This document shows positions 1 to 55,346 of a stretch of DNA of 55,346 bases, one piece after another. The notes under the pieces are model-generated. The model saw only the letters and a list, made by a program, of their open reading frames with translations. It was not told the origin of the DNA and searched no databases. The DNA is from a virus. The number at the start of each line of letters is the position of its first letter. The stretch's first letter is position 1. Location: IMG/VR virus record IMGVR_UViG_3300028654_000022, positions 1 through 55,346 of that record; one strand, given 5' to 3'. The translations under genes were made by a program, and so were the position numbers.

Positions 1-99
1 AAGGTCACGGCTCCGGCTTGGGCTGAATACAATAAGGTCACGGATACGGCTTTGGCTGAATACAATAAGGTCACGGCTCCGGCTTGGATAAAATTATTT
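1..99 (+). repeat. 33-bp tandem repeat at left edge
   Basis: Three units of 33 bp beginning aaggtcacgg are seen. The second differs at a few bases (gatacg for gctccg) and the third is incomplete. The units stay in frame with the partial CDS and probably continue beyond the window. Confidence 0.85.
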
Positions 100-135
100 T
101 CAGTAAAAGAAAATCGAGTTAAAAGATTACAGTAA
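1..135 (+). CDS. 3' end of a repeat protein (AEYNKVTAPAW repeats), partial
   Basis: The open frame begins at base 1 with no start codon and ends at TAA 133-135. It encodes three copies (the last partial) of an 11-residue unit of the type KVTAPAWAEYN, seen as a 33-bp tandem repeat at 1-33, 34-66 and 67-99, then a basic tail ending KRLQ. Repeats of this AEYxKVxAPAW type occur in uncharacterised phage and bacterial proteins; the function is unknown. The gene is cut by the window edge. The right-edge gene is also a repeat protein, ends on a complete codon and has a matching frame, so the two could be halves of one gene on a circular map; that is inference. Confidence 0.75.
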   Translation, partial: KVTAPAWAEYNKVTDTALAEYNKVTAPAWIKLFSVKENRVKRLQ

Positions 136-140
136 TACTT

Positions 141-214
141 ATTAAAATTAGCGGGTAGCGGAGACCTCCTTCTCTGCGGGACGATAATAACCCTATATAC
201 CCGCTGATTTTAAT
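141..214 (+). other. Three-way-junction RNA element upstream of first full gene
   Basis: A 17-bp stem (141-157 with 198-214, one G-U pair) closes two inner hairpins: 158-164 with 171-177, and a short GGG/CCC pair 178-180 with 191-193. It occupies the gap between the partial repeat gene and the YopX-like gene. There is no T-run after it, so it does not look like an intrinsic terminator. It could be a 5' leader structure or processing site; function unknown. Confidence 0.5.
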
Positions 215-238
215 GAACTGTTACTAATTGAGGTTGAA

Positions 239-721
239 ATGGAAAAAGAATTAAAATTTCGTGCATGGGATACAGATAAGGGTGAGTGGGTTTATTTGCC
301 GGAAACGGGTTATATAGAACTAATGCAGGACGATCAAATCGAATTTGACTACGATAAAGAAAGGATTAAAATATCCCAATTCATCGGACTTAAAGACAAG
401 AATGACAAAGAAATTTATGGGGAAGATATAGCCAAAACCATATTTACAACTTTTGAAGTTGTAAATAATGGTTACGAGTTTTATCTAAAAGACACGAAGA
501 GTTACGAAGGCAAAAGTAATTTTATAAAACGTTTTCACATTGACGAAGATGATTATTTGACTGCAAGAAGAACCGCACACGGTATAACAGTTGAAAGATT
601 TTGGCGTAAAGATTTTAGGGCAGATAAACCATTAGACTTTATTCTATTTCATAACGACGGTAGAGTGTTAAAAAACGGGAATGTTTTATTAACCAAACAA
701 ATAGAGGTAGGGAATGAATGA
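239..721 (+). CDS. YopX-like phage protein
   Basis: The 160-residue protein has an N-terminal FRAWD motif (residues 8-12) and a later FIGLKDKNDKEIYGEDI-like motif (about 49-65), the two signatures of the YopX family common in phages. The molecular role of YopX proteins is not established. The start follows an AGGTTGAAATG leader with a plausible ribosome site. It overlaps the next gene by 8 bases, so it heads the recombination operon. Confidence 0.75.
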   Translation: MEKELKFRAWDTDKGEWVYLPETGYIELMQDDQIEFDYDKERIKISQFIGLKDKNDKEIYGEDIAKTIFTTFEVVNNGYEFYLKDTKSYEGKSNFIKRFHIDEDDYLTARRTAHGITVERFWRKDFRADKPLDFILFHNDGRVLKNGNVLLTKQIEVGNE

Positions 722-1304
722 TCTTGCGTTTGATGAGTCAAGGCATATTTACAAACTTGACGGAATTATTATCCCTTCGGTTACTCAAATACTAAATGAG
801 GGTGGGCTTGTTAATCTTGATTGGATAGATGCAGACTTATTAGCGGATAAAGCAGACTTAGGACAAAAAGTACATAGCACTACAGAGCTATATGATACGC
901 AAGATTTAGATTTTAATAAGCTTCACCCGACATTAAAAAATTATCTTGACGGCTGGATTAAATTTAGGAAAGATTATGATTTTATCCCTGCTGAAATTGA
1001 AATGCAATTGTTCCACCCGGTTTATAGATATGCCGGACGTATTGACCGTGTCGGATTTGCCAAAGAGGATTTAACTATTGTTGATATAAAATCCGGTACA
1101 AAACAGAAAGTACACGCCTTACAGACAGCCGGATATAAATGTATGTACGATGTAGGTAAGAAGAAAACGGAACAAATTAAACGCCGTCTATGCGTATATC
1201 TTAATCAGGACGGCTACAAAGTTGAGGAATATAAAAACACACAGGATATAAATGTTTTTCTAAGTGCATTAACAATAACTAATTATAAGAGAGGTCTAAA
1301 ATGA
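714..1304 (+). CDS. PD-(D/E)XK phage exonuclease (RecB/Cas4-like fold)
   Basis: The 196-residue protein shows the PD-(D/E)XK nuclease core: acidic residues in AEIEMQ (93-98), GRIDRVG (108-114, Asp111), VDIKSG (123-128, Asp124 and Lys126) and a following QTAGY helix (137-141). This arrangement is typical of single-domain phage exonucleases that resect DNA ends for annealing recombinases. An ERF annealing protein lies two genes downstream, which supports the exonuclease-annealase pairing. The stop TGA overlaps the next ATG (ATGA), so translation is probably coupled. Confidence 0.85.
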   Translation: MNDLAFDESRHIYKLDGIIIPSVTQILNEGGLVNLDWIDADLLADKADLGQKVHSTTELYDTQDLDFNKLHPTLKNYLDGWIKFRKDYDFIPAEIEMQLFHPVYRYAGRIDRVGFAKEDLTIVDIKSGTKQKVHALQTAGYKCMYDVGKKKTEQIKRRLCVYLNQDGYKVEEYKNTQDINVFLSALTITNYKRGLK

Positions 1305-1990
1305 GCGATAATATTTCTGTAACAATCAATACGGATGAACAACAGAAAAAAACAACAGACGTTCCGGCAATTTGCCAAAAAGCGGAAATCATAATCTCTA
1401 ACCAGTCGGAATATGAAAACGCATCGGTTGTGTTAAAAGAAATCAAATCCCGTTATAAAGAACTTGATACACAGCGGAAAGAAATTACTACTCCTTTGGA
1501 TACGGCAAAAAAACAGGTAATGGAATTATTTCGCAAGCCATTAGAAATGCTCGATAAGGCAGAGTCGCTAATTAAAAATAAGATGATTGGCTATACTACA
1601 GAGCAGGAACGAAAGGCGGAAGAAGAAAGACGACGATTACAAAGATTGGCGGACGAAGAAGCTGCAAGACAAAAGAAAATACTTGATGAAAAAATTGCAC
1701 GTGCGAAAGCATCGGGGAAAGAAGAAAAAGCGGGAATGTTAGAAGAACGAAAAGAAAACGTAGTCCCTGTTTTTGTCCCCACAATTGCACCATCAATCGA
1801 AAAACCATCCGGCGTATCTTATCGTGACAAATGGTATGCGGTAGTAGTTAATCCCGACTTAATACCACGTGAGTATTTAATCCCGAATATGGACGCACTT
1901 AATAAAATTGCAACCGGTACAAAAGGTTCATTAAAAATTCCCGGCGTAGAATTTAAATCAGAAAAAATCTTATCCTCAAGGAGTGCATAA
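1301..1990 (+). CDS. Coiled-coil protein of the recombination cassette
   Basis: The 229-residue protein has a long charged helical region with many Glu/Arg/Lys/Ala residues (about 90-150), a likely coiled coil, and a compact C-terminal part with YRDKWYAVVV and IPGVEF motifs. Proteins with this C-terminus sit between exonuclease and annealase genes in many phages, but no activity is known. A Gam-like or accessory recombination role is only inferred from position. It starts in ATGA overlap with the exonuclease and is followed two bases later by the ERF gene. Confidence 0.65.
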   Translation: MSDNISVTINTDEQQKKTTDVPAICQKAEIIISNQSEYENASVVLKEIKSRYKELDTQRKEITTPLDTAKKQVMELFRKPLEMLDKAESLIKNKMIGYTTEQERKAEEERRRLQRLADEEAARQKKILDEKIARAKASGKEEKAGMLEERKENVVPVFVPTIAPSIEKPSGVSYRDKWYAVVVNPDLIPREYLIPNMDALNKIATGTKGSLKIPGVEFKSEKILSSRSA

Positions 1991-1992
1991 TC

Positions 1993-2724
1993 ATGGAAGA
2001 AGTTCAAGAAACAAAAGAGTTAGTTACTTATTCGCCACAAAGTTTAATCTCACAAGCATTGGCTCAAAACCTGCCAATTGAAACGCTTGAAAGATTAATG
2101 GATTTGGCTGAACGATGGGACGAGAAACAGGCTAAATCGGCTTATCTAAAAGCTATGAGCGAATTTCAAAGTATCGTCCCCATACTAACCAAAAAGAAAA
2201 AGGTTGCTTTTAATACTACAAAATATAGTTATACGCCAATATCTGACATTGTTAATGGCATTAAAGATGCAGAAGCTAAAACAGGATTATCACACCGATG
2301 GGAACTACAAGAATTAGAAGATAATATTATATGCACATGTATTATTTCCCATATCGGCGGTCATTCTGAAAAAAACACAATGTCTGCTAAGAGAGATCCG
2401 TCCGGTAATAAAAACGAAATTCAAAGTCGTGGAAGTGCTGTAACATATTTGCAACGCTATACCCTGATTGGTGCATTGGGATTAAGTACGGCAGACGAAG
2501 ATAATGACGGCAAGACTACAGCGACAGTTACAAAAGAAACTATCACCGCACCGCAAAAGAAAACAGTAGAACCGCAATATGACGTTGAAATTCTTAAGAA
2601 GATTGAAAACGCCAAAACGATTCCTGAATTAGAAAAGCTTTATGTAGGTCTTACTGAATTAGAAAAACCCGTTTATTTGGGGAAACTTAGTGACAAGAAG
2701 AAATTATTGAAGAAGGCAAAATAA
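1993..2724 (+). CDS. erf: ERF-family single-strand annealing recombinase
   Basis: The 243-residue protein matches the ERF family. It has an N-terminal helical segment, then KKVAFNTTKYSYTPISD, then SRGSAVTYLQRYTL (about 148-161) and ALGLSTADEDNDG (about 164-176), which are the ERF core signatures. ERF proteins anneal complementary DNA strands during phage recombination and genome circularisation. The C-terminal third is charged and variable, as is usual. It lies next to the exonuclease and coiled-coil genes and forms the functional core of this cassette. Confidence 0.9.
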   Translation: MEEVQETKELVTYSPQSLISQALAQNLPIETLERLMDLAERWDEKQAKSAYLKAMSEFQSIVPILTKKKKVAFNTTKYSYTPISDIVNGIKDAEAKTGLSHRWELQELEDNIICTCIISHIGGHSEKNTMSAKRDPSGNKNEIQSRGSAVTYLQRYTLIGALGLSTADEDNDGKTTATVTKETITAPQKKTVEPQYDVEILKKIENAKTIPELEKLYVGLTELEKPVYLGKLSDKKKLLKKAK

Positions 2725-2725
2725 C

Positions 2726-2986
2726 ATGGCAAACAAAACATTCTTAGGTCCTGGTAAAGAGTTCTGACAGTACGGAGATATAAACGTAACAATCGATCTT
2801 AGCAAGGTTACAAAGGAAATGATTACACTTTATGAAGGCAAGAAATATCTTAGGGTGGTAGTTTCCAAGAAAAGAGAGACTGATAAATACGGCAAGACAC
2901 ACTCTGTTACTTTGAATGACTGGAAACCCGGAGAGAAGAAAGAAAAGCCCGTTAATACAGATGATAATGACGATCTACCATTTTAA
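2726..2986 (+). pseudogene. Small acidic-tail protein interrupted by in-frame TGA
   Basis: From ATG 2726 the frame encodes MANKTFLGPGKEF, then TGA at 2765-2767, then continues without further stops to TAA 2984-2986. The read-through product would be 85 residues plus the recoded position and ends in the acidic sequence DDNDDLPF. An acidic tail ending in a hydrophobic residue recalls single-strand-binding proteins, but the body is not recognisable as an OB fold. TGA ends other genes here, so whole-genome recoding is unlikely. Options are a nonsense mutation, local read-through, a sequencing error, or initiation at internal ATG 2819. Confidence 0.55.
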
Positions 2987-2988
2987 TT

Positions 2989-3420
2989 ATGAAAACTGAA
3001 TTAGCTTTTAAGATAAACGAGCAAGGCAAAATCCCTAAAGATGCAATCGGTGTTATGCAGGACTTTTTTACCAAACGAGCCAAGAGGTATATTAAGATTA
3101 CGCTTGAGGATAAAAAGAAGCTTAAATCACACGAGCAACTTGGCTATTGGTTTGCCGTAGTAGTCACTATTTTTTCTAACCATACCGGATACACACAAGA
3201 AGAAATTCACGAAATATTAAAAGTGCGTGCTGGGTACATAGAAGAAAAAGAAATAGAAGGGAAAAAGATTACGGTTATTAAATCCTTCGCCAATGCTTCC
3301 GTAATGGATATTATGGCGATTATGGGAAAAACTTTTGAATGGGCTGAATACTTAGGTATAAATTTACCTTTACCAGACCCAAATTGGCGAGATAACTTAG
3401 AGCGAGAAAGAAATAATTAA
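2989..3420 (+). CDS. Conserved phage protein, NinB-like candidate
   Basis: The 143-residue protein has a basic N-terminal half, a KSHEQLGYWF segment (about 46-55) and an EEIHEILKVRAG helix, ending LPDPNW. Similar short proteins in recombination or replication clusters resemble NinB-type recombination mediators, in which a basic strand-rich half is followed by a helical half. The resemblance is by pattern only. It starts two bases after the interrupted gene and shares its operon. Confidence 0.5.
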   Translation: MKTELAFKINEQGKIPKDAIGVMQDFFTKRAKRYIKITLEDKKKLKSHEQLGYWFAVVVTIFSNHTGYTQEEIHEILKVRAGYIEEKEIEGKKITVIKSFANASVMDIMAIMGKTFEWAEYLGINLPLPDPNWRDNLERERNN

Positions 3421-3431
3421 AGGAGATTGGG

Positions 3432-3860
3432 ATGAGTATTAAAACAGAGTATAAAGGTATTGAAATTGAGTACAAAGAATATAATGATAAATGGTGGTAT
3501 GACGGTGCACCGAATGATTACACTACATTAACTCTTTGTAAACAATCAATAGACAGATTTGTTAAAAAAGATTTCGAGCAATTCGACATTTATTTTGCTA
3601 AAAATCGGATTAATGTTGAGGTGCCGGAATTAGTCACAGTAACTTCCTTTTATGGCGACAATGAGGTTTTTATAAAACAGAAGAATGGGAAAAAATCCAA
3701 AGAAAATATTAATAGTTTGTATTTAATCAACACCACAAACGCTTCAATCATAAAGGAATTAACAAAGTCGAAAGAAGATTATCAGGAATATCGAGAACAA
3801 AGAGATAAAATCGAAATAGAACTTTTTAATAAACTTATTCCATATAAAAATAAAGAATAA
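3432..3860 (+). CDS. Hypothetical protein, 142 aa
   Basis: I do not recognise this protein. It is mixed alpha/beta with many aromatic and charged residues, has no signal peptide or membrane segment, and has a helical charged C-terminus (about 110-142). The start follows a clear AAAGGAGATTGGG ribosome site. It is followed by the structured element at 3867-3925. Confidence 0.6.
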   Translation: MSIKTEYKGIEIEYKEYNDKWWYDGAPNDYTTLTLCKQSIDRFVKKDFEQFDIYFAKNRINVEVPELVTVTSFYGDNEVFIKQKNGKKSKENINSLYLINTTNASIIKELTKSKEDYQEYREQRDKIEIELFNKLIPYKNKE

Positions 3861-3866
3861 TTAATC

Positions 3867-3925
3867 GCCGGACACTGGACTGCATCTCACCCCTAAGAAT
3901 ACTTATTCTTAGCAAGTGTCCCGGC
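3867..3925 (+). other. Closed-stem RNA element between genes
   Basis: The outer stem pairs 3867-3876 with 3915-3925 (10 bp, one bulged C). It encloses a perfect 8-bp inner hairpin, 3893-3900 with 3905-3912, with a four-base loop. A 16-base single-stranded stretch lies on the 5' side of the internal loop. It fills the gap before the gene at 3948. There is no T-run typical of a terminator. Confidence 0.45.
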
Positions 3926-3947
3926 AAAATATTAAGAAAGGATTAAA

Positions 3948-4184
3948 ATGTTAGCGCAAGCTTATTCGGACGGATTGTTGAGACTATTTGACAATAAAGG
4001 TAACGTATTGTGTGACATAGATTGTGTGCCAGCATTAAAACAAGTTAAGCATTGGGATTGGGGTAATGATGGAGAAAACGAACCGCAACCACCCGAACCC
4101 TATAATCCTAATCAGTTGATTTTATTTTCGTTTGATGAAACAATCGATAAACTTATACAAGAACCTCAAAAGGTAGAAGCATGA
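3948..4184 (+). CDS. Hypothetical acidic protein, 78 aa
   Basis: The protein is small and acidic, with a proline-rich middle (EPQPPEPYNPNQ). I do not recognise a family. The start has a good ribosome site (AAGAAAGGATTAAAATG) directly after the structured element. The stop overlaps the next ATG by four bases, so it is part of the same operon. Confidence 0.6.
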   Translation: MLAQAYSDGLLRLFDNKGNVLCDIDCVPALKQVKHWDWGNDGENEPQPPEPYNPNQLILFSFDETIDKLIQEPQKVEA

Positions 4185-4573
4185 CACCCGATTTAGAAGA
4201 TAGAATAATAAGCTATATACTCACTTACTCGGATGATAACAGGCAGATAGGTAGTCTGGAATTATATAACAGATTTGGGATAGGCACATTAAAAGGTTTT
4301 CAAAGAAGAGTAGCTAATATAATTAAAGAATTTCAGGATGAAGAATTTGAAAAGGCAGATAAAAAAGAACCTTTTATTTTAATCCTTTCAACCAACGAAG
4401 GATATTATATACCTAAATCTTATGACGGCGCATTAGCGGGATTACTCTTTTATCAGGGCAGGATAATGAAAGAACTCGCACGCAGAAAGCAATTAAAGAA
4501 CCTAATTAAGAAAGCGTATTTAATTAATCCCGATTCTAAAATTGATAAACAACAAATGAGTATGGAATTATAA
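4181..4573 (+). CDS. Hypothetical protein, possible winged-helix DNA-binding
   Basis: The 130-residue protein has an N-terminal helical region containing IGSLELYNRFGIG and FQRRVANIIKEF, a layout that fits a winged helix, then a beta stretch (ILILSTNEGYYIP) and a basic C-terminal helix. The stop is followed at once by the GTG of the helicase, which suggests replication or transcription-related DNA binding. The fold assignment is an inference from pattern. Confidence 0.5.
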   Translation: MTPDLEDRIISYILTYSDDNRQIGSLELYNRFGIGTLKGFQRRVANIIKEFQDEEFEKADKKEPFILILSTNEGYYIPKSYDGALAGLLFYQGRIMKELARRKQLKNLIKKAYLINPDSKIDKQQMSMEL

Positions 4574-5131
4574 GTGGAATATAAAGAGTTTTTGGATTCT
4601 AAAAAGAGAAAAGTTCAGGCAGTAGGTAAAATTATAGCTGCTGAACAAATACATAAAATACTTTTTGATTTTCAAAAGGATACAGTTATATGGGGTGTTA
4701 AAATGGGTAGATGTGCAGTTTTCTTAGATACTGGGCTTGGAAAAACTTTCGTGCAATTGGAATGGGCAAGACTAATCGGTAAAACTATTTTAATTTTTGC
4801 TCCATTGTCGGTAAGTCGCCAAACTATCAGGGAGGGTAAAAAGATAAATGTTGCTGTAAAATATATTAGAGATAAGGCAGAATTAGACGAAGGAATATTC
4901 ATAACTAACTATGAAAATATTGATAAATTCGAGGGCGCAATAATAGACGCAATTGTACTTGATGAATCCAGTATATTAAAATCAATTGACGGAAATACAC
5001 GAAGGAAACTAATTAAATATTTCAAAGATATTCCTTATAAACTTTGCTGTACAGCTACACCTGCCCCTAACGATTATACAAAGATTTATGAACTTAAATA
5101 TTTATTTCGCTATGGTATTGAAATTGAATAA
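4574..5131 (+). pseudogene. SNF2/DEAD-type helicase, N-terminal half only
   Basis: Starts at GTG immediately after the previous stop. The 185-residue product has a Walker A motif DTGLGKT (52-58), a DEAD-like motif VLDESS (128-133) and motif III CTATPAPND (159-167), which define RecA domain 1 of phage SNF2-type helicases. Family members are usually about 450 residues; here the second RecA domain is missing. After NDYTK the sequence no longer matches the family, and another frame from 5088 (NIYFAMVLKLNKEFF) looks more like the expected continuation, so a frameshift is likely. The homing-type endonuclease that follows suggests damage by insertion. Confidence 0.75.
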
Positions 5132-5200
5132 AGAATTTTTTACTTTTACGAAGCGAAACTTTTTAACGGACAATTTTCCAATGATTAAACAGAAAACAAG

Positions 5201-5270
5201 ACCCCCAAACGTACAGAACACTTCGAGAGAATTGTCCAAAGGTTTCGCAACCCATTGTACGTGCGGGGGT
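5201..5270 (+). promoter_or_regulatory. Structured RNA element A, terminator/attenuator-like
   Basis: Left arm 5201-5215 pairs with 5256-5270: six GC-rich pairs, a 2x2 internal loop (AA at 5207-5208 against GC at 5263-5264), then seven pairs. An inner hairpin GGTT-TCGC-AACC lies at 5241-5252. A T-rich tract follows directly and runs into the ribosome site of the endonuclease gene. The architecture and internal loop match the element at 7531-7596. It may be an attenuator or a leader RNA that controls the downstream gene. Confidence 0.55.
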
Positions 5271-5290
5271 ATTTTATTTTTAAGGGATAT

Positions 5291-5956
5291 ATGAGCAAAG
5301 AACAAGATTATTTATATACAAAAATTCGTGAAATAATACCCCCGAAATTCACGCATTATAAAAATAATTTAAGACCCGATATTCTAAGAAATCCCAAGAC
5401 AGATAAAAATCTTGAAATTGACATATTCCTTACTGGTTTTAATGTCGGGATAGAATATCAAGGCGGAGTTCACTTCAACTATATTGAACGATTTAGAAAC
5501 GATGTAGATTCAATACGTGAGAGAGATACATTAAAATCCGATTTGGCATTACAAAACAGACTTTCGATAGTTGAGATTTTCTCCGTTGATTTAGATAATA
5601 ATTTCTTTGACAATTTTATTAAAAGAATCCAGAATACTTCAGACTTTTATTTTCTGCAAAACAAACTATCTCATGTTAAAAGATTACAGATTTTGAAAAT
5701 TGCAATATTGCATCATGCGGGGATAAAGTTTGGACATGTACCCCTTATTGATTTTAAACAAGATATGGGTTTTATGAAAGAGTTGTTGGAATCAAAATAT
5801 CAAGCAAAAGAAAAATCTTATGGTTTCGCCAAAAAGAAACTTGCTATAAAATATAAAACCTTTTTGAACGAGGATTTACTAAATAATTATATTAATAAAC
5901 ACATAAGGATGTCCACAATTGCCGGGACTTCCGATTTTATAATAGGTTTATTATGA
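5291..5956 (+). CDS. Homing-type PD-(D/E)XK (EDxHD/Vsr-like) endonuclease
   Basis: The start at 5291 is chosen over the upstream in-frame ATG at 5255, which lies inside the RNA stem; TTTTTAAGGG supplies a ribosome site. The 221-residue protein has LEIDIFL (41-47) followed by VGIEYQGGVHF (52-62). The Glu-x-Asp, then Ile-Glu-Tyr-x-Gly pattern matches Vsr-like/EDxHD nucleases found as free-standing homing endonucleases. The C-terminal part is basic and helical and is probably DNA-binding. It sits exactly where the helicase gene is broken, which suggests it or its ancestor inserted there. Confidence 0.7.
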   Translation: MSKEQDYLYTKIREIIPPKFTHYKNNLRPDILRNPKTDKNLEIDIFLTGFNVGIEYQGGVHFNYIERFRNDVDSIRERDTLKSDLALQNRLSIVEIFSVDLDNNFFDNFIKRIQNTSDFYFLQNKLSHVKRLQILKIAILHHAGIKFGHVPLIDFKQDMGFMKELLESKYQAKEKSYGFAKKKLAIKYKTFLNEDLLNNYINKHIRMSTIAGTSDFIIGLL

Positions 5957-6429
5957 ATCTTAAAAACTATACTTCATCGGTTCCAATAATAAATTCGATT
6001 GCAAACATTGAAAACTATTTAATCGCTGTAGGCGCAACTGCAATTTCAAAGACCTATGATAATGGTATGCCGACCGGAGTAATATTTCAAATCCCCTCAA
6101 ACGGTAATTTCTTAACTTTTAGTTTACCATGTAAAGCCGATAAGGTATTTGATTATTTTATGAAAGAGAAGGAAAAACATAAATCAAATCGAACTACAAA
6201 ATTAACTCCATCTATGAAAGAAAATATTAGGGCACAGGCCAACCGTACATCGTGGAAACTGTTAAGTGATTGGATTGAAATTCAGGTATCACTTATTAAA
6301 CTCGAACAAGTTGAAACAGTTGAGATATTTCTTCCATACTTATGGGACGGCAAGCAAACTCTTTTTGAAAAAGCAAAGGCGAATGAATATAGGTTTTTAA
6401 CAGAACATAATTCCAATCCCCAATCATAA
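5953..6429 (+). CDS. Conserved phage protein, 158 aa
   Basis: Overlaps the endonuclease stop by four bases (ATGA). The protein has a strand-rich N-terminal half (GVIFQIPSNGNFLTFSLP) and a helical second half with ANRTSWKLLSDWIEIQ and VEIFLPYLWDG. This second motif recurs in uncharacterised proteins of many phage replication regions. No catalytic motif is visible, and the function is unknown. Confidence 0.65.
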   Translation: MNLKNYTSSVPIINSIANIENYLIAVGATAISKTYDNGMPTGVIFQIPSNGNFLTFSLPCKADKVFDYFMKEKEKHKSNRTTKLTPSMKENIRAQANRTSWKLLSDWIEIQVSLIKLEQVETVEIFLPYLWDGKQTLFEKAKANEYRFLTEHNSNPQS

Positions 6430-6447
6430 CATATAAAGGAGTGAGAG

Positions 6448-6756
6448 ATGCAAAGACATATTGCCCGACAAATCGCTGAAAAAATTACTAACGAACAACT
6501 ACAAGAAATGTTCAATAAGGCAAAACGAAAAATAGTCGATTGGACTAAAGTGAGTAGTGTTAATCCGTCTTTAACTAAGGGCGCAGCATGGAATATTCTT
6601 GCGGAGAACTTTGATGTTAATAAAAAACATCACATACTCGCAAAGACAAATATGATTAGGGAATTTGGAGATTTTATGCCGAATGAATTAAAACCACAAA
6701 AGAAAGTTAAGCCCGATATTACACCTATTCACCAAGTACCAAAATTTATGCAATAA
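6448..6756 (+). CDS. Hypothetical protein, 102 aa
   Basis: A small basic protein, mostly helical at the N-terminus (ITNEQLQEMFNKAKRK) with a proline-containing C-terminus. The ribosome site AAAGGAGTGAGAG precedes the ATG. I do not recognise a family. It belongs to the same plus-strand operon by spacing. Confidence 0.6.
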   Translation: MQRHIARQIAEKITNEQLQEMFNKAKRKIVDWTKVSSVNPSLTKGAAWNILAENFDVNKKHHILAKTNMIREFGDFMPNELKPQKKVKPDITPIHQVPKFMQ

Positions 6757-6783
6757 TAATTCCCAACCACAAGGAGAAAGAGA

Positions 6784-6966
6784 ATGGCTAAGAAGAAACT
6801 CAAATCCTTTCATATAACATCTACGGTAAAAAATAGATGTGAATTGAATTTCTTTACTAAAGGCAAAAATAATAAATCTGCATTGAAACGATTGGTAACT
6901 ATATCGAGTGACTTTAATTTTATAAAAGATGAACCAAAAATTACAACTAAGATAAAACAATTATAA
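6784..6966 (+). CDS. Hypothetical basic protein, 60 aa
   Basis: A lysine-rich short protein preceded by an AAGGAGAAAGAG ribosome site. No motif is recognised. The composition and the close spacing to genes on both sides support a real small phage gene. Confidence 0.55.
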   Translation: MAKKKLKSFHITSTVKNRCELNFFTKGKNNKSALKRLVTISSDFNFIKDEPKITTKIKQL

Positions 6967-6984
6967 ACACAGGAGGATAAGAGA

Positions 6985-7371
6985 ATGAGCCACTATTGGA
7001 ATTGGGGTTCTCAAGAAGCTTTTGAAGAGGGCAAAAGAGACGGAAAATGTTATCGCGAAAATAGTTTTGATTATGACAGATATTCAGATCGAGAGCATGA
7101 TAAAGCTTATTATGACGGCATAGAAGAATCTAAAAGAGAACGTTATCGAGAGGAAGAACGGGAACAAGAAAGACGATATGAAGAACATCAACAACGTTTG
7201 GCTTATGAACGTAGACAGCAAGAAGAATATGAAGAACAAGCATATTATGAGAGCTTAGAAGAACAGAGACAGCAAGAAGCTGACTACTGGAAAGAAGTTG
7301 ATCGAGAGACAAATCTTTCAGAATTTTTTAATGAAGATGTCTCTACAAACATACACGATTGTAGACCCTAA
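6985..7371 (+). CDS. Highly charged Glu/Arg/Tyr-rich helical protein
   Basis: The 128-residue protein has an N-terminal WNWGSQEAFEEGKRDG segment, then a long stretch (about 40-108) dominated by Glu, Arg, Gln and Tyr, which should form a single charged helix or coiled coil. An ACAGGAGGATAAGAG ribosome site lies upstream. The function is unknown. Charged helical proteins of this kind often arise quickly, so homology searches may give only compositional matches. Confidence 0.6.
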   Translation: MSHYWNWGSQEAFEEGKRDGKCYRENSFDYDRYSDREHDKAYYDGIEESKRERYREEEREQERRYEEHQQRLAYERRQQEEYEEQAYYESLEEQRQQEADYWKEVDRETNLSEFFNEDVSTNIHDCRP

Positions 7372-7452
7372 ATAACTAACTCATACAGGATACACAATGG
7401 CTAATACTTATTTGAAAGATGAAACAGAGGGGTAGATTATTCCTTAACTGGA

Positions 7453-7485
7453 TATTGATTATTAACAGGAAATTAGTTACGTTTG
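7453..7485 (+). promoter_or_regulatory. Bacteroidota-type promoter candidate
   Basis: TATTG at 7453-7457 is followed after 20 bases by TACGTTTG at 7478-7485. The second box fits the TAnnTTTG consensus of the main sigma factor of Bacteroidota, and the spacing fits its upstream TTTG-like box. It lies in a 244-bp gap upstream of the replication genes, so it could start a transcript beginning near 7490 that carries the RNA element at 7531-7596. Confidence 0.5.
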
Positions 7486-7530
7486 GTTAGCTACAAATTC
7501 TTATTTATGAATAATTTTAACAAAACATAT

Positions 7531-7596
7531 TGCCCCAAAAGATACGTAAATCCTACCCTCATAAGTAAGATTTGTAGCCACGTATTTTGCGGGGCA
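7531..7596 (+). promoter_or_regulatory. Structured RNA element B, sister of element A
   Basis: Left arm 7531-7547 pairs with 7580-7596: six pairs, a 2x2 internal loop AA (7537-7538) against GC (7589-7590), then nine pairs with one G-U. An inner hairpin pairs 7548-7552 with 7569-7573. It is followed by CTTCTTTTTAAGG, which overlaps the ribosome site of the 7616 gene. The same C-run/AAA...TGCG/G-run layout is seen in the element at 5201-5270, so these look like copies of one RNA motif. Confidence 0.55.
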
Positions 7597-7615
7597 CTTC
7601 TTTTTAAGGCAATCC

Positions 7616-8359
7616 ATGTCTGAATTTATACACGTTCGCAATCTCGAAAAATATCACCCCGGATATAAAGACCGCACTTTAGTATGGGCTAAAATATATT
7701 TTAATATGGCGCAGGGCGATCCTGATTGTGAAATGATTGAGGACGAAACAGACTGGGGAAGGCTAATAAAATTCATTCTTTTGGAACTACAAGCAAGAAA
7801 ACCTATACCACTAAACGAACAATATTTGATAAAAAAAGGATTTAACCTTGAAAAACGTCCTATCACATTGACATTAAAGATGTTACATAACTTTATAGAC
7901 GTTGTTACGGAAGATTCAGAATTGCGTGTGTTAGAGAAGATAAGAGAAGAAGAAGAAAAGAGAAGAGAAGACGATAAAAAACCGGAAGTTGATGAATACG
8001 AAAATATTAAAATACTTTGGAATGAGTTTGCAGAGAATAATAAGCTGAGCACTATAATGAAATTAAGTCCTAAGAGGTATGCAGGTGTTAAATCAAGATT
8101 AAAAGAACCTGAATTTAATATTGAACAAATTTTTAAGGAAATTTATTATAGTGATTTTTTGCATGGTATTAACGATCATAAATGGAAAGTAGATTTCGAT
8201 TTTATTTTTCTTTCTCCTAATAATTACCTAAAAATTTTAGAGGGAAAATATAGAAATAATGGTAATGGCAAACATACTACAGAGCCAAACAAACAAAGTT
8301 TTGAACCCACATCGGATGTAATGAAAGATTTATTAAATGGAACGCTCGGTACAAAATGA
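7616..8359 (+). CDS. Replication initiation / helicase-loading protein
   Basis: The 247-residue protein begins with FIHVRNLEKYHPGYKDRTL, a winged-helix start common to phage replisome organisers. A charged linker follows (about 105-122). The C-terminal part has KLSPKRYAGVKSRLKE, DFLHGIN and WKVDFDFIF plus NNYLKILEGKY, the conserved tail of DnaD/gp-O-like replication proteins. It probably binds the phage origin and loads the DnaB-type helicase encoded next, whose start overlaps by 23 bases. Confidence 0.75.
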   Translation: MSEFIHVRNLEKYHPGYKDRTLVWAKIYFNMAQGDPDCEMIEDETDWGRLIKFILLELQARKPIPLNEQYLIKKGFNLEKRPITLTLKMLHNFIDVVTEDSELRVLEKIREEEEKRREDDKKPEVDEYENIKILWNEFAENNKLSTIMKLSPKRYAGVKSRLKEPEFNIEQIFKEIYYSDFLHGINDHKWKVDFDFIFLSPNNYLKILEGKYRNNGNGKHTTEPNKQSFEPTSDVMKDLLNGTLGTK

Positions 8360-9677
8360 AATAGAACTTGCGGTAATCGGACATTTTTTAATGTCTGTTT
8401 ATGAGTTTGAAAAAAACATCAAACTTGATGCTCTTTGTGAGGTCAGTGAAGATTTATTTCTAAGCGAAAGCAATAAGGAGATTATACGAGGTATTTCAAA
8501 ACTTCTTATATCCGGCGAAGATTGTAACCAATTAAACCTTTATTCGATTGGTATTAAAAGCATTTTAGAATTTGACACTACAAAATATCTTAATTCTAAC
8601 ATTAAAAACCTGCCTCAATATGTAATGTCATTAAAATATGAGAAATATAAACGTGACTTAGTGAAAACCGTAAGTGATAATTTATTGTTATTCAAAAAAG
8701 GAGCGTACTACAGTGATTTAGAAGATGTTAAAAATGGTTTAATTGCCGATCTAAGTAATTTGACTATATATGAAAAATCGAAGTTTGTTAATATTGGCAT
8801 TGTTACAGAAGAAATTAAAAGCCAGCTAAATGGGGAAAATAAAATTGAGGGATATTCCTGGGGGGTAGAAATAATCGACAAATGGACATCTGGTATAGTA
8901 ATCCCAAGAATGTATGTTATAGGCGGGTTAAAGAAATCCGGCAAATCAAGATTTTTAATCCATGTTTTTAAGGAACTTTATAATCAGAACATTAAGAGTG
9001 CTTTTATATCAATGGAAATGCCGGAGCGGGATGTTGTCAAGTTACTTCATGCTTCGATGATAGGAATAAACGATTTGAAATTCCGTTCCGGTTCTTTTAT
9101 GCCACGAGAAGAAAGGCAAATGTTTGAAGAAAACATTATTGATGAAAAACTCTTTGGAATCGAATGTAAGGGTGGGTTAAAAAAATCACAAATACTTAGT
9201 CGAATAAGGCGTTTAGCAAAAATGGGATTTAAGGTTATCGGAATTGATTATATACAACGTATTAAAATGGATTCAGCAAACAGAGCTAATGAACTCGAGG
9301 ACATCTCTACCGCTATAGCCGATGCCTGTAGGACAAATAATGTTGCGGTAATACTTTTGTCCCAATTCAATGCAAGTGCCGAGAATCCGCACGAACCGCC
9401 AAATATGGGAAGTCTCAAAGGCAGCGGTGGAATAGGTGAAGCCCCGGACGTAATAATGCTTTTAGATAATCTTTATCGCAGGACAAAAAACGATACTGAT
9501 AAAAATTTAATGGATATTTATTTTGAACAACGTTACGGCGATTCAGGAAAGATACAGATAATTACTGATTTAGGGTGTTGCTCTTTCAAAGACTTAGCGA
9601 AATTTGGAACATATCCTACGGGTAAAGAAAGCATAGCGGTAGTATCTAACCAAGAAAGGCAGGAAGAAATATTTTGA
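8337..9677 (+). CDS. dnaB: DnaB-type replicative helicase
   Basis: The 446-residue protein has a helical N-terminal domain and a RecA-type core. Visible motifs are Walker A GGLKKSGKS (196-204), SMEMPE (225-230) with the catalytic Glu227, Walker B IGIDYIQ (301-307) with Asp304, LLSQFN (340-345) and the LKGSGGIGEAPD segment (360-371). These are the hallmarks of replicative 5'-3' helicases. It is coupled to the initiator gene by overlap. The length is typical of DnaB. Confidence 0.92.
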   Translation: MERSVQNEIELAVIGHFLMSVYEFEKNIKLDALCEVSEDLFLSESNKEIIRGISKLLISGEDCNQLNLYSIGIKSILEFDTTKYLNSNIKNLPQYVMSLKYEKYKRDLVKTVSDNLLLFKKGAYYSDLEDVKNGLIADLSNLTIYEKSKFVNIGIVTEEIKSQLNGENKIEGYSWGVEIIDKWTSGIVIPRMYVIGGLKKSGKSRFLIHVFKELYNQNIKSAFISMEMPERDVVKLLHASMIGINDLKFRSGSFMPREERQMFEENIIDEKLFGIECKGGLKKSQILSRIRRLAKMGFKVIGIDYIQRIKMDSANRANELEDISTAIADACRTNNVAVILLSQFNASAENPHEPPNMGSLKGSGGIGEAPDVIMLLDNLYRRTKNDTDKNLMDIYFEQRYGDSGKIQIITDLGCCSFKDLAKFGTYPTGKESIAVVSNQERQEEIF

Positions 9678-9724
9678 TAGATTATTACGAATATATCAAA
9701 AGTCCCGAATGGAGAGATAATTAA
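9674..9724 (+). pseudogene. Possible remnant of an HNH endonuclease N-terminus
   Basis: A TTG at 9674 overlaps the helicase stop and opens a 16-codon frame reading IDYYEYIKSPEWRDN before TAA. The pattern YxEYxxSPEWR is how many HNH homing endonucleases begin, but nothing of the HNH core follows. It may be a decayed homing gene, or chance. Confidence 0.35.
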
Positions 9725-9757
9725 AAACGAAATTCAAACCAACATTAAGGAAATAAT

Positions 9758-9952
9758 ATGAAACAGTATTACATAGCTAGAGATAAAGATGGAAGAACTT
9801 TTTTATTTTATAGAGAACCTATGTGGGGAAAGCGATCTGGAATATGGAAAATAGATCGTGGCAAATGTAACCTATTAGATTTTACATTTGGACTTAAGAA
9901 AGGCGAGTGCCGCAAAGTCAAGATAGTCCTAGAACCAAAAGGAGGGAAGTGA
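9758..9952 (+). CDS. Hypothetical basic protein, 64 aa
   Basis: The protein is small and strand-rich with many Lys/Arg and aromatic residues (YYIARDKDGRTFLFY). Preceded by AAGGAAATAATATG. It is not recognised. It lies directly after the helicase and its remnant and is tightly linked to the next gene. Confidence 0.6.
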   Translation: MKQYYIARDKDGRTFLFYREPMWGKRSGIWKIDRGKCNLLDFTFGLKKGECRKVKIVLEPKGGK

Positions 9953-9953
9953 A

Positions 9954-10193
9954 TTGAGTGAAGTAAAAAGTGCTTTTAGACAAACCGACGAACCCGAAGA
10001 AATTGCAGGAGAATATTTTGAATCTGTTTATAAAAAATATCGTGGTAATCCCGGAGTAGAAGTCCAAGATTTTGAGAACAAAAATGCAAGGGTCACCTTA
10101 TTAAAAGTTGACAATAGGACAAAAGCATTTGTCATTGAGACGAGAACCGAATATAATAATATCGAATATGTTTATGGTTCGCTTGATCTTTAA
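9954..10193 (+). CDS. Hypothetical protein, 79 aa (TTG start)
   Basis: The frame opens at TTG 9954, eight bases after a strong AAAGGAGGG ribosome site, which decides the start. The protein is acidic with a beta-rich second half (VTLLKVDNRTKAFVIETRTEY). No family is recognised. Confidence 0.6.
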   Translation: MSEVKSAFRQTDEPEEIAGEYFESVYKKYRGNPGVEVQDFENKNARVTLLKVDNRTKAFVIETRTEYNNIEYVYGSLDL

Positions 10194-10225
10194 TTTTTAA
10201 CAAACCAAGTTAAAGGAGATATGAA

Positions 10226-10651
10226 ATGAATATAGACTTTTTACAAAACGAAATACTGCCAAAGCGAGCATTAGAAATAAAAGAAGGAAAAAATCTCTGT
10301 ACGGCCAAACCAATTTATGTTGTACTTGATTTGGTAGAAAATATTTGTTCGGGACACTCTGATTATTCTCTTGAACCAAACGAACAAGGGAAAAAACCAG
10401 AGTTCGGTTTTATTGATAACGCACTGGATAGTGAAGATAGAAAATTTTCCGAAACAGACGAAGGTATGACAGACCCAGAAGAAGTAACAATATTTTATAC
10501 CGACAGATTTGTTGCTTTCTTCTTAACAAGCGAAAGAGCACATAACTATTTAACATATCAAGGACACAATTTACACGATGCCTACGTTTATGTATTTGGT
10601 GCTGGCTACTCAAATTGGGAAATGGATAATTTATTTAGTGATGAAAATTAA
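10226..10651 (+). CDS. Hypothetical acidic protein, 141 aa
   Basis: Preceded by AAAGGAGATATGAA. The protein is acidic (many Glu/Asp, especially 45-85), with aromatic-rich C-terminal segments (AYVYVFGAGYSNWEMD). No catalytic motif or membrane segment is seen. It is the first of a run of small unknown genes typical of phage early regions, where inhibitors of host functions often lie. Confidence 0.6.
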   Translation: MNIDFLQNEILPKRALEIKEGKNLCTAKPIYVVLDLVENICSGHSDYSLEPNEQGKKPEFGFIDNALDSEDRKFSETDEGMTDPEEVTIFYTDRFVAFFLTSERAHNYLTYQGHNLHDAYVYVFGAGYSNWEMDNLFSDEN

Positions 10652-10663
10652 CAAGGAGGACTT

Positions 10664-11062
10664 ATGATACCCATACCCCAAGAACTCAAAGGACAAGAAG
10701 TAAAAAGTTTTATCGATTTAATGTTACCACTTTTTAATAAACGCAGAAAAGAGTGTGTCTATGATGTTGCGTTCCTTGACGGCTCAATAGAAATATTAGA
10801 TTTTTATTCACAACCGTTCTCACCATATATGATTACGGAATACTTTGAGGGTTTTGTGCAGACTCCCAATCATAATAAATTCGGGGATGATTTTTGTGAT
10901 ATAGAATTTAATTTTAATGAGGATACGTCTGAATATTTTATTTATATCTATGAAATAGAATTACATAGGCGAGTATTATTTTCTACATTCCAACCCTTAA
11001 CGCTTGATATGCTTATCTCAAATCTATTGCAAGCGGGAATTAAATTATCTTTTAAATCATAG
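10664..11062 (+). CDS. Hypothetical protein, 132 aa
   Basis: Strong ribosome site ACAAGGAGGACTT before ATG. The protein starts MIPIPQELKGQEVKSF and is rich in Phe and Tyr, with an acidic middle. I do not recognise it. It sits in the series of closely packed small genes. Confidence 0.6.
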   Translation: MIPIPQELKGQEVKSFIDLMLPLFNKRRKECVYDVAFLDGSIEILDFYSQPFSPYMITEYFEGFVQTPNHNKFGDDFCDIEFNFNEDTSEYFIYIYEIELHRRVLFSTFQPLTLDMLISNLLQAGIKLSFKS

Positions 11063-11072
11063 AGAGGTAAAC

Positions 11073-11369
11073 ATGGAAAAGGTTATTGAGTATTTAAAAT
11101 TAAGGGTTAATGGACACGCATCAAAACACGTACTTACGCCAGACGAAGCCCAAACCATTATCGATTACTACGAGCAACATCAATGGAAGGTGGTTGAGAA
11201 AGACGGGAACCCGAAAGAATATGATTTATACTTTATTTCGTTCAAATATCCATCGGGCGAGATAGGATTTAGTATCTCTCATTATTTGGCAGGCAACAAA
11301 TGGGGAGGTGATTCATGGGGGAGTTGTATTATCGCATGGCTTAAAATCCCCGAATTTAAGGAGAAGTAA
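11073..11369 (+). CDS. Hypothetical protein, DUF551-like candidate, 98 aa
   Basis: The start at 11073 is chosen because it follows AGAGAGGTAAAC and lies past the previous stop; a longer frame from 11004 would overlap the upstream gene. Residues about 35-60 (QWKVVEKDGNPKEYDLYFISF) resemble the W...P...YDLY layout of small DUF551-like phage proteins. The assignment is tentative. Confidence 0.5.
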   Translation: MEKVIEYLKLRVNGHASKHVLTPDEAQTIIDYYEQHQWKVVEKDGNPKEYDLYFISFKYPSGEIGFSISHYLAGNKWGGDSWGSCIIAWLKIPEFKEK

Positions 11370-11370
11370 A

Positions 11371-11733
11371 ATGAACAATCTACAGCAATTAAAATATGAC
11401 ATAGAATCCCGGCTAAACGATTTTGAGGCCGATGTTTTAACTAAAGAAGAAACCATAGAATCTTTTGCAGAATATTTGGCGGGATTGATTGAGAGAGTAA
11501 AAGAGCAATTGAAACCGCAATGGACAAAAGACAAACCGGATTTTCCCTGTGTGTTCATTGCTAAAGTAAAACATAAAAATTGGATAAAATATATCACCTT
11601 CACTATTAAGTACGAGGATAATTTAGAGGGTGAGGGTCAATACTTAGCATTATTCAATGATTATGATAACGAAGAACCTTTGGATGAACTTTTTGCAGAT
11701 GAATATTTTGTAATTGAGAAATTAGGAGAATGA
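11371..11733 (+). CDS. Hypothetical acidic protein, 120 aa
   Basis: The start at 11371 follows TTTAAGGAGAAGTAAA; an upstream ATG at 11308 would overlap the previous gene by 62 bases. The protein has a helical N-terminus (LKYDIESRLNDFEADVL) and an acidic C-terminus. The family is unknown. Confidence 0.6.
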   Translation: MNNLQQLKYDIESRLNDFEADVLTKEETIESFAEYLAGLIERVKEQLKPQWTKDKPDFPCVFIAKVKHKNWIKYITFTIKYEDNLEGEGQYLALFNDYDNEEPLDELFADEYFVIEKLGE

Positions 11734-11734
11734 C

Positions 11735-12145
11735 ATGACAGATCAAGAGAAATTAACTGAAATAATTACAGAAAATTCCACCGTAGGAAAGGTTTATTTA
11801 ACCATAGGGATTAAAACAGAATTACCGGTAATAGTTGAGCAGATAATGGAGTACTACGCTTCACGAAAGGGATATAGTTTAGAAGAAATAAAAGAAAAAA
11901 TTTATGAGGCGCTACCTTGTTCGTGTTTGAATGCTTACAAAGACAGGAATATGGTTGGTCCCCAATGTTCACAATGTAATTATGCAGAAGAAATATTGTG
12001 CCGATTTGAAATCAAAGACGCTTCACGAAAGGATGAGGGGGGTAAGTTGGTTGAATTATTGAAAACTACTAAAAGCCACATAAAACATACAAATAATTGG
12101 AATAGTATAAAAGAACAGTTAATTAAAGGATTTGAGAGGGGATAA
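11735..12145 (+). CDS. Hypothetical protein with Cys pairs, 136 aa
   Basis: Residues about 59-79 contain CSC and a later CSQC, plus another Cys near the C-terminal side, so a small zinc site is possible. The N-terminal half looks helical (KTELPVIVEQIMEYYASRKG). The ribosome site is TTAGGAGAATGAC. The stop overlaps the next ATG. No family is recognised. Confidence 0.55.
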   Translation: MTDQEKLTEIITENSTVGKVYLTIGIKTELPVIVEQIMEYYASRKGYSLEEIKEKIYEALPCSCLNAYKDRNMVGPQCSQCNYAEEILCRFEIKDASRKDEGGKLVELLKTTKSHIKHTNNWNSIKEQLIKGFERG

Positions 12146-12441
12146 TGATTAAAACGGGAAATGATATTCTTTATAACCAATTGAAAAACAAAGTTGGCTT
12201 TTATCGTAGTCCTAAATTCGTTAGATGGTTTCATGAAAAATATCCCGGATATGAAATGCACCATTGTTTCGGTAGCGTATCTCAAAGCTTAAAGACTTCT
12301 GATTATTGCTGTGTCCCTGTTCCACCTAATCATGCGGAATCAAAAGCTGAAAAAGACAAATCAAACTTTGCAATAGAACATTTGCCGGACTTAATAAATG
12401 TTTTACAAAATTATATCATTCACTTGGAAAGTAAGAAATGA
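12145..12441 (+). CDS. HNH-like nuclease-fold candidate, 98 aa
   Basis: The middle of the protein reads YEMHHCFGSVSQSLKTSDYCCVPVPPNHAESKAEKD. The His-His, then SLKTSDY, then VPVPPNHA pattern resembles compact phage HNH-type proteins (DUF968/recombination nuclease-like) in which the HH and the later H form the metal finger. The protein is short, so catalysis is uncertain. It overlaps the next nuclease gene by four bases. Confidence 0.5.
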   Translation: MIKTGNDILYNQLKNKVGFYRSPKFVRWFHEKYPGYEMHHCFGSVSQSLKTSDYCCVPVPPNHAESKAEKDKSNFAIEHLPDLINVLQNYIIHLESKK

Positions 12442-12758
12442 GCACAAAGGCAGATATTAATAAGGCATTCCGTTATTTAGAAAATTTCGATTATACCGTC
12501 CTTTCCTTTGGTGACAATAAGCCCGGACGTAGAGGACAAGCGGGCGGGGTAGATAATATAATCTTTAATAAAAAGTATCTGATATTTGTTGAAATTAAAT
12601 CAAAGGATACTGGCGATAAGCTAAGCGATAAGCAGAAAGATACTGCCTTGAAACTTAGTAGCATTGCTGCCTTAAACCGGACGGTATATTATTTCCAGAT
12701 AAAAACTGTCAGCGAAGCCATAGACCTAAGAAACAGAATTATTGCAAGGAAACTATAA
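12438..12758 (+). CDS. VRR-NUC-like PD-(D/E)XK nuclease
   Basis: The 106-residue protein has the compact restriction-fold signature GRRGQAGGVDNIIF (about 29-42), then FVEIKSKDTGDKLSDKQKD (about 49-67). Here Asp39, Glu51 and Lys53 fit the D...ExK metal site and the Q helix follows. VRR-NUC domains in phages act as structure-specific nucleases, for example on branched DNA. The overlap with the preceding HNH-like gene suggests a joint DNA-processing role. Confidence 0.75.
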   Translation: MSTKADINKAFRYLENFDYTVLSFGDNKPGRRGQAGGVDNIIFNKKYLIFVEIKSKDTGDKLSDKQKDTALKLSSIAALNRTVYYFQIKTVSEAIDLRNRIIARKL

Positions 12759-12761
12759 ACT

Positions 12762-12896
12762 ATGAAACATCACCTATACAATAAAACTTCCAAATCCGTC
12801 TACAATTCCCATCTAGCCAAAATGTGGAAATCCGGTGTAATTGGATATACTTCTTTTTACTTGGCGGTGATAGCGAAATTGAGGGTTGAGGTATAG
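12762..12896 (+). CDS. Small hypothetical ORF, 44 aa
   Basis: ATG at 12762, TAG at 12894-12896. The product is basic with a central aromatic stretch (GVIGYTSFYLAVIAKL) that could be amphipathic. It lies directly behind the VRR-NUC gene with three bases between; the ribosome site is weak. No family is recognised. Confidence 0.4.
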   Translation: MKHHLYNKTSKSVYNSHLAKMWKSGVIGYTSFYLAVIAKLRVEV

Positions 12897-12973
12897 GCTA
12901 AAATTGTTCACAGACTTCCATATAGCCCTATTTGGCTATTGCAAATTAAATAAAATATAGTTACATTTATTGC

Positions 12974-13267
12974 ATGAGTAGAGTAAAATTTGACGATTTA
13001 GATAAGGCTTCATTAAAATATAAAATCATTACTTCTTATGGGGACAAAGAGAAAAAACCACTATCCCGATTTGCAGATGAAATTAAAGTTACTAAGGCAG
13101 ACCTTTCTAACTATTTTAAGGGTAATACTAAAGTCGGTACAAAGATTAAAAAGAAAATCAAACTTGCCCTGATAGAGAGAGGGTTTATACCAAAGCCTAA
13201 AGTAAGCCAATATATGAAATGCCCGACATGTAATCATAAAACATTATTAATTAAGAAAGGAACTTAA
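12974..13267 (+). CDS. HTH regulator with C-terminal Cys motif
   Basis: The 97-residue protein has a Cro/Xre-like helix-turn-helix at about residues 29-62 (LSRFADEIKVTKADLSNYFKG, with the usual A...VT...LSNYF spacing). The C-terminus has CPTCNHKT, a partial zinc ribbon. It is preceded by a 77-bp gap with a short ATAGCC/GGCTAT hairpin, which could be an operator. It is the only clear small transcription factor in the left operon. Confidence 0.65.
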   Translation: MSRVKFDDLDKASLKYKIITSYGDKEKKPLSRFADEIKVTKADLSNYFKGNTKVGTKIKKKIKLALIERGFIPKPKVSQYMKCPTCNHKTLLIKKGT

Positions 13268-13268
13268 A

Positions 13269-14150
13269 ATGATTTGTATTTATCATAACCGTGACTTTGA
13301 CGGATTTTGTAGTGCCGCAATAGTAAAATTAGAACATCCCAATGCAACATTTATAGGTTGGGATTACGGGCAGCCATATCCTGAATTACCCGAAAACGAA
13401 TCTGTTATTATGGTTGATATTTCTTTTGAAATGAAAGAAATGTTAGTAGTCGCAAAACATTCTAAATGGAATCTGACTTGGATTGACCATCATATAAGTG
13501 CAATTAAAGATTATGAAAAATTTATTGGCGAAGGTGAAAGTTTTTGTAAAGCCATTCTTGATTCTTCAATATCAGCTTGCGAAGCCACTTGGAAGTATTT
13601 TTTCAAAGACAAGCCACTTCCGGCAATCGTTGAATTATTAGGTGTATATGATACGTGGCGTAAAGATGATAAAGCTATTTGGGAACAGGGCGCATTACCA
13701 TTGCAGACTGGACTTAGACAAATATGTAACGGATTAAATAACTTCCCAATGAAATATTTTGAACAACATTTTGATGAGTTGGAATGTGTGTACAAGGATT
13801 CAAATAGTTTGGATGAAATATTAAGGGACGGTAAAATCATTCTACAATATCAAAATATGCAGAATGAATCTCGCTGTAATAATTCAGCATTTGAAAGAGA
13901 ATTTGAAGGATTAAAAGCTATTTGCTTAGTCGGTGTTATTGGCTCGCAATCTTTTCAAGTTGCATGGGACACGGGGAAATATGATATAATGATTGCGGCA
14001 TCTTATACGAAAGACCGATGGACTGTTTCGCTATATACAGAGAAACCAGAAATTGATGTTTCCGTAATTTGCAAAAAATATGGCGGCGGTGGGCATAAAG
14101 GCGCAGCCGGATTTGTTACTCAAGATATTCATTCAATTTTACGGGTATAA
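13269..14150 (+). CDS. DHH-family phosphoesterase (oligoribonuclease-like)
   Basis: The 293-residue protein has the DHH-family motifs: HNRDFDGFCSA (6-16, Asp9 and Asp11), VDIS (49-52), the DHH triad WIDHH (71-75), and a C-terminal GGGGHKGAAGF (about 272-282) of the DHHA1 domain. Such enzymes degrade short oligonucleotides or cyclic dinucleotides with manganese. In a phage it may recycle nanoRNA or act on signalling nucleotides; the exact substrate cannot be read from sequence. Confidence 0.85.
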   Translation: MICIYHNRDFDGFCSAAIVKLEHPNATFIGWDYGQPYPELPENESVIMVDISFEMKEMLVVAKHSKWNLTWIDHHISAIKDYEKFIGEGESFCKAILDSSISACEATWKYFFKDKPLPAIVELLGVYDTWRKDDKAIWEQGALPLQTGLRQICNGLNNFPMKYFEQHFDELECVYKDSNSLDEILRDGKIILQYQNMQNESRCNNSAFEREFEGLKAICLVGVIGSQSFQVAWDTGKYDIMIAASYTKDRWTVSLYTEKPEIDVSVICKKYGGGGHKGAAGFVTQDIHSILRV

Positions 14151-14183
14151 ACATATCAAGAAATCAAAGAAAGAGAGTGTATA

Positions 14184-14447
14184 ATGATAGAGATAGGTAA
14201 AATTGAAGATGTGCGAGAAGAAATACAAAATTTTGCTATTGCGATGGAAAATGTTATGAGAAACAAGGATTGCAATATTAAACGGGCTGCTATGGATACA
14301 ATTATTACATGGAATGAAATGGATAGGTTATTTGGTAGGCAACAATTTGGTCAATGTCATAACAAAATTATTTTGCCGGGCAAATTTTGTCTTAATGTAG
14401 CAGTTGCGGGTAGTATCGTAATGTTTGATAGATTAAATAAAGGCTAA
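14184..14447 (+). CDS. Hypothetical protein, 87 aa
   Basis: A helical protein with an N-terminal acidic segment and LPGKFCLNVAVAGSIVMF near the C-terminus. The ribosome site AGAAAGAGAG precedes ATG. No family is recognised. It directly precedes three overlapping membrane microproteins. Confidence 0.55.
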   Translation: MIEIGKIEDVREEIQNFAIAMENVMRNKDCNIKRAAMDTIITWNEMDRLFGRQQFGQCHNKIILPGKFCLNVAVAGSIVMFDRLNKG

Positions 14448-14450
14448 ACC

Positions 14451-14621
14451 ATGATAGACTTCCACGATATATCAAATCCCTTCATGCACATATCAATTAT
14501 GATTGCACTAGGACTAGGGATTTTAGCAGAGATAGGGATACTCATAGCCTTATTCTACGGGATGTTTAGAATTATCAGAGGGATTTTTATCAGGCATTCG
14601 CAGAAAGGACTTTTTAAATGA
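14451..14621 (+). CDS. Membrane microprotein 1, 56 aa
   Basis: ATG at 14451, TGA 14619-14621. One long hydrophobic stretch (ISIMIALGLGILAEIGILIALFYG, about 14-37) is followed by a basic tail (RIIRGIFIRHSQK). This fits a single-pass inner-membrane protein with a cytoplasmic basic end. Its stop overlaps the next ATG (ATGA), so the pair is probably co-translated. Confidence 0.6.
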   Translation: MIDFHDISNPFMHISIMIALGLGILAEIGILIALFYGMFRIIRGIFIRHSQKGLFK

Positions 14622-14785
14622 CCGGAATAGGTTTTGACGGCAGACATTTAGCGTTGTTACTGGCACTATTCTTATTCCTTTGCCAACTAGTCAAATACTG
14701 GACTAAAAGGAGCAAGGAATTGCAGACAATTAAAAACAAACTTGGCGAAGAAACAATTTCATGGATTTTGGGAGAAATAAAATGA
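14618..14785 (+). CDS. Membrane microprotein 2, 55 aa
   Basis: ATG at 14618 overlaps the previous stop, and TGA 14783-14785 overlaps the next ATG. A hydrophobic segment (LALLLALFLFLCQLV, about 11-25) is followed by a basic/amphipathic helix (KYWTKRSKELQTIKNKLG). The topology resembles small holin or Rz-type accessory proteins, but no family is recognised. Confidence 0.6.
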   Translation: MTGIGFDGRHLALLLALFLFLCQLVKYWTKRSKELQTIKNKLGEETISWILGEIK

Positions 14786-14916
14786 AAACTTTAGTGTACA
14801 TTATCGGTATAATTTGCCTGATAGGTATTGTGTATCTCATTATCAACTTAATGAGTTTGAAAGTAAATGTGGATAAATCAAACACCGTTACTATGGATGC
14901 GGTATACGCAAAATAA
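14782..14916 (+). CDS. Membrane microprotein 3, 44 aa
   Basis: ATG at 14782, TAA 14914-14916. An N-terminal hydrophobic helix (LVYIIGIICLIGIVYLIINL, about 4-23) leads to a polar tail ending VYAK. It is the third member of an ATGA-linked trio of membrane microproteins. The function is unknown. Confidence 0.6.
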   Translation: MKTLVYIIGIICLIGIVYLIINLMSLKVNVDKSNTVTMDAVYAK

Positions 14917-14948
14917 TAATTAACTTTTAATAATTATAAGAGGATAAG

Positions 14949-15323
14949 ATGAAAAACAAAATTATATATTTCGGTGATACAAAATACGAAGTAACTAAAG
15001 AACAACACGACACTATCGAAGCATTTGCAGAAGCGGTAACAACTCTTAAAGTAGATAATATAGAGGTTTGCAACTTTAATAAATGGGAAAAGAAGGGTCA
15101 GCATAATGATTTTTTTCTGAGTCTTAATTATCGCATTAAGCCAACTAATCCTGAACAAAGTACAGAATTAAGCGTAGACCGAAGACTTGATGAGATAAAC
15201 AGAGATGTTAAACGCTTATTTGAAGCACTTCGGAGTCATGATCGAACGCTAGAAAACCAAAATAAGGTAATAGCAAGAATACTTGAAATCCTTCCATCTG
15301 CACGTATTAAAGACGGAGAGTGA
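14949..15323 (+). CDS. Hypothetical protein with C-terminal coiled coil, 124 aa
   Basis: The N-terminal half is a mixed fold (IIYFGDTKYEVTKEQHDTIE). The last about 50 residues (LDEINRDVKRLFEALRSHD...LENQNKVIARIL) form a heptad-like helix. Preceded by AAGAGGATAAG. No family is recognised. It is followed one base after its stop by a secreted protein gene. Confidence 0.6.
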   Translation: MKNKIIYFGDTKYEVTKEQHDTIEAFAEAVTTLKVDNIEVCNFNKWEKKGQHNDFFLSLNYRIKPTNPEQSTELSVDRRLDEINRDVKRLFEALRSHDRTLENQNKVIARILEILPSARIKDGE

Positions 15324-15324
15324 A

Positions 15325-15789
15325 ATGAAAGTACTTTTGATAGCTATACTGTTTAGTACGATAGGTTTTGGGCAAATAAAGATAGACCACGTAACCATAT
15401 TTGATAAAAAGATAGCAGAAGAATACTTTCTATATTGCTACACGCATCCCGATACTACTTGGTTTCAGCAACGCACTGAATCGGATAAGGAAAAGCAGGA
15501 TGTACAGAAAAGAATAGATGAGGCTCTTAGAAATGCTAAGGATTATCTCGACTCACTAGTAACTGAATTTAATACTGGCGAGTCTTATCTTCGTGTAATA
15601 AGTTCTTATGAATATGATTTAAGTAAGAATAATGCAGGGGTAGTTTATAGGGATGATTATAAAGCAGGAACCACTTATTCTTATGTAGGGTATTTAACCA
15701 AACATTCACCTTCCGATACTGATTTTATTAAATGGTACGTTCACAATTACGATATTTATGTGTATAAATTTTATCATCCACGAAAATAA
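15325..15789 (+). CDS. Secreted protein, 154 aa
   Basis: The start at 15325 is chosen because GGAGAGTGAA precedes it and a hydrophobic signal peptide then begins directly (MKVLLIAILFSTIGFGQ, cleavage probably before Gln17). The mature part has charged helices and Tyr-rich strands (SYEYDLSKNN, YSYVGYLTKHS). No family is recognised. It is an exported early-region phage protein, so it may act in the periplasm, for example in superinfection exclusion; that role is speculative. Confidence 0.6.
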   Translation: MKVLLIAILFSTIGFGQIKIDHVTIFDKKIAEEYFLYCYTHPDTTWFQQRTESDKEKQDVQKRIDEALRNAKDYLDSLVTEFNTGESYLRVISSYEYDLSKNNAGVVYRDDYKAGTTYSYVGYLTKHSPSDTDFIKWYVHNYDIYVYKFYHPRK

Positions 15790-15848
15790 TTTATTCGATA
15801 ACAAATAAAGAAAGGTCTATAGACAAGGTAAATTTGGTTTAACTCTGT

Positions 15849-15884
15849 CTGGTAGGTATGATAAAAAGCCTACCAGATTTTTAT
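15849..15884 (+). terminator. Intrinsic terminator candidate
   Basis: An 8-bp perfect stem CTGGTAGG (15849-15856) with CCTACCAG (15869-15876) and a 12-base loop is followed by ATTTTTAT. It lies after the secreted-protein gene and just before the MazG-like gene, so it may attenuate read-through into that gene. Confidence 0.6.
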
Positions 15885-15905
15885 CAACTACAGAAAGGGA
15901 AGAAG

Positions 15906-16337
15906 ATGAATGAACAAGAATTTGATAACGATATACACCAAAACGCAATAAATAAAGGTTTTTGGGAACAAGATGAAATTATAGCTTTAATGGAACAATC
16001 TAATTTTACTAAAGCACAAATCGAATCTGTAAAGTCTGCATATAGAGCGCAAAAACTTATGTTGGTAGTATCTGAATTATCGGAAGCGATGGAAGCTGAT
16101 AGACATAATAAAAGATGTACTGTAAGTATTGATGGTGTGATGGGATGGACGAAGGATGAGGATTTTATTAAATCATTTGTGAGAAACGTAAAAGACACCT
16201 TCGAGGACGAATGTTCGGATGCAGATATTAGAATAAAAGATTTAGCAAAACATGAGGGATTTGATATACATAAACATTCCAGAGCTAAACATAGATTTAA
16301 TAAAACACGTCCTTATATGCACAATAAGAAATATTAA
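15906..16337 (+). CDS. MazG-like nucleotide pyrophosphohydrolase
   Basis: The start at 15906 is preferred (AGAAAGGGAAGAAG ribosome site) over in-frame ATG 15858, which lies inside the terminator loop. The 143-residue protein shows the MazG-like layout: HQNAINKGFWE (11-21), LMLVVSELSEAMEADRHNKR (about 49-68) with metal-binding Glu residues, FEDECSDADIRIKDL (about 96-110) and NKTRPYMHNKKY at the end. These enzymes hydrolyse nucleoside triphosphates to monophosphates and can lower ppGpp-linked signals. It is the last plus-strand gene before the main terminator. Confidence 0.8.
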   Translation: MNEQEFDNDIHQNAINKGFWEQDEIIALMEQSNFTKAQIESVKSAYRAQKLMLVVSELSEAMEADRHNKRCTVSIDGVMGWTKDEDFIKSFVRNVKDTFEDECSDADIRIKDLAKHEGFDIHKHSRAKHRFNKTRPYMHNKKY

Positions 16338-16360
16338 GCCCTCAAACGAGGGCTTTTTAT
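16337..16360 (+). terminator. Strong intrinsic terminator between convergent operons
   Basis: A seven-base-pair stem AGCCCTC/GAGGGCT with an AAAC loop is followed by TTTTTAT on the plus strand. It overlaps the MazG stop. The minus-strand flank is only weakly T-rich, so it mainly stops the early plus-strand operon and possibly also the opposing late operon. Confidence 0.85.
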
Positions 16361-16364
16361 TTGA

Positions 16365-16871
16365 CTATAAAACCGCTTTTTTAACAAACTTAAAATAAAC
16401 ACCAATCAATAATACTATTACTACAATAATAATTACTAAAGTAATCGACTGTTTAATCCAAGTCCATGCGGATTGTAAAAATCCGGGATTATCCTTATAA
16501 TGTTTTTCAGTGTCCTTTGTATTCGTGATTTTAGTGGTAGTGTCGTTATAACTTATCTGATCAGGCTGTATATTTACGCTTGATTGCCCTATAAAGGGTT
16601 TTACGGACACATGACCTATTACTTTGCCATGCTCATTATGTACGGCAATAACTAACTGTGACGTGTCCTTATGAGCTATTGCTGAATCAACTGCCGGGGA
16701 CTCTGCAATCCAATCAGGGATAGGATCGTCAACAATTGTAGCCGGTTGTACGGTGTGCGGAGTCACTATTATGGTAGTATCAGAACTTGACTCTGTTTGG
16801 GTACTCACCAACTTGCTCGTACTACATGACGTAAGAAATAAAATAGGGATTAGAAATATTAAGTATTTCAT
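16365..16871 (-). CDS. Unimolecular spanin candidate (lipoprotein with C-terminal TM)
   Basis: The 168-residue protein has a lipoprotein signal with lipobox LTSC (Cys16). A long polar, proline/threonine-rich periplasmic region follows, then one C-terminal membrane helix (about 142-162, SITLVIIIVVIVLLIGVYF) and a short basic tail. An outer-membrane lipid anchor plus an inner-membrane helix in one chain is the defining layout of u-spanins, which fuse the two membranes in the last step of lysis. It overlaps the endolysin gene by four bases, the usual place for spanins. Confidence 0.8.
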   Translation of the reverse strand: MKYLIFLIPILFLTSCSTSKLVSTQTESSSDTTIIVTPHTVQPATIVDDPIPDWIAESPAVDSAIAHKDTSQLVIAVHNEHGKVIGHVSVKPFIGQSSVNIQPDQISYNDTTTKITNTKDTEKHYKDNPGFLQSAWTWIKQSITLVIIIVVIVLLIGVYFKFVKKAVL

Positions 16872-17449
16872 GTTAAACTCTCCATTGTAAATTGTTCACC
16901 TTCTATATGTTTTGTAGGTAACAGTTCTAAATCTGCCGGTTCAATTGTTGCTAATCCTTGAATAGTAGCAATAATCGTTTCAGTATCCTCTGCCGGTTGA
17001 GTCTCATATAAAGCCTTTTCCGCCATACGTCTTTTAAGCAAACCATTAAGTATATTGCCTTTAACGTCTTTAGTAAATGATAAGAACTCATTCCCTACTT
17101 GGTCGTATTGCTTTGCTACGAGTAATTGATGAATCCTAGTCTCTGCGCCAGAATGCCATTTTAAGGAACCACGATTAAAGACGAAATCCACACAGGCAGC
17201 ATACTGGTTCTCGTTTAGTTCCTGCCAGTTTGGTAACTGTTTCTTTAATACGTCCTCTGCTTCGCCTAAGTCAATTACTATTAGATTTTCAGCTTGCAAT
17301 AAATTTATAATTGAATCGGGGCTAACAGTGAAATTCTTATCGGAGGTATGTCCCCACCCGATTGTCCATATTCCGGCACTATCTTGATATGCTTTCAATC
17401 TCAATGATTCAAAACCTTTAGTAAGTGCTTCACCTGCTTTGTTTATCAT
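16868..17449 (-). CDS. Endolysin, GH24 lysozyme (muramidase)
   Basis: The 193-residue protein has the T4-lysozyme-type catalytic triad Glu14-x8-Asp23-x5-Thr29 in FESLRLKAYQDSAGIWTIGWGHT. Later family motifs are YAACVDFVFNRG (about 103-114) and LLKRRMAEKALY near 137-148. It cleaves the glycan backbone of peptidoglycan. No N-terminal signal peptide is seen, so release depends on a holin. A non-conserved tail of about 45 residues follows the domain. Confidence 0.92.
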   Translation of the reverse strand: MINKAGEALTKGFESLRLKAYQDSAGIWTIGWGHTSDKNFTVSPDSIINLLQAENLIVIDLGEAEDVLKKQLPNWQELNENQYAACVDFVFNRGSLKWHSGAETRIHQLLVAKQYDQVGNEFLSFTKDVKGNILNGLLKRRMAEKALYETQPAEDTETIIATIQGLATIEPADLELLPTKHIEGEQFTMESLT

Positions 17450-17643
17450 CTTTTATCCTTTACATATTGGATACTTTTATACATTGTTAATAGTTCAAAC
17501 TTTTCTTCCCTAGAAAGTTCAATACCTTCGTCAACTTTTTTTCTAAAAGGGATAAGGAAATGATTATGCCAGTACACGCTAACCATGTAACGCCTATCCT
17601 CAACATACTGCAACATTTCCTCAACTGATAGTTCTTTTGGCAT
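17446..17643 (-). CDS. Hypothetical protein in lysis cassette, 65 aa
   Basis: The protein is small, charged and helical (LSVEEMLQYVEDRRYM). It overlaps the endolysin start by four bases and so is translationally coupled. No family or membrane segment is recognised. Confidence 0.55.
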   Translation of the reverse strand: MPKELSVEEMLQYVEDRRYMVSVYWHNHFLIPFRKKVDEGIELSREEKFELLTMYKSIQYVKDKR

Positions 17644-17650
17644 AGGCGCA

Positions 17651-17932
17651 TCAGGGTTTTATTTCCGCATTCGGGTTAGCTAAAAGTTGTGTCTTGTCGG
17701 CAGCATCTTTAGCCATGATAGCATTTTTATCAGCGGAGCTTTTAGACGACCCATAAAAGTAGTCTATAACACTGCCAAACTTTGCAGCAAGCACACCAAC
17801 TATTACCATTAAAACATCTTTATTGATAAGTGGCATTGCGAAAAATATTAATAAACATATTACACCAATAATACTCAAAACAATAACTATTCCGAGTAAA
17901 TACATATATAATTCTTTACCTTTATCGCCCAT
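17651..17932 (-). CDS. Holin-like membrane protein, 93 aa
   Basis: Two hydrophobic segments are visible (about 10-33 and 38-56) with a short turn, then a polar C-terminal tail beginning YFYGSSKSSADKNA. The DYFYGSS-SAxKN sequence after the last membrane helix is typical of phage holins from several families. It should form membrane lesions that release the endolysin. It lies next to the lysozyme and spanin genes. Confidence 0.7.
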   Translation of the reverse strand: MGDKGKELYMYLLGIVIVLSIIGVICLLIFFAMPLINKDVLMVIVGVLAAKFGSVIDYFYGSSKSSADKNAIMAKDAADKTQLLANPNAEIKP

Positions 17933-17946
17933 GATTTTAACTCCTT

Positions 17947-18150
17947 TTATTTATGAATAAATAGTCCAGTATTTCCGAAAAGTGCTAAGTTACCTGTTAA
18001 TAATTCTATCAAACATATAATTGCAATTATAACAAGTACTACGACAATGACTTTTCTAATCGGTTCTGGTACACCAATATAGCCAATTACCCAAAAGACC
18101 AAATAAAATATCAATGCCAAAACAACTATACTAAGCAATAATTCTAACAT
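17947..18150 (-). CDS. Small two-TM membrane protein (Thivi_2564-like)
   Basis: The 67-residue protein has two hydrophobic helices (about 3-24 and 33-53) separated by GVPEPIRK. This matches the short family of phage/bacterial proteins with IGYIxxPEPIRKVI between two membrane helices. It may be a second holin or antiholin; position supports a lysis role, but the function is unproven. An AAGGAGTGACG ribosome site precedes it. Confidence 0.65.
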   Translation of the reverse strand: MLELLLSIVVLALIFYLVFWVIGYIGVPEPIRKVIVVVLVIIAIICLIELLTGNLALFGNTGLFIHK

Positions 18151-18154
18151 ATCG

Positions 18155-18337
18155 TCACTCCTTACTTTTTAATTTATCTAACAATTCCCTGTACTCTAGT
18201 TTCAGTCCCTTTAATTTCAAATACATTTCCGTAGCCGTAATTCTACATTCGCTGTACTCGTGTATAATAGCTTTTCGTTTAGAATTATACTTCTTATACT
18301 GCTCTTTATCCTCTGAAGTTAAGTCACTCGGTTTCAG
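18155..18337 (-). CDS. Possible 60-aa ORF with non-ATG start
   Basis: A frame between two membrane-protein genes encodes KPSDLTSEDKEQYKKYNSK... and ends LLDKLKSKE before TGA 18155-18157. It has no ATG near its 5' end; a CTG at 18337 follows GGAGTAAAT. The product is a charged helical protein. Alternatively it is reached by frameshift from the preceding gene, whose stop lies inside it. A real gene is plausible because it fills an otherwise empty gap in a tightly packed cassette. Confidence 0.35.
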   Translation of the reverse strand: MKPSDLTSEDKEQYKKYNSKRKAIIHEYSECRITATEMYLKLKGLKLEYRELLDKLKSKE

Positions 18338-18698
18338 ATTTACTCCATTTATAAATAAAATAAATTATTGGCAAATAGGAAACTAAAATCAAACCACTTA
18401 TGAAATGGAGTAATGTAGTATTGGAAATTACTATATTACCCCAATTATCATATATCAAAGTAACGGTTCCCAATATTCCAAGAAGCCGTGTAAAAAAGAA
18501 TATCCAGAACGCCCATTCTTTTCTATGATAGTAAACTGCTAACGCCCATAAAGGCACACCACCTGTAAGAATTTGGCAAGTAATGTAAATTAGAAACGCT
18601 AGTGAGCGATTTCCTAGATACATACCTGCCGTTCCAATTGCGTTTACTATTAAACTGTAAATCAGTACAGCGTATAATATTTTTAACTGGTCTTTCAT
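18324..18698 (-). CDS. Four-TM membrane protein, 124 aa
   Basis: Four hydrophobic segments are visible (about 8-27, 33-56, 66-84 and 95-115). No family is recognised. It lies in the lysis/membrane-protein cluster with a four-base overlap to the gene upstream, so it is co-transcribed with the holin-like genes. Confidence 0.6.
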   Translation of the reverse strand: MKDQLKILYAVLIYSLIVNAIGTAGMYLGNRSLAFLIYITCQILTGGVPLWALAVYYHRKEWAFWIFFFTRLLGILGTVTLIYDNWGNIVISNTTLLHFISGLILVSYLPIIYFIYKWSKSETE

Positions 18699-18865
18699 GG
18701 ATTTGTAACAGGCGGAGGTGGATTCTGGTTTCCCGGAGGTAAATCCAAAGCCTTCAACTGGTCTATTACTTTTTGATGTTCAGCTATAACATTTTCAGCC
18801 TCTTCTATTATCGCTGCTTTCAAAATAGCTATTTGCGCCAATAATGCCTGTAGTTTCTCGTTCAT
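18695..18865 (-). CDS. Small helical protein with proline tail, 56 aa
   Basis: ATG (minus) at 18865, TGA 18695-18697. Residues 1-40 form a heptad-like helix (LQALLAQIAILKAAIIEEAENV) and the end is proline-rich (LPPGNQNPPPPVTNP). Both ends overlap neighbouring genes by four bases, and GAAAGGAAAGACC supplies a ribosome site, so it is very likely translated. The function is unknown. Confidence 0.6.
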   Translation of the reverse strand: MNEKLQALLAQIAILKAAIIEEAENVIAEHQKVIDQLKALDLPPGNQNPPPPVTNP

Positions 18866-19026
18866 GGTCTTTCCTTTCGATTATGTTTTTTATTATTCTC
18901 ACTTATTATTTCTTTCCAACGCCTAATTACATATTTAATCTCAAATACCCCTAAATAAAAAGCAACTATTATAAACGAAATAATAGCAACAAAAAATATA
19001 ACAGCCGATGCCAATATGATTTTCAC
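18862..19026 (-). CDS. Single-TM microprotein, 54 aa (GTG start)
   Basis: The frame opens at GTG 19026 after GGGGGTA and stops at TGA overlapping the next ATG. It has one membrane helix (about 3-30, ILASAVIFFVAIISFIIVAF) and a basic cytoplasmic tail (RRWKEIISENNKKHNRKERP). No family is recognised. Confidence 0.55.
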   Translation of the reverse strand: MKIILASAVIFFVAIISFIIVAFYLGVFEIKYVIRRWKEIISENNKKHNRKERP

Positions 19027-19036
19027 TACCCCCAAC

Positions 19037-19387
19037 TCAATCCTCGTTTTTTAGCGCTACTGCTTTTTCCAAAATTTCTTCTTCGTATCTCATTTCTTCT
19101 ATAAGCCTTCTTTTCTCTGCATCTTTAATGCTCTTATAGGACTTGCCATTACTAGGAAAGAAATGATTCAAGGCTTCGTCCGATGCCTTATTGTCTATCT
19201 GTAAAGATTTTATATCAGCCTTCATTAACTTCAATTCTGCAAGTATTTGTTTAAATATTGTTTTGATATCATTAAAAAAATGCGTTAACCCCCATTTACT
19301 CAAAAAGAATATAATCATAAAACAAGCTAATAATATAGGTAACCAAGCCCATGCCGGCATATCCTTAAGTATTTGTTCCATATTCAT
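19037..19387 (-). CDS. Membrane-anchored coiled-coil protein, 116 aa
   Basis: One membrane segment at about residues 13-32 (AWLPILLACFMIIFFLSKWG) is followed by a long charged helix (TIFKQILAELKLMKADIKSL...). The topology resembles Rz-like or membrane-tethered lysis accessory proteins, but no lipobox partner is adjacent. The function is not known. Confidence 0.55.
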   Translation of the reverse strand: MNMEQILKDMPAWAWLPILLACFMIIFFLSKWGLTHFFNDIKTIFKQILAELKLMKADIKSLQIDNKASDEALNHFFPSNGKSYKSIKDAEKRRLIEEMRYEEEILEKAVALKNED

Positions 19388-19407
19388 ATTCTTTCTACTG
19401 TAAGTGT

Positions 19408-19842
19408 TTAATGTCTATAAAAATTTGCGATAACTGATAATATTGTTAATAAAATACCAATTGCTAATATTATATAGTGCATACTCTTGTCTATACCCCT
19501 TGAGCCACCTTGATGGCCGGATATAAATTCAAGTATTGGTTTTAATATAGCTTGCATTTTTGCATCATACACAGCCAAATCACTTTTCAATGCCATGTCT
19601 CTACGTTCTCTTTCAATTTGCGCTCGTAATTCATTAGCCTTTTCATCTTTATATGCCTGAATATCTCTCGCTAATTGGAGTGCCGCTAAATCCGCAGCTT
19701 CCTTAATTTGTACGGCTTTTTCTTTTTCTATTTGTACTTCTTTATAACGCCTATCTCTTTCATTTTGAAATTTTTCTTCCGCTACTCTTAATGCTTCATT
19801 ATGAATAACGTAAGATTCAAGCGTCCAATTTTTATCAAGCAT
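19408..19842 (-). CDS. Coiled-coil protein with C-terminal TM, conserved in phages
   Basis: The 144-residue protein has a long charged helix (about 20-95, with EKAVQIKEAADLAALQLARD and KANELRAQIERERRDMA), then SGHQGGSRGIDKS and one membrane helix (about 122-140). This N-coil/GS-linker/TM layout recurs in small phage proteins encoded near tail or lysis genes. The exact role is unknown; it may be a tail-tip or lysis accessory. Confidence 0.65.
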   Translation of the reverse strand: MLDKNWTLESYVIHNEALRVAEEKFQNERDRRYKEVQIEKEKAVQIKEAADLAALQLARDIQAYKDEKANELRAQIERERRDMALKSDLAVYDAKMQAILKPILEFISGHQGGSRGIDKSMHYIILAIGILLTILSVIANFYRH

Positions 19843-19934
19843 AATTCAAATCACCAAATTCTTTTAATGTATTACCTTCTTCCATCACGTTCTTTCTGCA
19901 TTATTAGTGCCCTTTTTACCATAGGGGGGGCACG

Positions 19935-20267
19935 CTAAATTTTATAAAATATCTGCCAAATTATTCCACCTATCGCATAAGGGATAATATTTACCGAAAA
20001 TGACCAGTAAATATTTATACTGAACTGATTGCATATTATTAAGCTAAGTGGCATTAAGTAAGAGTATGTTTGTACACTCTTACAGAAATGCCACCCGTCT
20101 AATAAGAAACTAAATGGTACTTTCAATAACCAGTTCTTTGTCTGCCAATTATTACTTAACCACCAACTTGATTTGAACCATGCGCCTGTGGGTTCAAATT
20201 TTATTTTATCCATCTGTGAATTAAATATAAAAGTTAAAATAAACGATATTGAAAGTATTGCAACCAT
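19935..20267 (-). CDS. Hypothetical membrane protein, 110 aa
   Basis: Hydrophobic segments near the N-terminus and C-terminus flank a Trp-rich middle (WFKSSWWLSNNWQTKNWLLK, then LLDGWHFCK). The DGWHF segment resembles small phage membrane proteins annotated only as hypothetical. The start codon is next to the stop of the upstream gene. Confidence 0.55.
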   Translation of the reverse strand: MVAILSISFILTFIFNSQMDKIKFEPTGAWFKSSWWLSNNWQTKNWLLKVPFSFLLDGWHFCKSVQTYSYLMPLSLIICNQFSINIYWSFSVNIIPYAIGGIIWQIFYKI

Positions 20268-20534
20268 TTAGTGTGAAGTATCCAAATTCTGCCAATAATT
20301 CTGTGTTTCATCTATTGTCAGGTTATGCGCTGTGCAATAGTCAAGTATTTCCTGCCATGTTGTACAGACAAAAAATTCACATGGTACACCATCCAACATA
20401 TATGACTGCTGTACGCCATCACAATACATAAGATTATCTATTATATTCGTTACTACACTATAAAGAAGTCTATAACACATTTCGCCAGTAGTAGGCCCCT
20501 TTTTATAAGTTAGAGTTGTCAAATCCAGTATCAT
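20268..20534 (-). CDS. Hypothetical protein, 88 aa
   Basis: The short protein has several Cys, Tyr and Trp residues and a C-terminal helix (TWQEILDYCTAHNLTIDETQ). It sits between the secreted repeat protein and a membrane protein; the family is not recognised. It may be a tail-fibre accessory, by position only. Confidence 0.55.
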   Translation of the reverse strand: MILDLTTLTYKKGPTTGEMCYRLLYSVVTNIIDNLMYCDGVQQSYMLDGVPCEFFVCTTWQEILDYCTAHNLTIDETQNYWQNLDTSH

Positions 20535-20551
20535 TTTTATTATTCCTTATA

Positions 20552-21640
20552 TTAATTATTAAATACACTTACCGATTTACTCGGTAATGTTACTGTTCTT
20601 GCTGTTAAACTTGCACTTGTAGGTATTCCAATTCCCGAACCTGTTAATCTTGCAACTTTCCCACTTCCCGTCCATGTTGCATTTGCCAAGTCATTAAACC
20701 AACTATCAACACCTGAAGATGATAATGTGGCTATTGTATTACCAACATACACATAATTAACAGAATTTGACCAAGTGTGGGTCGTATATGTTAAGTTTAC
20801 AATACCGGTATTGAGAGTGTTTAAATTCAGAGAAGTCAATCCCGTACAATTAGCTGTATTTACTGTTAAGGCTACAGTACCGGTATTGAGATTGTATAAT
20901 TGCAGAGTAACCAACCCAGTACAATTAGCTGTATTCACCGTTAAGTTTACGGTACCAGTATTGAGAGAGGTTAAATTCAGAGAAGTCAGCCCCGTACAAT
21001 TAGCTGTATTTACTGTTAAGGCTACAGTACCGGTATTGAGAATGTTTAAATTCAAATAAGTCAGCCCCGTACAATTAGCTGTATTTACCGTTAAGTTTAC
21101 GGTACCAGTATTGAGAGTGTTTAAATTCAAATAAGTCAGCCCCGTACAATTAGCTGTATTTACCGTTAAGGCTACAGTACCGGTATTGAGAGAGGCTAAA
21201 TTCAGAGAAGTCAGCCCCGTACAATTAGCTGTATTTACTGTTAAGGCTACAGTACCGGTATTGAGAGAGGCTAAATTCAGAGAAGTCAGATTTTTCAATC
21301 CTAAAGTATTAAATGTAATCCCAATCGGATTTGAAGTCATTGACCATTTTTTTATTAAAAGTGGCTTATCAATACTTACATAATGCACTATACCATAAGT
21401 ATATGTATGAGAAATATTGTTATCTGATCCTGTTAAATTATATACTGTGTAAGTACTATCTCCCCATTGTACAGTTATTGTTCCGGTTCCCTGCATTACT
21501 ATATTACCAGTAGTACCGGAACCGTTCAGCGCAAAATGGAAAGATGTACCATGCCGCCTTTCAAGCACCATCCATTTCTGAGATGATGTTTGCGGGAAAA
21601 GACTTGATGCTAATATTAGCCATAATAAAATCGTTTTCAT
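20552..21640 (-). CDS. Secreted 25-residue repeat protein (LRR/solenoid-like)
   Basis: The 362-residue protein has a signal peptide (MKTILLWLILASSLFPQ). A beta-rich domain follows (about 25-115), then about seven near-identical 25-residue repeats of the type LNTGTVALTVNTANCTGL, then a non-repeat C-terminus. The regular L, V and C spacing fits a beta-solenoid similar to leucine-rich repeats. Such proteins bind surfaces or glycans, so it may be a receptor-binding or host-surface factor. Its start overlaps the stop of the next secreted protein gene (TAATG). Confidence 0.75.
   Translation of the reverse strand: MKTILLWLILASSLFPQTSSQKWMVLERRHGTSFHFALNGSGTTGNIVMQGTGTITVQWGDSTYTVYNLTGSDNNISHTYTYGIVHYVSIDKPLLIKKWSMTSNPIGITFNTLGLKNLTSLNLASLNTGTVALTVNTANCTGLTSLNLASLNTGTVALTVNTANCTGLTYLNLNTLNTGTVNLTVNTANCTGLTYLNLNILNTGTVALTVNTANCTGLTSLNLTSLNTGTVNLTVNTANCTGLVTLQLYNLNTGTVALTVNTANCTGLTSLNLNTLNTGIVNLTYTTHTWSNSVNYVYVGNTIATLSSSGVDSWFNDLANATWTGSGKVARLTGSGIGIPTSASLTARTVTLPSKSVSVFNN
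20790..21300 (-). repeat. 75-bp tandem repeats inside secreted protein gene
   Basis: The block accggtattgag recurs at 75-base steps (for example near 21180 and 21255, and 150 apart near 20880 and 21030). The units are almost identical with two alternating variants, which implies recent duplication or gene conversion within the array. Confidence 0.85.
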
Positions 21641-22245
21641 TATGGATTAACCCCTATAAATGCAATTGTAATCGTTGAGGTTCGCACTCTGTTTGTTAGT
21701 GTACCAATCAGGAATTTAGCACCTCTTAATTCATTTGCTTCCCACTTTTTCGTAGTAAGCGCAGGAATAATTATCATTGCGTTATTAGATTCTAAGTTAT
21801 CAGTCAACAAATCCCTTAATCCAACTTCGTACTGTGTCCAGCCACCTTTTGTAGTTGAATATCTTTGTATGATGACTGTATCGGCAGTAGCATTGGGATT
21901 CGAAAACTCAAAGTAATTTTTATCCCATAATGACCCGAAATCAAACTGAACTGTATCCCTATATAATTTTAATGAATCCCGATATATGTATTTCTTCGCA
22001 TTAGTTAAAACTAAACTTCCACCTGCCAATAAGGTATCAAGTTTCTTGGATGTTAGTGTCTTATCACTGATAATTGATACAGGTAGCGGCGCATAGTATG
22101 ACTTACCACTATTCAATGTGAAAATAGAATCACTTACATTGATTAAGTGATTAGTAGATTCCTGCCACCAATTAAGAGAATAAGTTTGAGCATTAACCAC
22201 TCCGACCATAAAAAGTATTGCAAATAAAAATAGTATTTTCTTCAT
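21640..22245 (-). CDS. Secreted structural-like protein, 201 aa
   Basis: A clear signal peptide (MKKILFLFAILFMVGVVNAQ, cleavage before or at Gln20) is followed by a strand-rich mature part with no recognised family. It overlaps the repeat protein start, so the two secreted proteins are made together. The context between tail-type genes and the lysis cassette makes a virion or surface role possible. Confidence 0.6.
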   Translation of the reverse strand: MKKILFLFAILFMVGVVNAQTYSLNWWQESTNHLINVSDSIFTLNSGKSYYAPLPVSIISDKTLTSKKLDTLLAGGSLVLTNAKKYIYRDSLKLYRDTVQFDFGSLWDKNYFEFSNPNATADTVIIQRYSTTKGGWTQYEVGLRDLLTDNLESNNAMIIIPALTTKKWEANELRGAKFLIGTLTNRVRTSTITIAFIGVNP

Positions 22246-22256
22246 TGTTTGTTCCT

Positions 22257-22760
22257 TTATAGTTTCATTTCCGTAAGGTAATGGGTTTCATTAGCTCCAC
22301 CCCAATTTTTATTTTCTTCAAGAATTACCGCACCTAAAGATTCATCAATATGCGTCATTGCGCCCGAATTAGAATGACTTACAATGTATTCATATCCTAA
22401 TTCCTTCAATGCGTTACTCACTTCATATCTTAAAAGTTTGCCGATACCCTTATTCTGGTATTCCGGTAACACCCCTACTGATGAAATATATGCCACTTTT
22501 TTATCGATATGAGCATATTCTTGAGGATTCCAACATCCATCTAACCAGTCGCTATCTTTATCATTTAATGAATTGACATAAATAGCACCGATAACTTTAT
22601 CATCATCCAGAGCAAGGAAAACAACACTATCCTTAGAACAACAATCACGAAAAACTTCTTCTTCGGTCATTGCAAGTTCACTAGGGAAACATCTATTCTC
22701 TACGTACATTATACCGTCTTTGAATAAACTCCATTGTTCAGGGTAAAAGCGTTTTATCAT
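22257..22760 (-). CDS. GNAT acetyltransferase
   Basis: The 167-residue protein has the GNAT core: FLALDDDKVIGAIYV (about 49-63), then YISSVGVLPEYQNKGIGKLL (about 91-110), with the Q/R-x-x-G-x-G/A acetyl-CoA loop as QNKGIG. Glu and Asp residues in the C-terminal part could form the acceptor site. It overlaps the ATP-grasp gene by four bases, so the two enzymes are probably a functional pair that modifies a peptide or small molecule. The substrate is unknown. Confidence 0.8.
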   Translation of the reverse strand: MIKRFYPEQWSLFKDGIMYVENRCFPSELAMTEEEVFRDCCSKDSVVFLALDDDKVIGAIYVNSLNDKDSDWLDGCWNPQEYAHIDKKVAYISSVGVLPEYQNKGIGKLLRYEVSNALKELGYEYIVSHSNSGAMTHIDESLGAVILEENKNWGGANETHYLTEMKL

Positions 22761-24181
22761 TCTATGAACCTCAATATTTCTTTATCTTCCAGTAATTTAT
22801 CATCAGAGAATTTAATTCCTTTTTTTTCAGCTTCACGGATAGATTTAAGCAAGTCAAAAAATCCTTTAAGTTTGAAATATACCGGTTCGTCTTTAAGTGA
22901 ATCGATATTTTTCTTTAACATTGCAAATGCTTCAAGAAGCGTATTGCCTGCACCTATTACTACACCTAAATCTTCTGCATCTTCGGAAGGGAAGTGATAA
23001 AGTCCGTCTATTAAGCAGCAATGTGAGAATTTTATCCATCGTTCACTTTCTTTAGGAACTTTAACAACGCTCCACCCTTCTTCACTACCCTCACCACAAT
23101 AATAAGCCGATGCCGTTACTGCATATTGATATTCATATATAGGATCGATGTATACTCCATGAGCACCATACCAAATCACATAAGCTAAGTTGCTACAAGT
23201 TTCAAGTATCTGTTCCCCGGACATTCCGGGTAATCTAAAAGTAGGATCAATAAAGTAAGGCTTACCATTCACTCTAATTTCTGTAGCAAAGAAATTTCTA
23301 TAGCCATATTTCTTAAATAATGGGATAAGTCTTTTATTTACTTCCTTTACTGCATCCGGCATATCAGATGCAGATTTCAAAGATGCTATATAAAGTTCAT
23401 TTTTCTTCTCATAACCCATGAAATATTTTGAGGGATACTTATCATCTATTACCCATAGGTCGCCACCTGTTTCAAGTTCTGTAGGTATTTCGTCCTGTAC
23501 TACAAAAGTTATTTCATCTTCAATACCACCGAATAAGACACTAAGATGCTTTAATTGTGCTTTACTATGCTCATGATCTATATGATGCCAAGTTTCCATC
23601 TCTCTACGGAAAACATCAACTTTTATATATTTATTCTTTACTGTCTTTAAGTGCTCAATAAGTGCGGGTAATCCTTTTATAATCTTATAAGGTGCACGGG
23701 CAAGCCCTAAATCGCCTAAAGTCTTAAGGAACAAACTTCTATAAATTTCATAATCAGTAGCATCACCGCTGCCCCACACGGGCTTCCCTATACTCCTCAA
23801 ATAGCTCTGTATGGGCGCATATCCTATATCGGGGAAAATGAAAACATCTATCTTTTTAAGGATTTCAGGACGCATAAATTCATACCCTTCAATCTTCTCG
23901 ATTTCAGGGAATCCCCATCCGGTAGCGTAATCGTTAGCACTTAAAAACTCTTTATCTGTGGGGGTACAGTAATAAACTTTTTTGAATGTCTGGCTAAGTT
24001 TTCTTGCAAGTGAAATGAAATATCCTGAATCTACTACACAAGCGGTTTTCTCTGAAAGTAAATGTTCTTTTAGTATATCCTTAGTTTTAGGGTACTTTTT
24101 AACATACTTATCCGCAAACTCCTTATCACTAAGGTAGTCATACTCTGGATACCGTTTTCTTTTTTCTTCTAAAAAATCCAT
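22757..24181 (-). CDS. ATP-grasp ligase, PurD-like fold
   Basis: The 474-residue protein has an N-terminal alpha/beta domain (TACVVDSGYFISLARKL), a middle with the ATP-grasp lid region (KYIKVDVFRREMETWHH, FVVQDEIP) and a C-terminal FFATEIRVNGKPYFIDPTFR, where Glu and Asp would bind magnesium-ATP. This resembles phage proteins annotated as phosphoribosylamine-glycine ligase-like. ATP-grasp enzymes join a carboxylate to an amine or thiol. With the overlapping GNAT gene it may build or modify a peptide. A promoter-like site lies just upstream. Confidence 0.75.
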   Translation of the reverse strand: MDFLEEKRKRYPEYDYLSDKEFADKYVKKYPKTKDILKEHLLSEKTACVVDSGYFISLARKLSQTFKKVYYCTPTDKEFLSANDYATGWGFPEIEKIEGYEFMRPEILKKIDVFIFPDIGYAPIQSYLRSIGKPVWGSGDATDYEIYRSLFLKTLGDLGLARAPYKIIKGLPALIEHLKTVKNKYIKVDVFRREMETWHHIDHEHSKAQLKHLSVLFGGIEDEITFVVQDEIPTELETGGDLWVIDDKYPSKYFMGYEKKNELYIASLKSASDMPDAVKEVNKRLIPLFKKYGYRNFFATEIRVNGKPYFIDPTFRLPGMSGEQILETCSNLAYVIWYGAHGVYIDPIYEYQYAVTASAYYCGEGSEEGWSVVKVPKESERWIKFSHCCLIDGLYHFPSEDAEDLGVVIGAGNTLLEAFAMLKKNIDSLKDEPVYFKLKGFFDLLKSIREAEKKGIKFSDDKLLEDKEILRFIE

Positions 24182-24197
24182 TTAACTCTTTCTTACG

Positions 24198-24226
24198 ATA
24201 GTAGCAAAGTGTTTTATGTTTGTCAA
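24198..24226 (-). promoter_or_regulatory. Promoter candidate for ATP-grasp/lysis block
   Basis: On the minus strand, TTGACA (24221-24226) and TACTAT (24198-24203) are separated by exactly 17 bases. The -35 box overlaps the stop of the 2121-residue gene. The 14-base block TTAGATTGACAAAC around this -35 is repeated exactly near 50780. Confidence 0.55.
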
Positions 24227-27200
24227 TCTAACCTACCGGCTTTTATTCTTTGAGAACCGAGTCTGTTATTTAAAGTTCTTATCGGCTTTTTTTTGTCTGA
24301 TATTTCTTCTCTCGCTCTGGCTCCGGTTCCACCGCTAACTACTGATAAAAAGACACCGGTTAAAATTTGCTCTATTTGCGGTGTACTCATACCTTTGGCT
24401 TTCATCTGGTCGTATACGTCTTTTATACCTTCGGCTGCCGGAATAGGTGTTTGCTGTGTTAAAAGGTATTCACCCCATGTATATTTATGTGCGCCTTTTT
24501 TAGGCTTATCGTTGAAAGGTGGTAAAACATTACCCATATAGTCGGTATGTGAAAACCAGTCTACCGCATTCCCCGCGAAAGGTGAAGCTTTCCCTCTGAT
24601 ATAATTTCCACCAAATTTAACCGCTGTTTCAAATCTTGATTTACCATATAATTTTTTTTGATCTTCAACAATTATCTCCGCCAAACGAGCTACGAATGTA
24701 ATTGTTGAAAGCATACCACCCGATACATCAATAACTTTATTTCCGGCTTTGAACCTCAACCAGTCACTCTTTGTTGGGTCTGTAAAGTTTATTTTCTGGT
24801 TAGAACCCGCTAATGTCAAAATTGCCTGATTAGCAGCAAGTAACGCGGCCATTGTTGCGAGTCTTTCGCCGGAACTTTTAGCCGTAAGTTTTGCAGCTAC
24901 TTTTTCAGAGGGTTTAGCGTTTTTCCATGTTGTAAATGTTTTTATAGCCTTTGCCGGTTCTATAATTAATCTTTGCCATCTTGACCATTCAAGTCTTGGG
25001 GCGAACATAGCTACATTAAGAATTTTCGGCGTAACAACTTTGCTTGTACCTGTAGAGGAGTTTACTTGCTCTGCAATTCTCTGGGCTGTTTCAGGGTCGG
25101 CTTTTTCTATTTCTGATAAGTGACTCCAAATTGATTTAGCTGTTTCAAGCCTATGAACTTTTAATATCTGGAATCCTTTATTACCTATCTCTCCGAACTT
25201 TCCGAATAGTTTACCAATTTCCATATAATCATCATATATACGAGTAGGATCAACTGCAAGGCCGGCACGTTTCCACATTATATAATCAGGGTCAGCTTGT
25301 AAATCTTCAATTGCCTTTTGGTAATTAGCTACATCACCGTAAGCGAATTTAAATTGTCTAATAAAGTTAGGAAAGTAGATATTCCATGCTGAGGGTTTAA
25401 ATATATCCATCCCCGCGTGTGTAATCATTCCTACCGTACCATGACCAAATACTTTTAAGCCAAAGAAAATATTAGGCACTGATCTTATAAATCTTATTGT
25501 TTTAGGTGTATCCGCTGACCGTATCCATGCTTTAGCGTTTAATATGGCTCTTTGCCTTGCATATCTCGCTCTGTACATTTCGTCTGTAATTTCACGAAGT
25601 TGTTTTGGCTGTGCGATTGCATTTCTTACCTGATCGTGAGATAGTCCGGTTTCTTTTGAAAGTCCGTCCACCATATCATTAAAATCAGTCACGCCCTTAT
25701 CGATATATCCTTCTTTTGCCCGGCCCCAGACTGCCTTTGCTTCGTTAGGAGTGAATTTATTTCCTTTTTTATCTGCAAAGTTAAAATCTTCAATCTTTCT
25801 TGCTAATTGGTCATTATGCCAATCGGTAAACTGTTTTTCCGCTTCTTTTTGTCTGCCTTCGCCAAGTGCTTTGTACCAGTCGGTTTCTTTTAATGCCTTA
25901 ATACCGTCCTGAATAGCCTCTGCTACAACTCCGCCTGCTTCAATTGACTTTGCTACTGTTTCAACTCCTAAATCCCACGCTAACGTTGCGGGTGTAGCTG
26001 AATAGAATGCGCCAGGTCTATGAATCTTAGCGGTACGGATTTTATTAGCCAGTGCTTTTGAAGATGCTTTTATGCTTTTATCTCCGGCTCTTTTATTGGC
26101 TAAATTCTTTTCTAAATCTTCATTTTTACTGATAAGTTCCTGAATACGGTCATTTAATTTTTGTTCTTTATCCGTAAGTTCTTTAACAGTATTACTTAAT
26201 TTCTTAGCCCTCTTTGACTGTCCGGGTGTAAATTCCTTGCCCGTCTGCGTTTCATAAGCCCTTCGTATTCCGCTGAAAGTTCCTGTATCAATATCAACTC
26301 CGCCTTGCTGAGCCTTTCCTATATTACTCCACATAGTCTGCATAGGTTTAACTTCATCCAAAAAGGCTTTTTCTTTCTTAGCAGCTTCTTTATATTGAGG
26401 ACTATCAACACCGTATTTGTCCTCTGCTAAATTAGTTGTATGAGCCAATTCATCAGCGTGTGCATTTGCAATAGCCATTGTATCGGCAGAAATTTTCTTG
26501 TCTTTTTTGAAGTCGGAAATAATATCATCTGCACTAATACCTTGTTTTAGGTAACTATTACCTATATTTCTCATATCTTCTGCACTATAACCCTGCCCTA
26601 TTTCAGAGGCTTTCATACCCGTAATATCGGCTCTTTGTTCTCTTATTCTTTGTGCTATACCGGATTCAGCGCCTTTAGTTTCCGCTTCTTTTGGCACTTT
26701 TGTGGAAGGTTCTATTTGTTTTTCGTCTAATTTAGCATCTTCCACTTTTGCAGGGGCGGCAGCTTTTTCGTCCTTAAATAAATCCGAAAAATCACTTTTT
26801 GTCTGTTTCCAAATATCCTGAAGATGAGGTTTAATATCCTCACCAAAGTCCTCAATCATCTTCTCTGACCATTTGGCGAAACTTCTTAGTCCTGATTCTA
26901 CGTGATAGGCTCCTATAGTAGCGTAATCTTTTAAAAGAGTTGGGCCAATGCCTAATGGAGATATTCCTTGACCTTTGGTGATTATATTTTGCTGTGCTTT
27001 TTTATATGATTCATCAGAGATAATTCTATTGGGTTTCTCTACCTTAGATTTGTTTAAGTCTTCTAAATAATCGGCAAAAGCTTCTTTACCATAATCTTGT
27101 TCGGTAAATTCATAACCTTTATTTTTTAAGTAATCACGTAAAACTTGTCCCCATCCACCAACGCTAACTTGTTTCCCTTTGGTAACTTCTTTTCTCAAAG

Positions 27201-30200
27201 CATTGCGAAGTGGAGAATTATTTTTAACCCAATCATTGAATTCAATACCACCAATTCTTCTAAAATATTCAGGTGTGACAGATTCGTTACTACCCCTAAG
27301 CATAGTTTTGGATACTTCGTCTTTAACAAATGGTTTCTCAATCGGTTTCAAATCCTCTTTAACGGGGGCTTCATTTGTAATATCTCTGTCAAATCCAATT
27401 CTCCAATTTTTTAAATCAGTATCGCTTAAAGCATGGAAAATGCGCTTATCTCCTTCTTTTGTGACAACCCCATTCTCCCTATATTCAACAATATTATTTT
27501 CGTTAGGATTAATAAGCTTATCAACTTGCTCAAAGTATTTTTGAGCTTTTTTCTCTCCAAGTTTATCTTTTAGGTTTTTATAATCTCTGTTTATAACATC
27601 AGAGGTTGTCATTTCTTTAACGGCGGGAACTTCGGGCTGTACGGTTTCCTTTGGAGTTTCAACTTTTTTCCTATTAGCATAATCATATTCAGCTTTAGTA
27701 AGTTCGTAACCGGAATATTGACCATTATCTAATTTCTTTCTGAACATATATACATCTTTTTGGGGAGGTGTGGGATTATCGCCCGCCAATTGATCTCTAA
27801 GCTCATAAAATCTTGCAACTTGAGGAATATTCCGATTTCCCAAAGGCAAGTTACTTCTTCTTAATCGCTCATATTCATCTTGCATCTTTTTGAATTTAGC
27901 CATATCGCTATGTTGTTCTATTGTAGGTTCATATCCTTTATCCGTTTGTTTATCAATAAATTCTTTCCTTGTAACCACACCAATATCTTTACCGTAATCA
28001 AATTCCTTGCTAAGTATTTTTTCATCACGAGCATCATTAAATTTTTGTTGACGTTCCTGTTTACTCATTGTTTGAGTAATAGGCTTTTCAGGTTCTTTAT
28101 AATCAGAAAATTTCTTCAATTGCTCAATAGTACCCTTTTGTGTATTGGGTAATTTCTCGCTCGTATATTCCTCGAAGAATTTTCTACTTGTTTTATTATC
28201 GGTATGAAGATTATCAGAAAGAGTTTTATAATCCTTATCATCAATAGCAGATTTTAGCTTATTTAGATATTTAGCGTTCTGCTCAATACCTTTAGGAATT
28301 GCTTTAGAAATTTCATCTTCTGAACGAGGTTGTAACCCCGATTCTTTCCTTGAATCCGTATCAAGTTTTATCTGCATATCAGTCATTCTTTTTGCATAGT
28401 CATTAATCAAGTTAGGTTTCTTAACCTCATCAATAACCTTTTTGTTTTCAGGTGAAATATTCCCTTCCGCTTCTTTTCTCCACTCCCTAACCTGATTCAT
28501 GTTTTTAGGTTCGTTCTTTAAACCTAATGCTTTTAATACTTCCATATCCTTCTTACCACGTTCAAACATACCCATAGCAGCGGATTTGTTGTTGTCGGTA
28601 GGTTCTAAAAATTTATAATTTTTATCATCTATCTTTTCAGCTAATCCTTTTTTAACAAAACTATCCCAAAGGCTAACTGCATCGGGGGTTAATTCATGTA
28701 CTGTCTCGCCTGATAATAATTTTCTTGGCTGCGTAGACCTTAAAGGCTTACCTGTTTCTTTTAGACTTTCTTCATTCATTTGTTTATAGAAACCAGTAGC
28801 GATACCTTTTCTTTTTAATTCATCGGGTAATAAAGCATTTCTGACTATAAAACCATCTTTATCTTTTGATACTGTAAACATATCGGCACGTCCACGAACA
28901 TTTTTAGAAACATCGTAAGTAGAAAAATTACCTTCATCTGTTTTAAAATCTTTAACTTTTGTAATCTTAGGTGCTTCTTTTGGCACTTCCTGACTGGCCG
29001 GAGTATGGCTAATTTCTTCTTTAGACTTGTAAAGCGGGTCGTTATCATACCATTGCCTGTAATTAGTGAATAACCGACCTTTTTTATCTTCAAGATAGTT
29101 AATACCATCTATTTCAGTAATTTTAGTCCCTTCATTTTTAGCGACACGTTTTAGCATATCGTTAAATTCTTTTGAGTCTTTTCTTCTAACCTCTTCACTC
29201 AAAGTTTTGCCATATTCGGGTTCGGGTACGGTTTTTAACTGTTTCAATGTTTGAATATTCTCATACGGTTGTTTCTCAGTCTGTAAGTTTTTCTCACTAA
29301 CTGCTTGAACATTTTCCGTTTTGGAAACAGTTGATTCTTTATCCGTTAGTTTCTCTACTCCCGTGCCTTCCGGTGGAATATTGGAAATTTCAGGCTTATT
29401 TAATGCTTCTGCAATACGCTGTTTCCGTTGAGTAAGCTCTTGCTGTTTTATAATATCAGCAACTTTCTTTCGTGGAATCTTTAACTCATCTGATATTTCG
29501 GAGGGCTTCTTACCCTTGCTTAAAAGCTCACTTACTTTGCGCTCATCATCCTGGACAAGTTTTTGTGTTTGCTCATTTTCTGCGCCTTTTCGTGCTTTGA
29601 CATCTTGTGCTCCGGTAGCCCCTTCTCCTTCGTTGCTGCGAAGTCGTGAAGTTGCTTGTGAGACATTTTGAGCACCCCCTTGTTTTTCTTGCTTACCTGT
29701 CCCGGATTGTGCTCCGCCATTGCCATTAACTTTCTCTGTACTTCTGATTGTGCTGGCATTTTCTGTTCCTTTCTTAAATTTATCTTGTATGTTTTTTGCT
29801 TGCTGTAATTGTTCCTGAATAGCCTGTAATTGCGGGTCAATATTAGGCACAGGAACTTTATTCTCTACAAATTCTTTAGCTCCGCCGTGCATTGCGCCCA
29901 TAAGAGCTAATCCGCCACCTTCGATAAGTAACTGATTGACCTTCTTTTCAAGGTCTGAATCACCTGTAGGTAAGTTTATGCCTACCTTTTTAAGTTGGCT
30001 GGCTAATCCTTTATAGGCTTCGTTATAGCCTTGCGAAGCCATCTTTACTGCATCAAAGGGCAGATTGAAGGCTCTATTTATCCCTTCGGTGGTTTGCTGA
30101 CCTATAGAACCCGTCTTATTAAGTAATTCCTCTCCTGCATTGATAGGTATGGTTACTGGTGACATTGCACCATGCAGAATAGAGGAAAGTAGGTCAACTG

Positions 30201-30588
30201 TACCTTGTCCGGGTTTATCTCCTTGTATTTCCTGTAAACCTTGTCTTGCCTCATTTACGGGGCTTAAAATAGATTGCAAAAGACTATCTGCTTGTCTTAC
30301 TCTTGGAGCTTCTTGTACCTGATTATCTTTCTGTACTAAACCACTAGACTGCGTATTAGGATTTACAAAGTTCTTATTTCTCGAAGCCTGTACTATATCA
30401 AATATTTTTGCTTGTGGTTTAACTTGCGCTTTACCATAGGTGCTTATAGGATGTTCTATATTAGGATTCTGCTGAGACGTTTCCTGCCCTTGTGAATCGT
30501 CCTGACCGTAATAGTCTACCTTACCCTCACCATCGGGTTTGATAGTTAAATAAGAAGGTTTTGCAGTATTTTTTGTAGTGTCACTCAT
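24223..30588 (-). CDS. Large polyvalent / internal virion protein, 2121 aa
   Basis: The giant protein has a glycine/glutamine-rich N-terminal half of low complexity, an HTH-like segment (about 352-385, KKPSEISDELKIPRKKVADI), a GNAT-like patch (about 570-610, LLPDELKRKGIATGFYKQ), several charged linkers and a helical C-terminal part of roughly 500 residues (for example FGHGTVGMITHAGMDIF, RFIRSVPNIFFGLKVFG). Such proteins are injected with phage DNA in podoviruses (internal or ejection proteins) and carry several enzyme-like domains. Its position after the neck, spike and smaller internal proteins supports this. A nested gene overlaps codons about 277-352. Confidence 0.75.
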   Translation of the reverse strand: MSDTTKNTAKPSYLTIKPDGEGKVDYYGQDDSQGQETSQQNPNIEHPISTYGKAQVKPQAKIFDIVQASRNKNFVNPNTQSSGLVQKDNQVQEAPRVRQADSLLQSILSPVNEARQGLQEIQGDKPGQGTVDLLSSILHGAMSPVTIPINAGEELLNKTGSIGQQTTEGINRAFNLPFDAVKMASQGYNEAYKGLASQLKKVGINLPTGDSDLEKKVNQLLIEGGGLALMGAMHGGAKEFVENKVPVPNIDPQLQAIQEQLQQAKNIQDKFKKGTENASTIRSTEKVNGNGGAQSGTGKQEKQGGAQNVSQATSRLRSNEGEGATGAQDVKARKGAENEQTQKLVQDDERKVSELLSKGKKPSEISDELKIPRKKVADIIKQQELTQRKQRIAEALNKPEISNIPPEGTGVEKLTDKESTVSKTENVQAVSEKNLQTEKQPYENIQTLKQLKTVPEPEYGKTLSEEVRRKDSKEFNDMLKRVAKNEGTKITEIDGINYLEDKKGRLFTNYRQWYDNDPLYKSKEEISHTPASQEVPKEAPKITKVKDFKTDEGNFSTYDVSKNVRGRADMFTVSKDKDGFIVRNALLPDELKRKGIATGFYKQMNEESLKETGKPLRSTQPRKLLSGETVHELTPDAVSLWDSFVKKGLAEKIDDKNYKFLEPTDNNKSAAMGMFERGKKDMEVLKALGLKNEPKNMNQVREWRKEAEGNISPENKKVIDEVKKPNLINDYAKRMTDMQIKLDTDSRKESGLQPRSEDEISKAIPKGIEQNAKYLNKLKSAIDDKDYKTLSDNLHTDNKTSRKFFEEYTSEKLPNTQKGTIEQLKKFSDYKEPEKPITQTMSKQERQQKFNDARDEKILSKEFDYGKDIGVVTRKEFIDKQTDKGYEPTIEQHSDMAKFKKMQDEYERLRRSNLPLGNRNIPQVARFYELRDQLAGDNPTPPQKDVYMFRKKLDNGQYSGYELTKAEYDYANRKKVETPKETVQPEVPAVKEMTTSDVINRDYKNLKDKLGEKKAQKYFEQVDKLINPNENNIVEYRENGVVTKEGDKRIFHALSDTDLKNWRIGFDRDITNEAPVKEDLKPIEKPFVKDEVSKTMLRGSNESVTPEYFRRIGGIEFNDWVKNNSPLRNALRKEVTKGKQVSVGGWGQVLRDYLKNKGYEFTEQDYGKEAFADYLEDLNKSKVEKPNRIISDESYKKAQQNIITKGQGISPLGIGPTLLKDYATIGAYHVESGLRSFAKWSEKMIEDFGEDIKPHLQDIWKQTKSDFSDLFKDEKAAAPAKVEDAKLDEKQIEPSTKVPKEAETKGAESGIAQRIREQRADITGMKASEIGQGYSAEDMRNIGNSYLKQGISADDIISDFKKDKKISADTMAIANAHADELAHTTNLAEDKYGVDSPQYKEAAKKEKAFLDEVKPMQTMWSNIGKAQQGGVDIDTGTFSGIRRAYETQTGKEFTPGQSKRAKKLSNTVKELTDKEQKLNDRIQELISKNEDLEKNLANKRAGDKSIKASSKALANKIRTAKIHRPGAFYSATPATLAWDLGVETVAKSIEAGGVVAEAIQDGIKALKETDWYKALGEGRQKEAEKQFTDWHNDQLARKIEDFNFADKKGNKFTPNEAKAVWGRAKEGYIDKGVTDFNDMVDGLSKETGLSHDQVRNAIAQPKQLREITDEMYRARYARQRAILNAKAWIRSADTPKTIRFIRSVPNIFFGLKVFGHGTVGMITHAGMDIFKPSAWNIYFPNFIRQFKFAYGDVANYQKAIEDLQADPDYIMWKRAGLAVDPTRIYDDYMEIGKLFGKFGEIGNKGFQILKVHRLETAKSIWSHLSEIEKADPETAQRIAEQVNSSTGTSKVVTPKILNVAMFAPRLEWSRWQRLIIEPAKAIKTFTTWKNAKPSEKVAAKLTAKSSGERLATMAALLAANQAILTLAGSNQKINFTDPTKSDWLRFKAGNKVIDVSGGMLSTITFVARLAEIIVEDQKKLYGKSRFETAVKFGGNYIRGKASPFAGNAVDWFSHTDYMGNVLPPFNDKPKKGAHKYTWGEYLLTQQTPIPAAEGIKDVYDQMKAKGMSTPQIEQILTGVFLSVVSGGTGARAREEISDKKKPIRTLNNRLGSQRIKAGRLD
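29532..29759 (-). CDS. Nested overlapping gene, MPAxSxxQ/DUF3008-like protein
   Basis: In another frame of the same strand inside the 2121-residue gene, ATG 29759 opens a 75-residue ORF. Its pattern MPAQSEVQRKLMAMAE, then KMSHKQLHDFAATKEKGLPE, matches the small phage/bacterial DUF3008-like family (MPAxSxxQxxLMxMA at the start, DFAxTKxKGLPE later). A good ribosome site GAAAGGAACAGAAA sits before the ATG, inside the host gene. In the overlapped part the large protein is low-complexity (many Gly, Gln, Glu, Asn), as expected of an overprinted linker. The function is unknown. Confidence 0.75.
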   Translation of the reverse strand: MPAQSEVQRKLMAMAEHNPGQVSKKNKGVLKMSHKQLHDFAATKEKGLPEHKMSKHEKAQKMSKHKNLSRMMSAK

Positions 30589-31831
30589 TATCTAAGCTGT
30601 CTTCGGTATCGTCTTTTAATTTCTTTTTCATTTGGTCCATAGACTGAATATCGTCTATAATACCAAATTGTCTAAACGGATCTACTACTCCATATTTAGC
30701 TCTTGCAAGGTTAGCAGCTGCTTGTAAATCCCGTTCGCTTATAATCTTCTTCACATAATCAGACTGGATCATTTTCCAAAATGTTTCTGCGGAATATGGT
30801 CTTTTACTACTTTTTTCTTGCGCCTGTAAATCCGAATAATACTTACTGAATTTATTAGTAGTTGAAGAAAGTATTTTATTTATAGCCGTCTGCTTATCGC
30901 CCTGTAATTGATTAATATAATCATCTGAATTAACCGTCTGTTTATTGCCCTTTTTATCGGTAACTTCTTTGCTTTTCATTATATTACCGAATTTATCTTT
31001 TTTAGGAGTCTTACCGTCACTTTTGTATACGATTTGTCCGGATTGATATAATGATTTCAATGAAACATCGCTATCTAAAACGTTTACGAAATCTTTATCC
31101 ATTATCTTTTGATATTCAGGGCTATAAATAGATTCTCCATTAGTGCCTTTTGTCTTAATTGCAATTTCTTGGACTCGCTTAACAATAGGTTTCCCATCTT
31201 TCCCGGTTTCCCATTGTCCTAATTCGGGATCATAACCACCGTATTCAATTCGATGTTTTCCTGTTTTCCTATCGATAGTCCCGTTAGCATCAATAGCAGA
31301 CTCTTTATAATCAGGTTTATAAGCAGGGTTTATACCTTCATAATTTTGTACTTGTTGTGTCCCGTCTGGATATACGGAAATAGTTGAGTGACCCTTTTGT
31401 ATAATAGTATGAGGCTTTGGATTTAGTATATCCTCAATCTGCTTGCTTGTCTCACCTACCGGAACACCTAGCGTCATATTCCTTAAAAATAAATCCTGAA
31501 CTTTTTGTTGTCTTTCGGGTGTTAAAGAAGTCTGTGGAGTACTTAGATTTGATTTAGATTGAGGCACGCCACTTGGTTGAGAAGTAGGTTCTACATTATT
31601 AACGCCTAATATCTTACTAAGATTCTTATACTTGTTCTGAAAATCAGTATTCTTTTCTTGGTTTTCAAGATCATGGGTTTGCAGTTGTAAATCCTTTTCA
31701 TAAGCATATCTATCCCGTAATTCTTGATTTTGTTGCTGTTTGGCTTGTTGCTTTTCCGCAATTCCAAAACCCTGATTAATTCCCTCGGAAGTTGCGGGGA
31801 TCATGTATTTAAATAAATTGGTTTTAGCCAT
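30581..31831 (-). CDS. Putative internal virion protein, 416 aa
   Basis: The protein has a Gln-rich helical N-terminus (IAEKQQAKQQQNQELRDRYAYEK), Pro/Ser/Gln-rich linkers and helical charged regions, without recognised enzyme motifs. It overlaps the giant gene by eight bases and the upstream gene by one base. Composition and position match podovirus internal/ejection proteins such as the middle member of the three-gene ejection set. Confidence 0.6.
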   Translation of the reverse strand: MAKTNLFKYMIPATSEGINQGFGIAEKQQAKQQQNQELRDRYAYEKDLQLQTHDLENQEKNTDFQNKYKNLSKILGVNNVEPTSQPSGVPQSKSNLSTPQTSLTPERQQKVQDLFLRNMTLGVPVGETSKQIEDILNPKPHTIIQKGHSTISVYPDGTQQVQNYEGINPAYKPDYKESAIDANGTIDRKTGKHRIEYGGYDPELGQWETGKDGKPIVKRVQEIAIKTKGTNGESIYSPEYQKIMDKDFVNVLDSDVSLKSLYQSGQIVYKSDGKTPKKDKFGNIMKSKEVTDKKGNKQTVNSDDYINQLQGDKQTAINKILSSTTNKFSKYYSDLQAQEKSSKRPYSAETFWKMIQSDYVKKIISERDLQAAANLARAKYGVVDPFRQFGIIDDIQSMDQMKKKLKDDTEDSLDNE

Positions 31832-32346
31832 TATCTATATCCATAGCTCGATGCACTTACATTCGGACTTGTCATATTTATTCCGGGATAGGAATTATTA
31901 TTGGAAGAACCAGTATTAGAAGAACCACCAAAAAATTTATTCATAAGATCCGATGTGCCTGCTCCTGCTGCCATCCCCCCAACTTGTCCTAAAACGCTTC
32001 CAAGATAATCCATGATTCCCGGCTTTTGGTCTTCATATTGAGAAATCCCAAGTAGTTGCTGTATAGCTTGCGTACGTTGCTGTTGCTGCATCATCTCACC
32101 TTGTGCGGCTACGTTATTAAGTTCCTGCCCTCCAGTTTTATAAGCATCATTTAATGCAACTCCACTTATACCGCTTCGATTCATTCCTGTGGTAGCAAAC
32201 TTAGCCATAAGTTTTTTTACAGCTTCATTAGTCTGGTTATTTATTCCTGCCGAAGCAGTAGAAACGTAATTGTTTACAGGGGCAGAATTATTAGCATCCC
32301 CCATTAGCATATCACTTATATTATCTAGACTTGGTATTCCCGGCAT
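31831..32346 (-). CDS. Putative internal virion protein, 171 aa
   Basis: The protein has an Ala/Asn/Gln-rich helical region (ATTGMNRSGISGVALNDAYK, then EMMQQQQRTQAIQQLLG) and a Gly/Ser/Asn-rich tail. RSGISGxAxxDA-type segments occur in small ejection proteins of podoviruses. It is coupled by one-base overlap to the next internal protein gene. Confidence 0.6.
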   Translation of the reverse strand: MPGIPSLDNISDMLMGDANNSAPVNNYVSTASAGINNQTNEAVKKLMAKFATTGMNRSGISGVALNDAYKTGGQELNNVAAQGEMMQQQQRTQAIQQLLGISQYEDQKPGIMDYLGSVLGQVGGMAAGAGTSDLMNKFFGGSSNTGSSNNNSYPGINMTSPNVSASSYGYR

Positions 32347-32354
32347 AGTAACCT

Positions 32355-32558
32355 CTAAACTTTCGTTAATGTGCCTGCATTATGCCAAGCACCTTGAATA
32401 AGTTGATATTTTGTATAGGAACCATCGCTATTCTTTTTTAACACTTCGCCCAAATCCTTGCCCTTCATAGAAGCAGGATTAGGTAACGAAGTCACAACCT
32501 GTGTCGATGGATGGAAATATTTCCCTATCTCTGCAATATGTTCTGTTTTTAATTTCAT
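32355..32558 (-). CDS. Hypothetical protein, 67 aa
   Basis: A short protein with a mixed fold (PASMKGKDLGEVLKKNSDGSYT). It overlaps the upstream secreted-type protein by four bases. No family is recognised. It lies between the spike and internal proteins. Confidence 0.55.
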   Translation of the reverse strand: MKLKTEHIAEIGKYFHPSTQVVTSLPNPASMKGKDLGEVLKKNSDGSYTKYQLIQGAWHNAGTLTKV

Positions 32559-32872
32559 TTACTCTTAGCCGAATCTACGATACCATCCTGACCACGCCTG
32601 TAAAGCTGATAAGCTGCCATTTGAGTAGGTGTAAGAATAGAATTTATCGCTTGATCTGCATTCATAATGATTAATCTATACTCATCTTTATGAAGACTTG
32701 GATTAGTAAGTTGAGTTTGCATAGATGTATAAATCGTATCTAGCGATGTAGATTGAGTATTTGTAAGTGAAATATGAGCCTTTATCTCCGCTATTTTACC
32801 TGCGATAATGTTATTTTGTGGATAAGCCCTTGCCACAAATAACAAAATAATTATAATAAATATTTTCTTCAT
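32555..32872 (-). CDS. Exported protein, 105 aa
   Basis: Signal peptide MKKIFIIIILLFVARAYPQ is followed by an all-helical mature domain (KIAEIKAHISLTNTQSTSLD, LTPTQMAAYQLYRR). The LTPTQ/LTNTQ pattern resembles small periplasmic helical proteins of the Spy/CpxP kind, in which LTxxQ precedes helices. Such a chaperone-like protein in a virion module is unusual. The identification is tentative. Confidence 0.55.
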   Translation of the reverse strand: MKKIFIIIILLFVARAYPQNNIIAGKIAEIKAHISLTNTQSTSLDTIYTSMQTQLTNPSLHKDEYRLIIMNADQAINSILTPTQMAAYQLYRRGQDGIVDSAKSK

Positions 32873-32881
32873 TTTAGTTCC

Positions 32882-34651
32882 TTAATAAATTGTTGAACCT
32901 GTAATTAAACTAATCCAATTCGTACCGTTGAACATTACCGGGCAATATCCCGATGAGTTATAATTATAGTCAAAGAGTAAATCACCGGCTATCTGATAAT
33001 CCGTAGGCGTTCCTAATTTGTTAAACTGATTAGTATAAATGCTTTGACCAAATAACCTAATCGTACCTGCTCCATAAGTTGTATCAATAAGAACATTAGG
33101 TCTGTGCATATCATAAGTTATAGGGCAATTATCAAGATTTATTTGTTGTAATCCTAAAGCCCTAGAGGTTTTCAGTAAATAATTTGTAGATGAAATTCCT
33201 GCCATATTCGAAGGATAGGAATTTGAACCTATGAATTTGGTTGCTCTGCCATGTAGATTATATACATAATTGGTAGTAGAACCTGTATAATTCAACAATA
33301 TATTATTATTGCAGAACATATCATTGATTGTTACTGTGCTATCACCGGACGTTAAACCTAGCATGATTAAAGATGTACTATTTGAGGATTCTCCCATAAC
33401 TACATTTTTAATATTTAGATTTGTCAACTTTGAATTAGTAGCACCCATAAAATTATATATCAGGATACCCGCAAATGAGTTATGATATGAACCTGTAAAA
33501 TCAGACAAGTAAATATTGCTCATCTGTGCACCGGAGTTCAATCCGATTGATATAGGTCTATATGCAAAGATTGATCCATTATATCCGGAATGAACATTTG
33601 TGACCCATACTGAATCTTGATCTCCTGAATACCAATATAGATTACTTCCTCCGTATTCATCGCCCGGATTTCTGCCAGCCGATAAAGCTGTAAGATCATC
33701 GTTTGTAATTCCATCAATATTTGATATTTTTATTTGAGAACCACCGGCAGCGATAACCCCGGCGTTATTAGCCAAAGTCGTACCATGTACCTGAATATTA
33801 TCAACGGTTACATTATGACAGTTTAGTAAATAAATTCCTACAGTTCTCACGGTATCGAACACCATATTTTTTAACGTGATATTATAACCTCGATGAAACA
33901 CTATACCCCATCCAAAATATCCGCCCGAATCGGGGCTTACAGCATAATTTGTGGTTTGGTTAGTCCCGTTGCCTTTCCATATCCCGCCTTCGATAGTTAT
34001 ATTACTATCTCCGGTTTGCGCCTCTGCCCAATGGCTGTTTCTGCCCATAGTTGAATTTGAAGATGAAGCCAAACTTATGACTGCATTCTTATCGAAGATT
34101 AGATTAACATTGCTTTTAAATACCAGACTACTATTATAGGAATAATTCCCGGCTAAGATTTTGATAGTTCCACCACCCGCATTATATAAAGTAGTGATAG
34201 CACCATTAAGTTTGTTTTGATCTGCCGTACCGGTACAAACAGAATCAGCAGAAGTTTTATTATAAGTATTCAAAGCTGCTATTGTAATTGTCCCTCCACC
34301 ACTTCCGCCGCTACCACCGCTACCATTTGAAGCAGCAGTGATGAGTCCTTTAGCATTTACCGTAATATTTGCATTAGTAAAACTTCCAACATTGCTATTA
34401 ACAGTCTTTAATGTGATCGCATTTCCTATGTTTGTCACATCTCCTGAAAGAGTTGGTAGAGTGAATATACCTTCTAAATATGCAGCCAAATTCAGCAATG
34501 TTATTTTCCTGTTTGCATATCCCACCAAACCACTATCCTGCACTGCAAATATTGTATTATTATTTAGTGCGGAAGCAGGCACAGAACTAAGTGGCACTTG
34601 TGCTTGCGCAGATAGGTATAAGGCAAATATAATAATAACTATTTTTTTCAT
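32882..34651 (-). CDS. Tail spike with right-handed beta-helix (signal peptide)
   Basis: The 589-residue protein starts with a signal peptide (MKKIVIIIFALYLSAQAQ). An N-terminal beta domain follows, then a glycine-serine linker (near residue 115, GSGGSGGSGGG), then a long pectate-lyase-like region. That region has recurrent N-x-T-[IV]-x-x-[GN] turns (NITIEGGIWKG, NVTVDNIQVHG, NSKLTNLNIKNVV), typical of parallel beta-helix tail spikes that bind or cleave host glycans. The C-terminal part looks like a capping/trimerisation domain. Confidence 0.75.
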   Translation of the reverse strand: MKKIVIIIFALYLSAQAQVPLSSVPASALNNNTIFAVQDSGLVGYANRKITLLNLAAYLEGIFTLPTLSGDVTNIGNAITLKTVNSNVGSFTNANITVNAKGLITAASNGSGGSGGSGGGTITIAALNTYNKTSADSVCTGTADQNKLNGAITTLYNAGGGTIKILAGNYSYNSSLVFKSNVNLIFDKNAVISLASSSNSTMGRNSHWAEAQTGDSNITIEGGIWKGNGTNQTTNYAVSPDSGGYFGWGIVFHRGYNITLKNMVFDTVRTVGIYLLNCHNVTVDNIQVHGTTLANNAGVIAAGGSQIKISNIDGITNDDLTALSAGRNPGDEYGGSNLYWYSGDQDSVWVTNVHSGYNGSIFAYRPISIGLNSGAQMSNIYLSDFTGSYHNSFAGILIYNFMGATNSKLTNLNIKNVVMGESSNSTSLIMLGLTSGDSTVTINDMFCNNNILLNYTGSTTNYVYNLHGRATKFIGSNSYPSNMAGISSTNYLLKTSRALGLQQINLDNCPITYDMHRPNVLIDTTYGAGTIRLFGQSIYTNQFNKLGTPTDYQIAGDLLFDYNYNSSGYCPVMFNGTNWISLITGSTIY

Positions 34652-34668
34652 TTCTCTATCCTTATTAG

Positions 34669-37005
34669 TTAAGTGGTAACAGTTTGCCCAGCATTATCCG
34701 TAACAAATTCATCACCATCGTCTGTAATTATATCTTTTTTATCTTTTTTATGTTTTTTACGATTACCCCAAGTTTCAACATTATATTCTAACTTCCCGCC
34801 AATAAAATTACTTATGGCTTCGCCCTGAATAGAAAAGTTTAACCGGTTACATCGTTTAAGCGTACCTGCCATTTCATCGGTAACTATTCTATAAATATTC
34901 TGATCTTGTGTATCATCGACATCCGATAGACTTCCATAGTTTCCAGTTATAGAGTCGATCAAAGTAAAAGTTATATCATTTGTTGAAGTACTATGAAGTC
35001 TGTAATAATCGATATACAAAAACATTAAGCGTGCTCTTATGAAATTATCAGGGAAAGCATAATCTTTTGTTTTAAGAGAGACTGTTATATCTACGTTAGT
35101 TCCGGTATCTGAATCTACCGTCTTGGTTTTATCATAAAAAGTTACATATAAATTACCACCAATTAAAAGTTTTCCCGCATCCGATCCATATTCTTTTTTA
35201 ATAATTGTATCGGCTTTACTGATTGAAAACTTATACCATGCCTTTAATTTTGTATCATAACAAAGTAAAAAATAATTCGTGCTGATTTTAACCGCTAAGA
35301 CATACCAGAGAGAATCATTCCAAAATGTACTTGCTAAAACAGTTGTGATGGAATCGAAAGTTGGTTTACGTAAATAACTTATTTCTTCCTCTGCACTTGT
35401 ACCATTAAATATATACATCTTATTCTCAAACATGAAGAAATAAGAACTACCATATTTATATATACTGTCAGGTTGATCGCAACCTTTATTTGTAACAAGC
35501 TTAACTACTTGCCAACTTTCAGGATCGCCATTAGTATAAAGCTTACAAATGCTTTTTTGCTTAAAAACTATCAACCCATTATCATCATCAAATATTCCCG
35601 TTATCTCATCTTCATCATCGGGGTAAATCTGTACTAAATTTAGTTCTTGAAGCTCATTAGGCTGGTCGATTTCCGACCACACAATACTAGTAGCAAGCGT
35701 TACTAATTCCGTAGAGTTATGTACGGATTCTTTGGGATAAGTTATTATTAAACTAGCATCGGGTGTATTATCAGTATAAGTATTTCTTACATCGATTATG
35801 TTAATATCTACTAAAAAATAATACTGGCTGCCACCAGCTTTAGTCCTGTAAATCCGCTCATACTTAATAGAACTATTCATTAGCCAAGTTGAGGCATCAT
35901 CAGGATCACTTGCGGTAACATAGGCATCATTAGGGGGATAAAAGATAACTTTTTTACCAGCAACTAAAGTGTCTGTAGTGAAAAAAACTAATTCCGATTC
36001 GTTACCATTAATATCAACAAGGCTTCGTGCCCATTTATAAACTCCCGCACTTAAATTTCCTGTTTGTGTGTCGTCAGTTATGGAGCTACCACCACCTATA
36101 AAGATCGCAGGAGTAATAATACGGTTAGTCATTAACTTTGCAATATTACCTAAAAATAGTCTTTCTGAATTTGTGACAATAAATTTAGAAGTTGAAATTG
36201 CACTTATCCATGTCAGTACCGTTGTTGTATCAAGTGAATCATCTTTTTTTATATCCTGATAACTTGTGATAGAGTTATCTATAGTGTCAAGAAGATAAAA
36301 GTTAGAAAAATCATTGTGTTTGGAACGAAATATCATCTTAGATGTTACTCTTGAATCTGGCGATACAGGAAGGTTATTCAAAGTAACATTTATAGTCGAT
36401 GTCGCTGATAATACAAGAACATTAAATGGTATTGAGCAATTGCTACGGCTCCCATCGGTCGAGATATAATAAATAAAATAGTCAACATCTATAGCCGTAG
36501 AACCACTGCTATTATTAACTGCCGTTACGGATGTTGTATCAGGTCTTACGATTTCTAAATTATATATATAGCTTAGATTAGTAAAAAAAGGCTTTTCATT
36601 ATTGTTAGTAAAAAAAAAATTATCTCCAAATTTCGCCATTCTAAATTTAGCGTTATTTGTAAGCCCCGTCTTTAAATCAATATACGTCCCCGTACCATTT
36701 ACCGATTTTCTTAATTTCCCCGCTGTCCCGGTTGTCGTTGGTGATATTGCAGCAAGTAAGAAATTATTGCCACTAGCATCTTCAACATCAAATAAAGAAT
36801 TTATATTACCAGTAGTATCTACTTGTACCGGCGTTGCTCCATATCTGGAAAAACCTTTTCTCGTAGAAGCAATACCAGCCGGTTCATCAAGACGCATATT
36901 CTGTAAAACCGTAAGTTCATCGGCAGATAGTTTTTCAGGAGAGGTAATTTCATTCACTCTTTTGAACGAAGGATCACCGAAAAATATGTTTGGTAATTGT
37001 GTCAT
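34669..37005 (-). CDS. Tail nozzle / stabilisation-type protein, 778 aa
   Basis: The protein begins MTQLPNIFFGDPSFKRVNEI and continues with beta-rich blade-like repeats, including YGSSYFFMFENKMYIFNG and LRKPTFDSITTV. Similar large beta-propeller-like proteins in podoviruses form the tail nozzle or tail-tube stabilising protein. It lies directly after the neck proteins, as expected. The assignment is by pattern and position. The very C-terminus is acidic and lysine-rich (KKHKKDKKD). Confidence 0.65.
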   Translation of the reverse strand: MTQLPNIFFGDPSFKRVNEITSPEKLSADELTVLQNMRLDEPAGIASTRKGFSRYGATPVQVDTTGNINSLFDVEDASGNNFLLAAISPTTTGTAGKLRKSVNGTGTYIDLKTGLTNNAKFRMAKFGDNFFFTNNNEKPFFTNLSYIYNLEIVRPDTTSVTAVNNSSGSTAIDVDYFIYYISTDGSRSNCSIPFNVLVLSATSTINVTLNNLPVSPDSRVTSKMIFRSKHNDFSNFYLLDTIDNSITSYQDIKKDDSLDTTTVLTWISAISTSKFIVTNSERLFLGNIAKLMTNRIITPAIFIGGGSSITDDTQTGNLSAGVYKWARSLVDINGNESELVFFTTDTLVAGKKVIFYPPNDAYVTASDPDDASTWLMNSSIKYERIYRTKAGGSQYYFLVDINIIDVRNTYTDNTPDASLIITYPKESVHNSTELVTLATSIVWSEIDQPNELQELNLVQIYPDDEDEITGIFDDDNGLIVFKQKSICKLYTNGDPESWQVVKLVTNKGCDQPDSIYKYGSSYFFMFENKMYIFNGTSAEEEISYLRKPTFDSITTVLASTFWNDSLWYVLAVKISTNYFLLCYDTKLKAWYKFSISKADTIIKKEYGSDAGKLLIGGNLYVTFYDKTKTVDSDTGTNVDITVSLKTKDYAFPDNFIRARLMFLYIDYYRLHSTSTNDITFTLIDSITGNYGSLSDVDDTQDQNIYRIVTDEMAGTLKRCNRLNFSIQGEAISNFIGGKLEYNVETWGNRKKHKKDKKDIITDDGDEFVTDNAGQTVTT

Positions 37006-37719
37006 TTAGTCCCAATGATATTCTATTTTTTCACCATCAAATTGCTTAACTCTAAGTTTACTCATCTCCTGTTCATAATTAGACTTAAGTTCATTATAGA
37101 ACATACTATCAACCATGTATCTTAAAATTGCCTCATCGTAGATACTTGGAAAAATTATTGTCGGATTATAATAAACATCTTTATCATTTGCAGGATTAAA
37201 TAAATCAATATTCATTGCATACGAGACAAATAAGCTATTTCCTACTATACTCTGTGCGGGTATAGGTGATAGGAGAATATTATACCCTACTCTTTGCCCT
37301 AAATCATCTGTAATTTCTTGACCGTTGTCATCGGTTATGGTTATATTACTATCATCGGCGATAATATCAGCTATTATATCGCCTACAATGATTGAATAAT
37401 TTGCAGGGCAACCAATTCCCCATCCTACGTTTTTACTTATCCAAGAAGTTGTACGCTTGCATAAAGGCAAATTATTGAGCATAACTAGTTTAGGAGTCCC
37501 AAAATCCAAAGGCAGATTATAAAGGTTTGAACCCGTTAAAATAATATTAGTTGTCTTTTCAATAACGTCTATTCTAGACTGGACATCACTCATTGCATTA
37601 TAAGCCATCATAGCAATAACTTTGCCTGAATTTTCTAAACTAATTTCCTTAACGCCTCTTTTCAGGCATTCAAGTTTATAACGGGTAAGAAAATGGTCAC
37701 GAAATTGTGATAATGTCAT
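37006..37719 (-). CDS. Neck/tail adaptor protein, 237 aa
   Basis: A helical start (LSQFRDHFLTRYKLECLKRG), a central strand region and a long C-terminal helix (YDEAILRYMVDSMFYNELKSNYEQEM) match the fold pattern of adaptor-like proteins that sit under the portal. It overlaps the next gene by four bases. Family membership is inferred from the order portal, scaffold, capsid, adaptors, nozzle. Confidence 0.6.
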   Translation of the reverse strand: MTLSQFRDHFLTRYKLECLKRGVKEISLENSGKVIAMMAYNAMSDVQSRIDVIEKTTNIILTGSNLYNLPLDFGTPKLVMLNNLPLCKRTTSWISKNVGWGIGCPANYSIIVGDIIADIIADDSNITITDDNGQEITDDLGQRVGYNILLSPIPAQSIVGNSLFVSYAMNIDLFNPANDKDVYYNPTIIFPSIYDEAILRYMVDSMFYNELKSNYEQEMSKLRVKQFDGEKIEYHWD

Positions 37720-38588
37720 TGTAACTTCTCTTGTTGATTCGCCTGATTATCTTGTCTCATTGTCTCAAACTTTTTATATGCGGCTGTTATTGCATTTGCA
37801 ACTTCTGTTATCGCATTTTCTTTATCAGGAATTTTATTCCTTATAAAATCAATCTCAACGCCAACTCTTTTAATTACATATTCCATAAACTCTGCCGGTA
37901 TTTCTGAAACATCACTATCATTTACTAAGTCGGTTACAACTCTATAAAAATGTACTATCGCCGTAATAATAGCTAAAGGAGCTATATACACCACACCATC
38001 ACTACGCCAGAAAATAGAATCTCGTGGAGTAGGGGCCATAATAGAATTACCTAAATGACTATTTAATGAGGTTTCATTAGCTTCTTTTGCCTGATTCCAT
38101 ACAGTACCATCACTAGTCTGGATAAATCTTAAAGCAGCGGGGGATTCGGCAAGGCTTGGCAGAAAGGACATAGGGAAACTTTTCACATTGTTTATACCAG
38201 ATAAAAACGTATCCGGAGTAAGCCCCGCAGTTGTAAGGGTAGCACCAGCCCATGATGTTGGCACAGTATTACCATTCGCTTGGAATACACATCCATTTGT
38301 ATTTATCGTGCCTGATATTACAACAGCAACATTTGAGAAATCAGCGGTCCCCGCAACAGTAATTGTGTATATCTGACCTGATACTAAGGCTCCGCCTGTT
38401 ACCGTCACCGGTGTTGTAAACTGGCTTTTCCTTTCCCATCTCTTAATTCCCAAACCATTCAATTGCATTTGCACAAATCTTTGTGCCTGATTTATAAATA
38501 CAAGTATTCTGCTACCGGGGAAGTTCGGGTCTCCATCTACTTTATAATCTAGTTGTATTTGTTCCCGGTAATTTAAAAGTGTTATCAT
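37716..38588 (-). CDS. Neck/adaptor protein with beta-sandwich insert, 290 aa
   Basis: The N-terminal (INQAQRFVQMQLNGLGIKRW) and C-terminal helices (EFMEYVIKRVGVEIDFIRNK) are typical of head-tail adaptors. Between them, residues about 60-125 form an inserted beta domain with GQIYTITVAGTADFSNVAVV and TNGCVFQANG. This is a module often found inserted in phage structural proteins (GxxYxIxxxGTxDF...GxxFxA). The insert may be exposed on the virion. It overlaps the adaptor gene downstream. Confidence 0.6.
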   Translation of the reverse strand: MITLLNYREQIQLDYKVDGDPNFPGSRILVFINQAQRFVQMQLNGLGIKRWERKSQFTTPVTVTGGALVSGQIYTITVAGTADFSNVAVVISGTINTNGCVFQANGNTVPTSWAGATLTTAGLTPDTFLSGINNVKSFPMSFLPSLAESPAALRFIQTSDGTVWNQAKEANETSLNSHLGNSIMAPTPRDSIFWRSDGVVYIAPLAIITAIVHFYRVVTDLVNDSDVSEIPAEFMEYVIKRVGVEIDFIRNKIPDKENAITEVANAITAAYKKFETMRQDNQANQQEKLQ

Positions 38589-38595
38589 ATCAATC

Positions 38596-39225
38596 TCACT
38601 TATACTGAATCATTTGAATAAACTGGTTGAAGGCTGACAGAGCTTCATTTAATAATTTTGGTTTTTTTAGCATTTCTGAATAGGCGTATTGGACAATAGC
38701 AGCATGAGTCCAGTCCGGTAATATTGGGTTTATGGTAGCGTTTATATCCGTAGGTTCGGTTAAATATGCAACTTGATAGTTGACCGTAGACGCACTTACT
38801 TTATTTTCAAGTTCAATTTGGGTAGAGGTAACTGCATAAAAAGTATTTACCGGATTCATTATACTATTTGCTTGCCTAAATGGTCTTACAGAGCTTAAGT
38901 CCCTTTCTAATAAAGGAGTGCTTGCGCTTCCGTAAGTCACATAAATGACTTTCCATAAACCGGTAATAGGAGAAGTAATAGGGATAACTTTATCAGTTGA
39001 TAGTATAGGTATATTTGGACTTTCAACGAAAAGAGGTAAAAGAGTTAAAGGTATTGGGACATTTCTATCTTGCTTTCTTAAACCGTCAAATTGAGCATAA
39101 ATTATCGAGGCATACTCCCTTTGACCATTTGTTAGAGCCGTATATATTTCAGGGTTAAGATAAAACCCTTCAACATCTTCGTCCAGCAATGTTCTTACTT
39201 CGGCAAACATAGCTATAGAGTTCAA
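38596..39225 (-). CDS. Neck/adaptor protein, 209 aa
   Basis: The N-terminal helix pair (IAMFAEVRTLLDEDVEGFYLNPEIYTAL) and C-terminal helix (HAAIVQYAYSEMLKKPKLLN) resemble head-tail connector proteins of the gp6-like adaptor type, with a strand region between. It lies directly downstream of the capsid-proximal genes. Function is inferred from pattern and position. Confidence 0.6.
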   Translation of the reverse strand: MNSIAMFAEVRTLLDEDVEGFYLNPEIYTALTNGQREYASIIYAQFDGLRKQDRNVPIPLTLLPLFVESPNIPILSTDKVIPITSPITGLWKVIYVTYGSASTPLLERDLSSVRPFRQANSIMNPVNTFYAVTSTQIELENKVSASTVNYQVAYLTEPTDINATINPILPDWTHAAIVQYAYSEMLKKPKLLNEALSAFNQFIQMIQYK

Positions 39226-39253
39226 TCAACGCCTCCGGTATTTGTAAAATATT

Positions 39254-39271
39254 GGGGCGTATTTCAGCCCC
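39254..39271 (-). terminator. GC-rich hairpin between neck gene and exported gene
   Basis: GGGGC (39254-39258) pairs with GCCCC (39267-39271), extended by one T-A pair, with an eight-base loop. On the minus strand it is followed by AATATTTTAC, a weak U-tract, so partial termination or mRNA processing is possible. Confidence 0.4.
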
Positions 39272-39277
39272 ATGTGA

Positions 39278-39802
39278 CTATTGTACCTTAACGCCGAAAA
39301 ACTGCTTAGTAAGAACAGCTATACAATTAACCACTACATCTGATCTATTCACGTTACTTGCACCTTGCACAACAAATCGTATTTGATCTGGGCGTGCGCC
39401 GTTAAGATTCATAACGTAAAAGTATGCTATGCCATCAACTTTATTAAAGCCAATACTTGTAGAAGTAGTTCCGGGAGTATCTATTACTACCCATGTGGTA
39501 TAAGTCTTCTCGGCAAGTTTCATTCTGCCTTGTACGGTAATTTTAAGTGAATCTGCCGTTCCTGTCGCACTTACATAGAAAGGCACATAATTAGTGTATA
39601 TATCCTGATGTAAATATGGTAATGCAGAATAAGCCGGGCTATAATGAGTCCCTGTACTATCTGTCATTGCAGTAGTGAATACTAGATTATATCCGCTTGC
39701 TGTCTGATAACTCGGTGAAGCAAAAACGGGTGTTACGGTCTGTCCGAAAGTAATAACGGCAAACAATAATACCCCGATAAGAGCACTAAGTATTTTCTTC
39801 AT
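39278..39802 (-). CDS. Exported beta-rich protein in capsid module, 174 aa
   Basis: Signal peptide MKKILSALIGVLLFAVITFGQ is followed by a strand-rich mature part (VSATGTADSLKITVQGRMKL, IRFVVQGASNVNRSDVVV). No family is recognised. Its position immediately after the capsid genes is where head-decoration or head-fibre genes usually lie, but the signal peptide is then unexpected. It overlaps the upstream gene by 17 bases. Confidence 0.6.
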   Translation of the reverse strand: MKKILSALIGVLLFAVITFGQTVTPVFASPSYQTASGYNLVFTTAMTDSTGTHYSPAYSALPYLHQDIYTNYVPFYVSATGTADSLKITVQGRMKLAEKTYTTWVVIDTPGTTSTSIGFNKVDGIAYFYVMNLNGARPDQIRFVVQGASNVNRSDVVVNCIAVLTKQFFGVKVQ

Positions 39803-40307
39803 TTTCTAATTCCTTTTCTTTAATTCCAAGTTTTTCTTTAAGGTCTTTGAACTCTTGAACTAATGCCGGTTCTGCACCCTTAATCGTTCCGCCACCATTT
39901 TTACCTACTATAGCAAATAATTCACCATAACGAGTAACGTCTTTCTTCATTTGGTCTTGGTCTGTTTTATATTTTAATTCAGCTTCTTTATTAGCTTGCT
40001 GTCTTATTTGTGCTTCATTAACTCCACCCGGCACGGCTGTACGCAGATTTAATGTTTGCCCTATAATTGGTTCGGATGATTGTTCTTTGATAATAGTGCC
40101 GAAGCCCTTTAGGGACTCCATACGTTTTATCTTTTCTTCGTCTGTTAAAACAACAAACCATATATTTGGCATTTTATCATTTTTTTCTAATCCTTCATTC
40201 ATAGCAATAATGTTGTCTTTTGTATTAATGAAAGTGCATAAATAACCAACATTATCATGTATAACTTTTGGACTTAGTTTATCTGTTACATAAATTTTCT
40301 TTGGCAT
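39786..40307 (-). CDS. Hypothetical protein after major capsid gene, 173 aa
   Basis: Beta-rich N-terminal part (PKKIYVTDKLSPKVIHDNVG) and a charged helical C-terminus (LVQEFKDLKEKLGIKEKELE). No enzyme motif is seen. It is probably a minor head component, by position only. Confidence 0.55.
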   Translation of the reverse strand: MPKKIYVTDKLSPKVIHDNVGYLCTFINTKDNIIAMNEGLEKNDKMPNIWFVVLTDEEKIKRMESLKGFGTIIKEQSSEPIIGQTLNLRTAVPGGVNEAQIRQQANKEAELKYKTDQDQMKKDVTRYGELFAIVGKNGGGTIKGAEPALVQEFKDLKEKLGIKEKELENEENT

Positions 40308-40326
40308 AAAATTTCCTTTTTATTTT

Positions 40327-40346
40327 TGCCCCGCTTTAACGGGGCA
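40327..40346. terminator. Symmetric GC hairpin after major capsid gene
   Basis: TGCCCCG (40327-40333) pairs with CGGGGCA (40340-40346) with a six-base loop. Neither side has a strong T-run in the right sense: the minus-strand side is A-rich. It may set mRNA stability of the capsid message or reduce read-through into downstream genes. Confidence 0.45.
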
Positions 40347-40359
40347 TTTAATTAATCGG

Positions 40360-41580
40360 TTATGATGGATTTGGTCTTGCAATGCCATGAATTTTTTCTA
40401 CCGGATACATTACTCCAATGTCTGCCCTAAGAACGTCAATACGTCCATCTATATCCTTAGTTTGGACATTTTCAATGATCCTGAATTTTCTTGAGCCGTG
40501 GGAATCATCTTTCATGTATCTAAAGGTTACAGGATCACCCTTGCCGGTTCCTTCATGGTCAATTACAAATCCCCAATCAACAAATGTATTGTCAAGGATA
40601 ACATCCCATGTAAGGTCAATTGTACCGCCGAATGCTTTCCAGCGTGTTAAATCGACACCGTATTCAGTAGTTATAGGCTTAGGGTCGATTGCATACTTAG
40701 CTTTAATTATTTTACCAAGATTATTTCCTAAGTTTGTACCGAAATACAGAGTTTTGTGATTCGAGCCGCCCGTACTAAATAAAGATGCAAAGAATGAATC
40801 CCAATAATCTTCGTTAGGCGTGTCATAACCTATTACGTTAGTTGTAATAGAACCTAATGCACCCTTGCCATAAGTAGCTCTCCAACTTTGGGTATAACCC
40901 GATACTGTGGCTGTGATGTTCTGTGTGCCCGATTCTGTAGAAAGAGTGTAGTTATTCTCAAAGAACTCTTTCATTTCCCAAATCTTTTTCTGTATTTGGG
41001 CTTCAAAATCAGTCCCGTCAGTCCATGTTTCGCCAGCATCCTGACGGCCTGTAAGTGCTACAGCCTCATTATACTTAGTTAAATAATTTGAATTACGGAC
41101 GGGTTTAGTTGCTACCGCTGTCCTCATACCGGAAAATTCGTGATCTAATGTCCCAACTTTTCTTAAATACCCGGTTGTTGCCGCTGTTATAAGTGTAGAA
41201 CCGTCCATTGAAGAAACAGTTGTATGAGTTGTGATAGTAGTTACATATAATAGCTGTAAGGTAGTTTCGTTCAAAAGAATATCATTAGGTTGAAGAAAGT
41301 TTGTCACAACTTTAGTCTCGATATTCTCTGTAGCGGAACCACCTACAATACCACCCGCCTGTAATGCAGTTGAGGATGGATATAATTCATCTTCCCACCA
41401 GTAATATATACCCGATGAGTTTACTACCGGTTTTGATTGCCTGCCGGTGCTAAAGTACATTTTCTGAAATAATGGAAACTGATGCCTGTAATAAAAATAA
41501 AGTAATTTATCATTATCCGGCATCTGTTCGGTAGATTCCACGTTAATGGAACTTTGTACGCCTTCATTTAAAACTGCCAT
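40360..41580 (-). CDS. Major capsid protein
   Basis: The 406-residue protein lies directly after the scaffold gene and has capsid-type features: an N-terminal helical arm (LLYFYYRHQFPLFQKMYF), a domain with FLQPNDILLNETTLQLLYVT and a C-terminal strand/helix region (KFRIIENVQTKDIDGRIDVLRADIGV). Size and composition fit N4 gp56-like/SU10-like (DUF5309-type) HK97-fold capsid proteins; I cannot decide between these families. The ribosome site lies close behind the scaffold stop. Confidence 0.8.
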   Translation of the reverse strand: MAVLNEGVQSSINVESTEQMPDNDKLLYFYYRHQFPLFQKMYFSTGRQSKPVVNSSGIYYWWEDELYPSSTALQAGGIVGGSATENIETKVVTNFLQPNDILLNETTLQLLYVTTITTHTTVSSMDGSTLITAATTGYLRKVGTLDHEFSGMRTAVATKPVRNSNYLTKYNEAVALTGRQDAGETWTDGTDFEAQIQKKIWEMKEFFENNYTLSTESGTQNITATVSGYTQSWRATYGKGALGSITTNVIGYDTPNEDYWDSFFASLFSTGGSNHKTLYFGTNLGNNLGKIIKAKYAIDPKPITTEYGVDLTRWKAFGGTIDLTWDVILDNTFVDWGFVIDHEGTGKGDPVTFRYMKDDSHGSRKFRIIENVQTKDIDGRIDVLRADIGVMYPVEKIHGIARPNPS

Positions 41581-41583
41581 TTT

Positions 41584-42465
41584 TTAGTCTCCAGATTTTT
41601 GCTTCTCTCCCTTCAACCTCATTTCGCCTTCGGCGATGAGTTTTTTATAAGGTGAATCGTCTTCGATTTCAACTTTATCTCTTTGGGAAGAAGCAGAGTT
41701 AGTAAATTTTTTACCTGTATTTTTTAACTTGTTTACTTCTTTTTCGTGTTGCTTATTTTTATCATCGTCCGGCTTTTTGCCAAAATTTTGAGCTTTATGA
41801 AACGTCACCACTGCCTCGGCAAGTCCATCGGGATCATTATTATACAAGTTTTTTAATGCTTGTTGTTTTGATTCCGGTAACCCTTCAAAATAAGTATCGT
41901 ACTCTTTTGAGGCTGTATCAATTAGCTTTTCATCAAAATTTTCACCGTATGTTGCCTTTAATCCTTTACCAATATTCTCATAAAGCAGAGAGTTATTTCT
42001 TTCAGCAATGAGATTATCTACTTCCGGGTTCTTTTGGTTTTTAAGTTGGTCTAACTCTTTCCGAAATTCTTTTCTAGTAAGTTCATCTCGTTTTTCTAAC
42101 CATACCCTAAATGCTTCCGGGTCATCTAATGGGTCTGGCATTTCGGGAAGTTTATCATCTACGTTCTCTTTGACGTTCTCTTTAACTGTGTTAATCTGTT
42201 TAGGGGTGAGATCAAATTCCCCTAACTTCTTTTCAAATTCTACTAACTTCATTGAAAGTTGCCTATTCCACTTATCCTTTTCCTTTATTTGACTTTCAAG
42301 GGTTTCGTGGTAAGGCTTGCCTAAGAACGTCTCGCTTAGACCTAATCGAACTAAATCTTCTTCGTTCATTTTCCGGTCTTGGGTTTGTCCTTCATTGGAT
42401 TCCTGTTCCGTACTTTCAGACGTTTGTCCTTCTAAGGATTCGTCTACTTCTTCTAGCTCTGGCAT
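41584..42465 (-). CDS. Capsid scaffolding protein
   Basis: The 293-residue protein is very acidic at the N-terminus (PELEEVDESLEGQTSESTEQE), then forms a long charged coiled coil (about 60-145) and ends with a basic segment (KLIAEGEMRLKGEKQ). This is the standard composition of podovirus scaffolding proteins. It directly precedes the major capsid gene. Confidence 0.8.
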   Translation of the reverse strand: MPELEEVDESLEGQTSESTEQESNEGQTQDRKMNEEDLVRLGLSETFLGKPYHETLESQIKEKDKWNRQLSMKLVEFEKKLGEFDLTPKQINTVKENVKENVDDKLPEMPDPLDDPEAFRVWLEKRDELTRKEFRKELDQLKNQKNPEVDNLIAERNNSLLYENIGKGLKATYGENFDEKLIDTASKEYDTYFEGLPESKQQALKNLYNNDPDGLAEAVVTFHKAQNFGKKPDDDKNKQHEKEVNKLKNTGKKFTNSASSQRDKVEIEDDSPYKKLIAEGEMRLKGEKQKSGD

Positions 42466-42504
42466 ATAGTTTCCTTCCGGTTTGACTATGATTTAAAAAT
42501 AAAA

Positions 42505-42536
42505 AAGGCGGCTCATACCTAAGTACAAACCGCCTT
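42505..42536 (-). terminator. Intrinsic terminator upstream of scaffold gene
   Basis: On the minus strand, a seven-base-pair stem AAGGCGG/CCGCCTT with a small inner TAC/GTA pairing is followed by TTTTATTTTTAAA. It lies between the 42644-42877 gene and the scaffold gene. It would partly stop the terminase/portal transcript before the capsid genes, so the latter may have their own promoter. Confidence 0.7.
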
Positions 42537-42643
42537 CTTTTATACATTTAACTTAAAAACTTTTATCAGTCGAACGATTATTTATGAAAATATTTCAAAG
42601 AACTATATCATCAATAGCAAATGATTAAATAAGAATCAAGTGT

Positions 42644-42877
42644 TTATATACATTTAATTAATAAATCATGTTGTTTTTTCCAAGCCTCATTTGGGCGGAT
42701 AGTGTGTGATACCATCCTCCTAGAAGAGACTAATATTGTTTGCCCGCCATAATTCATTTTATTACAGAAATTAAAGGCATAATCGATACTTACAGCACTG
42801 TCAATCTGTCTATCTTTATTATTTATCTTTTTACGAGAGTAATAATATTCACCTGATTTGTTAAGATAGATATTCAT
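42644..42877 (-). CDS. Hypothetical protein, 77 aa
   Basis: Basic N-terminal half (YYYSRKKINNKDRQIDSAV) and helical C-terminus. It overlaps the upstream gene by four bases. No family is recognised. The 178-bp gap after it holds the terminator and a direct repeat of TATACATTTAA (near 42541 and 42649). Confidence 0.55.
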   Translation of the reverse strand: MNIYLNKSGEYYYSRKKINNKDRQIDSAVSIDYAFNFCNKMNYGGQTILVSSRRMVSHTIRPNEAWKKQHDLLIKCI

Positions 42878-43206
42878 GCAAGACTTTTTTGCCCATCCCT
42901 TAATAGTTTTTTATAAGGCGCGCTTGATGTTTCGGGTTCGGATATTTTTAGAATTTCAAGAGTAATTTCTTGTTTTTTCCCCTTACCTTCTCTTTCTTCA
43001 ATTTCCTCACCGGTTTTCTTTACCTTTACTTTAATTTCACATTCTTCACCAACTTTAACTCCCCTGAGATATGGAAAACTTTCCGATGATATTCTTATTT
43101 TTTCATGGTCAAGTTTCATTTTTTGTGGCTTCGATTCAGAAATAGAGCCGCCACCCCAATCAGGTCTTTTTATTCCCGCTTCTACAAAGGAACTATAACT
43201 ATCCAT
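42874..43206 (-). CDS. Hypothetical protein, 110 aa
   Basis: Strand-rich middle (SFPYLRGVKVGEECEIKVKVKKTG), a Lys/Glu-rich loop and a C-terminal APYKKLLRDG segment that resembles the end of the scaffolding protein (SPYKKLIAEGE). Shared tail sequence suggests a common binding partner, perhaps portal or capsid. The family is unknown. Confidence 0.6.
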   Translation of the reverse strand: MDSYSSFVEAGIKRPDWGGGSISESKPQKMKLDHEKIRISSESFPYLRGVKVGEECEIKVKVKKTGEEIEEREGKGKKQEITLEILKISEPETSSAPYKKLLRDGQKSLA

Positions 43207-43219
43207 ATTTAACCTTTCT

Positions 43220-43402
43220 TTAGTTCATCATTAAAGATTTTCTTTTACCAGTCATAAAGATTCGCTTAAACTTACTGGCTACTTCTTCGCCATTTTCAAT
43301 TACAATTACTTCAAGATGTTTCTTTTCGTTAAGTTCATCTTCAGTAAATTCAATCCTCTTTTTGCCGTCCGATGTCTGAATTATAATCTTATTATCTGGC
43401 AT
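43220..43402 (-). CDS. Hypothetical protein, 60 aa
   Basis: The start at 43402 is chosen for its GGAAAGTAAT ribosome site; a longer frame from 43459 would overlap the zinc-ribbon gene. The protein is charged (IIIQTSDGKKRIEFTEDELN). No family is recognised. It lies two bases downstream of the FmdB-like gene. Confidence 0.55.
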   Translation of the reverse strand: MPDNKIIIQTSDGKKRIEFTEDELNEKKHLEVIVIENGEEVASKFKRIFMTGKRKSLMMN

Positions 43403-43403
43403 A

Positions 43404-43580
43404 TTACTTTCCAAATTTAGGTGTAGGTTTAGAACCTCGCCATATAACATGACTTGCATAAATTATTTTATGAGCGATTGTATTACACAAAGGGCATTTC
43501 TGCAAATTTACATCCTTCATGCTTTCATATACATGAAATTCATGTTTGCATGAGGGGCAACGGTAATCATATTCTTTCAC
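43404..43580 (-). CDS. FmdB-like zinc-ribbon protein, 58 aa
   Basis: GTG at 43580 overlaps the portal stop; TAA 43404-43406. The product reads MKEYDYRCPSCKHEFHVYES and then KCPLCNTIAHKIIYAS: two CxxC pairs (residues 8-11 and 29-32) in the standard FmdB/regulatory-protein zinc-ribbon layout. These small ribbons often lie next to phage head genes and may bind DNA or RNA, but no function is proven. Confidence 0.75.
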   Translation of the reverse strand: MKEYDYRCPSCKHEFHVYESMKDVNLQKCPLCNTIAHKIIYASHVIWRGSKPTPKFGK

Positions 43581-45502
43581 TTAGCGCTCGCAATCACTTT
43601 AGCTTTCTCAATATTTATAGCTTCTTTCTGTTGCTGTTGCGCCATTTGTTGCTGTTGCTGTTGCGCCTGCTCGATCTCCTGAACTATCTTTTGTCTGCTT
43701 TCATAAGGCACTTCGTCCATAAGTTGAAGTTTTATTTTTCTCCATTCGGTTGATAGTTTAAGTTCAGGGTCTGATTGTTCAATTTGTGTCATTATTTGGA
43801 ATTGTGCTATTTTCTGCGTACTTGACATATTTTCTTCAACTACCTGAATATCCACCGCTGCATCTTTAAGCATGGTAAGTTCATTTTCAGGGTTGTTGAT
43901 CTCTACGTATCCAAATGGTTTACCCGTCCTTGAGGGAGTGTAAATTTGATTCTGTTCTAAGAGTTGTACCATTTCTTTTGATAGTTCGGAGGCATGAATC
44001 TTTTGTATGCTATGAGAAGTATCATATTGTTTAACAAACCAAACAACCTTAGTAAATATATTTCTTTTCCAATATTTTAAGTTACCTATAGGAAGCATTG
44101 CCACAAGTTCCTGCTGTTTTAGTTTCATAGCAACGGCTCCGGCAGATTCTTTCCCTTTACCATGCTGTACACCTGAATATAAATCTCCCCCGGTGTATTG
44201 ATCTTCAAATGAGCGTATAAGAGCGATTATCTCCATCCATTGTGGATTTATACCATGCTGTTTAATAGGATTAAGCGCACCCGGTCTTATCACCGGTAAA
44301 GGTTCGCCAGCTTTTACTTTTCTTATTGCTTCCTCTAAACTAATGCCTTTATCAACCCATGAAGTAACAAGCTCCCATCCATTTTTTATATCAGTACCTA
44401 TGGAGTAGTCAATTTGAGATATTAGTTTATCCATAAGTTTATTATTCGGCTTTAACAAGTCAGCCAGACACCATATCTTATCTTCAAAGAAATAAGACTG
44501 ATATACAGTAAGAGGGAATGACTCTAAGTCCGTTTCTTCATATTTAAGAATTTGATTAAACGTAGTCTCATAATAGTCATAAGCATAATCAGGATGTTCT
44601 ACAATATCAGATTGTGGGATAGGTTTATTTTGGAGTATGAAGGGAAGTTTTTTTAATCTTTCAAGTTGTTCGGCCTGAAATCTTGACGTGCACTTGAAAT
44701 CATCAACACCAAAGATTAAATGATAGGTCGTACGTATCATCTTTACCCAAACCCGATAAATGTAAATTACATCATAATCTCGCTTGCCTTGTTTGTCCTG
44801 CATACCCCAATTTTGCTGTGCTTTCCTGCCAAAAGGCGATTCATTGATTGAAATGGCATTTGCTATCTTATCGCCATAATCTCTCCTAATATCAAGCCTA
44901 TAAACTCTTTCCCTATGTGCCTTAAACTGTCCATCCTCTTTATCATAATCCCTTGCATTAGAGTCCCAGATGCAATCTAAATAATCCCGCTTAACAATGT
45001 TTATCTCTGGATTACCCTGATAATCATATTTCATCTCTACTTCTGCAACGCCATATTTCGCACCTATACCGGAAGTAAAAACCTGATTCTCAATTTGATC
45101 GAACTTACTTGCTTTCTCAATCTTCTTGCATCGCATGGTGAATATTTCAGATTTAATCTCGTGCTTAAACGCTACATCCGGGAATGCTAAATCTCCCCCT
45201 ATAAAAGAGTCCGAGACTTCTGTCTTAACAGAAGTCTTATTATTCCTTTGTGTTTCAATTACCCTTGAAAGTTTATCCGCTACGATAGGCTGTGCAAAAT
45301 GTCCTCTTTCTTTATCATGGTAGGCTTTTCTTTGCTGTTCGGTCAAATTTTCACCTGACATATAGAGTTCATTCTCTTTTGCTGATTTCCATAACTTCTC
45401 AAAGTAAGGTAAATGCCCATTTATCATATTGCATAAATCAGTTGCACTCAAAGGGGCATTCGTAATCCCCGTTATCTCTTTTGCAGTTTTATTCTGTAGC
45501 AT
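43577..45502 (-). CDS. Portal protein
   Basis: The 641-residue protein has portal-type features: a helical N-terminus with a WKSAKENELYMSGENLTEQQ segment, a mixed middle with YDVIYIYRVWVKMIRTTYHL and FPLTVYQSYFFED, and a Gln-rich C-terminal coiled coil (AQQQQQQMAQQQQ). Size and gene order (after terminase, before scaffold) fit P22/podovirus-type portals. It forms the dodecameric DNA gate at the capsid vertex. The Gln-rich tail probably forms the barrel. Confidence 0.85.
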   Translation of the reverse strand: MLQNKTAKEITGITNAPLSATDLCNMINGHLPYFEKLWKSAKENELYMSGENLTEQQRKAYHDKERGHFAQPIVADKLSRVIETQRNNKTSVKTEVSDSFIGGDLAFPDVAFKHEIKSEIFTMRCKKIEKASKFDQIENQVFTSGIGAKYGVAEVEMKYDYQGNPEINIVKRDYLDCIWDSNARDYDKEDGQFKAHRERVYRLDIRRDYGDKIANAISINESPFGRKAQQNWGMQDKQGKRDYDVIYIYRVWVKMIRTTYHLIFGVDDFKCTSRFQAEQLERLKKLPFILQNKPIPQSDIVEHPDYAYDYYETTFNQILKYEETDLESFPLTVYQSYFFEDKIWCLADLLKPNNKLMDKLISQIDYSIGTDIKNGWELVTSWVDKGISLEEAIRKVKAGEPLPVIRPGALNPIKQHGINPQWMEIIALIRSFEDQYTGGDLYSGVQHGKGKESAGAVAMKLKQQELVAMLPIGNLKYWKRNIFTKVVWFVKQYDTSHSIQKIHASELSKEMVQLLEQNQIYTPSRTGKPFGYVEINNPENELTMLKDAAVDIQVVEENMSSTQKIAQFQIMTQIEQSDPELKLSTEWRKIKLQLMDEVPYESRQKIVQEIEQAQQQQQQMAQQQQKEAINIEKAKVIASAK

Positions 45503-45742
45503 TTAATTATCCTGTCCAAGTAATATTGTTTTGGGCATACTTATACCCTTTTCTTTCTCAATCTTCTTAACAGCTTTAACTATACAAATACATGGAGTAA
45601 ATTGGAGCATTTTCATACTCCAACTATCCACACCCGAACCATCACATTTATTGCACTTAGAACCATTAGTCTTTTCTGCAAGTTCAGCCATTTGTTTTAA
45701 GTTCTCTTTCTGCTGTTCCCGTGTAAGATTTAGTCTGTACAT
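45503..45742 (-). CDS. Small Cys-rich protein, 79 aa
   Basis: The product has CNKCDGSG (about 30-37) and a later CIC pair (about 51-53), a DnaJ-like CxxCxGxG zinc half-finger. Helical flanks are basic. It starts in overlap with the next gene and ends just before the portal gene. The function is unknown; a zinc-binding assembly cofactor is possible. Confidence 0.55.
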   Translation of the reverse strand: MYRLNLTREQQKENLKQMAELAEKTNGSKCNKCDGSGVDSWSMKMLQFTPCICIVKAVKKIEKEKGISMPKTILLGQDN

Positions 45743-46161
45743 TATACTTCGTAAGTACTTAACTGTTTAAGTTCTGCATTTATTGAAGCTTTTTGTTCAG
45801 CAATCTTAGAAACTAAAGTTGCGCCGGCAGATTTATTAAATTCATTTATCCCCGTGATCTGGCTATTAAGTAATATTAAGTTTGATAGTTTTGAATGCAA
45901 TGATTCAAGTTTAATATCCCTTAGTTCGTATGGAGTAATTTTAGGTTTAACTTCTACGCTTGATTCCATAGGTAAATTCTCTGGTACTTTATCCTCTAAT
46001 GGTGCTCCCAACAAAGCGTTTTCTCCTGGCTTTTCGGTTGTAGCTGGTTCACCTTGAGGTGGTATCCCTGTCTGTTCCTGCGCTTCTGGTGTTATACCTT
46101 CGGCTGGTATTCTGTCATTTTCTGTTAATTGCCCGGTTGTCTGTCCTGTTTCTTCTGCCAT
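45742..46161 (-). CDS. Pro/Glu-rich protein, 139 aa
   Basis: The first about 80 residues are rich in Glu, Pro, Thr and Gly (QEQTGIPPQGEPATTEKPGE) and probably disordered; the C-terminal part is helical (SNLILLNSQITGINEFNKSA). No family is recognised. It is placed between portal-proximal genes and may be a head accessory. Confidence 0.55.
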   Translation of the reverse strand: MAEETGQTTGQLTENDRIPAEGITPEAQEQTGIPPQGEPATTEKPGENALLGAPLEDKVPENLPMESSVEVKPKITPYELRDIKLESLHSKLSNLILLNSQITGINEFNKSAGATLVSKIAEQKASINAELKQLSTYEV

Positions 46162-46176
46162 GATAGTGCCTTTCGT

Positions 46177-46596
46177 TTATTGTTTTGGGTTTCTATATAA
46201 GTCTACTAAACTAATTAAATATTGCGCTGCCTCTCTGTCAGTCTCAAATCCATGAGGCATCATTGTTTCAATATCAAATATCATCTTTTCATCTTCCCCC
46301 CTGATGCTAATTTTTCCCTCTGCGGTTCCTATCCATCTTCGAGTACCGTAAATGTCAAGTTGACTCTCATATTCTAACCGTCCGAATACTTCGATAAAGA
46401 AGTCTTTATGGATAAGAGGTTTCATTCTTACCATGCCGTCAGGTGTTGTTAAAGCACCGGTATGGCCTTCCTTCTTTAATTCTCGTTGAATATTGTGGAG
46501 TGCATCATCTTTCTGGCGGTAAACCGTCTCCCAAGTTTGTGTTTTATGAAGTCTATTACCTAATCTTTCGTATGACTTAGCATTGTCATTACTCAT
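46177..46596 (-). CDS. Hypothetical protein, 139 aa
   Basis: Mixed fold with LDIYGTRRWIGTAEGKISIRGEDEKMIFD in the middle and a helical end (DREAAQYLISLVDLY). It overlaps the upstream zinc-ribbon gene by four bases. No family is recognised. Confidence 0.55.
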   Translation of the reverse strand: MSNDNAKSYERLGNRLHKTQTWETVYRQKDDALHNIQRELKKEGHTGALTTPDGMVRMKPLIHKDFFIEVFGRLEYESQLDIYGTRRWIGTAEGKISIRGEDEKMIFDIETMMPHGFETDREAAQYLISLVDLYRNPKQ

Positions 46597-46832
46597 TTTT
46601 GCATTCCTAAGCTGTTAATTGATGTGCTGTAAACCTTATCGAGTTTTGGATCATCTGAATTTACTTTAAATTTTGTTTTGGTGTGTTTATACTCTTTCGT
46701 TAATCCTATATAATAATCGGAGGCTTGCTTTAGCCACTCTATCTTTACTATAAATCCACATTTAGGGCAAAAGTGGTATCCTTCATCTTCTTTCAGTTCC
46801 GTACTACAGTGAGGGCAGGGAAGATTATTCAT
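46593..46832 (-). CDS. Zinc-ribbon protein, 79 aa
   Basis: The N-terminus reads MNNLPCPHCSTELKEDEGYH and then FCPKCGF: a CxxC...CxxC zinc ribbon (residues 6-9 and 22-25). The remainder is basic. It is the third small zinc-binding protein near the portal gene. A nucleic-acid-binding role is possible. Confidence 0.65.
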   Translation of the reverse strand: MNNLPCPHCSTELKEDEGYHFCPKCGFIVKIEWLKQASDYYIGLTKEYKHTKTKFKVNSDDPKLDKVYSTSINSLGMQK

Positions 46833-46907
46833 AAATATTGCCTGTCTAATGTTAGGGGATGATTATTTCTGATTCTCGCTCTCAATATTCTATCGTAATA
46901 TTTAAAT

Positions 46908-47072
46908 TTATCGATGTTGTTTGCATGTCATTTTTTCATAGATACCGTTATTTATATATGCCATTGAGCCTTGTTCATCACAAATTATTGAATAATTATA
47001 ATCACTTAGCGGTCTTTCTTGATCTACGATAATAAATTCAGTACCCATTCTCTTAAGCGATTCTAATTTCAT
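46908..47072 (-). CDS. Hypothetical protein, 54 aa
   Basis: ATG at 47072 follows AAAGGAAGAT; TAA 46908-46910. The product has FIIVDQERPLSDYNYSIICD and a basic end (MTCKQHR). No family is recognised. Close fit between neighbouring genes and a good ribosome site support it. Confidence 0.55.
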   Translation of the reverse strand: MKLESLKRMGTEFIIVDQERPLSDYNYSIICDEQGSMAYINNGIYEKMTCKQHR

Positions 47073-47089
47073 ATCTTCCTTTCTTATAA

Positions 47090-47112
47090 GTTCCGGCTTT
47101 TACACCGGAACA
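47090..47112 (-). other. Hairpin in terminase-downstream gap
   Basis: GTTCCGG and CCGGAAC form a 7-bp stem with an 8-base loop. It lies between the 21-codon ORF ending at 47161 and the gene starting at 47072. No strong T-run follows on either strand, so it is more likely an mRNA-processing or stability hairpin than a terminator. Confidence 0.4.
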
Positions 47113-47160
47113 CTTTAACTAACTATGAGGTGTTGTGAAAGAGTCTCTGCTAATGATATT

Positions 47161-47226
47161 TTACGTCTCGGTCATTAACTGCCTTACCTTTGGTGTTCTT
47201 GACGGTTTCGATGTCGCAAATTTCAT
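47161..47226 (-). CDS. Tiny ORF, 21 aa, ATGA-coupled
   Basis: ATG at 47226 overlaps the stop of the preceding small gene; it reads MKFATSKPSRTPKVRQLMTE and ends in TAA. It is basic and very short, and the only support is the coupled start. It could be a chance frame. Confidence 0.25.
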   Translation of the reverse strand: MKFATSKPSRTPKVRQLMTET

Positions 47227-47390
47227 TTCTTGCCCTTTATAACAACGTTTTTTAACTCCGTTTTCTTTTGCGGTTGTTTTGTACCCACAGGGAAGTTATC
47301 AATTTTCGTATCGGATACGTGCCTGACTACATAGGGATCGGTATCCTTAATCTTTACCGGACTGTTACCGCTTATTGTCTTCTTTTTCAT
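47223..47390 (-). CDS. Hypothetical basic protein, 55 aa
   Basis: ATG at 47390 follows AAAAAAGGAGTAACA, a strong ribosome site. The product begins MKKKTISGNSPVKIKDTDPY and is lysine-rich without predicted structure. It lies directly downstream of the large terminase gene; similar short basic genes are common there. No family is recognised. Confidence 0.6.
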   Translation of the reverse strand: MKKKTISGNSPVKIKDTDPYVVRHVSDTKIDNFPVGTKQPQKKTELKNVVIKGKK

Positions 47391-47443
47391 TGTTACTCCT
47401 TTTTTACTATGTAGAAATAAATAATTATTTGGTTAAAATCAAA

Positions 47444-48958
47444 TTATCTAAATTGTAAGTCGCCATCTTGATAATTCTTTTCTTCGGGATCGTAATAAGG
47501 GTGATCCCTTATATATGCTTGTTTCTTTGCTTCTTCAAGTTCCTTATTAACCGGGGTAACTAAATTCATAAGTCCGTACTTGAGTCCATCTATGCAATGA
47601 GGCTTATTCTCGCCAGTATTTACAAAATCCCCCGGCACATCGGGATTGTGAATAATAGTTGTAAATTCCTTAAGCAAGTAAACACACCTCTTAGAAAAGA
47701 ATAATCTTGGTTGCCCCGTTGTCTTACGAATGTTCAGATATTCCTTTATGGCTTCATTACAGACTATCCGATAACCTTTGTTACGGTCGAGTGACTTCTT
47801 TTCAACCATAATCATCTGAGGCGCATCTTCGCCCATTCTTTCCTTAAATACCTGTCTGAATATTTCAATAGGGCGTTTATCATAACCGATATTACTAAGC
47901 TGTGAAATATCCATATCAGTATCAAAAATTATTTGTAGGTTTTTAAGGCTTCGCTCTATTAAAAAATCTGCAATTGCATTTGCCCTGTCGGATGGATTAG
48001 TCATATCAGGAAGATAACATTCATCGGCTGCTATAACCGAACCCTCATAATCGCATTGTAAAACTTCTAATACCGTAATATTGCCATAATCAAGACCGGC
48101 GAGTGTGTTCCATTCAGGCTTATACTCATACTCGATTACGTGCTTATCTCTCCTAAAATCAGAGAAGAACATTCCCTCAAATATATCCATGTCGCCAAGC
48201 AGCTCAGCTTTACGTTTTGAATCCGGGAGTGCGTCTAATATTCTGCCGTAATCAGTTTTAAGGAAGTATTTGAATCTTATGTCATTATCCCATTTATGGT
48301 AATCGTCAATCGTAAGCCCTTGCTTAAATAAATTCCTTTGGCTCCAATATGCGTTATCCCACCCGAAGGTTTGCAAGAAAGCGTAATTTTCTGGTATCTC
48401 GTTACCTTCGTAAACGTGCTCAAAAAAAAGTCTTTTATTGTATGAGTGCGAAATTCCCCCAGGATTAAATAATAAAAGCATCTTAGGGGTTATATTCAGA
48501 TCGGTGGACCTGTTGATAGTTGAGAGGGATTCTATTTCTTTTTGCGTGAATAATTCTGATTGGTCTATCATAACGTCTGCAAATTCCCTGCCTTTTCTTT
48601 CTTCAAACTCTTTCAGGGAATCGCCGGATAAAAAACGAATGTAGGATTTATTAAGTAGGGTGAGCATCATTTGTTGTACGTTAAACATGCTGCGCAATAC
48701 CGGATATTTGTTGAATAAAGGCGTTAGATGAATGTCCCATATATCTTGATAAACCTTCATTATTATTAATCCATTAGTAACCGGATACTTTAACCTGCGT
48801 AAAATCATTACCATATCGGCGGTATATGATTTAGTCCCTCCCCTTGAACCACCGAAACCGATTATTCCTGCATTACCAAATTCATATAACTCATAAAGTT
48901 TTGCCTGTACGGGTTGAAAGTTAAAAGTAATTTGTATTTTACCGCTTTTTTCTTCCAT
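47444..48958 (-). CDS. terL: Terminase large subunit
   Basis: The 504-residue protein has an ATPase with a Walker A-like motif GGSRGGTKS (about 34-42), a Walker B-type VMIDQSELF and a coupling motif near LLLFNPGG. The C-terminal RNase H-like nuclease has acidic positions in GLDYGNITV (about 287-295) and IIFDTDMD (about 343-350). It drives DNA packaging and cuts the genome. It lies directly after the small terminase gene. Confidence 0.92.
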   Translation of the reverse strand: MEEKSGKIQITFNFQPVQAKLYELYEFGNAGIIGFGGSRGGTKSYTADMVMILRRLKYPVTNGLIIMKVYQDIWDIHLTPLFNKYPVLRSMFNVQQMMLTLLNKSYIRFLSGDSLKEFEERKGREFADVMIDQSELFTQKEIESLSTINRSTDLNITPKMLLLFNPGGISHSYNKRLFFEHVYEGNEIPENYAFLQTFGWDNAYWSQRNLFKQGLTIDDYHKWDNDIRFKYFLKTDYGRILDALPDSKRKAELLGDMDIFEGMFFSDFRRDKHVIEYEYKPEWNTLAGLDYGNITVLEVLQCDYEGSVIAADECYLPDMTNPSDRANAIADFLIERSLKNLQIIFDTDMDISQLSNIGYDKRPIEIFRQVFKERMGEDAPQMIMVEKKSLDRNKGYRIVCNEAIKEYLNIRKTTGQPRLFFSKRCVYLLKEFTTIIHNPDVPGDFVNTGENKPHCIDGLKYGLMNLVTPVNKELEEAKKQAYIRDHPYYDPEEKNYQDGDLQFR

Positions 48959-48969
48959 TATAAAGGTTT

Positions 48970-49506
48970 TTAAGTCTGTTTTACGCCGTTTACAATCAAT
49001 TCTATTCCCTTCACATTCAAATCAACCTTATCATGCCACATGGATAAATTACGTCCCAAAAGCTCTAATGCACCCTTTTTATCAACATTTTTAATCTTTT
49101 TGGTGATTTCTTCAAGGGTCATATCTTCACCATCGTCCGCTTTTGAGCCTGATTTGATTTGCGTAGTGCAAATATCTAATCCGGCAATAGCTGCAGCTGT
49201 ATCATCATCTAAGTCAGTTATACGCTTTAGTTTACCGTTTTCATCGAAAAGCTTACGAATATCAAGAAATGCAATCCGCCCTAACTCTTTTAATACTCTG
49301 TCTTGTGTTATTTCTGTGCGTTTTTCACGTGCTTTTAATCGTTCGCTTATATATTCTTGAACGTTTAGTTTTGTTAAGATTTGAGCAGCTTGAAATCTCG
49401 CTGTTTTCTCACTATATCCCGCCTTTATAGCTGCGTCTGTAGCGTTGAGACTAATTATATACTCATCACAGAATCTCTTTTGACGTTCATTTAGTTTGAT
49501 GTTCAT
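48970..49506 (-). CDS. terS: Terminase small subunit
   Basis: The 178-residue protein has the Terminase_2 helix-turn-helix at the N-terminus (LNERQKRFCDEYIISLNATD, then AAIKAGYSEKTARFQAAQIL), a conserved middle with DIRKLFDENGKL and a C-terminal KGALELLGRNLSMW motif. It recognises the packaging site and recruits the large subunit. The 245-bp region upstream of it carries repeated GAGAAT boxes that could be the binding site. Confidence 0.9.
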   Translation of the reverse strand: MNIKLNERQKRFCDEYIISLNATDAAIKAGYSEKTARFQAAQILTKLNVQEYISERLKAREKRTEITQDRVLKELGRIAFLDIRKLFDENGKLKRITDLDDDTAAAIAGLDICTTQIKSGSKADDGEDMTLEEITKKIKNVDKKGALELLGRNLSMWHDKVDLNVKGIELIVNGVKQT

Positions 49507-49550
49507 AAGTGGTTATAAATTAAGGATTTATTGGAACAATATTGTGACGA

Positions 49551-49594
49551 ATTCTCGTATAGATATAATTCTCGTAAAGTTAATGATTCTCAAC
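49551..49594 (-). repeat. GAGAAT-box direct repeats upstream of terS
   Basis: On the minus strand three copies of (C/T)GAGAAT occur at about 17-18-bp spacing: read on the plus strand as ATTCTCGTA at 49551-49559 and 49568-49576 and ATTCTCAAC at 49586-49594. The spacing is near 1.5-1.7 helical turns. The location next to terS suits a packaging (pac) or operator site. The rest of the 245-bp gap holds at most a 29-codon TTG-started plus-strand frame (49662-49751) with one hydrophobic helix. Confidence 0.45.
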
Positions 49595-49751
49595 GCTTTA
49601 ACATAGAAATACTCTCGATTTAAAATCAGAACCAGAACAGATAAAAGTTTCCAAAAGAGAATTGAAGAGACAGGGAAAAGAGCTTATACTTAAAATTGCT
49701 GCGATTCTTATTTTAGTATCGTTATTCATACTCTTTTGTTCTCTGGTTTAA

Positions 49752-49952
49752 TCATAATTGTTTGTGCTGTAATAACTTAGTAGAGGGATATTTTTGAGTT
49801 AATTCGTCTTTAGTTAGCTCTTCGTAAGTGGTAAATATATGTTCGTGTAATTTACGAGGGTCTGGTTTACCCGTGTCTTTTACCCTAATCCGAGTGCAGT
49901 CATGGTAAACTATTTTTCTCAATCGCTCTATGTTTTGTTTGTCTGTATTCAT
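49752..49952 (-). CDS. Hypothetical protein, 66 aa
   Basis: The charged helical product (IERLRKIVYHDCTRIRVKD) has no known family. A 141-bp gap to the next gene upstream contains nothing recognised except a GGCCCGGTACC patch. It is the first gene upstream of the terminase pair. Confidence 0.5.
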   Translation of the reverse strand: MNTDKQNIERLRKIVYHDCTRIRVKDTGKPDPRKLHEHIFTTYEELTKDELTQKYPSTKLLQHKQL

Positions 49953-50093
49953 AATTCGTGGTCTGCTTATTTTAGCTCATTTTCAAGGTTTTTAACAATT
50001 TTTTACTCATTTTCGCACTTTTTAATTTTCGTCTTGGCCCGGTACCATTTACGTCTTTACACGAATATGGTTTATAGTCTGTATTCATGTTAG

Positions 50094-50276
50094 TTAAGTT
50101 CTTGTAAATGTTATATATGCGGTATTATCAGGCTCAACAAATCGTTTCATTTCCTCAATACATTCCGCTTCATATTCTTCTTTCTTTTTTGCATCAAGCC
50201 AAGTCTTTAAACTTTCGGGCGTTTCTTTCTCCAAAGTTTCATCTAATAGTTTTTCTATTTCGGTATAGTTAATCAT
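50094..50276 (-). CDS. Hypothetical acidic protein, 60 aa
   Basis: Helical and acidic (EIEKLLDETLEKETPESLKT, then EAECIEEMKRF). It overlaps the upstream gene by four bases. No family is recognised; the composition suggests a small regulatory or inhibitor protein. Confidence 0.55.
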   Translation of the reverse strand: MINYTEIEKLLDETLEKETPESLKTWLDAKKKEEYEAECIEEMKRFVEPDNTAYITFTRT

Positions 50277-50473
50277 GCAGCGTAACTCTCCCTCTGCGTG
50301 TAAATCTTTATCGCTTCTAGTTCATCATCACTTACGATCTGTCTGTCTTGAAAGTAACCTAAATAGCTTATTAAGTGCGCCTTCTTTACAAAGTCGGTTT
50401 CAACGGCTATTTTTGCTTCTAATAAGATCATAAGTAACGTTCTGTTTTCTGTATTTTTTAATGTATTACACAT
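50273..50473 (-). CDS. Hypothetical protein, 66 aa
   Basis: A helical protein (ENRTLLMILLEAKIAVETDF, DDELEAIKIYTQRESYAA). The ATG lies just downstream of the minus-strand tRNA pair with AAGGAAATGTG as ribosome site. The family is unknown. Confidence 0.55.
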   Translation of the reverse strand: MCNTLKNTENRTLLMILLEAKIAVETDFVKKAHLISYLGYFQDRQIVSDDELEAIKIYTQRESYAA

Positions 50474-50481
50474 TTCCTTAG

Positions 50482-50607
50482 TAGAGTAGGAAGGAATCGA
50501 ACCTTCATCATCCGGGTATTGATCCCGGCCAGCTTAAAATAAGTTATGGGTTACCGCCATTACGCTCGTCTTTATTCCACCCTTATTTACCATTACTGCA
50601 CTACTCA
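50482..50607 (-). tRNA. tRNA-like gene with anticodon CAA and enlarged D-loop
   Basis: Minus strand. The 3' half is a good tRNA: anticodon stem CCGGG/CCCGG with loop ATCAATA (anticodon CAA), five-base variable region, T-arm GAAGG-TTCGATT-CCTTC and acceptor CTACTCT plus A. The 5' acceptor TGAGTAG pairs at six of seven positions, and CAGT/GCTG gives a D-stem. The D-loop is about 61 bases instead of about 8. The extra part folds into its own stem AAATAAG/CTTATTT. A CAA anticodon means Leu, yet the long variable arm of tRNA-Leu is absent. It may be a tRNA with an inserted element or a decayed gene. Confidence 0.5.
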
Positions 50608-50610
50608 TAT

Positions 50611-50658
50611 AACCTTTGGCTTATGAGGCCAACAAGCTTCCAATTGCTCTACTCCGCA
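50611..50658 (-). pseudogene. 5' half of a tRNA with anticodon CAT
   Basis: Minus strand. Acceptor TGCGGAG, D-arm GAGC-AATTGGAA-GCTT and anticodon arm TTGGC-CTCATAA-GCCAA (anticodon CAT) have normal tRNA geometry, but no T-arm or matching 3' acceptor (CTCCGCA) follows. Instead the CAA tRNA-like gene begins three bases later. It looks like a truncated tRNA-Met or tRNA-Ile2, or the 5' part of a rearranged gene. Confidence 0.45.
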
Positions 50659-50666
50659 ATATTAAA

Positions 50667-50848
50667 GACGGCGAAAAACTTAGGCAATAGGGGAGAGAGC
50701 TTAACTAACTATTTTAAGATTGTGCCTGTTATTTAACGCCGTCATGTTTAAGAACAAATTGGTAAAATATGAGTTTGTCAATCTAACTACACCGGAGCCA
50801 ACGAACTTAATCTTGGACGTGTTTCTTTGCGTATCAACATTTTACCAA
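50667..50848. other. Gap region with two closed-stem elements (about 345 bp, no gene)
   Basis: The gene-free stretch 50660-51004 holds two foldable blocks. First, GACGGCG (50667-50673) pairs with CGCCGTC (50737-50743), enclosing AGGCA/TGCCT (50682-50686 with 50723-50727) and CTTAA/TTAAG (50700-50704 with 50714-50718). Second, TTGGTAAAAT (50759-50768) pairs perfectly with ATTTTACCAA (50839-50848), with an inner CCAA/TTGG. A TTGACA box (minus, 50776-50781) in the block TTAGATTGACAAAC is shared with the promoter near 24220, but no -10 is clear here. Nothing else is seen in 50849-51004. Confidence 0.45.
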
Positions 50849-51004
50849 AATATATAAGAACTAAAAAGGTTTTCTAACCAACAATGGTATTTACAAAATT
50901 TCTTATTCAATTGCAATATCGTAGCGGAATTTATTTTCATATTTCTAACTGTCTATATAATATGGGATTAGTTAAATATGTTTCATGTGGAATAAGGATA
51001 TAAT

Positions 51005-51343
51005 TCATATTACCTTATAAAGTTTCGTAAGTTTACTAAATATTTCGCAATACAAGAAATTAAGATAATATGCCGCTGGCTCTGAATTACTTTTACAAAT
51101 AGAAATATTAACTTTATCAAATACATTTATTACGCAATGTAATATTTCGTGCGCCAAAGCCCCATATTCGTCAATCGTAAATCTGAATTGTGGTAACCAT
51201 AAATAATTGAAACAATGAAGTTCGTTTGCCTCTTTATATTCGATTAAGCAAGTCTCGCCCCCATAATTTTCTTGAGGCTCTTTTTCTAAACCCTGCTTCT
51301 TGAGAACAGAATCTTTATAATCAGAATCACCAATAATTACCAA
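51005..51343 (-). CDS. Putative HExxH metallopeptidase
   Basis: From the TTG at 51343 the 112-residue product has HEILH (65-69) followed by SEPAAYYLNFL (87-97). HExxH plus a downstream Glu (Glu88) is the zinc-binding pattern of gluzincin-like small peptidases, and similar phage proteins of unknown substrate share the EPxAYYL segment. The frame stays open upstream to about 51410 and reads FYPFYIQFFRVKDPVYNFDV, which looks like genuine protein, so the true start may be a rare codon such as ATT further upstream. It is probably the first gene of the late operon. Confidence 0.6.
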   Translation of the reverse strand: MVIIGDSDYKDSVLKKQGLEKEPQENYGGETCLIEYKEANELHCFNYLWLPQFRFTIDEYGALAHEILHCVINVFDKVNISICKSNSEPAAYYLNFLYCEIFSKLTKLYKVI

Positions 51344-51420
51344 AACATCAAAATTATAAACCGGGTCTTTAACTCTAAAAAATTGTATATAGAAAGGATA
51401 AAATTTGAAGAAAATAAAGA

Positions 51421-51440
51421 GGGAGCTTTCGCTCCCTCAA
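51421..51440 (-). terminator. Intrinsic terminator (minus strand) ahead of late operon
   Basis: A perfect 8-bp stem GAGGGAGC/GCTCCCTC with a four-base loop is followed on the minus strand by TTTATTTTC. It sits directly upstream of the peptidase gene, so transcription from the promoter at 51784-51812 must pass it to reach the late genes. Confidence 0.75.
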
Positions 51441-51456
51441 GTAGAGTAAATACGGG

Positions 51457-51526
51457 GGCTTGTTACTGATGTACGGCGGTCGGATTCCCACCCAGCGCCG
51501 TGGGTTTGATTCCCACAAGCTCCACA
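51457..51526 (+). tRNA. Degenerate tRNA-like element
   Basis: GGGGCTT (51457-51463) pairs with AAGCTCC (51519-51525, one G-U), followed by A. A good T-arm GTGGG-TTTGATT-CCCAC lies at 51502-51518. Between them, GGCG/CGCC (51477-51480 with 51498-51501) encloses a 17-base loop rather than a 7-base anticodon loop. The D-arm is only about 13 bases with no standard stem. The acceptor is nearly the same as that of the tRNA-Asp 140 bases downstream. It could be a decayed tRNA or a tRNA mimic. Confidence 0.4.
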
Positions 51527-51559
51527 TACTTGCAATCATTAAGATTGCACATCGAACAC

Positions 51560-51777
51560 GAAAAATCTCAAGTGTTCATACCACTTGAGCAATGAAAGGA
51601 GGGTTTTATGCCTCCGCCATAGATAAAGCCGGGTGAAAGCCCGGTCACATAACTAAAAAAGAGTGGGGCTGTATTTGTTAATTGGTAAACAAATAGGTTG
51701 TCACCCTATGATTGCCGGTTCGAATCCGACCAGCTCCACATCTTTATTATCGATATTTTTATAAAGTTAGTTAAGAC
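51560..51777 (-). ncRNA. Candidate small RNA, antisense to tRNA-Asp
   Basis: A promoter-like pair (TTGACA 51807-51812, TATATT 51784-51789, 17-base spacing) points left. About 200 bases on, a perfect 8-bp hairpin CTCAAGTG/CACTTGAG (51567-51589) is followed by ATTTTTCG, a textbook terminator. Between them two more hairpins occur: CCGGG/CCCGG (51629-51644) and GGAGG/CCTCC (51598-51615). No credible ORF lies in this stretch on the minus strand. The transcript would be fully antisense to the tRNA-Asp gene. Confidence 0.5.
51665..51738 (+). tRNA. tRNA-Asp (GTC)
   Basis: Acceptor GGGGCTG pairs with CAGCTCC (one G-U). D-arm TTTG...CAAA holds a TTGG-containing loop, anticodon arm ATAGG-TTGTCAC-CCTAT has anticodon GTC, and T-arm GCCGG-TTCGAAT-CCGAC has one mismatch. 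Position 26 is squeezed between the D and anticodon stems. ACA follows the discriminator region, so CCA is probably added. It is the only clearly standard tRNA in the window. Confidence 0.8.
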
Positions 51778-51783
51778 TATTCT

Positions 51784-51812
51784 AATATAAAACATGTGCT
51801 AAACATTGTCAA
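51784..51812 (-). promoter_or_regulatory. Strong minus-strand promoter candidate
   Basis: TTGACA and TATATT with 17-base spacing on the minus strand. Its core TTGACAATGTTTAG is almost identical to the plus-strand promoter at 53280-53310 (TTGACATTGTTTAG). A second TGACAATGT copy lies 23 bases upstream and could be an operator. Confidence 0.6.
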
Positions 51813-51893
51813 GAAATGTACGCACATTGTCATACCTCTCCAAGATAATCCCGGAACAAACTTGCTCCGTCAATCAAAATTTCAAGGAACTAA

Positions 51894-52829
51894 TTATTTG
51901 TTACTAAATACCAATTTTGGTAAATTCCATTTGCACTTAGAACCCCAAAAATGATAAAAGTGCTTTCTATCAAAACTTATATCAATGTCACAATCTTGAG
52001 AAAATTCTGTAGTCCAAATATTATCAATTAAAGTAAGATGATCGAACGTATTATTAAAACGAATGTAAAACTCATTACAATTATCTTTCTCTCTTGCCCA
52101 ATTTTCTTTTCTCAAACTATCTATAAAGGCACTTTTATTGTCATTTTTAAATTTAATGATACTATCTTCGTTGCGGCAGACAGCAAGGCTGTCTCTCAAA
52201 ACTACAAAGGTTTGCGCATTGAGGAAACTTCCCTTTGCAAAATAGGGTTTCTGGATAATATCGGGTATGCGATTGCTGGGGTAAGCATGGCTAGTAATGG
52301 ATTTGATATTTCCGTTTATTGTCGACAAGCCTGCCGAATTAAAGGGAATATTTTCCAAAAAGCTGCAAGATTTAGAGAGATTGTAGAATCTCCTTTGCGC
52401 AATATTTGGCAAAACTCCCCCGAACCTCTTTTGCCCTCCGAATCCCAAGTTGCTTTTTTCGGTTTTTACATGGATAAGCCTATAATGATTAAACAAAGAT
52501 TTATCCCAAGTCGGGATACATTTATTGTTGTGACTACTCTCCCAAAATCTTCCACTATCGATTCCCCAGATATTATATGTTTGGGTGTTGAAAAAGCACT
52601 TAACGAATTTATTAGCATTAGCAACCAAGATTTTGTCTTTGGAACAGGTATTGACGGAGCAAGCAACGTTGTAAAACTGGCTATTAAGGCTTTCCCGGAT
52701 GATTGTGGGGAACCTATCAATACTTTGATTTGCACAAAGAACGGCTTTCAATGGATTAGCAAACACCAACCATGCAATTAGGATAATTATAAAATTTAAT
52801 TTGTATTTATCACTAACATTTTCAGGCAT
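51894..52829 (-). CDS. Long antisense ORF over Ntn hydrolase gene
   Basis: The 311-codon frame spans the whole plus-strand hydrolase gene and extends beyond both ends. It starts in TAATG overlap with a 24-codon ORF (52829-52903) and has AAAGGGTGAATA as ribosome site and a hydrophobic N-terminus (NFIIILIAWLVFANPLKAVL). No family is recognised, and the plus-strand frame is the better-supported gene. It may be only an open shadow frame; the good ribosome site and 144-base extension keep it open as a candidate. Confidence 0.25.
   Translation of the reverse strand: MPENVSDKYKLNFIIILIAWLVFANPLKAVLCANQSIDRFPTIIRESLNSQFYNVACSVNTCSKDKILVANANKFVKCFFNTQTYNIWGIDSGRFWESSHNNKCIPTWDKSLFNHYRLIHVKTEKSNLGFGGQKRFGGVLPNIAQRRFYNLSKSCSFLENIPFNSAGLSTINGNIKSITSHAYPSNRIPDIIQKPYFAKGSFLNAQTFVVLRDSLAVCRNEDSIIKFKNDNKSAFIDSLRKENWAREKDNCNEFYIRFNNTFDHLTLIDNIWTTEFSQDCDIDISFDRKHFYHFWGSKCKWNLPKLVFSNK
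52038..52781 (+). CDS. Secreted proteasome-like Ntn hydrolase
   Basis: The 247-residue protein has a signal peptide-like start (about 11-26, KLITIIFLSCPIFFSQ), then GTFIVIFKFNDTIFVAADSK. Thr32, Asp48 (16 residues later, as Asp17 in proteasome beta subunits) and Lys68 in CKIGFLDNIGYAIAGVS match the Thr-Asp-Lys catalytic set of proteasome/HslV-type Ntn hydrolases. FGTGIDGASN near the end fits the family. An exported proteasome-like protein in a phage suggests an envelope or host-modifying role. A 311-codon antisense ORF covers it completely. Confidence 0.7.
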   Translation: MIERIIKTNVKLITIIFLSCPIFFSQTIYKGTFIVIFKFNDTIFVAADSKAVSQNYKGLRIEETSLCKIGFLDNIGYAIAGVSMASNGFDISVYCRQACRIKGNIFQKAARFREIVESPLRNIWQNSPEPLLPSESQVAFFGFYMDKPIMIKQRFIPSRDTFIVVTTLPKSSTIDSPDIICLGVEKALNEFISISNQDFVFGTGIDGASNVVKLAIKAFPDDCGEPINTLICTKNGFQWISKHQPCN

Positions 52830-52903
52830 TATTCACCCTTTCGCCTGATGGGTTCGTGAAAGATATAATCGTCAAATTTATTTATTATAATTTTATCTTT
52901 CAT

Positions 52904-53279
52904 TGCCTAATCTGAATTGCCTCAAAATAAAAAAGTATTTTATTGTTACCGTAAATTAAATTGTTCTTTTTATATGCAGAGTGAGCCTTTGAAGTCCCGA
53001 TATTATCTTCAATTACTTTTCTAAAAAATTAAAAACCCCATCAATCAGGACGGGCATCCGACTAATAGGGTTATTTAAGTTCCTTTTCAGGAAAATACTT
53101 CTTTTGTTATTCATTTCGCCCGTCATATAAGTTTATCTTAATTTCATACTACTAAAATACACCTTTTCTATTAAAAGTCAAATACTATTATGCAATACCC
53201 CCACGAGATATATTTTGAGTGTGATTATGAGCGATTTTGGAAGGGATGAAAATAATTCTAATTTTATTTTAGATTTTTC
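52904..53279. other. Gene-free region with a closed-stem element
   Basis: No convincing gene lies between 52904 and the promoter at 53280. GACGGGC (53049-53055) pairs with GCCCGTC (53118-53124) and encloses a TTCC/GGAA hairpin (53080-53083 with 53090-53093). On the minus strand AACCC...GGGTT followed by TTTTTAATTTTTT near 53030 could be a terminator. The remainder is AT-rich with nothing recognised. Confidence 0.4.
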
Positions 53280-53310
53280 TTGACATTGTTTAGAAATAAA
53301 TTTATATTTG
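53280..53310 (+). promoter_or_regulatory. Promoter of the DUF932 gene
   Basis: TTGACA (53280-53285) and TATATT (53303-53308) have 17-base spacing. The second box also reads TATATTTG (53303-53310), which fits the Bacteroidota TAnnTTTG consensus. It lies about 40 bases before the DUF932 start with no gene between. Its first 14 bases are nearly repeated in the minus-strand promoter at 51784-51812. Confidence 0.7.
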
Positions 53311-53351
53311 AATCGTTACTTAACTATAATTTATAAAATTTGGAGGTTATC

Positions 53352-54251
53352 ATGTTATTCAACAAAATGTTACAAAACGCTGGTATTACTACTATTGAAG
53401 ATAAATCAACGGATTTATTAGCTCAATTCGGTCTTAATTGGGAAGTTAAAAAAGAATCTCTTTTATTGCCTTCCGGTCAACAATCTGGTTTCTATGGTAT
53501 AGTAAGACAAGATACACAAAAAACTTTTGCCACTTGCAAAGAAGGTTACGAAGTTTTCCAAAATGCTGAATCACTTACATTAGTGAATGAAGCTGCGAAC
53601 AATTTAGGTCTGTCAGTAAACAGAGGCGGAATGTTCAAAGAGGGCGGTTTAGTTTTCTTACAATTAGAGAACGGTCAGGTATCCGGCATCGGTCAAAACA
53701 ATGATACAATTAAGAAGTACGTATCTGCTATGAACTCGCACGATGGTAGTTTGTCTCTAAAATGGGGATTAACAAATATTACTATTTCTTGCCGTAATAC
53801 TTTTTGGGCTGCCGTACGTGAAATGAAAAATACCGTTAAACATACTGAATCGATGCGCTTAAGAATTGAAACTATTATGAATCAGATCAAAGCAGTTCAG
53901 AAAACGGAAGAAGATTTGTTTAAGATTTTCTTTAAGTTTGCAGAAGTCCCCGCAACAAAGGCTCATATTGCTATGGCTGTTAAATCAGTTCTTGACATTG
54001 ACTTGCTTGGCGGAACAAGATCAAATTTGACATCTTATCAGGTTAATCGTATGAACGATCTTAGTGCATCAATCCAGAAGGAAATCAATCAAAAGGGTAA
54101 TACTTTATGGGGGTTATTTTCCGGCGTAACAAACTACACAACACATAAAATGCCCGGCGGTGATGTTAATAGACAGCAATCAAAGGCTATCGGTTTAGGT
54201 TACAAAGTTGATAATGAAGTCTTTGCAGAATTTGCCGAAATAGTTAAGTAA
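53352..54251 (+). CDS. DUF932 phage/plasmid-like protein
   Basis: The start at 53352 is chosen for its TTTGGAGGTTATC ribosome site, rather than the TTG at 53340 that lies within that site. The 299-residue protein has the DUF932 layout: early YGIVRQDTQKTFATCKEGYE, GGLVFLQLENGQ, then SAMNSHDGSLSLKWGLTNI, and a helical C-terminal part with MPGGDVNRQQSKAIGLGY. Family members are common on phages and plasmids. Their biochemical role is not established, though they are usually expressed strongly and early. Confidence 0.85.
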   Translation: MLFNKMLQNAGITTIEDKSTDLLAQFGLNWEVKKESLLLPSGQQSGFYGIVRQDTQKTFATCKEGYEVFQNAESLTLVNEAANNLGLSVNRGGMFKEGGLVFLQLENGQVSGIGQNNDTIKKYVSAMNSHDGSLSLKWGLTNITISCRNTFWAAVREMKNTVKHTESMRLRIETIMNQIKAVQKTEEDLFKIFFKFAEVPATKAHIAMAVKSVLDIDLLGGTRSNLTSYQVNRMNDLSASIQKEINQKGNTLWGLFSGVTNYTTHKMPGGDVNRQQSKAIGLGYKVDNEVFAEFAEIVK

Positions 54252-54259
54252 CATCGGCA

Positions 54260-54299
54260 TGGCGCATGGTTAGCGGTCTAAATTATCCGCCTTGCGCCA
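54260..54299 (+). other. Hairpin downstream of DUF932 gene
   Basis: TGGCGCA (54260-54266) pairs with TGCGCCA (54293-54299), and inside it GCGG (54273-54276) pairs with CCGC (54287-54290). There is no T-run, so it may be a transcript-end or stability element. The remainder of the 204-bp gap up to 54455 shows nothing recognised. Confidence 0.4.
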
Positions 54300-54455
54300 C
54301 TAATCAACTAAAATTTGTCAGAAATGGTTCTTAATAGGCAGATAATCAATACTAATAATTTTTATTGGGAGTTAAAATAATTGTGTAGATTTCTGCAAAG
54401 AATTAAGTACCCTAACAGGCTATGAGTTTATTAATAATTAAATAAAAAAGGTAAA

Positions 54456-54677
54456 ATGAAAAAACAACACTACACCAAAGAAGAATTTATGGAACTGGCT
54501 GGAAAAGGCAAAAAACCTATTACTAAATCCCGCCTTAGTCAGTTAATGAACGGGTATAAACATTCAGACGGCTATATGGTTCCCCCTGTGCTCATAGAGG
54601 GCAAAGACTACAAGAGAGCCGGAGTAATATTCTTTCAAAGCGCAATTAAGAAAATAGTTAGGAGGGATAAGAAATGA
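54456..54677 (+). CDS. Small HTH-like protein, 73 aa
   Basis: The basic protein has KKPITKSRLSQLMNGYKHSD (about 18-37), which fits a turn plus recognition helix, followed by VPPVLIEGKDYKRAGVIFF, like excisionase/MerR-type small DNA-binding proteins. It overlaps the next gene by four bases. Regulatory function is inferred. Confidence 0.55.
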   Translation: MKKQHYTKEEFMELAGKGKKPITKSRLSQLMNGYKHSDGYMVPPVLIEGKDYKRAGVIFFQSAIKKIVRRDKK

Positions 54678-54952
54678 GCCATCTTATAAAAAGCCAAATA
54701 AAATTGAATATGAAAATATATTTCCGTTATGGCATGCAAATAAAAGGAGGAATAGTTATTGAAATTGTTGATAATGTTTATTTTAAAGTTTCTACTGAAA
54801 TTTGTACGAAACCAACAATTTTACCGTTAGGTTATTCTGATATTTACGATAACGAATATGAAGCTTTAGAAAATTTATCAGATGATTTAAACTTTGGTTA
54901 TGATAGTTGTTTGAAAAGAATGGAAGAACTAACTAAACAAGAAAATAGTTAA
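54674..54952 (+). CDS. Hypothetical protein, 92 aa
   Basis: A strand-rich N-terminal part (MKIYFRYGMQIKGGIVIEIV) is followed by an acidic helical end. It overlaps the HTH-like gene and has AGGAGGGATAAGAA as ribosome site. No family is recognised. Confidence 0.55.
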   Translation: MSHLIKSQIKLNMKIYFRYGMQIKGGIVIEIVDNVYFKVSTEICTKPTILPLGYSDIYDNEYEALENLSDDLNFGYDSCLKRMEELTKQENS

Positions 54953-54980
54953 GAAGTAAACTAACAAATGAGGTGAGAAA

Positions 54981-55346
54981 ATGACTTTTCAAGAACTACA
55001 AGACAAAATCGGCGAACAAAATCAAGCGGACTGGCATCAACATACTAACGGCGGTGGATGGATTAGTAAATCTGCAAAGGTTGATGAATCGGCTTATATC
55101 GGTGAAAACGCAATAGTATTTTCCGGTGAGGTCTCTGGTGACGCATGGGTCTCTGGTAACGCACGGGTCTCTGATGACGCACGGGTCTCTGGTAACGCAC
55201 GGGTCTCTGGTAACGCACGGGTCTCTGGTAACGCACGGGTCTCTGGTGACGCACGGGTCTCTGATGACGCACGGGTCTCTGGTAACGCACGGGTCTCTGG
55301 TAACGCATGGGTCTCTGGTAACGCACTGGTCTCTGGTAACGCATGG
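54981..55346 (+). CDS. Hexapeptide-repeat (left-handed beta-helix) protein, 5' part
   Basis: ATG at 54981 after GAGGTGAGAAA. After an N-terminal segment ending GGGWISKSAKVDESAYIG, the protein becomes a run of six-residue units VSGNAR/VSGDAR/VSGNAW that continue to the window edge. Such V-S-G-[ND]-A-x repeats build left-handed beta-helices as in hexapeptide transferases and some phage surface proteins. The 366 bases are an exact number of codons; the end is missing. Confidence 0.75.
   Translation, partial: MTFQELQDKIGEQNQADWHQHTNGGGWISKSAKVDESAYIGENAIVFSGEVSGDAWVSGNARVSDDARVSGNARVSGNARVSGNARVSGDARVSDDARVSGNARVSGNAWVSGNALVSGNAW
55128..55346 (+). repeat. 18-bp tandem repeats at right edge
   Basis: Units of 18 bp (gcacgggtctctggtaac with few variants, such as gatgac or gcatgg) recur about a dozen times to the last base. 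The near-identical copies would collapse in short-read assembly, which explains why the window ends here. Confidence 0.9.

Follow-up and report, generated by a model that had tools for sequence, protein, structure and literature searches.

A ready-made small phage gene lies wholly inside a giant gene of the virus analysed here, on the same strand and one base ahead of the giant reading frame. Throughout the overlap in this window (the whole 55,346-nucleotide stretch of IMG/VR record IMGVR_UViG_3300028654_000022) both frames are open, and the nested frame encodes a 75-residue member of a widespread family of small phage proteins, the DUF3008 type. Such nesting recurs, with small genes of four protein families found in at least three lineages of giant genes, always in the +1 frame. 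The most probable account is that a pre-existing DUF3008-type gene was captured in a linker of the giant late gene, where it is transparent to the host frame by virtue of silent third positions and is read from its own internal start, although its expression and function are inferred.

The nested ORF begins 829 nt from the start of the giant gene (829 mod 3 = 1) and is thus an internal same-strand +1 overlapping gene, lying fully inside an open frame of 2121 codons on the shared minus strand with a one-base shift (Table 1). The anti-Shine–Dalgarno (SD) pairing energy at its ATG, −5.6, is typical of the genes of this phage (median −5.4) and is equalled at 7 of the 121 other internal ATGs of the giant gene. 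The nested stretch also gives the top +1 codon-usage score in the entire giant gene, while host-frame codon usage is kept there (0.186 versus a giant-gene mean of 0.215, s.d. 0.039). Coding signals are therefore present in both frames, resting on codon usage in the window phage and on frame-specific conservation only in sister cases from other phages.

Table 1 Positions of the nested genes, their host genes and associated regions (window positions unless a locus or genome is named)
Feature	Position	Strand	Basis or remarks
Giant host gene (2121 aa), uninterrupted across the nested gene	24223..30588	minus	ORF; host-like codon usage in the overlap
Nested DUF3008-type gene, 75 aa	29532..29759	minus	ATG 29759-29757, stop 29534-29532; +1 frame of the giant gene
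Shine–Dalgarno-like AAAGGA	29767..29772	minus	7 nt 5' of the nested ATG; sequence and pairing energy
Overlapped host stretch, residues ~277-352, linker-like, without recognised homologues	29531..29760	minus	
N-terminal region, residues ~63-250, common to L068, L070 and L071	29839..30402	minus	blastp; nested gene comes after
Residues 1180-1324, with weak similarity to phage genes that are annotated as DarB-like antirestriction or structural	26617..27051	minus	E ~2e-6, 28-40% identity
C-terminal region, residues 1219-2100, 54% identical to L071	24289..26934	minus	
Giant gene of G005 (L060-L062)	9701-13930	minus	Unannotated nested 50-aa KG(S/T)PL ORF at residue ~230, +1, start AAAGGCACTCAAAATG
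phrog_2423 small gene	L070:16585-16713		Nested +1 in 1628-codon giant gene; E 3.6e-20
KG(S/T)PL genes	L123:7992-8135, L132:7992-8135, L143:7992-8135		Nested +1; ATG 9 nt upstream of match
MPFxSKAQ genes	L102:10001-10132; L098 and L099:10001-10144		Nested +1 in giant genes

The assignment of the nested protein to DUF3008 (PF11450) does not depend on Pfam alone, where the match covers only residues 31-52 and is marginal (24.1 bits, cut-off 24.0; E 4.1e-5). Relatives are encoded at 50 viral loci with 43-73% identity, almost all as separate small genes and a few as in-frame parts of larger proteins, and a profile built solely from stand-alone relatives matches the window ORF at E 4.6e-30, ruling out a chance resemblance. 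Family membership was also met in a full-length alignment to 24 relatives, from the start through the motif (43-69% identity), in which M1, P2, S5, Q8, H38, A41 and T43 are invariant, giving an MPxxSxxQ start and an H-D-F-A-x-T motif. With the DUF3008 family the nested protein shares the MPAxSxxQ start, central helices, the DFAxTKxKGLP motif and a basic C-terminal tail. AlphaFold predicts a helical protein with good confidence (pLDDT 85.7). A protein named as DUF3008 is among the viral Foldseek matches to this model (E 1.4e-3, prob 1.00), which shows a common predicted fold; the matches extend to cyanophage proteins, of which some reach 500-1000 aa, and no significant match was found in the PDB. 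The window copy differs from the other members found in being nested, these being separate genes or in-frame domains, and no second phage with a nested DUF3008 gene was found among the relatives examined. INPHARED gave no DUF3008 match, whether queried with the small protein of the window (P0002) or with a family consensus, and an open-access literature search returned no paper on DUF3008. At loci L047-L050, DUF3008 forms an in-frame domain of 570-800-aa phage proteins that share an 'NxFFYDLNKRLAxLADKQDA' start.

Where it overlaps the nested gene, the giant protein has the composition of a linker, 75% of the overlapped residues being G, P, Q, N, S, T, E, D or A. The giant protein (P0003) has no Pfam domain above cut-off. 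As regards polyvalent proteins, in which several named conflict or enzymatic domains share one polypeptide, it shows the weak DarB-like similarity at residues 1180-1324, and another host, L099, has an ART-PolyVal domain. It is likely to be a late phage protein, probably packaged and injected, with the virion role inferred from gene position and weak similarity. An exact-pattern search of viral contigs for the giant protein found no match, and its relatives were reached through the terminase of the window and a 778-aa neighbour. A whole-record search of the terminase relatives for P0003 and P0002 was empty, though G005 among them proved to be syntenic.

An earlier note on this DNA, made from the sequence alone, had described a 75-residue ORF with an ATG and a good ribosome site, in another frame but on the strand of the large gene, had likened its product to DUF3008 and had called the overlapped host stretch a linker. 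All three claims held, with the ORF placed at the right coordinates, whereas its label of 'virion gene' for the 2121-residue gene remains inferred rather than shown. The note had also named two outcomes that would refute it, and neither occurred: the small protein has homologues in many phages, and in nested pairs of the sister families conservation is stronger in the small frame than in the large one.

Across the phages examined we counted 12 distinct nested instances, every one on the strand of its host gene and in +1. Relatives of the window's giant gene carry other small genes in their N-terminal half, two of the KG(S/T)PL type, one MPFxSKAQ and one phrog_2423. The syntenic giant gene of G005 has a similar KKGT(E/Q)N stretch, followed by a +1 ORF that belongs to another family (MKTKTMRQVRFLMSKGSPL...), and the nested protein of L068 is 60% identical to that of G005. 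L071, the relative with the similar C terminus, nests an MPFxSKAQ protein whose separate relatives are up to 79% identical, and the phrog_2423 gene of L070 sits further along its giant gene, at residue ~640. Altogether, KGxPL genes are nested in +1 in G005, L068, L123, L132 and L143, the last three within host frames of more than 2500-3900 codons, and MPFxSKAQ genes in L071, L098/L099, L102, Elemovirus and MW202828, with hosts of 2232 codons in L099 and more than 4000 in L102. In Elemovirus, a group of cultured Flavobacterium phages, the MPF-family gene is unannotated within a 'structural protein' gene of ~3694 codons; 68 Flavobacterium records match, and in each of the five checked the match falls within that gene, in +1. 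A short way downstream of the nested gene, the host gene encodes an ART-PolyVal domain in L099 and DUF3293 in Elemovirus.

Each relative phage has one nested small gene, and no examined locus has two, although these loci cover genomes only in part. Of the six SD-using cases, five have a good ribosome site ahead of the nested start and one, G005, an ordinary one (40 of its 89 internal ATGs are as good), and in phages whose own genes lack SD sites the nested starts lack them too. Nested and separate copies were sorted by profile search, a blast comparison being dominated by truncated-contig artefacts. We found no recognisable nested small gene in distant relatives of the giant C terminus (L082-L089) or in the first 1127 codons of L072, and no match in INPHARED to the nested KGxPL or L071 proteins; a genome-contig scan for the MPF family gave three loci only. 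DUF3008 and MPFxSKAQ may form one superfamily (MPxxSxxQ ... LP), with an hhalign E value of 6e-5 but a probability of only 64%.

Because no second nested DUF3008 gene was found, tests of selection rest on sister cases of the other families. In these, protein-level constraint is stronger on the small frame. In nested pairs, identities of the small protein and of the overlapped host protein were 79/48, 60/36, 70/55, 77/52, 68/43 and 57/36%, so that the small protein ranges over 57-79% and the overlapped host protein over 36-55% (lowest 33%), with host flanks at 16-45%. Within the overlap, differences peak at the third nested codon position and are rarest at the second, which corresponds to host position 3; constraint on the host alone would give the opposite pattern, which is also the one in the flanks. 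Three of four differences between Elemovirus variants are silent in the nested gene while altering the host protein (P to S, T to A and E to K); the fourth has the opposite effect, altering the small protein and being silent in the host. From the identities, the codon positions and these variants, we conclude that the small protein is mainly what is preserved in the overlap. As a separate observation, Elemovirus A and E (L146 and L149) differ at eight sites in ~6.5 kb, and the 126-nt nested ORF accounts for four of these, as independent exchange of the cassette would produce.

The openness of the host frame can be put down to silent third bases. Of 29 separate DUF3008 copies only one is open in the would-be host frame, where the copies contain ~3.7 stops on average; the window host frame is thus open far beyond chance. 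At risky sites, where a T would be silent in the small gene but would create a host-frame stop, nested genes have T at 0 of 130 positions (0 of 18 in the window gene), compared with 196 of 611 in stand-alone copies. This absence follows by definition from the open host frame and is therefore not independent proof of selection. It does show that silent third-base choices suffice to render the small gene transparent to the host frame. In the +1 arrangement every host-frame stop needs a nested codon ending in T, and a change from NNT to NNC is always silent, so that a gene with no T-ending codon before AA, AG or GA would leave no host-frame stop. In the other shift some stops, such as that formed by ATG followed by A, are not removable by silent change. 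That silent changes alone can make any small gene transparent in +1 is a possible cause of all cases being +1; earlier surveys likewise found that internal overlaps favour this frame (PMC8227390).

Four other explanations were weighed against capture. De novo overprinting, in which the small ORF was born inside an old giant gene, is thought to be the origin of most viral overlaps, of which the internal +1 type is the commonest (PMC8227390). It would leave the nested frame without outside homologues, whereas here the small frame has wide stand-alone homologues (up to 73% identity) and the overlapped host stretch has none that we could find, which contradicts this origin and leaves it almost no room. 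A frameshift product, in which ribosomes slip from the giant to the small frame and make a truncated giant protein with a DUF3008 tail, is feasible in that the small frame is open for 35 codons upstream of its ATG. However, the homologues share an MPA start, and the upstream extensions vary among cases both in length (3-63 codons) and in sequence, so that this explanation, too, can be set aside with near certainty.

A silent remnant, a small gene inserted by accident whose expression has since been lost, would fit the absence of transcript, ribosome-profiling or mass-spectrometry data and the finding of only a single nested DUF3008. Against it, all 75 codons are intact, a ribosome site is present, the nested frame is under constraint in sister cases, and Elemovirus variants alter the host protein by changes silent in the nested gene; we regard it as highly improbable. 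A selfish cassette, a mobile passenger of the ShiLan kind spreading without serving the phage, would fit the patchy distribution, the different cassettes carried by related giant genes and the clustering of Elemovirus A versus E differences in the nested ORF (4 of 8). It is nonetheless unlikely, given the absence of a nuclease or recombinase and of any target repeats that we could see, the conservation of the nested protein over deep host divergence, and the occurrence of the same families as ordinary separate genes and in-frame domains.

The nearest precedent for capture is the insertion of HNH endonuclease genes out of frame in phage methylase genes described for ShiLan, where no splicing was found and the host reading was predicted to form a harmless loop (Arsenault et al. 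2025, PMC11855218). As in ShiLan, the inserted gene of the window is out of frame and the host gene reads through it without stops. The systems differ in that the HNH cargo of ShiLan explains its own spread and has no visible ribosome site, whereas the cargo of the window type is small, basic, helical and non-nuclease, comes from four families and sits in giant late genes, and most SD-using phages have a ribosome site for it; the window insert itself is DUF3008 and gave no nuclease match. Internal +1 phage genes are known from E within D of phiX174 (PMC8227390). Rz1 within Rz of lambda is another. These resemble the window gene in being small, wholly inside another gene on the same strand and expected to initiate internally. 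In that class, however, the nested frame is usually young and without homologues, whereas in the window the nested frame is widespread and it is the overlapped stretch of the large frame that seems the more recent. The hosts recall polyvalent proteins (Iyer et al. 2017, PMC5512222) in being very long late-gene proteins, with ART-PolyVal in L099 and DUF3293 in Elemovirus, but the text of that paper contains neither 'overlapping' nor 'alternative frame', and the open-access literature we searched does not describe ready-made small genes nested in giant genes.

Overlaps are usually explained as a new gene arising in an old one; here the hidden gene is old and recognisable and the visible gene's stretch is the passenger. 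Given the recurrence, phages seem to have lodged ready-made small genes in giant ones repeatedly, and the rules of capture within a gene become testable, including why the frame is +1 and what a host frame tolerates. It also means that annotation overlooks known genes even in cultured phages, as in the Elemovirus records.

Under the preferred reading of capture, a small gene acquired ready-made would lodge in an interdomain linker of the giant late gene, and the giant frame would pass through it as an unstructured linker tolerating any stop-free sequence. The earlier note had proposed that a pre-existing small gene, mobile or inserted, was captured in a frame that leaves the host open; capture is supported by the stand-alone homologues and the silent third bases, whereas mobility is not shown, the cassette being a single ORF without a nuclease. 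The comparison with relatives' giant genes that it called for revealed different nested small genes in place of DUF3008, which is absent there. Its remark that the recognisable frame is the hidden one also held, but the coding of two proteins by one stretch, which it called rare, is not isolated. The search turned up no close relative of the giant gene in which the slot is empty, and insertion is therefore inferred from the distribution of homologues and not from an empty-site comparison.

The nested protein would be made by internal initiation on the late mRNA of the giant protein, as inferred, without expression data, from the ribosome site and ATG in an SD-using phage. Its product would be a basic helical peptide, probably accessory to virion assembly or DNA delivery, which is the least certain step and is inferred from context. 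Nested products are basic (pI 10 or more), and phrog_2423 copies are located in the head module. Separate DUF3008 copies lie next to genes of various kinds, helicases and methylases as well as portal, terminase and head closure, so that a 'virion module' holds well for phrog_2423 only. The findings point to a class of small basic proteins in many phages that may work beside injected giant proteins. A bolder reading, which we hold only tentatively and would not favour on present evidence, is that the genes of giant injected proteins provide permanent docking sites for small basic proteins that can replace one another, one family per phage and always in +1, with nested and giant products acting together in the virion or in genome delivery and one message setting their place and amount. 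In Leptolyngbya phage Lbo-JY16 (L076:3001-4380) an annotated structural protein has a phrog_2423 segment fused in frame to its start; the match covers three stretches.
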